Shown here: one piece after another, positions 1 through 39,551 of the stretch
Layout of the letters: each line of letters opens with the position of its first letter
How positions within the stretch are numbered: the stretch's first letter is position 1
IMG/VR virus record: IMGVR_UViG_3300003321_000658
Span: 1-39,551 of that record
Source: a virus
Strand: one strand, 5' to 3'
Length of the DNA: 39,551 bases
Notes under the pieces: generated by a model
Seen by the model: only the letters and a program-made list of their open reading frames with translations
Told to the model about the DNA's origin: nothing
Database searches by the model: none
Made by a program: the position numbers and the translations under genes

Positions 1-1488
1 CAGGCCTTCGACCTTCTGCTCGTCGACCGGTGCCTGGATGATTTGACCAGTAGACGGGTCGGTGACGGCTTCCTGCTTGGGCACGTAGCCGAGAGCCTTG
101 ATATCCTCCTCGAAGACAGCGAAATTGATGGGTTTTTCCATCTTGACGGTTAATAAGTTCAGCATGCCTTCGAACAGTTCCTCGGTGGCCTTCTCGTGCA
201 TGAATCTGTCCCAGGTGTCCCGGGCGTTCTCACGGGCGGCCTGCATCTTGAGAGCTGCCGGCGTCTTGCCGGCCATCGGTCCGCCCTGGGCTTCAGTGAT
301 CTCGGTCGTGGACGTACCGAACATGTTCTGCTGGATGGATGATAAGGCGGCGAAAGTGGCCTGGAATTCCTGCAATGGTGCCTCGCCGAACTGCATGGCC
401 TCGACGGCGTTCTGCTGTTTGACCTTCCATTTGGTCCCGGCCTGGTAGCGGATGGTGCTTGGAGTCAGCATGTTGTCTATCATCTTGAGTGGCGGGTAGA
501 CTCGGTTCTTGGCGCCTTCGATGAACAGGTTCAGGATGGAGTCCTTGGCCTTTTGGACCTTCATGCCACGCTCGAAGTCGCCCAGTCCGAAGATGGAGCC
601 GAGCAGCGGGAAGCAGTGGCGCATGACGACCGGTTTGCGTCCCGATTTGTGCGGGTTGTCCATGTCCCGGATGACTAGGTCGTCGCCTTTGGCCTGGTCC
701 TGGAAGTCCGGGGCGTATTCCAGCCAGCGGTCGTTGCGGTACTCGTTGACGATTTCGACCTGGTCCTCGACGTTGGATAAGTCATAACGCTGCTGGACGG
801 TGGAGTTCTGCTTGTTGGAATCGTTGATCTTGGCCGGCTTGTTCTTGCCCTGGTCCTTCATGAGGGACAGGAGCTTGCGGATGGCGGCCTTGTCATATGA
901 AGTGGTCTTGCGGTTCAATATCTGCTCGAGAGCGTCCCGGCTCATGATGGTCGAGACGTAGACAGCCGGAGCTTCCTGGACCGAGCTGTAGCCGGGGCTT
1001 ATAGCGAAACAGCGCGGGTCGACGAGATAGCAGGTCGGGCCGATATAGCCACCTTCACGGTCGACTCGGTAGTCATAAAACATCGGCATCGAGCCGTAGA
1101 CGGAAGCGTAAACGCCCCACATCCGGAGCTTGACCAGCATGTCGAACTGGTCGTCGGCGTTGGGCAGGATGTAGCGGTTGAGCACGATGTTCAGGATCTG
1201 GGCCTTCTTGTTGTCGGCCTTGCTCATGGCGTAGCAGCGTCCGGTCGGTAGCTGGGCGGCCACCCGGGCCTGGCGTTCATAAGACAGCGTCGATAAGGCG
1301 GCGTCGGACACCCGGGTCGGCGTGATGTTGCCGGACACCGAGTCGTTGGTCTGGGCCATCAGGGCCTGTTCTTTTTCGTCCCACGTCGAGCGTATCGGTT
1401 GCAGGGCGTTCCAGGCGGTGTTCCAGCCTTTGGTCAGCGGGCCGTCTTTGAGCTCGGACGTAGCAGCTGCTTTTGTTTTAGTAGCCAA
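1..1488 (-). CDS. portal protein, N-terminal 496 codons (gene continues across the window edge)
   Basis: This is the dodecameric portal through which DNA enters and leaves the capsid. The frame is open from a TTG start at 1488 down to base 1. The start is chosen because AAGGAG lies six bases upstream. The protein has the mixed alpha/beta, Trp- and Tyr-rich body typical of portals, with long helical stretches around residues 330-420. Position 1-3 is an in-frame codon, and the same frame continues from base 39551 to the stop at 38994, giving about 681 aa in all, a normal size for podovirus portals. It lies downstream of both terminase genes, the usual packaging order. An extended -10 promoter lies at 1539-1544. 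Identification rests on context, size and general character rather than one diagnostic motif. Confidence 0.8.
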   Translation of the reverse strand, partial: MATKTKAAATSELKDGPLTKGWNTAWNALQPIRSTWDEKEQALMAQTNDSVSGNITPTRVSDAALSTLSYERQARVAAQLPTGRCYAMSKADNKKAQILNIVLNRYILPNADDQFDMLVKLRMWGVYASVYGSMPMFYDYRVDREGGYIGPTCYLVDPRCFAISPGYSSVQEAPAVYVSTIMSRDALEQILNRKTTSYDKAAIRKLLSLMKDQGKNKPAKINDSNKQNSTVQQRYDLSNVEDQVEIVNEYRNDRWLEYAPDFQDQAKGDDLVIRDMDNPHKSGRKPVVMRHCFPLLGSIFGLGDFERGMKVQKAKDSILNLFIEGAKNRVYPPLKMIDNMLTPSTIRYQAGTKWKVKQQNAVEAMQFGEAPLQEFQATFAALSSIQQNMFGTSTTEITEAQGGPMAGKTPAALKMQAARENARDTWDRFMHEKATEELFEGMLNLLTVKMEKPINFAVFEEDIKALGYVPKQEAVTDPSTGQIIQAPVDEQKVEGL

Positions 1489-1538
1489 TTATAACTCCTT
1501 GATTGATGTCATTGGTGCGTCGTGACTGATTGTTTCGA

Positions 1539-1564
1539 AGTATAACATAAGCATCACTTGTCAA
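1539..1564 (-). promoter_or_regulatory. extended -10 promoter for the portal operon
   Basis: On the minus strand TGTTATACT (extended -10; hexamer at 1539-1544) lies about 50 bases upstream of the portal TTG start. A perfect TTGACA at 1559-1564 sits only 14 bp upstream of it, too close for a normal -35, so the extended -10 probably carries the activity. The 98-bp gap between the portal and the upstream 100-aa gene is AT-rich and holds no gene. Confidence 0.5.
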
Positions 1565-1586
1565 TAAAATAGTTCACATTTATTAC

Positions 1587-1889
1587 TCATTGGTACTCGC
1601 CGTTGACCCGGTTGAAGCGTTTGAAGTCGTTCATCAGTAGCTGTTTGGAGTGGCCCTTGTCGAGCGTGATAGTGAAGGTCAGGTTGCCGGATTCGCCGGC
1701 CTGGGCGAGCATCTTGAGCATGGTGCCGACGATGGTCAGGGCCTCGGCGTTGGAAGCGACGTTGTGCTGGGTGACCTTGGTCAGGTCGATGGTCGTGGTG
1801 TTATCATCCTTGCGTTTGAGCACCAGCATGACGGTGCCGTACTGGACCGATTCCTCGGCCTGGCGGATGAGGTCCTCGAAGCTGCTCAC
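1587..1889 (-). CDS. hypothetical protein between terminase/peptidase and portal genes
   Basis: I do not recognise this 100-aa protein. It starts with GTG (1889), four bases inside the end of the upstream peptidase gene (GTGA overlap), with GGAG about nine bases before the start. It has an acidic N-terminal helix (SSFEDLIRQAEES), a beta-rich middle and a basic C terminus. A role in packaging or head assembly is suggested only by its position between the terminase and portal genes. Confidence 0.7.
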   Translation of the reverse strand: MSSFEDLIRQAEESVQYGTVMLVLKRKDDNTTTIDLTKVTQHNVASNAEALTIVGTMLKMLAQAGESGNLTFTITLDKGHSKQLLMNDFKRFNRVNGEYQ

Positions 1890-2314
1890 TTGCCGTGCTC
1901 CGGGATGAGCTTATGCCGGTACAGGCCATTGACCAGTTTGGCGGCCAGGTCGCCCAGGATGTAGCAGAAGGTCTCGTTGTTCTCGTGATGCTTGAAGGTC
2001 TTGGCGACATCCTGTTCATAAATCGCAATCGCCACGTGCGAGCACTCGTGGGTGATGATGCCGGTCCTAAGAGCACCTTTCCACAGCCGGATATAGCCGG
2101 CGTCGGGCATCTTAACCCACCGCTTACCGACCTGCATCTCACGCCAGTGGGTCTGAGCCAGGCCGTGCATGGCACCGCCGACACGTTCCTCGTAGCCGTT
2201 CTTGTCCTGGTAGCGGTTGCCGGCACGCTCAAGGGCTTCCCGGGTGTCGTATATGCAGACTTGGACGGTCCGTAGCCGGCCGGAATTGCGGGTGGATATC
2301 TGAAAGCGGGTCAT
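1886..2314 (-). CDS. putative zinc metallopeptidase (HExxH)
   Basis: This 142-aa protein has a THECSH motif at residues 88-93, the zinc-binding HExxH signature. A glutamate-rich helix follows at residues 111-114 (ENNE) that could supply a third ligand, as in gluzincin-like phage peptidases. The ATG overlaps the terminase stop (ATGA), and the C terminus overlaps the next gene by four bases, so it is firmly part of the packaging operon. No signal peptide or membrane segment is visible, so it should act in the cytoplasm or virion. A head-maturation or anti-host protease role is possible. The fold itself is not one I can name, and HExxH alone does not prove activity. Confidence 0.65.
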   Translation of the reverse strand: MTRFQISTRNSGRLRTVQVCIYDTREALERAGNRYQDKNGYEERVGGAMHGLAQTHWREMQVGKRWVKMPDAGYIRLWKGALRTGIITHECSHVAIAIYEQDVAKTFKHHENNETFCYILGDLAAKLVNGLYRHKLIPEHGK

Positions 2315-3885
2315 CGCAGGAAGCCTTCCTCGTCGAAGATTTGGTCATCAATCACCGGTTCGTCGTCAGTCGGCGGTTCGAAGTTCACGGCCAGGTACTC
2401 GGTCGCCGTCCGGTGGTGAGAGGTCCAGTCGTGGATGGGCAGGGCGATGGCAGTCGTAGCTTGGGACGTGTCCAGCCGCTGAGGGTAGCGGGCCTGGTCC
2501 AGGGCTTCGAGCCAGCGCTGGGTGCCGGGCGTATCGTTGACTTCGATGCCCTTTTGTAGCATGACCTTGGTCTTCTCGCGCCGGGTTTGGAAGTCGTTGG
2601 CTTCGGGCATGGTTTGGACGTAGATGCCGGGACCGGTGACAGTGTCGGACAGCTCCAGGGCGACGCTCGTCATGGTCTTGGAAGCGACGCTCCGCTTCTT
2701 GACGTCCGGGTCGCCGAAGTGCACGCCCTTGCCGTACTGGTTGAAGCGGGTGATGGCGTCGATCTGCTCCTGGTTGTAATTGAAAGCCGAGTCGATGGGC
2801 TTGCGGAAGAACGGGAAGAACCATTGGATTGGCACGTTCTCGTGCATGATGGCATCGACCAGTCGCATCCGGCCGTTGTCGATGTTGTATTGCCACATTT
2901 GCAGGGCCAGGCCGTCCAGGCCGAAGTCCCAGGCGTAATAACAGCCCCACTGTGGCTGGTACGGGAAGCGTCCGACCTGGCGTTCCTTGGCTTCGGGATA
3001 GACGATGCCAGCCACAGAGCCTTCCCAGTCAATCATGATTTCCCGGGCGAAGTCCTCGGCGGACCGTCGGCGACGCTGTTCGGCCAGCCAGGCTGCGTCC
3101 TTGCGTGGGTCCAGGTGATAGGGCAGGGATATGACCTTGATTTCCTCGCCATCCTTGCCGAACCGCAGACGCTTGGCCTTGGTGTTCGGGCGGATGCCGG
3201 GCGTAGTCAGCACGATACGGCAGTTGGTGGTGTCGGCCGTGGCTCCCCAGGCGGCGGTATCGTTATCCCAAAAGGCGAACTCGTCGAGCACGATAGCCTT
3301 CTGACGACCACCACGGCTGAAGTTCGGGTTGGCTGATTCACCGCCGATGACGTTACCAAGCTCAGGGTTTCGCAGGCTCATATAGGACCGGTGCTTGCCC
3401 GGGTCGAAGCCGGTGGGCAGGGCGATGGCCGGGATTCGCTCTATCATGTAGTCGAGCTTGCCGAACAGGCTCTCTTCCTTGTTGGAGACCTCGCCGGCGC
3501 TGACTTTCCCCACGTTATCAACAATGTCTTCCTTGCGGGAACCAATCAGGAAGTTCGAAGCCTGTATGTATTTCCAGTAGTACAGCAGCACGCCCAGGAC
3601 GGTGTAGGTGGCACCCATCTCTCGGGTCTTGTCGATGAAGATGTCATAACCGCCCTCGATGGCCTGGACGATGTCGGATATCAAATCGACCTGGAAATCG
3701 AACGGGTCGAAGGGCAGGTGATAAGGCGGACGCTTCGGGTCGAACGTGAATAAGAAGGTCCTGAAGAACTTATGGATATTGTCTAAGCTGGCACCACACT
3801 CACGGTCAAGTTTGAGAACCCTGGCCTGCTTTATCAGCCGCTGGTTCTCGATCTCGCGCGAGGATAGCATTGAGTTCTGCATCAC
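2311..3885 (-). CDS. terL: terminase large subunit
   Basis: This is the DNA-packaging ATPase/nuclease. Visible motifs are a variant Walker A (DKTREMGAT, residues 85-93), Walker B IVLDEFAFW (198-206), a coupling motif LTTPG (226-230), and an RNase H-like nuclease domain with acidic residues in YYAWDFG (D320) and HFGDPD (D392/D394). Its length of 524 aa is normal for TerL. The start is GTG 3885 or ATG 3882, with AGGGG upstream. It overlaps the small-subunit gene by 80 bases and ends in an ATGA overlap with the peptidase gene. The Walker A lacks the usual GK(T/S) and has MGAT instead, a deviation seen in other TerL proteins. Confidence 0.93.
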   Translation of the reverse strand: MMQNSMLSSREIENQRLIKQARVLKLDRECGASLDNIHKFFRTFLFTFDPKRPPYHLPFDPFDFQVDLISDIVQAIEGGYDIFIDKTREMGATYTVLGVLLYYWKYIQASNFLIGSRKEDIVDNVGKVSAGEVSNKEESLFGKLDYMIERIPAIALPTGFDPGKHRSYMSLRNPELGNVIGGESANPNFSRGGRQKAIVLDEFAFWDNDTAAWGATADTTNCRIVLTTPGIRPNTKAKRLRFGKDGEEIKVISLPYHLDPRKDAAWLAEQRRRRSAEDFAREIMIDWEGSVAGIVYPEAKERQVGRFPYQPQWGCYYAWDFGLDGLALQMWQYNIDNGRMRLVDAIMHENVPIQWFFPFFRKPIDSAFNYNQEQIDAITRFNQYGKGVHFGDPDVKKRSVASKTMTSVALELSDTVTGPGIYVQTMPEANDFQTRREKTKVMLQKGIEVNDTPGTQRWLEALDQARYPQRLDTSQATTAIALPIHDWTSHHRTATEYLAVNFEPPTDDEPVIDDQIFDEEGFLR

Positions 3886-4330
3886 TCATACCCCTGTTAA
3901 TCTTGTCACCTCCACTGGTCACATCCAGTTTGTCGCCGTAAACTTTCGGCTTCAGTTTCGAAGCTATCCACTTCTTGCCGTCCATGGCGACCCGGGCGGC
4001 GTGCGGTTCGTACTTTCGCTGCAGGACCTTTTCGGAAATATCCTGGATGTCGTCGGCCAGTGCATCAGCAGCTTCAGCTTTCGCGCGCGCGTACTGTTCC
4101 GAAAAATCGTCTTGCGACCGCAACCACATAAAAATCGTGCTGATTGCCGGCATCTTTTTCGGAGCACATACGGTTCGCAGGCTCTTGCCCTCTGCCAGCT
4201 GAGCACATATCTCATCAGCTAATTCCTGCGTGTAAGTGGTAGGCCGGCCTCGGTTCGGGCTATTCCCTGCACTGCCCTGCTGAGGTGTTGAGTTTTCCTG
4301 TGTTTGTGGTGTTGGTTGTGCTTCCGCCAT
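3806..4330 (-). CDS. terS: terminase small subunit
   Basis: This 174-aa DNA-recognition subunit of the packaging motor has a disordered Gln/Pro/Ser-rich N terminus (1-25). A homeodomain-like helix-turn-helix follows (GRPTTYTQELADEICAQL, then LRTVCAPKKMPAISTIFMW), then a helical oligomerisation segment and the family-typical KKWIASKLKPKVYGDK. The start ATG at 4330 has no Shine-Dalgarno site, but a TGATATAAT extended -10 lies eight bases upstream, so the mRNA is probably leaderless. Its end overlaps terL by 80 bases in another frame. Confidence 0.88.
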   Translation of the reverse strand: MAEAQPTPQTQENSTPQQGSAGNSPNRGRPTTYTQELADEICAQLAEGKSLRTVCAPKKMPAISTIFMWLRSQDDFSEQYARAKAEAADALADDIQDISEKVLQRKYEPHAARVAMDGKKWIASKLKPKVYGDKLDVTSGGDKINRGMSDAELNAILARDREPAADKAGQGSQT

Positions 4331-4338
4331 TTGACGGA

Positions 4339-4344
4339 ATTATA
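4339..4344 (-). promoter_or_regulatory. extended -10 promoter directly before terS (leaderless start)
   Basis: TGATATAAT on the minus strand places the expected transcription start about two bases before the terS ATG. No ribosome-binding site is present. It is the start of the terminase-peptidase part of the late operon. Confidence 0.55.
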
Positions 4345-4348
4345 TCAC

Positions 4349-4537
4349 TTACGCTTGGGTTGCCGCACGCCTCAGTCTTTTACGACAGGCCTCGGAGCAA
4401 TAGTTCCCTGAGCTTCGGAACTCGGCCCCGCACCACGAGCACTCTTTGGCTTTGTAAGGTACTGGTACAATCGGGACTTTGCGGATAGGCACGTCGAAGT
4501 TCGGGATGACCGGCTGGTTGAACTTACTTCGGGCCAT
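4349..4537 (-). CDS. small zinc-ribbon protein
   Basis: This 62-aa protein ends in a compact Cys cluster, CSWCGAEF then YCSEACRKRLRR (C-x2-C ... C-x3-C), a treble-clef/zinc-ribbon pattern often found in small nucleic-acid-binding proteins. The N-terminal half contains the Pro-rich stretch VPIVPVPY. It overlaps the upstream gene by 14 bases and precedes terS. A second small protein at 17795-18082 has the same two elements in reverse order. Function unknown; a packaging or transcription accessory role is a guess. Confidence 0.65.
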   Translation of the reverse strand: MARSKFNQPVIPNFDVPIRKVPIVPVPYKAKECSWCGAEFRSSGNYCSEACRKRLRRAATQA

Positions 4538-4928
4538 CAGCCTCCAAACAGGCGTGCTGGTTCATATGGTTATCACACCACCTGCGGTCCGGGTCCTCGG
4601 CTCTGATTTCCAAACGGGTCTTTTCCCTCCAGGCCTTATCACGCACCAGTTTCGGCCAGTTCTTATGCTTCATGGCCCGGCGGTGTATCTCGTACTGAAT
4701 CGAGGTGCCGGCATTGACGCAGTTATACTGAGGTGCGTTCAACGCCCGATCTTCATGGAATACCGGAGTACTGATGTTGCCCTGGATGATTTGGGCGATT
4801 TGGCTACGTTTGATAAGCTGCGTGCCGATTTTTATAAACTCCTTGCCCTGTTCGACCATCCGCTCGACGGCTTGGGCTTCCCGGTCGGTCAGGCTGATTT
4901 CAGTCTTGTCGATAAGTTTCAATATCAT
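4524..4928 (-). CDS. hypothetical protein downstream of the replication initiator
   Basis: This 134-aa protein begins with MILKLIDKTEISLTDREAQ, followed by an amphipathic helix and a KIGTQLIKRSQI segment. I have seen that style in small phage proteins of unknown function that sit next to replication genes. The C-terminal half is basic and rich in Trp, His and Arg. Its ATG overlaps the initiator stop (ATGA), so it should be translationally coupled to the initiator. No catalytic motif is visible. Confidence 0.65.
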   Translation of the reverse strand: MILKLIDKTEISLTDREAQAVERMVEQGKEFIKIGTQLIKRSQIAQIIQGNISTPVFHEDRALNAPQYNCVNAGTSIQYEIHRRAMKHKNWPKLVRDKAWREKTRLEIRAEDPDRRWCDNHMNQHACLEADGPK

Positions 4929-5674
4929 CTCACTACTCCTATGCTACTGGCTCCGTGTTTCCGCTGACCCCAGGCGATTAACTGCGTGGTCTTGGCCTGT
5001 AGGTCACAGAAGTCGGCGATGCGTGGGGCGTATTGATCTGTCTGTGTCAGGGCCACACCCTTAATCAGCTGGGTCAGCTTCTCCGGTCCGTATTTTTTAA
5101 GCATGTTATGGGCGGCGAAGCGATTGGCCTTGACCTTGGACTCGATATTGAACCCGACCTCCTGGGCCCAAAAGTCAAATACCTCATTTATCTGAACCTT
5201 GCCATAACGCTCCGGAGCCGTAGGCTCCAATACGTCAGTATTATTATCTACTGTAATTCTATTGTTATTCTCGCCCCTGTTATTCGACACATTTTGGGAC
5301 ACTTGGTCCCTTTTTGGGACACTTGGTTTCATTTTGGGACGCTTTGCTTGTCCCACTTTGGGACGAGTGTCCCGGCTTGGGACAGTTTCCAAATAAGCGA
5401 TGCTGATATAGGCGTCGGAGCACTTGTAGCCACCCTCTAATTTTATAAGCAGTTCTCGGTCGAGCAGTTCCTTTATGTGGCGGTGGACCGAAGTCTTGGT
5501 ATCGCCCAGGTCCGCGGCGATGGCCCGGACGCTCTTGCTACAGAACCCGAACTTGGCGCTCAGGTGGTAAATCATATCCAGTAGCACGTACTGGGCCCAG
5601 CTGATATCGAGCTGTTCCCGGACGCCGTAGTGGAGCGTCGAGTACCTCGGCTTCTGATTGTCTTGATTGGTCAT
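4925..5674 (-). CDS. replication initiator-like protein (winged HTH plus C-terminal helical domain)
   Basis: This 249-aa protein has an N-terminal winged helix-turn-helix (about residues 28-80; SVRAIAADLGDTKTSVHRHI then a wing), a polar linker (about 97-160), and a helical C-terminal domain (165-238) with YAPRIADF and a terminal LIAWGQRK. That layout matches phage O/DnaD-type initiators, which bind the origin and recruit host helicase. The start is set at 5674 because the ATG at 5734 lies upstream of the predicted transcription start, and GAGGG is seven bases before 5674. The linker-coding DNA carries 20-bp phased repeats. No polymerase or helicase gene was found, so this is probably the only dedicated replication protein. 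A transcription regulator is the main alternative. Confidence 0.72.
   Translation of the reverse strand: MTNQDNQKPRYSTLHYGVREQLDISWAQYVLLDMIYHLSAKFGFCSKSVRAIAADLGDTKTSVHRHIKELLDRELLIKLEGGYKCSDAYISIAYLETVPSRDTRPKVGQAKRPKMKPSVPKRDQVSQNVSNNRGENNNRITVDNNTDVLEPTAPERYGKVQINEVFDFWAQEVGFNIESKVKANRFAAHNMLKKYGPEKLTQLIKGVALTQTDQYAPRIADFCDLQAKTTQLIAWGQRKHGASSIGVVR
5291..5383. repeat. iteron-like repeats inside the initiator gene (candidate origin)
   Basis: On the plus strand TTTTGGGAC recurs at 5292-5300, 5312-5320 and 5332-5340, exactly 20 bp apart. Two degenerate copies follow (TTTGGGAC at 5357-5364, CTTGGGAC at 5376-5383), with inverted GTCCC half-sites between them. The first two units share GGGACACTTGGT. 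The 20-bp period is not a multiple of three, so each copy is read in a different codon frame and the repetition is not a protein-level repeat. They lie in the linker-coding part (residues about 97-128), as the lambda ori iterons do in gene O. Confidence 0.7.
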
Positions 5675-5699
5675 AAAAGAGCCCTCGCTTTGAGGGCTC
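5675..5699 (-). promoter_or_regulatory. hairpin sequestering the initiator ribosome-binding site
   Basis: On the minus strand GAGCCCTC-AAAGC-GAGGGCTC forms a perfect 8-bp stem followed by TTTT and then the ATG at 5674. The only Shine-Dalgarno-like element (GAGGG, complement of 5682-5686) lies in the 3' arm, seven bases from the ATG. The structure can therefore both hide the ribosome-binding site and act as a weak intrinsic terminator, which points to post-transcriptional control of initiator dosage. Confidence 0.65.
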
Positions 5700-5715
5700 A
5701 GGAGATCTGTGTTTT

Positions 5716-5818
5716 GTCCTATCGTGGTATGCAATTAAGATACCACACCTTAACACAGGTGTCAAAACCCTCGTTTATTTTATTGATGTTGAGGGCACCA
5801 ATCTACCACGATTAGGAC
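5716..5818 (-). promoter_or_regulatory. initiator promoter with nested inverted repeats (operators)
   Basis: Minus-strand -35 TTGACA (5760-5765) and -10 TATCTT (5737-5742) are separated by 17 bp, giving a start near 5730. ACACCT-N6-AGGTGT (5745-5762) lies between and over the boxes, and GTGGTAT-N9-ATACCAC (5724-5746) covers the -10. An outer pair, GTCCTATCGTGGTA (5716-5729) and TACCACGATTAGGAC (5804-5818), is an inverted repeat with one extra base and flanks the promoter. CCCTC/GAGGG and GATTAG/CTAATC pairs lie further out. The arrangement suggests tight repression by one or more dimeric regulators, possibly with looping. Regulator unknown. Confidence 0.65.
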
Positions 5819-5880
5819 ACCCTTTAACTATCTAATCATAACACAGCCGCAAGCGGAAAGCTAACGTTTTACCTCTGTTA

Positions 5881-6217
5881 TTATCCCCAGCTGTGCATAA
5901 AAAAGTGGATAACTCGGCTGGGACGCTGCCGGTAGTGTATCGAAAACCGCCGGCTCCCCTAGGGCTCTAGTCTAAGGCGAGTTATCGGCGGTTTTCAGAT
6001 AAGCATGATGCAACGGGGCACCGCAACATCGGGTGGGTCCACCACGTACGCCGGCAGGGTTCGCCCGGCGCGAAGGCCGTTTGAAATAACCAAGCTCGCT
6101 ATCGGTTCACCCTTGAATTCGAACCCCGAAAGGTAAGATCTCGAAGGCTTAGTGGCCGCGAAGGCACCTATGGACCCAAGCCGAGAATAACATAGTTATG
6201 CCCGGTTTTTATCCACA
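5881..6217. other. DnaA-box-like sites flanking the intergenic region (candidate origin)
   Basis: A perfect TTATCCACA lies at 6209-6217. Near matches are TTATCCCCA (5881-5889), TTATGCACA on the minus strand (5892-5900) and TTATCCACT on the minus strand (5904-5912). Together with the AT-rich stretch 6226-6300 and the neighbouring initiator gene they suggest a DnaA-assisted origin. The boxes bracket a GC-rich, highly foldable core. Confidence 0.5.
5899..6184 (-). ncRNA. candidate structured RNA of about 285 nt between the divergent arms
   Basis: No ORF fits here. Strong pairing is seen. TCGG-g-TGGGTCCA (6029-6041) pairs with TGGACCCA-ag-CCGA (6171-6184), closing about 130 nt. CGCCGG (6049-6054) pairs with 6065-6070, and TCGGTTC (6102-6108) with 6121-6129. 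In addition 5908-5916 pairs with 5978-5986 (9 bp) and 5942-5951 with 5987-5996 (10 bp), in crossing order, a pseudoknot with no bases between the two 3' arms. The minus strand is favoured: TTGTGG (6213-6218) and TATGTT (6189-6194), 18 bp apart, would start RNA at the base of the long helix, and the 3' end has T6 (5899-5904) after the pseudoknot. It matches no family I know (not tRNA, tmRNA or RNase P by its consensus boxes). Confidence 0.45.
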
Positions 6218-6256
6218 ATCCACAGCTTTTGTAGTGAATTATACAGTAGCATTTTG

Positions 6257-6285
6257 TTGGTACTTTGGTAAGTACTTGGTATCAT
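6257..6285 (+). promoter_or_regulatory. promoter and TTGGTA repeats before the rightward arm
   Basis: TTGGTA occurs three times (6257-6262, 6265-6270, 6276-6281). The first copy, 17 bp before TATCAT (6280-6285), forms a plausible sigma70 promoter for the rightward operon, with a leader of about 22 bases before the ATG at 6314. The other copies could be regulator half-sites. Confidence 0.45.
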
Positions 6286-6313
6286 TAAAGTAATAAAAAG
6301 GTAAGGTCGCACA

Positions 6314-6619
6314 ATGTTACGCAATACCTCTAAGCCATTTCAAGTCTGCCGGCAGCGTTGCCCCGAGTGCGGGAGCAAGGTCATCCTTTGGCTGTACCCC
6401 AACAAGTGGGCTGGCATCTTCGAGTGCCTCAACGAGCACTGTGCTACCACCTGGTCCTGCGAGCACGACGACGTCCGAATCGAGACCGTCGAGCCGTGGC
6501 CGACTTCACCGCTCGACAATCCTATCGAAACTGAGATCTACGTCTGCAACGCCTGCGGCGTGACCGTCGAGGACCGGGACCCGGTACTGGATAGACTCGA
6601 GGCCGCTTATGATGACTAA
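6314..6619 (+). CDS. zinc-ribbon protein, first gene of the rightward arm
   Basis: This 101-aa protein has a likely zinc ribbon: C-x3-CPEC near residues 12-19, CLNEHC around 38-43 with SCEH just after, and a later CNACG near 79-83. The rest is acidic. It is the first gene after the rightward promoter, where early phage regulators or host take-over proteins often lie. AAGG lies about ten bases before the ATG. The end overlaps the next gene by 11 bases. Function not recognised; nucleic-acid or protein binding through the ribbon is an inference. Confidence 0.7.
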   Translation: MLRNTSKPFQVCRQRCPECGSKVILWLYPNKWAGIFECLNEHCATTWSCEHDDVRIETVEPWPTSPLDNPIETEIYVCNACGVTVEDRDPVLDRLEAAYDD

Positions 6620-6872
6620 CCTTGATGACGACGAGCGGTCCCTGAGCTTCAAAGCCAAAATCAGTTTGGAAGATTTCGGCAAGGCTCTCAAAGCTTATAA
6701 CAAACTGGTCAGGCTGTTCGCCGGCCGGGACGCAACCTCCAAGGAATTCATCGATTGGCTGGTGGCCAACGAGTTCGTCGACGTCAGTCCGAGCGTCGGC
6801 GAAATCAACGAAGTCATGAAAGACCCTAACAGCCCGAAGTCCAAAGAGATACTGCGAAGGGCGGCCAAATAG
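6609..6872 (+). CDS. hypothetical acidic/helical protein
   Basis: An 87-aa protein starting with ATGATG inside the end of the previous gene (11-base overlap), with GAGG upstream. It is predicted mostly helical (LEDFGKALKAYNKLVRLFAG; EFIDWLVANEFVD), with no cysteines or membrane segment. Not recognised. Coupled to its neighbours in the early operon. Confidence 0.65.
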   Translation: MMTNLDDDERSLSFKAKISLEDFGKALKAYNKLVRLFAGRDATSKEFIDWLVANEFVDVSPSVGEINEVMKDPNSPKSKEILRRAAK

Positions 6873-6874
6873 AT

Positions 6875-7240
6875 ATGCTTAACAAGTTAAGTATTTTCCT
6901 AATCGTCCTGGCCGGGGCTTTCCTGGTCCAGCGACATTTTTGGCCGGCGTCTGTGAGAGTGGATAGTGCACAGACCGCTAAGACCGTGCCGGCTTATGCT
7001 CGTAAAGCTTCCGACGGGACCATCATCTACCCGATGGGTTCGCCGGAGTGGTGCAAGACCTACTGCGAACCGGAGCAGGACAGCCGGACCCAGGCCCAGT
7101 GGGAAGCCGACTGCGACCCGGCCTGGGCCCGCAAGATCGCCTACAACGGCGCACCGATTGATTCGATGTGGTGCCGGACGCCGTACAACAACAAGTTCGA
7201 TTATCAGTCTAAGTTACCAGCCGATTGGAGGTGGTTATGA
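6875..7240 (+). CDS. membrane-anchored or secreted hypothetical protein
   Basis: A 121-aa protein with a short basic N terminus and a hydrophobic segment (about residues 5-18, LSIFLIVLAGAFLV), so either a signal anchor or a signal peptide. The mature part has four cysteines (WCKTYCEP, ADCDP, MWCRTP) that could form disulfides outside the cytoplasm, and several tryptophans. It might act at the cell surface, for example in superinfection exclusion, but no family was recognised. Its stop overlaps the next start (ATGA). Confidence 0.65.
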   Translation: MLNKLSIFLIVLAGAFLVQRHFWPASVRVDSAQTAKTVPAYARKASDGTIIYPMGSPEWCKTYCEPEQDSRTQAQWEADCDPAWARKIAYNGAPIDSMWCRTPYNNKFDYQSKLPADWRWL

Positions 7241-7467
7241 AAAAGGTCCCAGCTTATAAACTATCCAAGCCCATCCGCCTGCGGCTCGACAAGTGGCAGG
7301 ACGTCAAGGATTTAGCCGACGAGCTGAGCGAGGAGCGCGGGAGCGATTATTCCCTGCCCGACACCATCTCCGAAGCCGTCAAGTTCTACCGGGAGAACCG
7401 GCCCAAGATCAACGAGGTGGCGGGAACGCCTGGCAGTCCAGGCACGGAGGAACAGGGTCATGCCTAA
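7237..7467 (+). CDS. putative ribbon-helix-helix DNA-binding protein
   Basis: A 76-aa protein. The start is set at 7237 because GGAGG lies five bases upstream and the ATG overlaps the previous stop. The N-terminal strand (KPIRLRLDKWQDVKDL) followed by two helices (TISEAVKFYREN) has the pattern of ribbon-helix-helix regulators. The C-terminal tail (Gly/Pro/Thr/Glu) is probably disordered; its DNA also forms part of a tRNA-like fold. It is a candidate regulator of the early arm, possibly one of those acting on the inverted repeats at 5716-5818. Confidence 0.55.
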   Translation: MKKVPAYKLSKPIRLRLDKWQDVKDLADELSEERGSDYSLPDTISEAVKFYRENRPKINEVAGTPGSPGTEEQGHA

Positions 7468-7525
7468 GTACTTCGGTTGTGAAATGACGTCGATTAGCAG
7501 GCCGGTGCGACTCCGGCTCCCGCCT
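7419..7525 (+). ncRNA. tRNA-like fold lacking an anticodon arm
   Basis: GGCGGGA (7419-7425) pairs perfectly with TCCCGCC (7518-7524), like a 7-bp acceptor stem. After two bases, GCCT/AGGC (7428-7443) forms a D-like arm (alternatively 6 bp with a CAGT loop). GCCGG-TGCGACT-CCGGC (7501-7517) is a standard 5-bp, 7-base T arm with a near-canonical loop, directly joined to the acceptor strand. The 56 bases between hold no convincing 5-7-5 anticodon stem, and CCA is not encoded. It overlaps two short coding frames. It could be a decayed tRNA, a tRNA mimic or chance. Confidence 0.3.
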
Positions 7526-7543
7526 CAAAGGAGCCGCTCATGA
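7460..7543 (+). CDS. possible 27-aa small ORF
   Basis: The frame ATG 7460 to TGA 7543 is preceded by GGAGG (7446-7450). It overlaps the stop of the previous gene and forms an ATGA overlap with the next, which is the style of genes in this operon. The predicted peptide is basic (RPVRLRLPPQRSRS) and not convincing as a folded protein. The tRNA-like pairing in the same DNA offers a competing explanation. Confidence 0.3.
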   Translation: MPKYFGCEMTSISRPVRLRLPPQRSRS

Positions 7544-7755
7544 AGTTCCGCAAATACAGCCACAAGTTCACCGAGGTCGTGACCAAAAGGTTCGTGCTAC
7601 GGATAATCGACAAGACTGAGGATATGCCGAAATCTGAAGTCCGCCTGGAAATGTCCGGGACTTTCAAGGAAACAGCTACTATGTCGCAAGACGAGGCGAT
7701 GGAGCTTTACAAAGCTTTAGGTAAAATACTGGGAGTTAAGGATGGCAAAGCCTGA
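7540..7755 (+). CDS. hypothetical small protein
   Basis: A 71-aa protein whose ATG is preceded by AAAGGAG. It looks like an alternating beta-sheet with a short C-terminal helix (QDEAMELYKALGKILG). No cysteines or membrane segment. Not recognised. It overlaps the next gene by 14 bases. Confidence 0.6.
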   Translation: MKFRKYSHKFTEVVTKRFVLRIIDKTEDMPKSEVRLEMSGTFKETATMSQDEAMELYKALGKILGVKDGKA

Positions 7756-7966
7756 GATGTGTCATTGTGGCAAGCCTCTGCACTACGGGCCCAACATCGC
7801 CCATCTGAAACCGCAGGTCGACAAGATCGTCGAGAAGTTCGGACCGACCGTCGATATCAAGGTCGACGGCGGTAAGACCTATCGGGTCCAGCGGCACTAC
7901 ATCGCCCTGCACGGCATCCGGGCTCAGGATCTTGCGAGCCTCGGCTTCCCGGAGGTCAAATCATGA
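7742..7966 (+). CDS. hypothetical small protein with CHCG motif
   Basis: A 74-aa protein beginning MAKPEMCHCGKPLHYG; the CxC plus a nearby His might bind a metal. The rest contains a helix (VDKIVEKFG) and a beta-hairpin (VDIKVDGGKTYRVQRHYI). Its start lies inside the preceding gene and its stop overlaps the next ATG (ATGA), so the three genes are translationally linked. Function unknown. Confidence 0.6.
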   Translation: MAKPEMCHCGKPLHYGPNIAHLKPQVDKIVEKFGPTVDIKVDGGKTYRVQRHYIALHGIRAQDLASLGFPEVKS

Positions 7967-8097
7967 AGTTCTTTCGCATCGGCTGCCCGTGCGAAATCCT
8001 GGGCTACACCTGCCATCGCTTCAGTCCGTTCCACAATTTCAAATGCAACGAGTGTGGCCGGGAGCTCAAACCGGCCAGGCGTGTTAAAGTAAGTTAA
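7963..8097 (+). CDS. 44-aa zinc-ribbon mini-protein
   Basis: A short ORF with a strong GGAGG site eight bases before ATG 7963 and an ATGA overlap with the previous gene. The peptide has CPC, TCH and CNECGREL, enough for one treble-clef or zinc-ribbon unit, and a basic end (KPARRVKVS). Size, ribosome-binding site and cysteine pattern support a real gene. Function unknown; such proteins are often RNA- or DNA-binding accessories. Confidence 0.6.
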   Translation: MKFFRIGCPCEILGYTCHRFSPFHNFKCNECGRELKPARRVKVS

Positions 8098-8109
8098 AAG
8101 GAGGGTCTT

Positions 8110-8457
8110 ATGGAACCTACAAATATCAAGTTCGGTAAGCGTGTCGCCGTCACCCACGGCGAGCTGTTCTTTCAGCCGGTCGAAAAGATGCCCAAAGGTA
8201 AGGCTCAGAAGCATAACAGCTTCGTCGTCGGTCACTCCGAGACCGGCCATCATCACGTCCTGACCTCAACCAAGGAATTCGAAATCGTCGACTCCGGCGA
8301 GGAGCGGGCAGTCCTGCTCAAGGAAGTCGGCAAGCTCTTCCATCAGAAGGACCACGACGTCCACGAGACTCAGGTCCTGGCTCCCGGTGCTTATAAGGTT
8401 TACCACAAGAAGGAATACAACCCGTTCACCAAGATAGTACAGCGCGTTTGGGACTGA
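8110..8457 (+). CDS. His-rich conserved phage-type protein, partner of the next gene
   Basis: A 115-aa protein with AGGAGG upstream. Features are an N-terminal beta-rich half, a histidine cluster (GHSETGHHHVL, about residues 41-51) and a C-terminal YKVYHKKEYNPFTKIVQRVWD. I recall proteins with this HHH plus YDP/YNP...RxVxD end from phages and bacteria as an uncharacterised conserved family. It sits three bases before the 394-aa gene below. The His cluster suggests a metal site. No enzyme activity can be assigned. Confidence 0.65.
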   Translation: MEPTNIKFGKRVAVTHGELFFQPVEKMPKGKAQKHNSFVVGHSETGHHHVLTSTKEFEIVDSGEERAVLLKEVGKLFHQKDHDVHETQVLAPGAYKVYHKKEYNPFTKIVQRVWD

Positions 8458-8460
8458 GGT

Positions 8461-9645
8461 ATGCAGCCGGGGTCCATCATACCTGTACCTGGTAATAACA
8501 ACCTGGCCAACCAGCTCAATCAAGCTGGGGGTGGTCTTAGCAGTGCTCTGCAGCAGATGCAGAACGCTCAGTTTAATCAGTTGATGCAGGCCCAGCGCGG
8601 GATGCTTGGGGGCATAGCTACCATGACGGCTGGCATCCCCTTGCCTGCCATGCCACTGAATCGCAAGGCCCAGGCTATTGTCCGCCGGCTACGCAAGATT
8701 GACTACGAGCATCCGCCCTGGGATGAAAAGAAAATCATCAAGCACCTCAAACGACACTTCGAGCTGATAGGCCCGGTGCCAATGCCGAAAGTCGAAGTCG
8801 TCGAAAGCCTGGCCAACGGTCTGCCGATGGGTGCCACGCCCTTCCACTTCCCGACCTTCAATCATATACGTGAATCGAACAGCATGGATTGGAACCTGGG
8901 CCGGACCGTCGCTCGGGAGGCCCTGCACAGTGCCACCTGGGACCGTATATTTGACACGGCCACGTCGTTATCGACGTCCGGGCCGAGAATCCCCAGCCTG
9001 GTCCAAAACATCGTCAGCGAATTAGTCGGTGCCTTGAACAGTGGCGTTGAAAGTGCTCAAATCAATCAGTACATCGAAGTACAGATGGAGATGCTCAAAG
9101 CCCTGGAGGCTGGCCTTGGCTTCTATCTGCCGTTAGTGGACCGGGTTATTATCTCGCCCCTGCCCCGTATGATTGTCAGCGATGGCCGTCTGCACTTCGA
9201 CCATGGTAAAGCCGTCGAGTGGAAGGACGGCAGCGGTTGGTATTTCCTGCACGGCGTCCAGTTCGATGAGAAGCTTTATAGACAAGTCGTCGACCAAAAG
9301 ATAACCCTCAATAACCTGGGCCGGATTCAGAACGCCGACCAGCGGGCGGCCGTGGTGCAGATGCTCCGGCCGGACCGCCTGCTCAAGCAGGTCCGCGCCA
9401 AGCTCATCCATACCGGCATGAAAGGCACCAAGCTCTACCGGGTCGATAACTTCATGGACACCGGCTCGACCGAGTACTGCATGCTGATGACCCACCCGTC
9501 GATTCCGAAACTCCAGTATATCGAGTGGGTAGATCCGAAAGTCGGCCGGCTGGAGAACGCCGACGTGGCCCAGTGCCACGCCTGGGCCGACGAGGACGGC
9601 AACCCGATACCGCTCGAGGATTACCTGCTAGCCGTCGAGGCTTAA
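8461..9645 (+). CDS. DUF6745-like protein of unknown function
   Basis: A 394-aa protein with a disordered Asn/Gln/Gly-rich start (1-50), a helical middle, and a C-terminal half (about 245-390) containing GWYFLHGVQFDE, IQNADQRAAVVQM, a KLYRVDNF strand and a final CHAWADEDGN. That C-terminal pattern (Trp-rich sheet, HGV, a 'not moved' helix, then a strand-rich end with a Trp) resembles what I know as DUF6745, found in bacteria and phages without known function. GAGG precedes the ATG, and the gene forms a pair with the His-rich protein upstream. The family match is from memory and should be tested. Confidence 0.55.
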   Translation: MQPGSIIPVPGNNNLANQLNQAGGGLSSALQQMQNAQFNQLMQAQRGMLGGIATMTAGIPLPAMPLNRKAQAIVRRLRKIDYEHPPWDEKKIIKHLKRHFELIGPVPMPKVEVVESLANGLPMGATPFHFPTFNHIRESNSMDWNLGRTVAREALHSATWDRIFDTATSLSTSGPRIPSLVQNIVSELVGALNSGVESAQINQYIEVQMEMLKALEAGLGFYLPLVDRVIISPLPRMIVSDGRLHFDHGKAVEWKDGSGWYFLHGVQFDEKLYRQVVDQKITLNNLGRIQNADQRAAVVQMLRPDRLLKQVRAKLIHTGMKGTKLYRVDNFMDTGSTEYCMLMTHPSIPKLQYIEWVDPKVGRLENADVAQCHAWADEDGNPIPLEDYLLAVEA

Positions 9646-9646
9646 G

Positions 9647-9877
9647 ATGGACGACCTGCTGCTGTACCGTAAAATCATGAGGCTGAACCTCATCGGCCTG
9701 TTCCTGGTATTCTTAATAGCCATCGACTTATCCGGCTTTTGGGGCTGGCTGGCCAAACTGATGGTCCTGACACTGGCGGTTTTCAACGGCATCGCCCTAC
9801 TCTATTTATTCAAGAAGGATTTCAAGCAGGTGCCTAAGCCCACGGACCCGGACCGATTCAGAACCCGGCAGTTGTGA
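9647..9877 (+). CDS. putative holin (two transmembrane segments)
   Basis: A 76-aa protein with two hydrophobic helices (about residues 13-32, NLIGLFLVFLIAIDLSGFWG, and 36-56) separated by a short turn, and a charged, basic C-terminal tail. Size and topology fit a class II holin, and it lies 17 bases upstream of the endolysin gene. It would form the membrane lesion that releases or triggers the endolysin. No conserved holin motif was identified, so the call rests on topology and position. Confidence 0.6.
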   Translation: MDDLLLYRKIMRLNLIGLFLVFLIAIDLSGFWGWLAKLMVLTLAVFNGIALLYLFKKDFKQVPKPTDPDRFRTRQL

Positions 9878-9894
9878 TAACATAGGCGTAAGAT

Positions 9895-10815
9895 ATGAAC
9901 TTAGATCAGTTTTATGCTCTGAGAGTAAACAAAGATTGGGACTACGACGGTGCTCCGGCCAACGACCCGGACCAGTGCGTGGACCTGGTCAAGTTCTACC
10001 TGCACGACTGCTTCGGCATCAATCCCGGTGCCTGGGGCGACGCCCACGCTTATTTCGACAGCACTTCCCTTACCCTGCTCAACCGCTTTGACCGGGTGCC
10101 CAACAACCCGAACGACCCTAACCAGGTACCGCCCCGTGGTGCTATCGTGATCTGGAGCTCTCGGTTGCCAGGTTCCGGCGGTGGCGGGCATATCGCTATC
10201 GTGTGGCAGGCCAGTCCCGGCTCGGCCACTTTTGTCAGTTTCGATGAGAACTGGGGCGGGAAAGCCGCCAAACTAATAACACATAACTGGAGCTACGTGC
10301 TCGGCTGGCTAGTGCCGAAGAACATCTCAGCACCGGCTCTGCCACCCCAAGGAGGTGACGAAATGATAACCAACGACGCTCAGGCCCATCTCGTTTATAA
10401 ACTTTTACGCCCTAACGGCGACGGCTCCCCGGCGGAAATTGCCGCCACCGTCGGCCACCGGACTTTCCAGCAGTTCGTCACCGACGCCCAGGCCGAGGTG
10501 ACCCAGCGCGACGCCAACCTCCGGGCCCAGCAGCAATCGCTTACCGATATGTCTACTACCATCAATTCCCTTAACGAGACCATCACCGAACTGCGGACCA
10601 AAGAGAACGCCGACCAGGACGACATCCGGGCGGCCCAGGAAAAGATCAGCTACCTGACTTCCCAGCTGGCTACCCAGCACGACAAGCTGGCCGACCAGCA
10701 GCAGGCCGACGTCACTATCCCGCAGGTCCCGCCAGCTCCGCAGGTTCAAGCCAACGGTCTGACCAAGGCCATCCTGCTGTTGCTTGAAGTCCGTAATAAG
10801 TTCAAGAAAAAGTAG
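9895..10815 (+). CDS. endolysin with CHAP domain
   Basis: A 306-aa cell-wall hydrolase. The N-terminal CHAP domain (about 1-140) has the catalytic Cys in DQCVDLV (C28), the His in GGGGHIAIV (H99) and the acid/amide in FDENWGG (E118/N119). CHAP enzymes cut peptidoglycan as amidases or endopeptidases. A linker, a helical unit (150-200) and a long coiled coil (about 200-270) follow, ending in a basic helix (EVRNKFKKK). No signal peptide or standard cell-wall-binding repeat is seen, so the coiled coil may hold the enzyme in an oligomer. It directly follows the holin candidate. Confidence 0.85.
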   Translation: MNLDQFYALRVNKDWDYDGAPANDPDQCVDLVKFYLHDCFGINPGAWGDAHAYFDSTSLTLLNRFDRVPNNPNDPNQVPPRGAIVIWSSRLPGSGGGGHIAIVWQASPGSATFVSFDENWGGKAAKLITHNWSYVLGWLVPKNISAPALPPQGGDEMITNDAQAHLVYKLLRPNGDGSPAEIAATVGHRTFQQFVTDAQAEVTQRDANLRAQQQSLTDMSTTINSLNETITELRTKENADQDDIRAAQEKISYLTSQLATQHDKLADQQQADVTIPQVPPAPQVQANGLTKAILLLLEVRNKFKKK

Positions 10816-10824
10816 GTCAGGGAA

Positions 10825-11061
10825 ATGCTCGGCCGGTCCTCACCCACCCACGGCTGGCTTATCGGCAACCGTATCATCCGGGCCTTCGCCTGGGGCTTCA
10901 TAATAATCGTTTTCGTGGCTTTCATATTCCTGGCCCGGGTCCAGTATGCGGTCCAGCGGGACTGCCAGGATGTTTATAAAAAGGACGTCAAGATCTTCGG
11001 CTACTGGCTCCACTTGGAAGCCGGAAGCAACAAGACCGGCTGTCCGGGAGCGGGCAGGTGA
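10825..11061 (+). CDS. small single-pass membrane protein of the lysis cassette
   Basis: A 78-aa protein with one transmembrane helix (about residues 22-43, FAWGFIIIVFVAFIFLARV) and a C-terminal domain with two cysteines (RDCQDVYKKD; TGCPG). Its position after the endolysin suggests a role in lysis, as a second holin, antiholin or spanin-like protein. No motif decides between these. Confidence 0.55.
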   Translation: MLGRSSPTHGWLIGNRIIRAFAWGFIIIVFVAFIFLARVQYAVQRDCQDVYKKDVKIFGYWLHLEAGSNKTGCPGAGR

Positions 11062-11063
11062 TT

Positions 11064-11132
11064 ATGGGATTGCTGGCTTTGGTGTTCGCCTGCGGTCTGC
11101 TGTGGTGGACCACCCGGCCGCCCAAAAGGTAG
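11064..11132 (+). CDS. possible 22-aa hydrophobic peptide
   Basis: ATG 11064 to TAG 11132 encodes a tiny hydrophobic peptide (MGLLALVFACGLLWW, then basic). AGGTG lies four bases upstream, and it starts three bases after the previous gene. It might be a membrane peptide of the lysis cassette or not translated. Too short to judge by composition. Confidence 0.3.
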   Translation: MGLLALVFACGLLWWTTRPPKR

Positions 11133-11148
11133 CCGGGTACCCAGGGCA

Positions 11149-11337
11149 TCAGTCTTCGTGCCGGCGGAGCAGTCGGGGCATCCGGCCGGTTCCGACCAGG
11201 ACTGCTTCGACTACAACGATGACCACGAACACGAGGCCGACAAAGGCCACGAGCTTCGGGTCGACGCTGAACCAACCATAGGCCGTCGCGCTCTGCAAGA
11301 ACACGTAGAGGGCGAGGACAAACAATGATATAGGCAT
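11149..11337 (-). CDS. small membrane protein on the opposite strand of the early arm
   Basis: A 62-aa protein with two hydrophobic helices (about 3-20 and 30-48) and a basic tail (RMPRLLRRHED). It is one of only two minus-strand genes inside the rightward arm. A good GGAAG site precedes the ATG and TATAAT (11362-11367) lies 25 bases further up. Holin-like topology suggests an antagonist or second membrane component of the lysis cassette next door. Convergent transcription with the lysis genes could allow antisense control. Confidence 0.5.
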   Translation of the reverse strand: MPISLFVLALYVFLQSATAYGWFSVDPKLVAFVGLVFVVIVVVEAVLVGTGRMPRLLRRHED

Positions 11338-11361
11338 GTCTATCTTCCTTTCTTGTTGGTT

Positions 11362-11367
11362 ATTATA
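11362..11367 (-). promoter_or_regulatory. -10 element for the small membrane protein gene
   Basis: TATAAT on the minus strand, with the gene start 24 bases downstream. No clear -35 is present at 16-18 bp. Confidence 0.35.
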
Positions 11368-11459
11368 ACTGACCGTATATGGTTCTCCCCTGCTCCGCCC
11401 ATGGATGTCCCCTGTTTTTTAATTAACACCTTAAAATAAATTTGATTTTTTATCAAATC

Positions 11460-11498
11460 GGGGCAGGGAAGTGCCCTGCACCCCTGTTATTTTTTTAT
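11460..11498 (+). terminator. intrinsic terminator after the lysis genes (+ strand)
   Basis: GGGGCAGGG-AAGTG-CCCTGCACCCC forms a stem (5 bp plus 4 bp around a small bulge), followed within a few bases by a run of T residues (11489-11497). It would stop rightward transcription leaving the lysis cassette. A second foldable element (ATTTGAT/ATCAAAT, about 11440-11458) lies just before it. Confidence 0.65.
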
Positions 11499-11587
11499 TG
11501 CCAAAAAGTCAAAAAAATGGCCGGGGGAGTGCCGGGGAAGTGGTATCAGGGGGCTAGTTGGCCCAGATCACTGGTATTATCCGGGTG

Positions 11588-11618
11588 AATAAAAACCCGG
11601 CTCAATCGCCAGCCGGGT
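11588..11618 (-). terminator. intrinsic terminator (- strand) downstream of the 69-aa gene
   Basis: ACCCGGCT-N8-AGCCGGGT is a perfect 8-bp stem (11595-11618). Read on the minus strand it is followed by TTTTTATT. It fits termination of the leftward transcript from the gene at 11901-12110. Confidence 0.65.
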
Positions 11619-11659
11619 CGCCTCTCGTGTATCTTTTTTGTGAGGTGGATTCTTATTTG

Positions 11660-11793
11660 ATATTAGGCGGGACCGTAGGCCATACGCTTCCTTTGCTTTC
11701 GCATCAGCGGCCATAGTCCCGCTTCTATTATAAATTAAAAGCCGCCCGGGTAGTGGGAGTCCGGGCAGCAGTCCCGCTTTTGTTTTTGTTTGT
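11660..11793. other. non-coding stretch with two further hairpins, one terminator-like on +
   Basis: GCGGGAC (11667-11673) pairs with GTCCCGC (11716-11722) around a 42-base loop. A second stem-loop joins AAAAGC (11737-11742) to GCTTTT (11776-11781) with an inner GCCCGG/CCGGGC pair, and is followed by TTTTGTTTTTG, so it can terminate rightward transcripts. AGTCCCGCTT is repeated at about 11715 and 11770. No gene is visible on + between 11133 and 12193; the region may hold terminators or a small RNA. Confidence 0.4.
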
Positions 11794-11900
11794 TTTGGTT
11801 AGGTTGATATTTGCGAGTCGTGCGAGACGAAAAATGATTTTGGTTTTACACTACTCGCTTCTATTGTAAGTTGCCCGGCCCAACCGGACTGTGAAATATG

Positions 11901-12110
11901 TCACGCAGTTGCGAATTTCGGCTGCTTGATGGTTGCGATCTGCAAGCCTGACTGCACGAGCCGGAAAAAAATCCGGGTCCCGGGCTCGTAGCCATCGTAC
12001 TTTTCCTGGACCGGCCGGCGCGAACTAGTCCGCTGTCCCGGCGTGGTGACCTGCGGGTTTTGGAAGTCGTTATCCAGGAATCTGAATTGTGTCCCGACGG
12101 CGTATTTCAT
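11901..12110 (-). CDS. hypothetical small protein, leaderless start
   Basis: A 69-aa protein (MKYAVGTQFRFLDNDFQNP ... IFFRLVQSGLQIATIKQ) that looks like a small beta-barrel. It has no Shine-Dalgarno site, but TATGAT (12117-12122) lies six bases upstream, which fits a leaderless mRNA like others in this genome. A terminator for this strand lies downstream. It is divergent from the gene at 12194. Function unknown. Confidence 0.5.
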   Translation of the reverse strand: MKYAVGTQFRFLDNDFQNPQVTTPGQRTSSRRPVQEKYDGYEPGTRIFFRLVQSGLQIATIKQPKFATA

Positions 12111-12155
12111 GATTTCATCATAGTCCGGTTGTGGACAATTTTTAATGTATTGTTA

Positions 12156-12186
12156 TTGACCATAGCGTATAAAAGCGTACTATTAT
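12156..12186 (+). promoter_or_regulatory. promoter for the recombination module (leaderless)
   Basis: TTGACC (12156-12161) is followed after 16-19 bp by TACTAT/TATTAT (12178-12186). TATTAT lies seven bases before ATG 12194, so the transcript should begin at or next to the start codon. Confidence 0.5.
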
Positions 12187-12193
12187 ATATAGT

Positions 12194-12412
12194 ATGGATT
12201 TGACGGACGAGGAAAAGGAAAGGTTCATCCAGGCCGCCAGCCAGTACATCATCCCGATTGCGGCCAAGTACGAGCTGGACGACACCAACGGCCGGGCTGC
12301 TCTAATTGAAGCTTTCCAGGCCGGCGTCAAATTCTTTTACGAGCAAACTAAGCAAAGGAGTCATCATGGCGGAACCCCGCAAAGTCAAGACGATGCAGTT
12401 GTCGGGCAATGA
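12194..12412 (+). CDS. hypothetical helical protein, first gene of the recombination module
   Basis: A 72-aa acidic helical protein (MDLTDEEKERFIQAASQYI; GRAALIEAFQAGVKFFYEQT). No ribosome-binding site is present; the promoter places the RNA start at the ATG. The last 47 bases overlap the start of the annealing-protein gene in another frame. It is not recognised and may be a small partner of the recombination proteins. Confidence 0.55.
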   Translation: MDLTDEEKERFIQAASQYIIPIAAKYELDDTNGRAALIEAFQAGVKFFYEQTKQRSHHGGTPQSQDDAVVGQ

Positions 12413-13064
12413 TTATGCCAAGGTAGCGGAACGGTTGCGGTTGTTCCGCAACACTTTCCCGCACAGCAAGACAGAGTCGGCCTACGAGTACGAGGAAGAC
12501 AAGTCGGTAGTTTTCAGCGTGTGGGTATGGAAAGAAAAACAAGATCTTATAGAACTGATGCGTGCCGGAGTGACGGACAAGGCCACGCTCCGGGCCAGTG
12601 CCGACGCCAACGGTTCGGCCCGCGGCCAAATCGGCACCAAGGTCAAGGATTTCGAGAAGCTCGAAACCGTCGCCCTGGGCCGGGCCCTGGCAGTCCTGGG
12701 CTTCCTGGCGTCCGGCGAAATAGCCAGCTTCGAGGAAATGGAGCAGTTCGAGGAATTCCGCCAGCAGCAGAACGCAGAGGCCGTTAAAAAGGCGATTAAG
12801 AGCCTGGAGGGTGCCAAGACCATGGACGAGCTTAAAAAGGCTTTCGTGGCCACCAGGATGATGGAAAACCCGCAGGTCGTGGCGGCCAAGGACAAGCGGA
12901 AGGCCGAACTCATGAAAGGCCATCCGGCCGAACAGCCGAAGGCCAAGACAACCGTCAAGACTCCGCCCGCCAAGCCCACCGAAACCGTCGAGGACGACAA
13001 GGTCAGAGAGCCGGCGGTCCCGATTCCGAAGTCCGGCGACCAGGAGCAGGGTAGCCTGGTATGA
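12366..13064 (+). CDS. putative single-strand annealing protein (Erf/Sak/Rad52-like)
   Basis: A 232-aa protein. The start at 12366 is chosen for AGGAG eight bases upstream. The N-terminal core (about 1-125) is beta-rich with a helical end carrying EKLETVALGRALAVLGF (98-113), the '(E/K)T-A-GRAL...LG' signature of phage annealing proteins of the Erf/Sak type. A Lys/Pro/Thr-rich disordered tail follows (170-232), as in many such proteins, where the tail contacts SSB. Gene order with a YqaJ exonuclease supports a Red-like recombination pair interrupted by an HNH gene. Confidence 0.68.
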   Translation: MAEPRKVKTMQLSGNDYAKVAERLRLFRNTFPHSKTESAYEYEEDKSVVFSVWVWKEKQDLIELMRAGVTDKATLRASADANGSARGQIGTKVKDFEKLETVALGRALAVLGFLASGEIASFEEMEQFEEFRQQQNAEAVKKAIKSLEGAKTMDELKKAFVATRMMENPQVVAAKDKRKAELMKGHPAEQPKAKTTVKTPPAKPTETVEDDKVREPAVPIPKSGDQEQGSLV

Positions 13065-13510
13065 AGATATCTGAACTCAGAGAAGCCTTTGAGTTGGACC
13101 CGGGAACCGGTAAGGTCTACTGGAAAAAGGTGAGCGATAATCATAATGAAAAAATCGGTATGGAGGCCGGGGGGCCACAGCTTAATCGAAGCGGCAAGCT
13201 TTACTGGGTATTAAATTTAAAAGGCCAAAAAATTAAGCGGTCCCGGGCTGTCTTCGCACTGACTTTTAATCGTTGGCCGGTCCCTATGGTTGACCATATT
13301 AACGGTAATAGCTTAGATGACCGTGCAGAGAACTTAAGAGAGGCGGATTATCGCCTGAATAATCACAACCATCGCCGGCGGTGTATCAGGCGATTACCTA
13401 GCGGTAGATTTCAAGTCCGGATAGCCCAAAAAGGGCACGGTACCTTCTCGACTATAGAGGCAGCCATAGCCAAGTACGACGAAATCAGACAATTAAGTTG
13501 GGGAACTTAG
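13061..13510 (+). CDS. HNH homing-type endonuclease (HNH_3 with AP2-like C terminus)
   Basis: A 149-aa protein with the HNH_3 signature: RAVFALTFNRWPVPMVDHI, the NGNSLDDRAENL segment and RLNNHN, where the His/Asn residues build the beta-beta-alpha metal site. The C-terminal GRFQVRIAQKGHGTFSTIEAA resembles the AP2-like DNA-binding end found in these enzymes. The start overlaps the previous stop (ATGA). Its DNA is noticeably more AT-rich than the neighbouring genes, a sign of recent acquisition. It separates the annealing protein from its presumed exonuclease partner. Confidence 0.85.
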   Translation: MKISELREAFELDPGTGKVYWKKVSDNHNEKIGMEAGGPQLNRSGKLYWVLNLKGQKIKRSRAVFALTFNRWPVPMVDHINGNSLDDRAENLREADYRLNNHNHRRRCIRRLPSGRFQVRIAQKGHGTFSTIEAAIAKYDEIRQLSWGT

Positions 13511-13511
13511 G

Positions 13512-14258
13512 ATGAAGATTATAGATGTAGAACAAAGGTCTGAGGCTTGGCACGAGCTCCGCAAGAAGCGAATCGGCGGGACCCGGCTCGGCGATCTTTG
13601 GACCGCTCGGGCCTACTTGAAGAAGGACATCGTCCGGGTGCTCGAGGAAGCTAAAATCGAATTCAAGAAAAGTGCCCCGACGGCTGAGCTCGAACAGCTA
13701 TTGCCGGATGAGGCCCGCATCCAGTTATTAAAAGATGCTCCGCGCAAGCAAGGTTTCTACGAGCTGATTGCCGAGTACCTGTCCATCGACCCGGACGACG
13801 AGAATCGGATGGACCGGGGCACCCGGCTGGAGCCGGAGGCCCGGGCCTGGTTCGAATCGACCTATAAAAAGAAGGTCGAGGAAGTCGGCATGTGTATGAG
13901 CGACGTCGACGACCGGATTTACAACAGCCCCGACGGCCTTATCCGCAAGAGCCCCAAGAGCCGGAAATATACCGAGGCCCTGGAAATCAAGTGCCTGGCA
14001 CCGGCCCGCCATATCCAGGCGGTCGTCGAGAAGCAGGTGCCGGAGGAATACTGGTCTCAGATGATGCAGTACTTCGTGGTCAACGAGGACCTGGAGACAC
14101 TGTGGTGGGTTTTCCACGACCCGAGAATCGTCACGATACCGTACTACGTCCTGGAGATAACCCGGGAGAGCCTGGGCGATTGGCCCCAGCGTCTGCTCGA
14201 GTTCCAGGTCGCCCAGTTGCAGCGGATTGATGAAATAGTAGAGGAGCTTGCGTTCTGA
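13512..14258 (+). CDS. YqaJ/lambda-exonuclease family nuclease
   Basis: A 248-aa PD-(D/E)xK exonuclease that would resect double-stranded ends for strand annealing. Motifs are QRSEAWHELRKKRIGGT near the N terminus (8-24), RGTRLEPEA (102-110, conserved Glu), YNSPDGL (137-143, metal-binding Asp), LEIK (157-160, the ExK catalytic pair) and QMMQYF (183-188). The length matches the family. It starts two bases after the HNH gene. Together with the gene at 12366 it forms a recombination pair. Confidence 0.88.
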   Translation: MKIIDVEQRSEAWHELRKKRIGGTRLGDLWTARAYLKKDIVRVLEEAKIEFKKSAPTAELEQLLPDEARIQLLKDAPRKQGFYELIAEYLSIDPDDENRMDRGTRLEPEARAWFESTYKKKVEEVGMCMSDVDDRIYNSPDGLIRKSPKSRKYTEALEIKCLAPARHIQAVVEKQVPEEYWSQMMQYFVVNEDLETLWWVFHDPRIVTIPYYVLEITRESLGDWPQRLLEFQVAQLQRIDEIVEELAF

Positions 14259-14620
14259 TGGAAGGCTGGCGTATGTATATCAAAGAGTTCAAGACGCCAC
14301 GGGAAAAGTTCGCCCTGTTCCTGTTCCCGCTCGGCCTCATATTGAGTATCGTCGGGATCTTCACGCCCAACAGCTGGGACCTGGCGATGCTAGGCATCAT
14401 CCTGGCCTGCGAACTGCCGATGCTGATAATCAGCCGGCGGAAGCTGAACCGTAGCAAGGAGAGGCTGTTCGAATCCAAGACTAAGGTTATCGTGATAGAG
14501 ACTATCATGGAGATGTTCGACCCGGAGGGCTTCGAGGCACTGAAGAAGCGTCGGGAGGCCCAGGCGGAAGTAGCAAAATTGTTTGGAGGGAAACATGGAC
14601 GAAAAAGAGCTGACAGCTGA
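14258..14620 (+). CDS. small membrane protein with cytoplasmic helical tail
   Basis: A 120-aa protein with two membrane helices (about 18-36, KFALFLFPLGLILSIVGIF, and 41-58) and a charged helical C terminus (KVIVIETIMEMF ... KKRREAQAEVAKLFGG). The ATG at 14258 overlaps the exonuclease stop by one base; ATG 14273, with GAAGG eight bases upstream, is an alternative start. Function unknown. Confidence 0.6.
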   Translation: MEGWRMYIKEFKTPREKFALFLFPLGLILSIVGIFTPNSWDLAMLGIILACELPMLIISRRKLNRSKERLFESKTKVIVIETIMEMFDPEGFEALKKRREAQAEVAKLFGGKHGRKRADS

Positions 14621-14774
14621 TATAGGCGACGCCATCTATCGGGTGCTACGGAACCACGGCATCGAACCCAAGGACGTGGGCGTCGTCATCGACCCGATGG
14701 AAATCCGGGTCCTGGTCCGACTGCCTATTATCAAGGGCAAGCTGAAACGGCTGAAGGACCGGTTTAAAAAATGA
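14595..14774 (+). CDS. hypothetical small protein
   Basis: A 59-aa protein. The start at 14595 is set by GGAGG six bases upstream. The sequence (DEKELTADIGDAIYRVLRN, then VVIDPMEIRVLVRLPI, then a basic tail) suggests an alpha-beta fold. It overlaps the previous gene by 26 bases and the next by four (ATGA). Not recognised. Confidence 0.55.
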   Translation: MDEKELTADIGDAIYRVLRNHGIEPKDVGVVIDPMEIRVLVRLPIIKGKLKRLKDRFKK

Positions 14775-15037
14775 GCAATTTGGATTTCATGGACACCAAG
14801 GAAAAGGCCCGAAGCTCAGTGTCGCCTTTAAAAGACCCTTTCAGTAAGGAGTGTATTGATTCCATCCATATAGATATCTATCCGCGGCGGTCGTTCGGAC
14901 AGCCGATGAACTGCCGGGTGGAATTCATGAACGGAAAAACCGAAGGCACCCAGCGATTTGCCGGACACGATTTGAAAGCCATGATGGTCGAGGTCCAGTC
15001 CTTTATAGACAGTCTCGGAGGTAGCAGTGAAGTATAA
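14771..15037 (+). CDS. hypothetical small protein
   Basis: An 88-aa protein whose start overlaps the previous stop (ATGA). The middle (IHIDIYPRRSFGQPMNCRVEF, then a C-terminal helix) resembles a small beta-sheet with one helix. No catalytic motif is visible. It overlaps the NinB-like gene by 11 bases. Function unknown. Confidence 0.55.
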   Translation: MSNLDFMDTKEKARSSVSPLKDPFSKECIDSIHIDIYPRRSFGQPMNCRVEFMNGKTEGTQRFAGHDLKAMMVEVQSFIDSLGGSSEV

Positions 15038-15440
15038 CCTCGCCAATCCGGCCGAGTCGAAACAAGCCCGTGAGTACCTCACGGAGCTTATTACAAAACG
15101 GGCCAGGGTCGAGATTAAAAAAATCATCCGCAAGCGGTCCCTGAATCAGAATAACTACCTGCATCTGCTACTCGGTTATTTCGGGCAGCACTTCGGCTAT
15201 ACGCTCGAGGAATCCAAGCTTATATATAAAGAGCTCAACGCTGGCACCTACGCCTACGAAAAGAACGGCTACACTTTCCTCAAGAGCTCGGCTGTTCTTG
15301 ACACCGCTCAAATGACCAGGACCATCGACATCTTCCGAGAACGCTCCAAGGACATGGGCCTGCCGTTGCCGGCGGCCACCGACCAGGACTGGCTCCGGCA
15401 GATTGAGAACGAAATCGAAAGGTCGGGTCAGTATGTATAG
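15027..15440 (+). CDS. NinB-like recombination accessory protein
   Basis: A 137-aa protein with GTG start 15027 and CGGAGG about six bases upstream. The segment KRSLNQNNYLHLLLGYFGQ followed by GYTLEESKLIYKE matches the 'R(S/T)xxQNxxxHxxL' pattern of phage NinB-like proteins, which assist recombination mediators and bind single-stranded DNA. The C-terminal half (TRTIDIFRERSKDMGLPLP) fits the same family. Its place next to recombination genes supports the assignment. Confidence 0.62.
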   Translation: MKYNLANPAESKQAREYLTELITKRARVEIKKIIRKRSLNQNNYLHLLLGYFGQHFGYTLEESKLIYKELNAGTYAYEKNGYTFLKSSAVLDTAQMTRTIDIFRERSKDMGLPLPAATDQDWLRQIENEIERSGQYV

Positions 15441-15453
15441 TAAGGAGGGTAAA

Positions 15454-15609
15454 ATGACCGAGGCTGAGGTGCTACATCAAATCAAAACCATCATCTTGTC
15501 GGGACCGCCGGACCTCGATGAGGTCGAGGCCGAAAAGATGGCAGTGGCGATATTCAATCAAGTAAAAGACTGGGTGTGGAAGGAGGCTCAAGATGGCGCG
15601 ACCGGATAG
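15454..15609 (+). CDS. hypothetical small helical protein
   Basis: A 51-aa acidic helical protein (MTEAEVLHQIKTIILSG; VEAEKMAVAIFNQVKDWV). Start chosen at 15454 for AAGGAGG just upstream. It overlaps the next gene by 17 bases. Not recognised. Confidence 0.55.
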   Translation: MTEAEVLHQIKTIILSGPPDLDEVEAEKMAVAIFNQVKDWVWKEAQDGATG

Positions 15610-15976
15610 TATACGTAAGATAGGCCTGAAGCGTCACATCGACGGCCAGGTCGAGGCCCGCAACGGCTTCGATTATGAGAACTTCTGCAAGATGGTCGAG
15701 GCTAACGTCAGCGTCGCCAGCATGGCCCGGGCCTTCAAGGTGACCGTCAATACAATGAATAAGTGGCTACAGATCCACAGGGAGGAAACACGTGAACGGA
15801 CGAACAGCAAAGCTACTGCGAAAAGCCAGCTCCGGCAATCGAGAAAAGTATCGGGCCCTAAAAAGCGCGTACAAAAGGGCTCCGGCCTGGAAACGGCCCG
15901 AGGCCAAGCGTCAGGCCGCCGACATCGTCGAAGTCGAACGGCAGCAAGCAATCGTAAACAGGAAAATAAAAAGTGA
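15593..15976 (+). CDS. helix-turn-helix protein whose tail overlaps another gene
   Basis: A 127-aa frame. Residues 28-65 hold a helix-turn-helix (YENFCKMVEANVSVASMARAF, then VTVNTMNKWLQIH), typical of small phage DNA-binding proteins. From about residue 66 the frame is Arg/Ser/Lys-rich low complexity and coincides with the better-looking gene at 15792 in another frame, so the tail is probably a by-product of that overlap. An AAGGAGG-type site precedes the ATG. Confidence 0.6.
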   Translation: MARPDSIRKIGLKRHIDGQVEARNGFDYENFCKMVEANVSVASMARAFKVTVNTMNKWLQIHREETRERTNSKATAKSQLRQSRKVSGPKKRVQKGSGLETARGQASGRRHRRSRTAASNRKQENKK

Positions 15977-15989
15977 AAAACAAGCTTAA
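15792..15989 (+). CDS. basic helical protein nested in the preceding gene's tail
   Basis: A 65-aa protein with GTG start 15792 preceded by GGGAGG with good spacing. It is rich in Lys, Arg, Ala and Glu helices (KRPEAKRQAADIVEVERQ). Its codons in the overlap look like normal genome codon use, unlike the other frame. It shares 185 bases with the upstream gene (+1 frame) and overlaps the next gene by 17. Probably a small nucleic-acid-binding protein. Confidence 0.5.
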   Translation: MNGRTAKLLRKASSGNREKYRALKSAYKRAPAWKRPEAKRQAADIVEVERQQAIVNRKIKSEKQA

Positions 15990-16167
15990 AAAAGGTTGGG
16001 AGCCGAAGCACCGGTCCAGGCGGGTAAGCAAGGCCAGCCTGCTACCGAAGCCGGACCCGACGCTGAGCAACCATAAACGCATGCAGCTCCGCCAAAACGC
16101 CCGGAACTATCATAAGGAGATGGACGAGCAGTTGCAGGAGGAGCTGGCCAAGGATGCTTCATCTTGA
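15973..16167 (+). CDS. basic hypothetical protein
   Basis: A 64-aa basic protein with GTG start 15973 overlapping the stop of the helix-turn-helix gene (GTGA). AGGA lies about nine bases upstream. It is rich in Lys and Arg, with a C-terminal acidic helix (EMDEQLQEELAKD). It overlaps the methyltransferase gene by 14 bases. Function unknown. Confidence 0.5.
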   Translation: MKNKLKKGWEPKHRSRRVSKASLLPKPDPTLSNHKRMQLRQNARNYHKEMDEQLQEELAKDASS

Positions 16168-17188
16168 TCTGTTCTCCGGCATCGGTGGGTTCGCTTATGC
16201 AATCGACCAGGTGTGGGATAATGTAGACCATATATTCTGCGACAACGACAAGTTCTGTAAGCAAGTATTAAAAAAACACTGGCCGGAAAGCGAGATATAC
16301 GACGATGTCAGAACCCTTATTACCAACCCCGACTTCATCCGACATATACACGGGGGACCTGAAGAGTTCCCAGCGGGCGGACAACACCAAACACAGCGTC
16401 AACCTGAGTCAGGTATTCAGCCATCCGGCATATCTACCGACGCCACAGTCAAGGGATTGGAAGGGGAAATCGGGCAAGAACTTCAACAACCAAAACCTGC
16501 CAAGCGTCCTTTCATCCTCACCGGAGGCTTCCCTTGCCAGCCGTTCTCTCAGGCTGGAACTCGAACTGGAGCCCACGACGACCGTTACCTCTGGCCGGAA
16601 ATGTTTGAGGTTATTAAATTTACAAAACCCGAGTGGGTCGTCGCTGAAAACGTTAGTGGAATACTTACTTGGGGAGATGGTTTGGTCTTCGACAAGGTGT
16701 GCCTTGACCTGGAAAGTGCAGGGTACGATGTCCAACCGTTTATTATTCCGGCTGCGGGCGTCGGTGCTCCCCATCGACGAGACCGAATTTGGTTTGTTGC
16801 CTACGCCTCGGGTCTCAGAGATCGAGGGAGCTCCGGTCAAGAACGCCGAGTACAAGAACGGGAGCTGGTCCCGGACCAACGAGCAGGGAATCCGGCACGG
16901 GGTCAAGGTCAAGGACGTCCTGGCCATGCTACCGACACCGCGCCACGCCAATCCCGGAAGTCGCCCGAACAAGAAGGGCGGGAAAGTTTTGAACGAGGAA
17001 GTTGGGAAAGGAACTGGTATGAAGTTGCAACCGAGCTTTGTAGAGTGGATGATGGGCTTCCCGCCAGGCTGGACGGATTTGAACTCACCAAGCCCCAACA
17101 CAAGGCCCAGCGAATCAAGGCCCTCGGCAACGCCATAGTCCCGGAAGTCGCCCAGGAAATCATGCGTGCTATAAAAGAGTCCGTTTAG
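16154..17188 (+). CDS. dcm: DNA (cytosine-5) methyltransferase
   Basis: A 344-aa enzyme that methylates C5 of cytosine in DNA using S-adenosylmethionine. Conserved motifs are I (DLFSGIGGF, 5-13), IV with the catalytic Cys (GGFPCQPFS, C128), VI (ENVSG, 165-169), VIII (APHRRDRIWF, 205-214) and X (GNAIVP, near 326). Two stretches look unconstrained: 60-118 and about 218-290 (Arg/Gln/Gly-rich). Exactly there a second long frame carries family-like sequence. It could protect phage DNA from host restriction or mark it. It is the last gene before the small membrane proteins of this arm. Confidence 0.9.
   Translation: MLHLDLFSGIGGFAYAIDQVWDNVDHIFCDNDKFCKQVLKKHWPESEIYDDVRTLITNPDFIRHIHGGPEEFPAGGQHQTQRQPESGIQPSGISTDATVKGLEGEIGQELQQPKPAKRPFILTGGFPCQPFSQAGTRTGAHDDRYLWPEMFEVIKFTKPEWVVAENVSGILTWGDGLVFDKVCLDLESAGYDVQPFIIPAAGVGAPHRRDRIWFVAYASGLRDRGSSGQERRVQERELVPDQRAGNPARGQGQGRPGHATDTAPRQSRKSPEQEGRESFERGSWERNWYEVATELCRVDDGLPARLDGFELTKPQHKAQRIKALGNAIVPEVAQEIMRAIKESV
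16305..17138 (+). CDS. LPTP/EWMMGFPxGWT-family protein overlapping the methyltransferase (+1 frame)
   Basis: A 277-aa open frame lying wholly inside the methyltransferase gene. It contains LLPTPTSSD, LPTPQSRDWKG, TWKVQGTMSNRLLFRL, EFGLLPTPRVSEIEG, MLPTPRHAN and LQPSFVEWMMGFPPGWTDL. These repeated LPTP blocks and the EWMMGFPxGWT end recur, as I remember, in phage proteins often labelled DNA methylase. The motifs fall mainly where the methyltransferase frame is low complexity. No strong ribosome-binding site precedes ATG 16305, so expression by re-initiation or frameshift is possible. Its function is unknown; it may help methylation or target recognition. Confidence 0.55.
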   Translation: MSEPLLPTPTSSDIYTGDLKSSQRADNTKHSVNLSQVFSHPAYLPTPQSRDWKGKSGKNFNNQNLPSVLSSSPEASLASRSLRLELELEPTTTVTSGRKCLRLLNLQNPSGSSLKTLVEYLLGEMVWSSTRCALTWKVQGTMSNRLLFRLRASVLPIDETEFGLLPTPRVSEIEGAPVKNAEYKNGSWSRTNEQGIRHGVKVKDVLAMLPTPRHANPGSRPNKKGGKVLNEEVGKGTGMKLQPSFVEWMMGFPPGWTDLNSPSPNTRPSESRPSATP

Positions 17189-17197
17189 TGTTATAAT
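17189..17197 (+). promoter_or_regulatory. extended -10 promoter, leaderless
   Basis: TGTTATAAT ends six bases before ATG 17204, so transcription should begin at the start codon. There is no good -35 and no ribosome-binding site. The motif lies right after the methyltransferase stop. Confidence 0.6.
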
Positions 17198-17203
17198 CCG
17201 CTT

Positions 17204-17500
17204 ATGAAAACACTACTATTAGGTGCCGCGGGTGCCGTCGTCGTTCTCGGTAGTGGCGTGGCCGTAGCCAACCACTACGACAATTACAAAACTAAAACTC
17301 AGGCTCAGACAGTCAGCCAGGTCGAGCAGGCCAAGAGGGCTCAGTACAATACCGACAAGGCTTTGTACCAGCCGGTCGTCAACCAAAACAAAACACTGCA
17401 AGCCGAGTGCGAAAAGGGAGCAGCTGCGTATGCAAAACTCAGTGCTTTGGTCCAAAAGCAAACACCGGCTCCGCAATGCGGGCCGGCTACTGCTAATTAA
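17204..17500 (+). CDS. exported coiled-coil protein (spanin-like topology)
   Basis: A 98-aa protein with an N-terminal signal anchor (MKTLLLGAAGAVVVLGSGV), a predicted extracytoplasmic coiled coil (about 28-85) and two cysteines (AECEKG; PQCGPA). Membrane anchor plus periplasmic coiled coil resembles i-spanins or Rz-like proteins, but also many other phage envelope proteins. It has its own leaderless promoter at the end of the arm. Confidence 0.55.
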   Translation: MKTLLLGAAGAVVVLGSGVAVANHYDNYKTKTQAQTVSQVEQAKRAQYNTDKALYQPVVNQNKTLQAECEKGAAAYAKLSALVQKQTPAPQCGPATAN

Positions 17501-17577
17501 AAAGCCGATTCCTGCTATACTGAGTGAGGAAATCGCAGATGCTATCTGTGCTAAAAATATAAAAAAGGCCGAAAAAC

Positions 17578-17814
17578 ATGCACTATCTAAAAAGTCTCTT
17601 TGACTTCATATTCTTGTCGGTTATCGTCAAGATCATAATCGGGCACTGGCTGGCCGAGCGTATTGAAGATTGGGGCCGGAACTTCGTCTCGAAGAACGAG
17701 CGGTACCTGGCTATCTTCAACCACTACCAGCTGAACGCCGCCGGCGCGGGTCACGCAGCCAAGGACGTACTGAACTGCGTCGAAGGCAGGTGTGCTATTT
17801 TCCACCAAACCTAG
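17578..17814 (+). CDS. small hydrophobic hypothetical protein, last gene of the rightward arm
   Basis: A 78-aa protein with a hydrophobic N-terminal helix (LKSLFDFIFLSVIVKIIIGHW, about residues 4-24) and an acidic/basic C-terminal part with two Cys (LNCVEGRCAIF). AGG lies about ten bases before the ATG. The preceding 77 bases hold TATACT and a weak hairpin. Its end overlaps the minus-strand gene 17795-18082 tail to tail. Membrane association likely; function unknown. Confidence 0.5.
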   Translation: MHYLKSLFDFIFLSVIVKIIIGHWLAERIEDWGRNFVSKNERYLAIFNHYQLNAAGAGHAAKDVLNCVEGRCAIFHQT

Positions 17815-18082
17815 CTATCAAGCGGGCCTCTGAGTCCTTAGCCCGCTGATTCCAGTAGGTATTATTTATCTTTGGTACGGGGTGTCTGACGATATCGTCT
17901 ACCTTCACAGACTCAATTACAGGTTCCTCTTGGACCACTGGCGGAACATAGGGTAGCGGTATGGGGACTAGTGGCCTGGGCTTCTTATAAGCTTCTTTAT
18001 GAGCCGGCATGCAGAACCTACGATTGCCTGGGGAGGGCTCGAACGTACAGCCACAGTAAGCACACTTCTTAATCTTTTTCAT
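17795..18082 (-). CDS. zinc-ribbon protein, last gene of the leftward late arm
   Basis: A 95-aa protein with an N-terminal CAYCGCTFEPSPGNRRFC then H (C-x2-C ... C-x3-H), followed by a Pro-rich segment (RPLVPIPLPYVPPVV) and a helical basic C terminus (NQRAKDSEARLIARFGGK). The same pair of elements occurs in reverse order in the 62-aa protein at 4349-4537. TGTTATAAT lies ten bases before the ATG with no ribosome-binding site, so the mRNA is nearly leaderless. Function unknown. Confidence 0.6.
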   Translation of the reverse strand: MKKIKKCAYCGCTFEPSPGNRRFCMPAHKEAYKKPRPLVPIPLPYVPPVVQEEPVIESVKVDDIVRHPVPKINNTYWNQRAKDSEARLIARFGGK

Positions 18083-18092
18083 CTGTCAAGTT

Positions 18093-18230
18093 ATTATAAC
18101 ACCGATTTTTTAACAGGGGTGGCGATGGTATAATATGGTCCCGTATAGTAAAAGCTTGACACCTGTATTTTTTAAAATTTGTCAATCATCAAACGGGACA
18201 CTTGTCAAAAACAGGTGCCTTGTCAAGGCC
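18093..18230. promoter_or_regulatory. regulatory gap with repeated TTGTCAA motifs and an extended -10
   Basis: The 148-bp gap between two minus-strand genes holds TGTTATAAT (-) with the hexamer at 18093-18098. It also holds a plus-strand TATAAT at 18129-18134 and at least four TTGTCAA/TTGACA elements between about 18155 and 18226. TTGACACCTGT here is identical to the -35 region of the initiator promoter (5755-5765). The outer elements CTTGACACCTGT and ACAGGTGCCTTGTCAAG can pair with a small bulge. It looks like an operator cluster for the same regulator. Confidence 0.45.
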
Positions 18231-18689
18231 TTAAAGTGGCAGGGCTACCTTCTCCGGACTGGCTGGCTTAGGTGCCGGTTCCGGGCCTATCTCGGTGATG
18301 TCAATCACGGCCCCGGGAATCTCCAGGGCATCCATGCCTTCGTTCGGGAACCGCTTGGCCGCCACTATTTCCACCACCTGGCTGTCGTCTATCCAAACGC
18401 CGGACTCCGTCAGGCCGTCCATCGTTGATCTTATAAGCTTGTCCAGGTCCGGCTTCTTGCTGGGCCACGTCTGACGCCTTTTAGGAGCACTCAGAGGCTT
18501 CTTCAGCGTGAAGATGACACGGATGCGAATAGCCCCGCTCAGCGGGGCTATTCTGCCTGCTTCCATGACGGCGTACTGCACGTTTTGGCGCCAGGGTTTG
18601 ACCAAGGGCGACGATTCAACCAATATGCCGTTGCCGACGTGCCTCTTGGAGCCCTGCGGGGCCGGTGTACCGTAGACCGTTATTCGCAT
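18231..18689 (-). CDS. RusA-like Holliday junction resolvase
   Basis: A 152-aa RusA-family nuclease that cuts four-way DNA junctions, useful for resolving replication and recombination intermediates before packaging. The acidic metal-binding residues are in KPDLDKLIRSTMDGL (D81, D83, D91) and GVWIDDSQV (D101, D102). The N-terminal VYGTPAPQGSKR is also typical. The C-terminal Pro/Ala tail is extra. The ATG is preceded by TGATATAAT with a six-base gap and no ribosome-binding site, so a separate leaderless transcript is likely even though the gene follows the late structural genes. Confidence 0.87.
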   Translation of the reverse strand: MRITVYGTPAPQGSKRHVGNGILVESSPLVKPWRQNVQYAVMEAGRIAPLSGAIRIRVIFTLKKPLSAPKRRQTWPSKKPDLDKLIRSTMDGLTESGVWIDDSQVVEIVAAKRFPNEGMDALEIPGAVIDITEIGPEPAPKPASPEKVALPL

Positions 18690-18695
18690 GGGGCG

Positions 18696-18701
18696 ATTAT
18701 A
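18696..18701 (-). promoter_or_regulatory. extended -10 promoter for the RusA-like gene (leaderless)
   Basis: TGATATAAT on the minus strand followed by CGCCCC and the ATG. The predicted RNA start coincides with the start codon. Confidence 0.6.
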
Positions 18702-19154
18702 TCAGGAACTGAAGTCGACAGGTATGGAAGTGGATGTCGGTGCGACGACGGCCGGAGTTGGCGCGGGAGTGTCGGAGGGTGCCAGGCCGGGAGCGACTGT
18801 CGGAGCCGTGCCGGCGGCTAGAACCTGGGCGTTATAGTCGGCTATCCGCTTTTGGATGGCGGCCAGTCCCGGTTTGACCATGAAGAAGTAGACCGGCTGG
18901 GTCATGAAGGCCACCACGGCGGTCTGGACAGCTATGATGCTCGGGTCGTGGGTCGGGACGTGAAGCAGGTAATTGCCGGCGACTACCAAGCCCGATGACA
19001 GGGCCACCAGGGTTATCATGACTCGTTCGGATTGGACGGAGAACCATTTCTTGACGGCTACCAGCAGAGGCGACAGGACGCCGGAGGCTGCGACGGCGCT
19101 CCAGGGTACGTGCACGGCAGCGTAATTTAATATGTTCAGTATTTGTTGTAGCAT
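18702..19154 (-). CDS. holin-like or virion membrane protein
   Basis: A 150-aa protein with about three hydrophobic helices (PWSAVAASGVLSPLLVAV near 17-34; MITLVALSSGLVVAGNYLL near 46-64; IIAVQTAVVAFMTQPVYFFMV near 73-93), then a helical segment and a Pro/Thr/Ala-rich tail. Topology resembles class I holins, and the gene is the last of the tail operon. A second holin candidate sits beside the endolysin, so this one may have another role. TACTCCT precedes the ATG (AGGAGTA on the coding strand). Confidence 0.5.
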   Translation of the reverse strand: MLQQILNILNYAAVHVPWSAVAASGVLSPLLVAVKKWFSVQSERVMITLVALSSGLVVAGNYLLHVPTHDPSIIAVQTAVVAFMTQPVYFFMVKPGLAAIQKRIADYNAQVLAAGTAPTVAPGLAPSDTPAPTPAVVAPTSTSIPVDFSS

Positions 19155-19156
19155 TT

Positions 19157-20668
19157 TTACTCCTTTACTACTTTTTTATTTTTGCTTCCTAAGAAGGTCT
19201 TCAGCCGGCTGTAGTTGGCTAAAGTTTTGGATAGCGCCACGACCCCGCGCTCTTCCAAACTTAGGTGAGAATTCATCGAGGCCCGTGTGGGCAGATCAAC
19301 CTTAGCATGATACAGCTCATGCTCGGTTGTCAACGTTTCAACCGGGATGCCGAACCAATTGAAATTCATGGCCGCTTGGACCGGGCGAGCATACCGCTGG
19401 CCGTCCTTTTCGAACGTGCCGGCGATGGAAACCTCGCTCCCGGCACTGACCATCTTATCCGGACGTTTGCCCATCATATCCTGGACCCACATGCTTTTGC
19501 CGACGATGTACTTCTTGGGCCCATCGGGGAAAGACTTATAGGTCTGATGCCACTGATTGGCCGGACTCATCGGGTCGGGGTCGGGGTTACGCATGTCGAT
19601 TTTGGTAGTGGGCAGGGAAGCGAAGCCGGGACTGTGTCTCTCTAGATTTTGATTAACCGCCTTTACTTTGTAGACGATGGTCCGCTTATCGCCAGGTACC
19701 GTCACCTTGGGCAATTCGGCCTTACCGTCAGCCAGGTCGGCTTCGTTGAAGCCGATGGTATATGCCGGCAGACCGGTCTCGGCGTAGTTGCCGATGGACA
19801 GTTTATCCATGTAGAACTCGACGGTCTTATCATTTATAAGCAGATGGGCCACGGCGTATATCTCGACGTCGCCGTTCTCCGGCACGGTCGGTCCGGTGGG
19901 CTTGAGGTCCTTCATCTCGCTGACTGAGCCGAAGGAGTACTTTTTGGTCCCGCCTTTTTTAGTGACGTGCATCCACTTGGGCTTATCCAGCAGCATGTAG
20001 CGGACCGGCTGGACATCCTTGGGCTTGCTCTTATTGATGGCGTAAGGCAGGTGAAGCTGATAGCCGGCTGGCAGGTTGGCCGGGTCCTTGAGGTTATTAT
20101 GCTCAATCAGCTGGTCGGATGGGATATCGAACTTGGCCGCCACGTCCCACACGGTCTCGCCCTCGCCCAGGATATAGCTGTGTCGACCCGTTATACGGCC
20201 CAGGATGCGTTTTTTTATGGTCCCTGGTTTGACTGTCTCCGGCTCAGGGTTGACGACGCTGTAGCGTCCCCAGCTGACCGGGACGCCGTAAATTGACGGC
20301 GACTTGACCTGACCGTCAGTATCGACAATCAGGTGCTCCTGGTAATCGGCCACCTGGCAGAAAACGTCGACGATATTGGCGTGCTGTTCGCCGTTGATCT
20401 CGATATAAGGCTGGTCGTGGGGCTGGTACTGGAACTTGACGACGGCGTCGTTGGTCGAAGGCCAGGTGCCGAGATAGCCTTCCTCGTCGAGGGCGAGGCG
20501 TTTATCGTAATCAGGTATCAGCTGCCATATAACAGGTGAGTCTGTATGGCTCAGGAAGAATTTGGTCAGCTTATCGGGTGAGGTGCTAATCCCCAGCTTA
20601 TTCAGCAAACCGCTGAAAGCTATCGGTAGGGTTTCATTTATTTTTGGTTTGTTTGAGGTGGAGTTCAT
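19157..20668 (-). CDS. LysM-containing virion/tail-associated protein
   Basis: A 503-aa protein with a central LysM module (about 164-208: YILGEGETVWDVAAKFDIP, a NNL segment, then LPAGYQLHLPY), which binds peptidoglycan or N-acetylglucosamine. The flanking regions are beta-rich, and the C-terminal part contains a short helical segment with TTEHELYHAK (near 455). It lies directly after the fibre gene and before the holin-like gene, so it is probably a tail component contacting the cell wall, or a baseplate-like accessory. The HELYH string is HExxH-like, so a peptidase role is possible but unproven. Confidence 0.6.
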   Translation of the reverse strand: MNSTSNKPKINETLPIAFSGLLNKLGISTSPDKLTKFFLSHTDSPVIWQLIPDYDKRLALDEEGYLGTWPSTNDAVVKFQYQPHDQPYIEINGEQHANIVDVFCQVADYQEHLIVDTDGQVKSPSIYGVPVSWGRYSVVNPEPETVKPGTIKKRILGRITGRHSYILGEGETVWDVAAKFDIPSDQLIEHNNLKDPANLPAGYQLHLPYAINKSKPKDVQPVRYMLLDKPKWMHVTKKGGTKKYSFGSVSEMKDLKPTGPTVPENGDVEIYAVAHLLINDKTVEFYMDKLSIGNYAETGLPAYTIGFNEADLADGKAELPKVTVPGDKRTIVYKVKAVNQNLERHSPGFASLPTTKIDMRNPDPDPMSPANQWHQTYKSFPDGPKKYIVGKSMWVQDMMGKRPDKMVSAGSEVSIAGTFEKDGQRYARPVQAAMNFNWFGIPVETLTTEHELYHAKVDLPTRASMNSHLSLEERGVVALSKTLANYSRLKTFLGSKNKKVVKE

Positions 20669-20676
20669 TTTATATC

Positions 20677-22056
20677 CTAACCACTGCTTGAAGCGTGTAG
20701 ATGCACCAAGGAGCTACCCGTGACGGATGAGGCATCACCGGTTTCCACGGCCACTGTGACGTTAGTCGTCGAAGGGGCGGCGTTGATGGCAGCGACAATC
20801 TTGACCGTACCGGACGGTGTCCCGGCCACTACGGCGGTCGGGGCGACCAGGAAAAAGCCGGCGGGCCAGGTCACTACGCCCGTGGCTTGGGCCGAGGCAC
20901 TCAAGGAGATACTGTTAGTTGTCCCCCAAACTTCTTTGCGCGGACCACGCTGCTGGTAGTAGAAGGTACCACCGGCCGAACCGGCGTTGGTAAAGCTGAA
21001 TACCCGGGTTTCAAATATCGGCCGGTTGATGATAATCGAAGTAGCCGGCAGGGACCAGTTGAAGGAAGCCGTGGCTCCCAAGATGGCGTTGAAACGGCCG
21101 ACGTTCTCGGCTTCGTCGGTGCTGGCCGGCGCCGTGCCGGAGCCACCGAAGTAGTTCCAGTTCGTGCTGGTGGTCGAGAAGTCGGAGTAAACCCGCATGT
21201 TGGGGTCGCTGGAGAAGGCTATTTGCACGGCACTGGTGTTGGTGTTCCAGACCAGGTAAACGAAATAGTCAGACTCGGCGGTGGCGAATATCGACGCACC
21301 CTTGCCGAACCAGCTGGTGCCGGCGTTCAGCGTCACTGATAGGGCACCCGTGATAGCCCGCACGGTGTTGCCGATACGCACGTAAACCGGATTGGTCGAG
21401 GAGGGGTCATTACCGTCGACGGTTTTTATAGCCACCGTCAGGTTATTGGAAGCCACCGAAGTGGTAATTTTGCCGTTGATAAGCATCCCCTGGGGATAAG
21501 CTCCTTTAGGGATGACCAAGCCGGAACCCTTGCCGTTGAACAGCAGATTGATATTGCTGTCGTCACCGTTGGCTTCGACTTTGACAGGATTGCCGGTGGC
21601 GGAGTTGGAAATCTTCACCTGGTTGACGGCCGAGGCCACGGACCCGCGCTCCAGCCACTCATTGCCGTTATCGTCGGTCAGTGTCTTGTGATTGCCGTTC
21701 GGATTGGAGTGATCTTGTAGCAGGAAGTCGATGAGGTCGTTCCACATCTGTCCGGAGTTGACGAATTCGATGACAGCGTTGGCCAGGTGGGCCTGGGCGG
21801 TCGTGCCTTGCTGGCCCCGGACCAGGTTGGCGAGAGTGGAGCCTGACACGACACCGGTCATAAGCTCCCGCAGCGTCGGGGTTTTATTGCCGTTGCTGTC
21901 TACTCGGTCGACCACAAAGCTTACGCCGGTGTCGGTCGGGATGTTGGTGGTGTTATTCGGGGTCAGGGAAGAAGCTACGTCAGATATGCCGGAGCTGAGG
22001 GTCTTTTGAAGGTAGGAGTAGCTTTTTCTTGCTTTGTCTGATGCGGAGGCGGCCAT
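20677..22056 (-). CDS. tail fibre / receptor-binding protein candidate
   Basis: A 459-aa protein. The start at 22056 is chosen for AAAGGA upstream. The N-terminal part (1-140) contains the TPTLRELMTGVVSGSTL and LVRGQQGTTAQAHL segments that I associate with phage tail fibre attachment modules. The rest is Ser/Thr/Asn/Gly-rich beta structure with aromatic strands, typical of fibres, and a C-terminal HLHASSSG. It follows the tail-hub gene in the operon and has its own promoter and attenuator-like leader. It would determine host range. Confidence 0.68.
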   Translation of the reverse strand: MAASASDKARKSYSYLQKTLSSGISDVASSLTPNNTTNIPTDTGVSFVVDRVDSNGNKTPTLRELMTGVVSGSTLANLVRGQQGTTAQAHLANAVIEFVNSGQMWNDLIDFLLQDHSNPNGNHKTLTDDNGNEWLERGSVASAVNQVKISNSATGNPVKVEANGDDSNINLLFNGKGSGLVIPKGAYPQGMLINGKITTSVASNNLTVAIKTVDGNDPSSTNPVYVRIGNTVRAITGALSVTLNAGTSWFGKGASIFATAESDYFVYLVWNTNTSAVQIAFSSDPNMRVYSDFSTTSTNWNYFGGSGTAPASTDEAENVGRFNAILGATASFNWSLPATSIIINRPIFETRVFSFTNAGSAGGTFYYQQRGPRKEVWGTTNSISLSASAQATGVVTWPAGFFLVAPTAVVAGTPSGTVKIVAAINAAPSTTNVTVAVETGDASSVTGSSLVHLHASSSG

Positions 22057-22071
22057 GTTATTTGTGTCCTT

Positions 22072-22135
22072 TAAAAATAAAATAAACAGCACGGTTCAGG
22101 TGCTGCTTTATGTAAGCTAGACTTCTGCTATTGTA
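22072..22135 (-). promoter_or_regulatory. promoter plus terminator-like leader before the fibre gene
   Basis: Extended -10 TGGTACAAT (hexamer 22130-22135) is followed by a leader ending in CAGCAC-N7-GTGCTG (22087-22105) and TTTATTTTATTTTT, directly before the gene's AAAGGA. The hairpin stem is the same as in the leader at 30296-30376. Confidence 0.55.
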
Positions 22136-22158
22136 CCATTTTCCGAGTAGTTGCAACA

Positions 22159-24168
22159 TCACGACTTCCAATCCGACGGGTCGCTGGTCGGTAGCAGAAC
22201 GCCGTCAATTACTACCTGAATCAGGGTGTAGCGGTCTGATACTCCGCTGGTCGATAAGCTCCAGCGCAAGTTGTTCAAAACCTTCTTGATATTCAGCACT
22301 TTTTTAACGGACGGCTGGGAGAACGTCGCCGCCGAACTGCCGGAATCACCGAATTGGACATCGCCCAGCAGATCAGCCCCGAAGCCGGACTCACCCAGGG
22401 AAGTGGCGATGGACCGGCTACCGATGGCCGTGAAGTCCCGCCCGCGCCGGATGCCGTAAACCGAGAAGGAGATATTGCCGTTAGGGTCAGCCAGCTCGAC
22501 GTAAACCTTCCTTATATAGGCCCAGGTCATATGGTCCTTGTCCCAGTGAATCAGGCCGGAATCCAAGAGCGTGGCGAAAGCCGTCCCGGAGTCACCGGAA
22601 CCTGACCCGCCGATTTCGATGAGCTTGGTTCCGGTGACCGGGACCGCCAGCAAGTGGATATTGCCGGAGCTATCGGTATATTCGAAGAACTGCTTGACGG
22701 CCAGCGTCCAAGGCAGTGCCCACACGCCCCGTCGTTCAACGTCGTAAACCCATATCTGATTATTAGTGGTTGAGCCATAAGGTACGGCCCAGTATATCCG
22801 GCCGTTGTGGGCGATGCCGGCGATTTTGGAAGCGTAGGCGTTCATGATGCCTTCGACCGATGTGCGGATAACATCCGATAGATCCGCCGTCACCAAAGTG
22901 TTCAAAATCGACTGGCGCGAACCGGTATTGTGGAAACCTTTAGGCGACGGGAAATAAATGGCGTCGTCGTACTCTACCACGCCCAAAGGTGAGCGGGTGC
23001 CAACCGAACCCTGCTGTTTAGAGGCCACCGGGATGACGATGACCAAGGTATCGACGGTCAGAGTGGACAGCGAAATCGCCCAGGTCGAACCGACGCCGTT
23101 AGGGTCGGCCGTCAGGACCGTGGCCACGGCGTCGCCTTTACCGGTCCTAAAGTGCATAACCTTCTCCGGACGCTCGGAACCGCCTTTTTCAAGATCTATA
23201 TAACCGCCACCGTAGAAGGGGTTGAAAGCTCCCATGTATTGGCCGGTGCCTGACCAAGCGACCCGGTAAGGATTGGCCGGGTCCTTGGTGGCCCATATCC
23301 GGTTGCCGGACAGAGCCAGGTCACCGTACTTGGGACCACCGGTAGTGTCAGTATCGGGTGTCGCCTGATACGGGTTCGGGACCGCTACGCCGGTGTCGGT
23401 GTAGCTGTTGGTGCTGGTGGAATCCAGGAAGACTTCCTCACCGGAGCGGTCGCTGTAGTAAATGTTATAACGAGTGGCCCCTGTTACGGCCGTCCAGGCC
23501 AGGGCGATGGAATCGGTACCGGACACCCAGTTGTCCCTGGTCTTGCCCATGGTCTGAGAACACTCGGCTGAGGCCAGGGTCTCACCGATGGCGTTGACCG
23601 CCGTGACTTTGTAATAAGCTGTGTAGGTCGAGCCGGATATACCGGTCTTGGTCGGAGTGACAGTACCAGGCGTACTGATAGAACTGTAGCTACCTAGGGC
23701 CGCTCCCGAGATGTCGTAATAAGCGAGGGCCGTGCCTTGTTGGGCTAGTAGCAGGATATTGGCGCGGGTGCCATCGGACTTGACGCCGTTGACCTGTTTG
23801 GCGACCACCTGCTTACCGGTGGTCCAGGTGACGCCAGCCTTGACCGTCCATGAGCCACCGTCCTGGGCGATTTTAAAGGAGCCGTTATCAACCACCCAGT
23901 AATAGGTCGAGGTAGTACCATCTGAGTTATAAACCGAGAAGGACCCGGCCCCGTCTATCGGGCCGGTCAGGCTGGCCCCGTAGGGCGTTGAAGGAGGCCG
24001 GGTGGTCCATACGCCATCCTGATCTAAGAACATATTTTGGGCTTGGCGGACGGCGTCGATAGGCAGACGGGTCTCATCGAACAGGGTCATCACTCCCTTA
24101 CCGAACTTGTCGATGGTTATGGTGAAGGGCTTCCCGTCCTGACCGGAGAGTTTGACGGCCTTTTTCAC
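22159..24168 (-). CDS. tail hub/nozzle-like protein with fibronectin III domain
   Basis: A 669-aa protein with GTG start 24168 and GGAGAA upstream. It is beta-rich throughout, with blocks such as IWVYDVERRGVWALPW and YDDAIYFPSPKGF that suggest a beta-propeller, as in podovirus tail tubular protein B or P22 gp10-type tail components. Residues about 188-285 form a fibronectin type III-like insert (YKVTAVNAIGETLAS; TAVTGATRYNIYYS; SYTDTGV). It lies two bases after the adaptor gene, in the usual adaptor-then-nozzle order. The assignment is by fold pattern and position. Confidence 0.7.
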   Translation of the reverse strand: MKKAVKLSGQDGKPFTITIDKFGKGVMTLFDETRLPIDAVRQAQNMFLDQDGVWTTRPPSTPYGASLTGPIDGAGSFSVYNSDGTTSTYYWVVDNGSFKIAQDGGSWTVKAGVTWTTGKQVVAKQVNGVKSDGTRANILLLAQQGTALAYYDISGAALGSYSSISTPGTVTPTKTGISGSTYTAYYKVTAVNAIGETLASAECSQTMGKTRDNWVSGTDSIALAWTAVTGATRYNIYYSDRSGEEVFLDSTSTNSYTDTGVAVPNPYQATPDTDTTGGPKYGDLALSGNRIWATKDPANPYRVAWSGTGQYMGAFNPFYGGGYIDLEKGGSERPEKVMHFRTGKGDAVATVLTADPNGVGSTWAISLSTLTVDTLVIVIPVASKQQGSVGTRSPLGVVEYDDAIYFPSPKGFHNTGSRQSILNTLVTADLSDVIRTSVEGIMNAYASKIAGIAHNGRIYWAVPYGSTTNNQIWVYDVERRGVWALPWTLAVKQFFEYTDSSGNIHLLAVPVTGTKLIEIGGSGSGDSGTAFATLLDSGLIHWDKDHMTWAYIRKVYVELADPNGNISFSVYGIRRGRDFTAIGSRSIATSLGESGFGADLLGDVQFGDSGSSAATFSQPSVKKVLNIKKVLNNLRWSLSTSGVSDRYTLIQVVIDGVLLPTSDPSDWKS

Positions 24169-24169
24169 G

Positions 24170-24880
24170 CTATTCTCCGATTATGGCGCCGTGTAGCAGG
24201 TCTACATCATCGACTTGGTTATTCTGATAATCCGGCAGCACGTCGTTCATGACACGCATATTGTCCAGCGACTCGGTGGCCTGTGAATCGTAAACCTGAT
24301 ATTTGTTGTTCTGACTTTCCAGCAGGGCCTTTTGGGCGGCTACCCAAAAGACGATGAAGTTCGGGTCGCTCATCTCGACCTTATCGGACGTGGCCGACAG
24401 CTTGACCGGATACTTGTAATAATCAAAATAATAGGTGGCACCATAGGTCCCGTCGCCGGAAGTCGGCGTCCAGGTCAGATTCAGAGTCCAGCCGGAATTG
24501 TTGTTGCCGGTCAGATAGGCTCCGCGCCGGCCGTTGGCGATATAGTCCTGGGCCTGTTCGGCTTGGATGAACGGGATATAAGTCGTGGCTCCGCTGAGCA
24601 CGAGACGAAGGAATCCGCCGGCGAAGCGGAAGTCGGTCAGGGAAGCCAAACTGATAGTAGTACTGGCGGACAACGTCGAGCCGGTGAAAGTCTTCCACAG
24701 CTCGTTCCACAGCACGTCCTGGGTAGTGCCCCAAATCCGGATGGCGGTGTTAATAAGGTTCAGCCGGGCGTTCCACTCGTCGGAATCGTCCGTACTGGTC
24801 GGAGTATCACTGTCGTTAGAGACGAGAGTATTGATCTCGTCCATCAGGTTTTGCAAAGTTACTGGGTCGGTGTTAGCCAT
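24170..24880 (-). CDS. head-tail adaptor / tail tubular A-like protein
   Basis: A 236-aa protein with an N-terminal helical part (TLQNLMDEINTLVS; ARLNLINTAIRIW) and a central beta-sandwich (RFAGGFLRLVLSGATTYIP; YGATYYFDYYKYPVKL). A C-terminal helix follows (FIVFWVAAQKALLES). This helix-sheet-helix layout is typical of podovirus adaptor proteins such as P22 gp4 or T7 gp11 that dock below the portal. It is first in the tail operon and has its own promoter and leader. Confidence 0.68.
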   Translation of the reverse strand: MANTDPVTLQNLMDEINTLVSNDSDTPTSTDDSDEWNARLNLINTAIRIWGTTQDVLWNELWKTFTGSTLSASTTISLASLTDFRFAGGFLRLVLSGATTYIPFIQAEQAQDYIANGRRGAYLTGNNNSGWTLNLTWTPTSGDGTYGATYYFDYYKYPVKLSATSDKVEMSDPNFIVFWVAAQKALLESQNNKYQVYDSQATESLDNMRVMNDVLPDYQNNQVDDVDLLHGAIIGE

Positions 24881-24885
24881 GTTTT

Positions 24886-24955
24886 TCCTTTTTCAAATAA
24901 AAAAAGCCGCTTCGGGGGCGACTGTTTTACGAAAACTGGTCTACCCCCGATTATA
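24886..24955 (-). promoter_or_regulatory. promoter plus attenuator-like leader before the adaptor gene
   Basis: TATAAT (24950-24955) precedes a leader whose CGGGGG can pair with CCCCCG across an inner GTTTT/AAAAC hairpin. The terminator-like stem AGTCGC...GCGGCT is followed by TTTTTTTATTT, just before the gene's AAAAAGGA. The CCCCCG sits in the terminator loop, so the two folds may compete. The RNA 5' end carries AGACCAG (complement of 24936-24942), as in the leader at 30296-30376. Confidence 0.55.
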
Positions 24956-24963
24956 CACTATTT

Positions 24964-25266
24964 CTAGTATTTGCCCATGTTGCCGACGGCCGGGCCACGG
25001 AAAACTTTGGGAGCGGTGGCCATGACCTGACCACGCCGGCTGTAAGCCTTGCCCTTGTTGGCAACGGCTTTTTCGCTTTTCTTTTTCATGGGAGTATTTG
25101 GTTTTTTCTGACGGGGACCGGCTACCCGGCTGTCGCCATGAATCGACGGCTGGTGGGCCTTGCTCTTAGGGACCATTTTGCCGGTGGTCGTTTTCCGTCT
25201 TTTAGGACTGCCCGGGCCAGGCGTCTGTTTGCTGAAGTTGCGAGCCCCTCCGAAATTGCGCGACAT
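24964..25266 (-). CDS. small basic virion-associated protein
   Basis: A 100-aa, strongly basic, probably disordered protein (Lys/Arg/Pro/Gly; KRRKTTTGKMVPKSKAHQ). GGAGGAAA precedes the ATG. Basic proteins of this kind in ejection gene clusters often bind DNA or are injected with it. It lies between the large ejection protein and the adaptor gene. No family recognised. Confidence 0.55.
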   Translation of the reverse strand: MSRNFGGARNFSKQTPGPGSPKRRKTTTGKMVPKSKAHQPSIHGDSRVAGPRQKKPNTPMKKKSEKAVANKGKAYSRRGQVMATAPKVFRGPAVGNMGKY

Positions 25267-25275
25267 ATTTTCCTC

Positions 25276-28200
25276 CTATGCCAGTTTCTTCGGCATTGTT
25301 ATCTTCACCGATTTCGCCTTAGCCGTTTTGACGCTCGGTACCCCTCTTTTGTTTTTTAACTTCAAACTAGGGGCCTGTAGGGAAGAACGTGATACAACCG
25401 GACCGGAAAGGTCACTGGGCGGAGCTACGGATATGGATGGAAGGGCCTTGCCTTTGCCACCGCCCTTGGTAAAACCGCCATAACTTTGGTATTTATCGGC
25501 CTTCTGCAACAGGTTCTCCTGCTGCAGGGTGATGGCGTCGATCTTATCGGACTGGGTGCCTGGGTCATATAATTGCTTCTTTTTCTCAAGGGCATCGTAC
25601 TGCTGCTGGGCGTAGTCCATCCAGGCGTTCAGGTCACCGGCGTTTTGGGCCCGGTCCATGGCCAGGTTCAGTTTGGCGTTTTGGATGTTGAAATCGTACT
25701 CGACCTTCGGCATCGTCTGAGCGTTGCCGGAGCCGTCCTTATACCACACTTGGTCGCCATGGATGACGAACTTCTGAGACGAATCATCGGCGAATTTTTG
25801 GAAAGCGACCTTGTCTAAGACGCTCTGCGACGCACTTGATAAATTACCGGGATTCCCGGCTAAAATGTCGGCGGCCTGGGCCGACAGGTTCTTGGGGTTA
25901 TTGCCGAACTCAGTGACCTGCTGGGCGTCCCGCGCCGGCGTGATGACCTGAGAGTTAATCAAATCAGCCTTCTGCTGGTCGTTGAGCTGCTGGTAAGCCG
26001 GGTCCTTCACCAGGTTATTGAGGCCGACTTTGATGGTCGGTCCGCTTTGGGCGATGAACTGGCTGAGCTGGTCGTTGCTGACCTTGATCTTGTTGCCGTT
26101 AATCGTGAAGTTTCTATCAGGCTGGGCGATATGCGGGGCGTCGGATGAGCCGAGGGCGTCATACAATCTCTGTAGTTCGGATATGCCAGGTTCGCCCTGG
26201 TTTTGGGCCTGCATCGGGTAGAACGGGTTGACCGTGCCGATTATCCCGCCGATGACTCCGCTCCGGCCGGAACCCTGCATCGGGTCACCGTAGATATTCC
26301 GCTGGACCGGCAGGGTTTCCCGGGCTCCGGGCAGGCCGGCCTTTATGGCGTTGCCCATGGTGTCCGGGTAGGTCCGAGCCGTGGTGTCGGTGCCACGGGC
26401 GATTTGCTGCACGCCGGCTGGAATAAGCGATGTCACCGAGTTCTGCACGTAGCTTCCGGCGTAGCGGACCGGGTCTTGTAATACGTTACCGACGCCGGTG
26501 ACGCCCTTCATATAAGGCTGGTCGGCTATCAGCTTGGCTCCGGCACCGATGGCTTCGGGGATGGCGCTCTCACCGCCGGCTCCGCCATGCAGGGCCCGCT
26601 GGAAGGCTCCGCCGACGCCCAGGGCGATGCCGACCGGGCCGAAAGCGTTCAAGGTCACCCACTTGTCGCCGATCTTAATCGAGTTCCGCTGCTTGCCTTC
26701 GGCGTTCCACAGGGCTTTTTCCTTGGCGTCTGATGGTTCCTGCAGGGTCATCCGACCGTTGGCCATCAATAGGCCACCGAGAGCTACCAAGCCGGTCCCG
26801 CCGATAGTGCTCTTTGACAGGCTTTCGGAGAATTTGCGCTGGTCGAAGCCTTTGCCACTGACGGCTTTGCCGAGCTGATAAACCGCCCGGGCGGTGCCGA
26901 TAGGCGTATAGTCGACCATACCTTTGACGCCCAGGGCGGCCGGGATGCGGGAGAAGGGTGCAATCCACTGGCCGATAGGCACGCCACCGGGTTTGAAGTG
27001 CTGAATCATCTGTGTCAGCTGGCCGGGGGCGGTTTGGTTCTGCATGGCGAACTGGGCGGCGTAATCGGTCATCTCCTTGATGGCCTTGGGACTATTCATA
27101 TAAGCCTCGACGGCTTTGCTGTCGTTGCCGAACTGAGCCTCGGCCAAGCGTCGCTGGTTGGCTTCCTCGACCCTATAAGCGGCCCTGTAGAACGGCTTAT
27201 AAACCGAACCGTGGACCCGGTAGATGGCCCGTTCGTACGGCGTCTGATGATGGGCGGTCCCGAAATCATGGCCGAATCCGCCGGTGTTGGGCATGTCCAA
27301 ACCGGTCTTGACGTGCTTGCCGGCGGCCACCGCACCCTCGCCCAGGCCTTTGGGGCCGACCTTTATATAATCGGTCGGGCTGAAAGTGACGGTCCGCTTG
27401 CCGGTCACGGCACTGACGGCCTTGTCGGTTAAGGCGGTCACCGGCCGGGTCAGCATCTCCATCGGCGTGGTGAATAAGTGGGATGTGGCGATTTTAGCAA
27501 CGGTTTCAGGACCGGTCAGCAGTCCGGCCCGCCAAAAGTCGATGCCGGCTTCCATCTTGGAGCGCGGAATCAGCTGGTTGGTGTATTCGACCAGCTTCTG
27601 AGCGGCGATAGCCCGCTGGTCGGAGCCTTCAGCCGTGCCCTTGATTTCGTCCATCCGGGCTTTGATTTGCGATTTAATCTCAGGCGTCAGTTCCACCCCG
27701 GCCTTCTTAAGCGTCCGGGTGGCGGCGTAGTGCAGGCCCTCCGGAGTCCGCTTATCCAAGGATGCGAAAGCCTGGACCAGCTGACCGCCGGTAGATCCGG
27801 TCTTGGAGGCTTCAGCGAGCAGTTCGGTCGCCAGGTGACTGTCGCTCTCGTTGCCGGTGGCGTCCAGCTTCTTAGCCAAAGCGATGGCGTTGAAGACATC
27901 CTGGTCGTTGGCTCCCTTGCGGGTTAAGCCCTGGATGGCTTCAGAGAAGGCTTGGTCGGTCGGTTTGTTCTTGATGAAGTCCTGGGCCGAGGCCATACGG
28001 CCGGCGTCGGTGTGGCCTTGATAAGTGACGTTCTCGCCCTTGACCATTTGCTGGAGTTCGGGGCTGACTTCGGGCGACTGCGGGACGGTGCGGTTGGCGA
28101 ACCGGCTGAGTTTCTCGCCGGGTGCCAGTTCGGGCGTCGGATTGGCGATTTTAACCGGTGCCGGCTGCTGGACCGGGACGCTGGGTTCAGGTCCGGGCTC

Positions 28201-29136
28201 ACTGGCCCACGGGTTGCGGATAAACCCGCCTTGGCCGGCGGCCTGACGCTGACGCAGGAAGCTGACCAAATTGCCGGTATTAGCGACGTGGTCGCCGCTA
28301 TAAAAGTCCTGGCCGGTCTTTTGGCTGATGGTCCTGACGTCACGCAGGAGCTGGTTGATGGTGTTAGCATCCGGCTTATAGTCGCCCTGCATGTAAGCCA
28401 GGTAGTCCTTCAGGGTGTTCTTATCATTGACGCTAAGACGAAAGTTCTGAGGCAGGATGGAGTTTTCGCTGGCATTTGACAAGTGTTTCATGGCACTGGC
28501 CACGTCCTGGGCGGTTGCTCCGGCTACACGAACGCCGGCTCGGGCCCCGGCACCGGCGACCGGCACGGCTCCGCCAAGCAGTGCTCCGCCTTCGGCTCCG
28601 GACTTGGCGGCCTGGAAGACGTTTTGGCGGTTAATCGGGTTATTAGAGGCGACTAAATTGGCTTCGTTGAAACCGGCACCCAGCGGTGCTCCGGCGACTG
28701 AGTTGGCTACTACCCGGACGCCCAGGCGGGGCACGACCGACGGCAGTATGCGGGCGGCTCCGGTCTCGGCGAACTTGCTGACGCCAGGTGCCAGGACGCT
28801 CAGACCGACGGCAGCCGTGTCACCGGCGATTTGCCGGCCGATAGAGCCCGGGTCGGTGGTTCCGAAAACCTTCTGCTGGATGTCGTCAATCGGCTTATTC
28901 TGAATTTCGCGCCATATGGCGTCCGGCGTATTGATGGCCGCACTGCCGAAAGTCGAGAACGGATGAACGATACCCCGGCCAAAACTAGATAACTGGGCTC
29001 CGACGCTCGGCCCGGGAGCGATCTGCTTGTTCTGCATGACAGTGTTATAAGTCGCCCCGTTGTCGAACGGGTTAAGCTGGGCCCCGGTTGCGTCGAGGCG
29101 TTTATGGAACCAATCGCCTAGGCCTGAAATGCCCAT
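25276..29136 (-). CDS. very large ejection/internal virion protein
   Basis: At 1286 aa this is the largest protein in the window. Gly/Ala-rich hydrophobic stretches (about 110-210; TIGGTGLVALGGLLMANG in the middle; GPVGIALGVGGAF) alternate with long polar helices. The block AKIATSHLFTTPMEML, then PFYRAAYRVEEANQRR, then IAPFSRIPAALGVKGMVDY is the type seen in large phage proteins with an LPD38-like domain. It is probably injected with DNA and forms a channel across the cell envelope, as T7 gp15/gp16 do. It lies next to a coiled-coil partner and before the tail genes. No lytic motif was recognised. Confidence 0.65.
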   Translation of the reverse strand: MGISGLGDWFHKRLDATGAQLNPFDNGATYNTVMQNKQIAPGPSVGAQLSSFGRGIVHPFSTFGSAAINTPDAIWREIQNKPIDDIQQKVFGTTDPGSIGRQIAGDTAAVGLSVLAPGVSKFAETGAARILPSVVPRLGVRVVANSVAGAPLGAGFNEANLVASNNPINRQNVFQAAKSGAEGGALLGGAVPVAGAGARAGVRVAGATAQDVASAMKHLSNASENSILPQNFRLSVNDKNTLKDYLAYMQGDYKPDANTINQLLRDVRTISQKTGQDFYSGDHVANTGNLVSFLRQRQAAGQGGFIRNPWASEPGPEPSVPVQQPAPVKIANPTPELAPGEKLSRFANRTVPQSPEVSPELQQMVKGENVTYQGHTDAGRMASAQDFIKNKPTDQAFSEAIQGLTRKGANDQDVFNAIALAKKLDATGNESDSHLATELLAEASKTGSTGGQLVQAFASLDKRTPEGLHYAATRTLKKAGVELTPEIKSQIKARMDEIKGTAEGSDQRAIAAQKLVEYTNQLIPRSKMEAGIDFWRAGLLTGPETVAKIATSHLFTTPMEMLTRPVTALTDKAVSAVTGKRTVTFSPTDYIKVGPKGLGEGAVAAGKHVKTGLDMPNTGGFGHDFGTAHHQTPYERAIYRVHGSVYKPFYRAAYRVEEANQRRLAEAQFGNDSKAVEAYMNSPKAIKEMTDYAAQFAMQNQTAPGQLTQMIQHFKPGGVPIGQWIAPFSRIPAALGVKGMVDYTPIGTARAVYQLGKAVSGKGFDQRKFSESLSKSTIGGTGLVALGGLLMANGRMTLQEPSDAKEKALWNAEGKQRNSIKIGDKWVTLNAFGPVGIALGVGGAFQRALHGGAGGESAIPEAIGAGAKLIADQPYMKGVTGVGNVLQDPVRYAGSYVQNSVTSLIPAGVQQIARGTDTTARTYPDTMGNAIKAGLPGARETLPVQRNIYGDPMQGSGRSGVIGGIIGTVNPFYPMQAQNQGEPGISELQRLYDALGSSDAPHIAQPDRNFTINGNKIKVSNDQLSQFIAQSGPTIKVGLNNLVKDPAYQQLNDQQKADLINSQVITPARDAQQVTEFGNNPKNLSAQAADILAGNPGNLSSASQSVLDKVAFQKFADDSSQKFVIHGDQVWYKDGSGNAQTMPKVEYDFNIQNAKLNLAMDRAQNAGDLNAWMDYAQQQYDALEKKKQLYDPGTQSDKIDAITLQQENLLQKADKYQSYGGFTKGGGKGKALPSISVAPPSDLSGPVVSRSSLQAPSLKLKNKRGVPSVKTAKAKSVKITMPKKLA

Positions 29137-29139
29137 CGG

Positions 29140-30285
29140 CTAAGCTCCGAATAGACTGAGTCCAAAGTCCTGTTCAAACGGCCGGCGGACGGCCAGGGGA
29201 GTTGGATTGGCTCCTGTCGAGGCTAATTGTGGGACTGACTTGAGGTTGCCGATTTCACCGGCACTTATCGGGTTGACGGCGAACTGCTGCAGGCTAGGGT
29301 CGATGGACACCTGCGGACTCTTCATATTCTGATACTGGGCGATGAGGTCCTGTGCGCTTTGACGGTACTGACCCTCGAGGGCCGCCAGCTGTGAGATGGC
29401 GTTGTTGACGTAGCTGGAGTCGAGCTGGGCCAAAGCTTGATAGCGGTCGGCGTTGGCCGATTGCATCTGCTGTTGGATGGTCTGACGCTGTTGCAGGAAC
29501 TTGGTGGCGATATCGTTCAAGCTGGAATTCTTCCAATCTTCAAGCAATTTCATGTTGCTGTTGAATTCGTTGTCCAGGTCGGTACCCTGAAGCTGGATAG
29601 CTTGACCCTGCTGGGCGGCACTGTCCATCACCTGGCCACGGTTGCGAGACGCCTGGCCAGATAAAGCTTGCTGGATTAAGCCGGCCGCCGAGCTGTCGCC
29701 GGCACCGTAAGCACCTAACTGGTTGGCGTAGCTCATGCCCATGGTCTGGACCTGCCGTCGCAGGTCGTCCAGGCTTTGGGCCTTTTGGGTGTCGACCTGC
29801 TGCTGGGCTAAATCGAGATTGCGGTGGCCAGTGGCATTTTGGGTCTGTAGGGAGTTGGCTTGGTCCTGATATTGGTTTTGGACCTGGAGGTTGGCTGAAT
29901 TCTGCTGAGGGTCGAGGGTGTCTAAGATGCCCTGCAGACCGGCGATCTTGGTGTCATAAGATTGGTTGACGAACTGCGGATTAATGCCCGGCGAGCTGGC
30001 ACCCACCCGATTCGGGTTATTCAGCGATTGGTAAGTAGCATAAGCACTATTGATGTAATTCTTGAAATTGTTGACTGAACTGGCGGTATCGGCCGCCGTG
30101 TTACCGCCGAGATACTGGCCCAGGGTGGCGTCATTGGCGATTTTGCCGGTGTTGTCGACGAAGCCCAACCCACTGTTACCGCCGGTTATGGCATACTGGG
30201 CGTTGGTATCGCCGTTTTTGGCGAGGTAATTAAGATATCCTCGAAAGTCCTGGTTGCCCACGTACGGAGCTGATGTTGGTGTCAT
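29140..30285 (-). CDS. Gln-rich coiled-coil ejection protein candidate
   Basis: A 381-aa protein dominated by Gln/Ala/Ser coiled coil (about 115-310), with an N-terminal Asn/Gly/Thr-rich part. It is located directly before the 1286-aa protein, like the smaller internal virion proteins of short-tailed phages (T7 gp14/gp15 position). It would be packaged in the head and released into the cell with DNA. No enzyme motif. The leader upstream has its own promoter and terminator-like hairpin. Confidence 0.6.
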   Translation of the reverse strand: MTPTSAPYVGNQDFRGYLNYLAKNGDTNAQYAITGGNSGLGFVDNTGKIANDATLGQYLGGNTAADTASSVNNFKNYINSAYATYQSLNNPNRVGASSPGINPQFVNQSYDTKIAGLQGILDTLDPQQNSANLQVQNQYQDQANSLQTQNATGHRNLDLAQQQVDTQKAQSLDDLRRQVQTMGMSYANQLGAYGAGDSSAAGLIQQALSGQASRNRGQVMDSAAQQGQAIQLQGTDLDNEFNSNMKLLEDWKNSSLNDIATKFLQQRQTIQQQMQSANADRYQALAQLDSSYVNNAISQLAALEGQYRQSAQDLIAQYQNMKSPQVSIDPSLQQFAVNPISAGEIGNLKSVPQLASTGANPTPLAVRRPFEQDFGLSLFGA

Positions 30286-30295
30286 GTCTCTTTTC

Positions 30296-30376
30296 TTAAA
30301 TAAAAAACAGCACAGGATTGTGCTGCGTTATTTCGCTTAGCGGACTGCCCGTCTAGGCTGGTCTGCCACTATTGTA
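30296..30376 (-). promoter_or_regulatory. promoter plus terminator-like leader before the ejection genes
   Basis: Extended -10 TGCTACAAT (hexamer 30371-30376). The transcript would begin close to GGCAGACCAG and runs about 65 bases to CAGCAC-N6-GTGCTG (30308-30325) followed by TTTTTTATTT, immediately before the gene. Transcription must read through this hairpin to reach the ejection genes. The hairpin may also end the upstream glycosylation/chaperonin operon. Confidence 0.6.
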
Positions 30377-30405
30377 GCACTAAAGTCTATATAATATGCA
30401 ACATT

Positions 30406-30933
30406 TTAGTTGTGCTTATATAACATCTTAGGGACCACGGCGTCGGTCGCCCCTTTTTGGACCAGTTTCATGATAAAAGCCCCGTCGCCGGAGTAGGTCC
30501 AGTTATCATAACCGCCAGCCTTGATAGCGAATTCGCGCCGGACTAAAAAAGAGCCACGGGTGATTTCGCCGACCACCGGCTTAGGGCTGATGACCTCGCC
30601 GACCAGGTGGCTCTTGAAGTGGCAGTGCAGGATATCGGCGTCCAGCTTGGACAGCTCCTCGATATAGGCGGGGTCATACTCGTCATCGCTTGAAAAGAAG
30701 CCGACGTAGTCTTGAGTGGCCATCCGCAGGCCGAAGTCGCACTTACTCTGCCCGACGTCGTCCCGGTGCTTATCCAGCAGCCGGATGTCGGCCGGGATGT
30801 CGTCGAGGCTATCGACGCAGCAGACCGCCAGGATTATCTCGTCGGGCGGTTTGGTCTGATGACGCAGGTCGTAGACCATCTTCGAGATGGCTTCCTTGTT
30901 GCCGTGGCTGATGACGACGGCGCTAACCGTCAT
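30406..30933 (-). CDS. family 2-like glycosyltransferase
   Basis: A 175-aa protein with the GT-A/GT2 start TVSAVVISHGNKEAI, the DEIILAV strand and an acidic SSDDEYDPAYI block (81-91) in the place of the metal-binding DxD. GSFLVRREFAIKAGGYDN follows, the typical acceptor-side segment. It would transfer a sugar from a nucleotide donor. It overlaps the methyltransferase by 11 bases and is the last gene of the sugar/chaperonin cassette. At 175 aa it is short for the family, close to a minimal catalytic domain. Confidence 0.78.
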   Translation of the reverse strand: MTVSAVVISHGNKEAISKMVYDLRHQTKPPDEIILAVCCVDSLDDIPADIRLLDKHRDDVGQSKCDFGLRMATQDYVGFFSSDDEYDPAYIEELSKLDADILHCHFKSHLVGEVISPKPVVGEITRGSFLVRREFAIKAGGYDNWTYSGDGAFIMKLVQKGATDAVVPKMLYKHN

Positions 30934-31498
30934 GTTCCAGTCTCCAGTAGTGATGATAAAAGTCGCCGGGCCAGCGTAGCACCGCGCAGGGTTCGCCTTT
31001 GAGGCCGGCGGCCTCCAGGTACTTCTCCCACTGGCCGTCGGCGTAGTGGCGGATATGGATGTCTTCCGACCGGTCGGTGCCGGTCAGGATGTCGACGAAG
31101 GCGTACTTTTTCATGGCCTGCTTGATGTCTTTCAAGCTGTCGACGGCGGTTATAAAAGGCGTGTGGGTGAAGACGCTTGATGCGACCACCCAGTCGAACT
31201 TGCCGGTATGGAGCTCGCCGTTCTTGAAGACCTCGAGCTTAGCGTCGGGGTGTTCGATATGGCCCAGGCGGATGGCTTCGGGGCTGATATCGACGCCGAG
31301 ATAGTCCTTCTTATTCGTGATGCCCGGCAGCATGGCTCCCCAGCCACAGCCGTAATCCAGGACCGACATGCCGTCCTCGTAGCCGAATTTCCGCCACAGC
31401 TCGATCTTGATCTGCCACTCGCCGGTACCGGCCCCGGCTTTGCCGGAGCCTTTGTAGTGGTCGTCGTAGTGTTTGACGTACTCAGCTACTTTGTCCAT
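30923..31498 (-). CDS. SAM-dependent methyltransferase (class I)
   Basis: A 191-aa protein with motif I VLDYGCGWG (about 46-54), the acidic strand LGVDISPEAI and FDWVVASSVFTHT as motif IV-like. The fold suggests a small-molecule, sugar or lipid methyltransferase rather than a DNA enzyme. It overlaps the nucleotidyltransferase gene by 17 bases. Its position between a nucleotidyltransferase and a glycosyltransferase suggests it methylates a sugar or glycan. Confidence 0.8.
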   Translation of the reverse strand: MDKVAEYVKHYDDHYKGSGKAGAGTGEWQIKIELWRKFGYEDGMSVLDYGCGWGAMLPGITNKKDYLGVDISPEAIRLGHIEHPDAKLEVFKNGELHTGKFDWVVASSVFTHTPFITAVDSLKDIKQAMKKYAFVDILTGTDRSEDIHIRHYADGQWEKYLEAAGLKGEPCAVLRWPGDFYHHYWRLEHDG

Positions 31499-31907
31499 TT
31501 TGCGACCTGGCTTTTAATTCGGTTGATGATAACGAGCCCACTCTTGGAATATAAACCAAAGCGATGCGGTTGGCATCTAAAAAATCCTGGTCGACGTCGA
31601 TTTGGGAGTAGTAGTCCTTGCGGGCCCAGTCGCTCCCGATGGCGATGACGTCCGGCTGGATTTCTTCGATTAGCTCCCGGCCGGCACTGGAATTCTTGAC
31701 CACCACGTAGCCCAGGCTTTCGATGAGGTTGGCCCGCTCGGCGTACTCATATAAAGGACGCCTGCCTTTGTAGCTTTCGACGAACTCGTCGGAATTGACG
31801 CCCACCACCACGTTCTCGCCATAACGCTCGCACTCTTTGAGCAGGATGGCGTGGCCCATGTGGGGCGTGTCGAACGTCCCCATGGTCAGGACGGTGCGTT
31901 CTTTCAC
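31482..31907 (-). CDS. cytidylyltransferase-family nucleotidyltransferase (TagD/RfaE-like)
   Basis: A 141-aa enzyme with GTFDTPHMGH (10-19), the GxFDxxHxGH motif of the cytidylyltransferase family. SDEFVESYKGRRPLYEYAER follows, then GSDWARKDYY, then VGSLSSTELKAR (near 125-136), the counterpart of the ISTTxIxxR motif. Relatives make CDP-glycerol, CDP-choline or nucleotide-activated heptose. Length is normal for TagD-type enzymes. Its stop lies just inside the methyltransferase gene and its start overlaps the GroEL stop by four bases. It probably supplies an activated building block for the neighbouring transferases. Confidence 0.82.
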   Translation of the reverse strand: MKERTVLTMGTFDTPHMGHAILLKECERYGENVVVGVNSDEFVESYKGRRPLYEYAERANLIESLGYVVVKNSSAGRELIEEIQPDVIAIGSDWARKDYYSQIDVDQDFLDANRIALVYIPRVGSLSSTELKARSQNGQSS

Positions 31908-33478
31908 TCGGCCCCCACGACCAAGGCACCGGCGGTCATGCCGACCACGCCCAAACTGACGGCGGTTTCCAGGGCCTGCCTGGTTACCCGGTATGGATCT
32001 ACGATGCCGACTTTGACCAGCTCGATGGTCTTGCCGGTCTTGACGTCGATTCCCTTGAGCGGACTGGTGATTTTCTGCGAAGGCTGGTTTATGGCACCCT
32101 CAGCTTCGTCTATATCCAGGCCGGAGTTGGCGACTAGCTGTTTGAACGGTTCCTGCAGGACGGTCTTGAGCAGTTTGGCACCCTCGGTCTTGCCGGTGAT
32201 TGGCGACAGGTAGAGCGGGACGCCTCCGCCAGGCAGGTAGCCGTCGCTCATGGCGGCCTTAGTGGCGGCCACGGCGTCGTCGACCCTGAACTTCTTCTCC
32301 TCGATTTCGGTCTCGGTCTGTCCGCCCACCCGAATCATGGCGACCTTGCCTTCCAGGTTGGCCTTGCGTTTTTCAAGCTGTTCCTTGTCGTACTCGCTGG
32401 GAGCGTTCTTGATTTGCTCGGCCAGCCAGTCCACCCGGCCGGCTAAATCGCCCTCGACGCCGATGAAGGTGGTCTTGTCGCGCGTAGCGATGACCTTCTC
32501 GGCCCGGCCGACATGCTCCATGGTGGCGTTCTCCAGTGAGACTGTGTCTTCGGAAATAACGGTGGCGCCGGTCACGGCCGCCAGGTCGTCGAGTATCTTA
32601 CGCTGCTGGGCCCCGAAGCTCGGAGCCTTGATGGCGATGGACCGGAAAGTGCCCTGGGTGGAATTCAGGACCATCGAGGGCAGGGCGTCGCCTTCGATGT
32701 CCTCGGCGATGACCACGCACTCCTTGATGCCGGCCTGGTCGATGTGGCCGAATATCGGCAGGATTTCCCGGAAGGAATAGACCTTGCGGTGCATGATGAG
32801 TATCGCCGGCTTGTTGGCCAGCACGGCCTCGCCCCGGGAATCGTCGGTCACCATATAAGGGCTCAGCCAGCCCCGCTCCAATTGCAGGCCGGTCGCCATC
32901 TCGGTGGTGGTCTCCCGCTGCATGACCTGGTCGACGGTCACGGTCCCGGCCGGTCCGACCTGGTGGACGGTCTCAGCCACGACCTTGCCGATTTCCTCGT
33001 CGTTGCCGCCGGAGATGGTGGCGATCTTGGTCAGCGTCTCCAAGTCATCGGCCGGCTTCTTCAGCTTTTCGAGATAGGCCAGGACCTCGTCGAGAGCTTC
33101 CTCGACTTCCCGGGCGAGCACCATCGGGTTCATGCCTTCCTCGATTTTCTTGGCCGCCTGGGCGAGCAGGTGGTAAGTCAGGACCGTGACAGTGGTGGTG
33201 CCGTCCCCGGCCACGTCGTTGAGCTTGTTGGCGGCTTCTTTTATAAGTTCCTCGCCGATGTTCTCAGCCTCGTCCTTCAGACTGATGGACTTGGCGACGG
33301 TCACGCCGTCGTGGGTGACGGTCGGTCCGAGTCCGCGCCGGCCGATGACGACGTTGCGACCTTTCGGTCCGAGCGTCGTCTTGACGGCGTTATACAGCTT
33401 CTCGGCTCCGGCCAGGAGCTTGTCCCGGGCCTCCTTGTCGAAAAATAAATCAGTAGTCTGCGGGTTCGTCGGTTGCAT
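31904..33478 (-). CDS. groEL: phage-encoded chaperonin GroEL
   Basis: A 524-aa group I chaperonin, full length except for the Gly-Gly-Met tail. Motifs are TTLGPKGRNVVI (34-45), GDGTTT (91-96, ATP site), FRVDDAVAATKAAM (397-410, catalytic Asp) and YLPGGGVPLYL (414-424). The end GIVDPYRVTRQALETAVSL (491-509) is also conserved. The 14-mer barrel would fold virion proteins with the co-encoded GroES. The ATG lies 29 bases inside the GroES gene, with AGGAAGG upstream. Complete groEL genes are uncommon in phages, and GroEL/GroES pairs more so. Confidence 0.95.
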   Translation of the reverse strand: MQPTNPQTTDLFFDKEARDKLLAGAEKLYNAVKTTLGPKGRNVVIGRRGLGPTVTHDGVTVAKSISLKDEAENIGEELIKEAANKLNDVAGDGTTTVTVLTYHLLAQAAKKIEEGMNPMVLAREVEEALDEVLAYLEKLKKPADDLETLTKIATISGGNDEEIGKVVAETVHQVGPAGTVTVDQVMQRETTTEMATGLQLERGWLSPYMVTDDSRGEAVLANKPAILIMHRKVYSFREILPIFGHIDQAGIKECVVIAEDIEGDALPSMVLNSTQGTFRSIAIKAPSFGAQQRKILDDLAAVTGATVISEDTVSLENATMEHVGRAEKVIATRDKTTFIGVEGDLAGRVDWLAEQIKNAPSEYDKEQLEKRKANLEGKVAMIRVGGQTETEIEEKKFRVDDAVAATKAAMSDGYLPGGGVPLYLSPITGKTEGAKLLKTVLQEPFKQLVANSGLDIDEAEGAINQPSQKITSPLKGIDVKTGKTIELVKVGIVDPYRVTRQALETAVSLGVVGMTAGALVVGAE

Positions 33479-33740
33479 CTTTGAGCCTTCCTAGGACATC
33501 GTCCCATGCTATTAAATAGTGTTCCTCGCCGTTTAAGTTGACCTCGGTCATGGCGTAGGGCTTATAAATAACTAAATCGCCGACTTTAAAGGGGACTTGT
33601 TCCCCGACGGCGATTACTTCTGCTAGTTTCGGTGCTTCGGCTGAGCCGTCACTAAGCAGGAAGGACCCGACTTGGGTTTCTTTTTTGCTTGGTTTGGCCA
33701 GCAGATAGCCCCGGGACGGTTCTATGGTCTGCGTTGGCAT
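33450..33740 (-). CDS. groES: phage-encoded co-chaperonin GroES
   Basis: A 96-aa lid for the GroEL ring. The pattern IEPSRGYLLAKPSKKE, then LAEVIAVGEQVPFKVGDLVIY, then EEHYLIAWDDVLG is that of Cpn10. The mobile loop (about 17-33, KKETQVGSFLLSD) has GSFLL where bacterial GroES has GGIVL, keeping the hydrophobic triplet that binds GroEL. Its first 89 bases overlap the glycosyltransferase end in another frame, and it overlaps GroEL by 29 bases. GroES then GroEL order is as in bacteria. Confidence 0.9.
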   Translation of the reverse strand: MPTQTIEPSRGYLLAKPSKKETQVGSFLLSDGSAEAPKLAEVIAVGEQVPFKVGDLVIYKPYAMTEVNLNGEEHYLIAWDDVLGRLKDATDEPADY

Positions 33741-34863
33741 GCGTTTCTCCCTTAATTACTCGCTCAAAGAGCCTTTTGTACTGACTCCAGTTTTTCTCCA
33801 GCGTCCAGTTAAGCATAACATCTTCCTGAGCGTTTGTGACCAGCTTTTTACGGAGCGATTTACTATCCACAGCCCGCTTAATCTGCTTATACCACGCCTC
33901 GGGTGTGTTTTGAGGCACCAGCAGGGCGTTTTGGTTGTGTTTTAGGGTGGAATATGGCCCTATATCCGAGGCGATGAAGACGCTACCGGCCCGGCTCATC
34001 TCCTGCCACTTGATATTTGACTTACCACGGTTGAATATGTTGTCGTTTAGCGGTCCGAGGGCGATATCGAAGTTCAAAGACGGGTAAACGTCCGAAAAGA
34101 ACTTGTCACCGCGCTTGCCTTCCTCCCGAATCAGCCGGGCCCGGGGCAGGTAGGTGTCGACCAGCTGGCCGACGCACTTGAAATAGATCCGTTTGTCCTC
34201 GTGCATCAGCTTTTGGACGGCTTCCAGCACGCCGGTCTCGTGCAGGTCGGCGTAGTGGGACGCCCCGCCCATGTAGCCGATGACTATCTTGTCGCCGTTA
34301 TCGAAGCCGGGGTGCTTATAAATGTCGGCGATGTAGTTGGGGATAACGGTCACCGAGTCGGCCGGCAGCATCAGGCCGTCGACCTGGCTTTCGGTCCGGC
34401 GTTCCCGGAACCGCTCGGCAAGGACCTCGCTGGGCGTGGTTATCCACGGGTTGTTGGCTATCATCCGCTGCATCCAGTAGACCTTCTCGTGGTCCATCTT
34501 CAGCCAAAACGGGTTATCCGGGTTGATGGCGAACATGTCGTCGTCGCAGTCCATGACGAACTCGGTGCCGGTTCTCGCCCGCAGGGCCATCAGCAGCGTC
34601 CAGGCGGTCGGGTCCGGGTGATAGCTTGAGAATATCAGCTGATACTGGCTGAGATTGTCGAAGGCCTTGGCCATCTCCTCCTTGGTGAACTCGGCCTTGT
34701 CCTTGTACTTCTCGAAGCCGGGGATGAAGGTCGGGCTGTGGTCGATGGTCCAGTCGACGTGCTTGGCCAGCTCGAGCATCGGCCTATATATACGCCAGTG
34801 GTCGACCTGGCTTTGGGTATCAGGGTTAGGCAGGATGGCGGAGTGGACGGCTAATATCTTCAT
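33652..34863 (-). CDS. GT4-like (GT-B fold) glycosyltransferase
   Basis: A 403-aa protein. The start is set at 34863 (MKILAVHSA), where the ATG overlaps the previous stop. The N-terminal Rossmann part ends with FVMDCDDDMFAI; the C-terminal donor domain has KIVIGYMGGASHY, then DIALGPLNDN, then KSNIKWQEMSRAG and ASDIGPYSTL, as in family 4 transferases. It would add a sugar from a nucleotide donor to a glycan, lipid or protein. The last 30 residues (GETHANADHR onward) are encoded by DNA shared with GroES and look unlike the core. Confidence 0.75.
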   Translation of the reverse strand: MKILAVHSAILPNPDTQSQVDHWRIYRPMLELAKHVDWTIDHSPTFIPGFEKYKDKAEFTKEEMAKAFDNLSQYQLIFSSYHPDPTAWTLLMALRARTGTEFVMDCDDDMFAINPDNPFWLKMDHEKVYWMQRMIANNPWITTPSEVLAERFRERRTESQVDGLMLPADSVTVIPNYIADIYKHPGFDNGDKIVIGYMGGASHYADLHETGVLEAVQKLMHEDKRIYFKCVGQLVDTYLPRARLIREEGKRGDKFFSDVYPSLNFDIALGPLNDNIFNRGKSNIKWQEMSRAGSVFIASDIGPYSTLKHNQNALLVPQNTPEAWYKQIKRAVDSKSLRKKLVTNAQEDVMLNWTLEKNWSQYKRLFERVIKGETHANADHRTVPGLSAGQTKQKRNPSRVLPA

Positions 34864-35150
34864 GAGTCCTCGTCCCGCTTGGTATAAAACTGCCGTTCGA
34901 TAGCCTCGAACTGTCGCTCGTGGGCCCGGATGAGGTTCTCGATTTTCCACTGCCAGTACTCGTCACGATATAAGGTGGCTTTTATAAGACGCTCGCGCAG
35001 GCGAAGCAATTGGCGGTCCTTCAGCTGGGCCATGATTTTCTTGATGGCCTTGTCGGCCTGCTGCCGGGTGAAGGGGTGCTTGGACTGGTCGTCCCGCCGC
35101 TCCTTCAGGTACTTGAGCGTGGACTGCCGGCCCCACATGAAGTCTTCCAT
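34860..35150 (-). CDS. hypothetical helical protein
   Basis: A 96-aa, highly charged, all-helical protein (QADKAIKKIMAQLKDRQLL; NLIRAHERQFEAIERQF). It overlaps the glycosyltransferase start (ATGA). Likely a coiled-coil oligomer. Not recognised. It opens the sugar/chaperonin part of the late operon. Confidence 0.6.
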   Translation of the reverse strand: MEDFMWGRQSTLKYLKERRDDQSKHPFTRQQADKAIKKIMAQLKDRQLLRLRERLIKATLYRDEYWQWKIENLIRAHERQFEAIERQFYTKRDEDS

Positions 35151-35152
35151 GA

Positions 35153-35410
35153 CTAATTCAGTGAGAAGGGCGTTTGTACGTGCTCGGGTCCGTTAATCAG
35201 TCCCTTGCCGGTCGGGCCGAGCTCTTCCATGTCGACCAGGTCGCCGTCGCTCATTTTGGCCGAGCCTAAGCCTTGTTCGCCGATGATTTCCAGTATCTCA
35301 GGCACGCTTACCCGGTAGATTCGGGCGTAGTCCTGGATGGAGCCCTGGCCCCGCTGGTAAAAGTCCTTGATCTGTTTCTGTTCTTCTTCAGTCAGTCTGC
35401 TCGGTTGCAT
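35153..35410 (-). CDS. small protein with HTH-like segment
   Basis: An 85-aa protein. Residues 7-43 (EEEQKQIKDFYQRGQGSIQDY, then RIYRVSVPEILEIIGE) form a helix-turn-helix-like unit that parallels the C-terminal part of the 144-aa protein at 35858. The acidic C-terminal half is flexible. It overlaps the upstream gene by 23 bases. Located between capsid and glycosylation genes; function unknown. Confidence 0.58.
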   Translation of the reverse strand: MQPSRLTEEEQKQIKDFYQRGQGSIQDYARIYRVSVPEILEIIGEQGLGSAKMSDGDLVDMEELGPTGKGLINGPEHVQTPFSLN

Positions 35411-35621
35411 CTTCTTGGTCCTCGAATTTCGTGCTTATCTTAGGTTTCAATTGGCGGTTGACTCGCTTGGTGACGATTTCGGCTAATAGTTTGGCTGCCT
35501 CATCGGCCTCGCTGTCGTTAACTCCGAAAGCCGTAAAACCCTCACCTTCGGGCGTCGATTTGAACTTCTGCGTAATAGCCCGGCGGTTATTCTCACGGCG
35601 GAGTGCTTCACCGAAGTCCAT
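35388..35621 (-). CDS. hypothetical small protein after the capsid genes
   Basis: A 77-aa protein with an N-terminal basic helix (ALRRENNRRAITQKF), a segment EADEAAKLLAEIVTKRVNRQL and an acidic end. It has the size of small head proteins that bind T-rich late operons after the capsid gene, but no family was recognised. It abuts the next gene upstream with no gap. Confidence 0.55.
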   Translation of the reverse strand: MDFGEALRRENNRRAITQKFKSTPEGEGFTAFGVNDSEADEAAKLLAEIVTKRVNRQLKPKISTKFEDQEDATEQTD

Positions 35622-35861
35622 CTACGCCTCACTGGGGTTTTCCGGACTTAACTTTTCAGTCTGTTCGGCGGCGACTTCCTCGCCTTTTTCGTCTTGGTGT
35701 TTTTCATCGTACTCGCTGGCGAGCATCAGGGTATAGGTAAAGTAGGTGCCTGACTTGCCTTCCTCGGACGGGATATCGACGACTACAAAATCGGTGCTGG
35801 TCTCTCCGTCAGCGTTCGGGACGCTGATCTTATCACCGACTTTATACAGCTGGGCACTCAC
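35622..35861 (-). CDS. hypothetical small beta-domain protein (possible head decoration)
   Basis: A 79-aa protein with a beta-rich front (MSAQLYKVGDKISVPN; TDFVVVDIPSEEG; TYFTYTLML) and an acidic tail. Its position two genes after the major capsid protein and its small beta fold would suit a decoration or head-completion protein; this is an inference. Its start overlaps the previous gene by four bases. Confidence 0.55.
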   Translation of the reverse strand: MSAQLYKVGDKISVPNADGETSTDFVVVDIPSEEGKSGTYFTYTLMLASEYDEKHQDEKGEEVAAEQTEKLSPENPSEA

Positions 35862-36292
35862 GCTTTGGCCTCCGCCTTAGCGACGTTGTGCTCATCGACG
35901 ATATTGAAGACTTCCTCGCCGGATAGGTCATACTTGGCTGCGATGTTGGCGACCGACGCCCCGGGCTGGTTGAACTCGGACACGATGTTGGACTTGTCCT
36001 CGTCGGTCAGCTCGCGCCGGCGGGCCTTCTCTTCGGCGGCCTGGCCCAGGCTCATCTCGCCGGTATTCTCGGTGGTATTGACATGGCCATCAGGGTCCGG
36101 GCCGACGTTGACGAGGTCGTGCTCGGGCTTGTCGGCTGAGTCATCAGCGGTCGGAGCGGCCGCTCCGCCGTCGCTCGGGTCCGGGCGGTTCTGAGCGTCA
36201 TTTATACGGGCGAGCAAATCCTCGTCGGATTCGCCGTCGACCGGTGTCAGACCGAGTTCGCCGGCCTTATCTAATAATTTCTTGTTGGCCAT
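35858..36292 (-). CDS. SAP/Rho-N-like plus HTH-like protein after the capsid gene
   Basis: A 144-aa protein. The start at 36292 is chosen because GGAGGAAGG lies just upstream. The N terminus (NKKLLDKAGELGLTPVDG, then DEDLLARI) resembles a SAP/LEM or Rho-N helix-extended-helix. A disordered acidic linker follows, and then a C-terminal helix-turn-helix-like unit (SEFNQPGASVANIAAKYDL, then EEVFNIVDE). It could bind DNA or protein in the head. It has its own promoter at 36330-36358. Confidence 0.6.
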   Translation of the reverse strand: MANKKLLDKAGELGLTPVDGESDEDLLARINDAQNRPDPSDGGAAAPTADDSADKPEHDLVNVGPDPDGHVNTTENTGEMSLGQAAEEKARRRELTDEDKSNIVSEFNQPGASVANIAAKYDLSGEEVFNIVDEHNVAKAEAKA

Positions 36293-36329
36293 ACCTTCCT
36301 CCAAAACTTAGTTAGGGTTGTGTTCTCAT

Positions 36330-36358
36330 ATTATGTTACCACAATACTCCACACTCAA
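36330..36358 (-). promoter_or_regulatory. sigma70-like promoter downstream of the capsid gene
   Basis: Minus-strand TTGAGT (36353-36358), 17 bp, CATAAT (36330-36335). The start lies about 30 bases before the 144-aa gene. The 120-bp gap also holds GAACTT/AAGTTC and CCCTAGGG inverted repeats near 36365-36400, without a T-run. Confidence 0.5.
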
Positions 36359-36412
36359 GCGCACCCTAGGGCACTGTTAAGAACTTAAGCTACAAGTTCA
36401 ATCCGCTCAGGC

Positions 36413-37351
36413 CTAGGTTCGGCCGGTGGCGCCAGACTTGACGGCTATCAGCCAGTTAGCGTTAAGCGTCTTACAGACGTAAGTCGCCGCCCAGCTAACC
36501 ATACTGAAGCGACCAGTGGCGTTGCCGGAGTCGATCTTGGTATGAGGGATGATGAACAGTTCCGGCTTGTCGCCGACCAGGTCGATGCAGCCGAAAGCGT
36601 TCGCACCATGTATGAAGTTCCAGACGATGTCAGCGCTCGAGGCACCGCCATCTGCGGTTTCATACTGGTTCGGGCTTTCAGTGAATCGGACGCCTAAGAT
36701 CTTACCAAGCTCACCCTGGTACAACCGCTCAGAGCCGTTGTCGTAGATGTCAGCTGATAAGAACGTGGAGTCACTGGTCAGGTCGTAGCTGGTGTCCGGT
36801 CCCAACTTGCCGACCCAAGGAGCGATTCGGGCCTGGAATCTTTTGGCTTTGTTTTTCTTCAAGGTGCGGACCGCTTTGCGGACTTCGGCCACGGCCATGA
36901 CGTCGGTGATACCGACTAGTGACAGTGACGCTTTTCCGCCGGCTAACTGCGCGGTGGCGCCGGTGGCGAGCTCGTTGCGGGTCAGCTCGTCGATTGTTTC
37001 ACCCATGTTTTGTCCAACAACTTCAATCTTTTCCTCGTTGTTTGCATCTATGGACGTGAGGCTTAAGAACCGGGAGATCTTCACGCTCGTTCCGTACTCG
37101 CTAAGCTGTGCGGACACAGTGGTAGCGGTCAGGGCGACCTCGGCAGGGTTGGTCCCTTCCGTCAGCGCGGTGGTCGCTGTTGCAAGAGGTGTGTGTCTAG
37201 TGAAGTTTACTTGCTTACCTTCATTAGCGGGCTGGCTTCGCATCTGAGCACCCTCGTTGAAGATGTACTCGTACTCGGCCCGGTCCAGGAATACCTTTTC
37301 GTAAAGAATCGACATTTCCTGGGTTAACCCGGCAGTGGTTTGTGCAGACAT
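36413..37351 (-). CDS. major capsid protein (N4-gp56 family)
   Basis: A 312-aa HK97-fold shell protein. The family pattern is clear: GKQVNFTRHTPLATATTALTEG (about 45-65), then QLSEYGTSVKISRFLSLTSID, then GETIDELTRNELATGA, and a C-terminal TGRFSMVSWAATYVCKTLN. AAGGGA precedes the ATG. It follows the scaffold gene by 59 bases. N4-gp56-type capsid proteins occur in podoviruses and others. No N-terminal delta domain or protease site is evident, which fits use of a separate scaffold. Confidence 0.87.
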   Translation of the reverse strand: MSAQTTAGLTQEMSILYEKVFLDRAEYEYIFNEGAQMRSQPANEGKQVNFTRHTPLATATTALTEGTNPAEVALTATTVSAQLSEYGTSVKISRFLSLTSIDANNEEKIEVVGQNMGETIDELTRNELATGATAQLAGGKASLSLVGITDVMAVAEVRKAVRTLKKNKAKRFQARIAPWVGKLGPDTSYDLTSDSTFLSADIYDNGSERLYQGELGKILGVRFTESPNQYETADGGASSADIVWNFIHGANAFGCIDLVGDKPELFIIPHTKIDSGNATGRFSMVSWAATYVCKTLNANWLIAVKSGATGRT

Positions 37352-37410
37352 AATTGTCCCTTTTTATTGTTTTAAAAGCGACTGCGGGATATGTCCGACG
37401 TTATGAAGTT

Positions 37411-38226
37411 TTAAACTTTATGGTACCCGACTTTTTTACGCATCTCGTCGAGTGAAAGGTCTTCGAACTTACGGTCAGCGGGCTTTCCGCCTCCAGGCTT
37501 GGGAGCCGTGGTATCGGCGGCCGCTTCGGTGGCAGTACGTTGGTTTCCTGCAGTCTTGGCCGCGTAAGCACGTGCGGCTTTGACGTGTCGCTCAGCGATA
37601 GCGCTTAACCTCACGCTAGGGTCGAGCTGGGTTATCGGCTTGCCTTGGTTATCGTAGCCGACGACCTTGAAGGCCCGCTCCTGGTACTCTTGGGCGATTG
37701 CCTCGTCGAGTTCCGGTGTGAAATCGGGCTTGTCAGGATTGAGCTCGTCATACTTGACCGGGATAGTTTCCTGGTCCCGTTCGAAGTTATTGACCGCATC
37801 TCGATGGGCGAGCTGGCGGCTGACTTGGACTTCGGCAATTGCGGATGCCGTCTGGACCACGTCCCTCTGCAGCTGGTCGGCCGGGACTTCCTGTCCTGGC
37901 TGATACTGGGGGAATTGTGGCGACTGCTGTCCGCCGGCCGGAAACTGGTTAGGTCTCTGACCTTGCTTCACCTGAGCTTCGAGTCCGCCGATTCCTCGGC
38001 TGGCTCGTTCCTGGTCACGACGCTCCTGGCGAGTTTGCTGCGGTGCGGGCTGGGCACCACCCCCCTCGTCGGGCGTAGGCTGTTCGCCTTCGTCGCCTGC
38101 CGGTTCGGCCGAGGCCGGAGTGGCGGGTTCGGTTGGCGTTGGTTGCTCAGCTGGCTGGGCTGGCTCTGCCGGAGTAGCTGGCTCGGCAGGGTTTGGAGCC
38201 GGATTTTGATCTTGTGGATCTGGCAT
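37411..38226 (-). CDS. scaffolding protein candidate
   Basis: A 271-aa protein with a Pro/Ala/Glu/Thr-rich disordered N-terminal third (1-75) and Gln-rich middle. The helical C-terminal part contains ELDEAIAQEYQERAFKV, then AIAERHVKAARAYAAKT. A basic end (KFEDLSLDEMRKKVGYHKV) may bind the capsid protein. Size, composition and position directly before the major capsid gene are typical of scaffolding proteins that guide procapsid assembly. AAAGG precedes the ATG. Confidence 0.75.
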   Translation of the reverse strand: MPDPQDQNPAPNPAEPATPAEPAQPAEQPTPTEPATPASAEPAGDEGEQPTPDEGGGAQPAPQQTRQERRDQERASRGIGGLEAQVKQGQRPNQFPAGGQQSPQFPQYQPGQEVPADQLQRDVVQTASAIAEVQVSRQLAHRDAVNNFERDQETIPVKYDELNPDKPDFTPELDEAIAQEYQERAFKVVGYDNQGKPITQLDPSVRLSAIAERHVKAARAYAAKTAGNQRTATEAAADTTAPKPGGGKPADRKFEDLSLDEMRKKVGYHKV

Positions 38227-38400
38227 GATAACTGCCTTTCTAGCACCTTCTTGGTGAGGGCTCTACCGTAAAAGCACCACGTTGGTTAACGGCCAGGGCT
38301 CTGCCACGCACCTTGTTAAGCGTCAGGGCGCTACGCTGAGCGTGAATTGCTCATTTTGGCCAGCGAGGGGGTGGGCACCGCACTGGCTAAAATCAACACT
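38227..38400 (-). promoter_or_regulatory. long untranslated leader with tandem repeats before the scaffold gene
   Basis: This 174-bp gap holds no convincing gene. Plus-strand AGGGC(T/G)CT recurs near 38257, 38295 and 38325. The longer unit GTTAA-N5-CAGGGC is present twice (38286 and 38315 regions), and an ACGCT/AGCGT palindrome is at about 38333-38343. GCCAG...CTGGC with flanking TTTT/AAAA (38354-38392) forms a hairpin next to the upstream gene's stop that could terminate in either direction. The gap may be a structured leader for scaffold/capsid control. Confidence 0.4.
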
Positions 38401-38679
38401 TCACGTGTACTGGATGCGTCGAATCATCGGCATGCCTTCCTTGTCGATGCCATAAAGCTGATAGCCCGGCGGGATGTAGGAAGCGTGCTGGAACGGGCAG
38501 GATTCGCAGACCAGTTCGGTCCCGCGCTGACGCCAGGCGTGTCCGGCCAGTTCGGGCTGGGGCAGGTCATCAAGGCTGAGCGATGCGTGTATCGGGTGTC
38601 CATTGTCATCAACTTCCTGTGTCTGAGCTGTTTGGCTGCTTGGGTCGATTGGGCTGTTGCTCGATAGCCTCGACTGCAT
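38401..38679 (-). CDS. conserved phage protein with CxxC
   Basis: A 92-aa protein with a polar N terminus and a C-terminal half HAWRQRGTELVCESCPFQH, then YIPPGYQLYGIDKEGMP. I recall this combination from small phage proteins near portal genes. CESC plus nearby His may bind zinc. It overlaps the upstream gene by 71 bases in another frame. Function unknown. Confidence 0.62.
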   Translation of the reverse strand: MQSRLSSNSPIDPSSQTAQTQEVDDNGHPIHASLSLDDLPQPELAGHAWRQRGTELVCESCPFQHASYIPPGYQLYGIDKEGMPMIRRIQYT

Positions 38680-39001
38680 TTTGCACGTCCTCCATTATCT
38701 TTTTGATTTCTTCACGGACGGTCTGATTGGCCAGCACCCGGACCTTGAACTCATCAATCGGCAGGTCCTTGAACTGCAGGATGTTGTTGCCGTCGTAGGC
38801 TTCCAGCAGTTCCTCGAACTTCCGCTGGACGGATGCCCAGGCCGGATGCCAGAACGGGGCGGCCTCGTTGTTGGTCTCCTGGTCGTCTTTGACCTGGTCC
38901 TCGGTGATAGCCGGCACGTCCCGGGCTATATCGAAGCTGGTCGGGACCGGTGCCTGGTCGTCGACGGTGGCGAAATCGGATGCGTTGTTAGCTCTAGCCA
39001 C
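38609..39001 (-). CDS. hypothetical helical protein downstream of the portal gene
   Basis: A 130-aa protein. Residues 45-115 are helical (WASVQRKFEELLEAY, then TVREEIKKIMEDVQNAVEAIEQQ) with an aromatic patch PFWHPAWASV. Its ATG lies eight bases inside the portal end, with GGAGTG nearby. It could be a head-assembly partner. Not recognised. Confidence 0.58.
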   Translation of the reverse strand: MARANNASDFATVDDQAPVPTSFDIARDVPAITEDQVKDDQETNNEAAPFWHPAWASVQRKFEELLEAYDGNNILQFKDLPIDEFKVRVLANQTVREEIKKIMEDVQNAVEAIEQQPNRPKQPNSSDTGS

Positions 39002-39551
39002 GGTTCACTCCTTGCGGTTGGGGCGGGGCGGGGGCTCCGCTTAATAATTGCTGGGCGACGGATGCGATGGCCGGATCTTGGAAGCCGGGAGCTCCGGCGG
39101 GCGGTGATATCGGCTGAGGTCCGGGCTGTGGCGGGGCTTGCGGTGGTGCTCCGGCGGGCATCGGTAAGGCCTGCTGAGCACCGGGCGGTACGGCTCCTGG
39201 CTGGACCATGCCAGGCTGAGCCGGCTGTGGCTGCTGGGTAGCCTGAGCCATGGCTTGGGCCGGTGATACTTCCTGCAATATGCGGTCCCAGTCGGTGATG
39301 CCGGCGGCGATGAAGATAGATTTGGCGTGCTCGTCCTCGTCGTATTTGAGCGTCCCGCCGGATAGCTGGCGCGGACCCATCGGCGTCGGGTGCATCATCT
39401 CCCAGGTGGCCATCAGGGCCTGGAACTGCTCCTCCTCGTTCTGCTTCATGGAGCTGTTGGAATCAATCAGGTAGCGGTAGCCCTGGCTCGATGCCAAGGC
39501 CTTCTTATCAAGCGTCATCTTGCCGGCCGAGCCACGGTTGTCGAACGTCGT
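38994..39551 (-). CDS. portal protein, C-terminal part (185 codons)
   Basis: This is the second half of the portal gene that begins at 1488 on the other side of the window edge. The frame is open from base 39551, with no start needed. The first residues (TTFDNRGSAGKMTLDKK) continue a beta-rich stretch, followed by a helical segment and then a roughly 75-residue Pro/Gln/Ala-rich tail. Such tails are common at portal C termini and are probably disordered inside the head. The stop overlaps the start of the next gene (39001) by eight bases, which suggests translational coupling. A shorter ORF starting at the internal ATG at 39518 is possible, but there is no reason to prefer it. Confidence 0.78.
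   Translation of the reverse strand, partial: TTFDNRGSAGKMTLDKKALASSQGYRYLIDSNSSMKQNEEEQFQALMATWEMMHPTPMGPRQLSGGTLKYDEDEHAKSIFIAAGITDWDRILQEVSPAQAMAQATQQPQPAQPGMVQPGAVPPGAQQALPMPAGAPPQAPPQPGPQPISPPAGAPGFQDPAIASVAQQLLSGAPAPPQPQGVNRG

Follow-up and report, generated by a model that had tools for sequence, protein, structure and literature searches.

A candidate DnaA-responsive control region with a structured core in a phage of probable Saccharibacteria host

Gene layout, host and replication genes

The virus contig IMGVR_UViG_3300003321_000658, analysed over its whole 39.5-kb length (hereafter the window), carries two divergent gene blocks separated by an intergenic region at 5735–6313. The leftward genes (5.7–1 kb and 39.5–18 kb) code for the initiator, terminase, capsid, tail and GroEL/GroES, the last two both being phage-encoded at 31904–33740, while the rightward genes (about 6.3–17.5 kb) code for a zinc-ribbon protein, a CHAP endolysin, a YqaJ exonuclease, a recombination mediator and a DNA methyltransferase. 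The first gene of the rightward block (6314–6619, plus strand) encodes the zinc-ribbon-like protein and has a homologue in the related phage L016. Outside IMG/VR, the nearest large terminase subunit (69% identity) was found in a Candidatus Saccharibacteria MAG, on a prophage-like contig with an integrase-like ORF nearby, and the host of the phage is therefore most likely a member of the Saccharibacteria. In the related phages L016 (7576–7755) and L012 (7997–8795), tRNA genes or degenerate tRNA-like structures that have a CTCATAA-like loop in common are located in non-coding sequence upstream of the small terminase gene.

The gene at 4925–5734 (minus strand) encodes a replication initiator or DnaD-like helicase loader of the DnaD/O type, with matches to PHROG 428, 186 and 270 (E 6e-8 to 1e-6) and also to PHROG 345, and with relatives in viral contigs. 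The promoter scan placed a promoter-like site for it at 5737–5765 on the minus strand (TTGACA-17-TATCTT, with a TG element), around which we observed an operator-like perfect inverted repeat, ATCGTGGTA/TACCACGAT, at 5721–5729 and 5804–5812. Within the gene lie five 19-nt direct repeats at a spacing of about 20 nt (5286–5387, core TTTTGGGACAC), which are tandem iterons, would be bound by the initiator and are probably an origin of the lambda type. Since these iterons sit inside the initiator gene, the structured element described below is probably a control region upstream of the iteron origin and distinct from it. Related initiator genes are preceded by a different conserved structured-looking leader in the contigs L002 (2700–3290), L003 (5100–5800), L004 (4900–5725) and L005 (300–845); this leader carries CGGTGTTGTGAGTTCCGG...GAGGTAAG... 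and seems worth a covariation study.

A structured, non-coding element in the intergenic region

The structured element spans 5889–6227 and is closed by the inverted arms AGCTGTG/CACAGCT. Its GC content is 55%, as compared with 41% and 31% in the flanks, and the core between the DnaA boxes is a GC-rich segment of 270 nt, which has a GC content near that of the genome as a whole and contains nested helices in addition to those of the boxes. The 31% flank is the AT-rich stretch beside the DnaA boxes (6228–6313), which holds a rightward promoter-like site at 6257–6285 and a leftward TATAAT. The first-pass annotation had described about 285 bases without an ORF (5899–6184) at the divergent control region beside the initiator gene, and both the position and the lack of coding potential were borne out: the longest ORF (6005–6136, plus strand) has 43 aa and a negative codon score, and the codon scores together with a six-frame Pfam search that gave no match rule out a coding remnant.

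Folded as RNA, the whole element gave a z value of −4.08 on the minus strand and of about −3.8 on both strands in the survey of the window, and folded as DNA a z value of −3.08, all of them inflated by the fact that the ends at 5889 and 6227 were picked after inspection of the sequence. The strong folding attributed earlier to 5899–6184 is clear only over this longer extent (about −4), whereas that segment by itself folds modestly, with z values of −1.85 (plus) and −2.48 (minus); 17% and 9% of the other segments of the window, respectively, fall below roughly these values, at 10 shuffles each. Given a survey mean of −0.7 and a standard deviation of 1.3 (10 shuffles per segment, and so noisy), the extended element stands out and 5899–6184 does so only moderately. 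When the DnaA boxes were left out (5913–6185), z values of −2.73 and −2.66 were obtained. The two strands fold to the same degree, which is what inverted repeats in DNA would give, and the outermost helices are made of the DnaA boxes, which pair simply because they are inverted. Folding alone therefore neither points to a strand nor tells an RNA apart from a control region acting as DNA. Elsewhere in the window, a second structured non-coding region was observed at 11420–11900 (minus-strand fold z −4.25); it contains a pair of stretches that resemble each other, TATAATAGAAGCGGGAC and TACAATAGAAGCGAG, and that look like −10 sites together with start regions of small RNAs.

Rfam gave no match in the window at the gathering threshold, nor in 5700–6400 up to an E value of 10, which rules out a known RNA family, as had been suspected from the sequence. 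ARAGORN found neither tRNA nor tmRNA in the window.

The pseudoknot and the long-range helix are alternative folds

Two perfect crossing helices are present in the element. The first, of 9 bp, pairs GATAACTCG (5908–5916, plus) with CGAGTTATC (5978–5986, plus), and the second pairs GAAAACCGCCG (5942–5952, plus) with CGGCGGTTTTC (5986–5996, plus) over 11 bp, one more than had been reported; their 3' arms do abut, with base 5986 common to both. The crossing-helix sum was equalled in only one of 4000 dinucleotide shuffles, and a sum of 17 bp is attained nowhere else in the window. A 17-nt stretch at the pseudoknot junction recurs in four viral contigs, where the similarity ends with it, and was attributed to chance.

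The long-range helix was described as a 12-bp pairing, but no perfect helix of that length was found; what exists is CTCGGCT/AGCCGAG (7 bp) followed past a bulge by GGG/CCC (3 bp), stacked on GTGGATAA/TTATCCAC (8 bp), with the 5' strand at 5905–5922 (plus) and the partners at 6176–6185 and 6209–6216. This helix uses 5905–5919, and bases 5908–5919 are common to it and to the pseudoknot, whose first arm also overlaps a DnaA box. Because the long-range helix and the 9-bp helix compete for 5908–5916, they cannot form together, and the element has two mutually exclusive folds. An RNA copy of the core could thus adopt two states.

Host-type DnaA boxes flank the core

DnaA-box-like sites had been noted at both ends of the element, and four are indeed present: TTATCCCCA (5881, plus), TTATGCACA (5892, minus) and TTATCCACT (5904, minus) form a left group at 5881–5912, and TTATCCACA (6209, plus) lies at the right end, in the pair TTTTTATCCACAATCCACAGC (6206–6226, plus). 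The window has 14 such sites that differ from TTATCCACA at no more than one position, four of them within 340 bp at the element. When the element was compared blind by BLAST with 393 Saccharimonadia genomes, the weak matches included the right pair TTTTTATCCACAATCCACAGC, at about 95% to the dnaA–dnaN intergenic region of three Saccharibacteria genomes (L069, L100 and L101). In a search with the DnaA-box pattern, dnaA loci accounted for three of the 13 matches, though the dnaA locus is a tiny fraction of each genome; one genome (G037) is counted in both tallies. These matches at host dnaA loci give good support to the assignment of the boxes as host-type DnaA boxes, that is, as predicted binding sites. 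Together with the iterons in the initiator gene, they strengthen the link to replication that the first-pass annotation had proposed from the closeness to that gene. Two further matches of the pattern (L130 and L131) adjoin pheS-like ORFs, are probably coding and were considered coincidental. Related phages, L012 and L016 among them, have no comparable cluster of DnaA boxes.

At the left border, TTTTACCTCTGTTATT (5867–5882) occurs exactly in seven of 147 Saccharimonadia genomes and in none of the reversed controls, often in intergenic positions near promoter-like sites; it may be an unrecognised host motif carried by the phage, perhaps an operator.

Candidate signals for leftward transcription

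The weak minus-strand promoter proposed earlier stands as far as its −10 element is concerned: a perfect TATAAT lies at 6243–6238, but it has no recognisable −35 and was not reported by the promoter scan. It would put the beginning of the RNA near 6231, 4 nt ahead of the closing helix. On the same strand, the annotated T6 run is present at 5904–5899, directly past the other foot of the closing helix, although no standard terminator hairpin was found there. From these positions, an untranslated transcript about 333 nt long may be predicted, running from near 6231 to the T6 run (5899–6231, minus; fold z −2.49), and the core is probably copied leftward in this form, upstream of the initiator and packaging operon. 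The first-pass annotation is partly supported, and its structured pseudoknot RNA is one among several readings: the helices are real, but the two strands fold alike, no relative offers covariation, the promoter and terminator signals are weak, and the long helix and the pseudoknot exclude each other.

Search for relatives

No homologue of the element was found in Rfam, phages, plasmids, IMG/VR scans (five protein queries and a single DNA pattern), related phage contigs or the 393 Saccharimonadia genomes, except for one identical contig. This contig (L008), from a second sample, begins inside the element at 6013, and its part of the element is 100% identical, which says little since the entire shared stretch is 99.9% identical. 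The lack of a divergent homologue means that there is no covariation. In contigs reached through the initiator (L002–L006), the intergenic leaders are unrelated and show no cluster of boxes, no similar element was found in those reached through the terminase (L009–L056) or in whole related contigs, and the neighbouring proteins at 6314 and 4527–4928 led only to the identical contig. Recurrent BLAST matches of 6068–6111 in host genomes were set aside as chance, the three inspected being in, or overlapping, ordinary protein-coding ORFs.

Interpretation of the element

We propose, with a probability of roughly 0.4, that the element is a DnaA-responsive control region of a Saccharibacteria phage, the core of which is probably transcribed leftward into an untranslated RNA about 330 nt long. 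It would act between the leftward operon of initiator, packaging and structural genes and the rightward operon. Host DnaA would bind the boxes seen at the two ends, the core would be transcribed from the TATAAT at 6243–6238, and DnaA occupancy would gate this transcription, which, by running toward the iteron origin, may assist in opening or priming that origin, or may instead set initiator expression. The RNA core, whose two folds exclude each other, might toggle between the long-range closing helix and the pseudoknot. We counted in favour of this proposal the four DnaA boxes within 340 bp, the oriC match, the iterons, the non-coding GC-rich core, the fold z values, the rarity of the pseudoknot, the TATAAT and T6 signals and the host, and against it the equal folding of the two strands, the lack of a −35 element and of a standard terminator, the lack of a homologue, the separate promoter-like site at 5765 and the lack of a box cluster in L012 and L016.

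The equal folding of the strands, the folding of single-stranded DNA (z −3.08), the resemblance of the boxes to host oriC and the adjacent AT-rich stretch, which is like an unwinding element, would all suit a region that acts as DNA only: an oriC-like DnaA-box region, which might be a second origin or might enhance the one at the iterons, with repeats for protein binding or cruciform formation and an untranscribed core. We regard this as a serious though less likely explanation, because the GC-rich core of 270 nt has nested helices beyond the boxes (z about −2.7 without them) and because the TATAAT lies exactly outside the closing helix.

That same start near 6231, with a pause or stop at the T6 run immediately past the closing helix and release by a phage factor or a structure switch, could describe a structured 5' leader or attenuator of the leftward operon, which contains the initiator, terminase and structural genes; two mutually exclusive conformations would fit such a device. 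We consider it unlikely, as neither a standard terminator hairpin nor an antiterminator gene was identified and the first gene comes with a promoter-like site of its own, at 5765.

A stronger version of the proposed DnaA-responsive region, in which the transcript is a phage RNA of a new kind, about 330 nt long, closed by DnaA boxes, switching between pseudoknot and long helix and coupling host DnaA to replication and leftward transcription, appears improbable. Least probable is an orphan relic or chance structure, a decayed insert with incidental folding, since, although no homologue was found anywhere searched, z values of −1.9 to −2.5 at 5899–6184 are matched in 9–17% of window segments and the core GC is close to the genome mean, the perfect crossing helices arise in one of 4000 shuffles, the frame search gave no coding remnant and, as a weak point given the 99.9% identity of the stretch, the sequence is unchanged from 6013 on in the second sample.

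Comparison with known systems

The late leader of lambda (6S RNA) and similar leaders are terminated leaders of late operons. The element is like them in lying upstream of a long packaging and structural operon, with a structured segment that ends in a T run, and unlike them in that a standard terminator and a Q-like gene were not identified and the first gene here codes for an initiator and has a separate promoter-like site. Being a phage segment that is large, structured and non-coding, it also recalls the large structured phage and bacterial RNAs GOLLD, ROOL and OLE (PMC12286853), from which it differs in having no Rfam match even at an E value of 10. With the Saccharibacteria oriC, the dnaA–dnaN intergenic region of the host, it shares the tandem box TTATCCACAATCCACAGC; the box pair alone is common, however, and the phage core is absent from oriC.

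Iteron replicons with DnaA boxes include the P1 oriR, F and RK2 types, and lambda-type origins lie inside the initiator gene. The phage resembles these systems in that its initiator gene carries five 19-nt iterons spaced about 20 nt apart and in that DnaA boxes lie close by, together with an AT-rich stretch, whereas its boxes lie 500–900 bp from the iterons, across the initiator promoter, and enclose a structured GC-rich core of 270 nt. Our literature search found nothing directly on the replication of Saccharibacteria phages, on which little seems to have been published. A control region in which host-type DnaA boxes surround a structured core, beside an iteron-bearing initiator gene, leads to the testable proposal that the phage reads the replication initiator of its host and, if the core acts as RNA, that it does so with an RNA device tied to DnaA.
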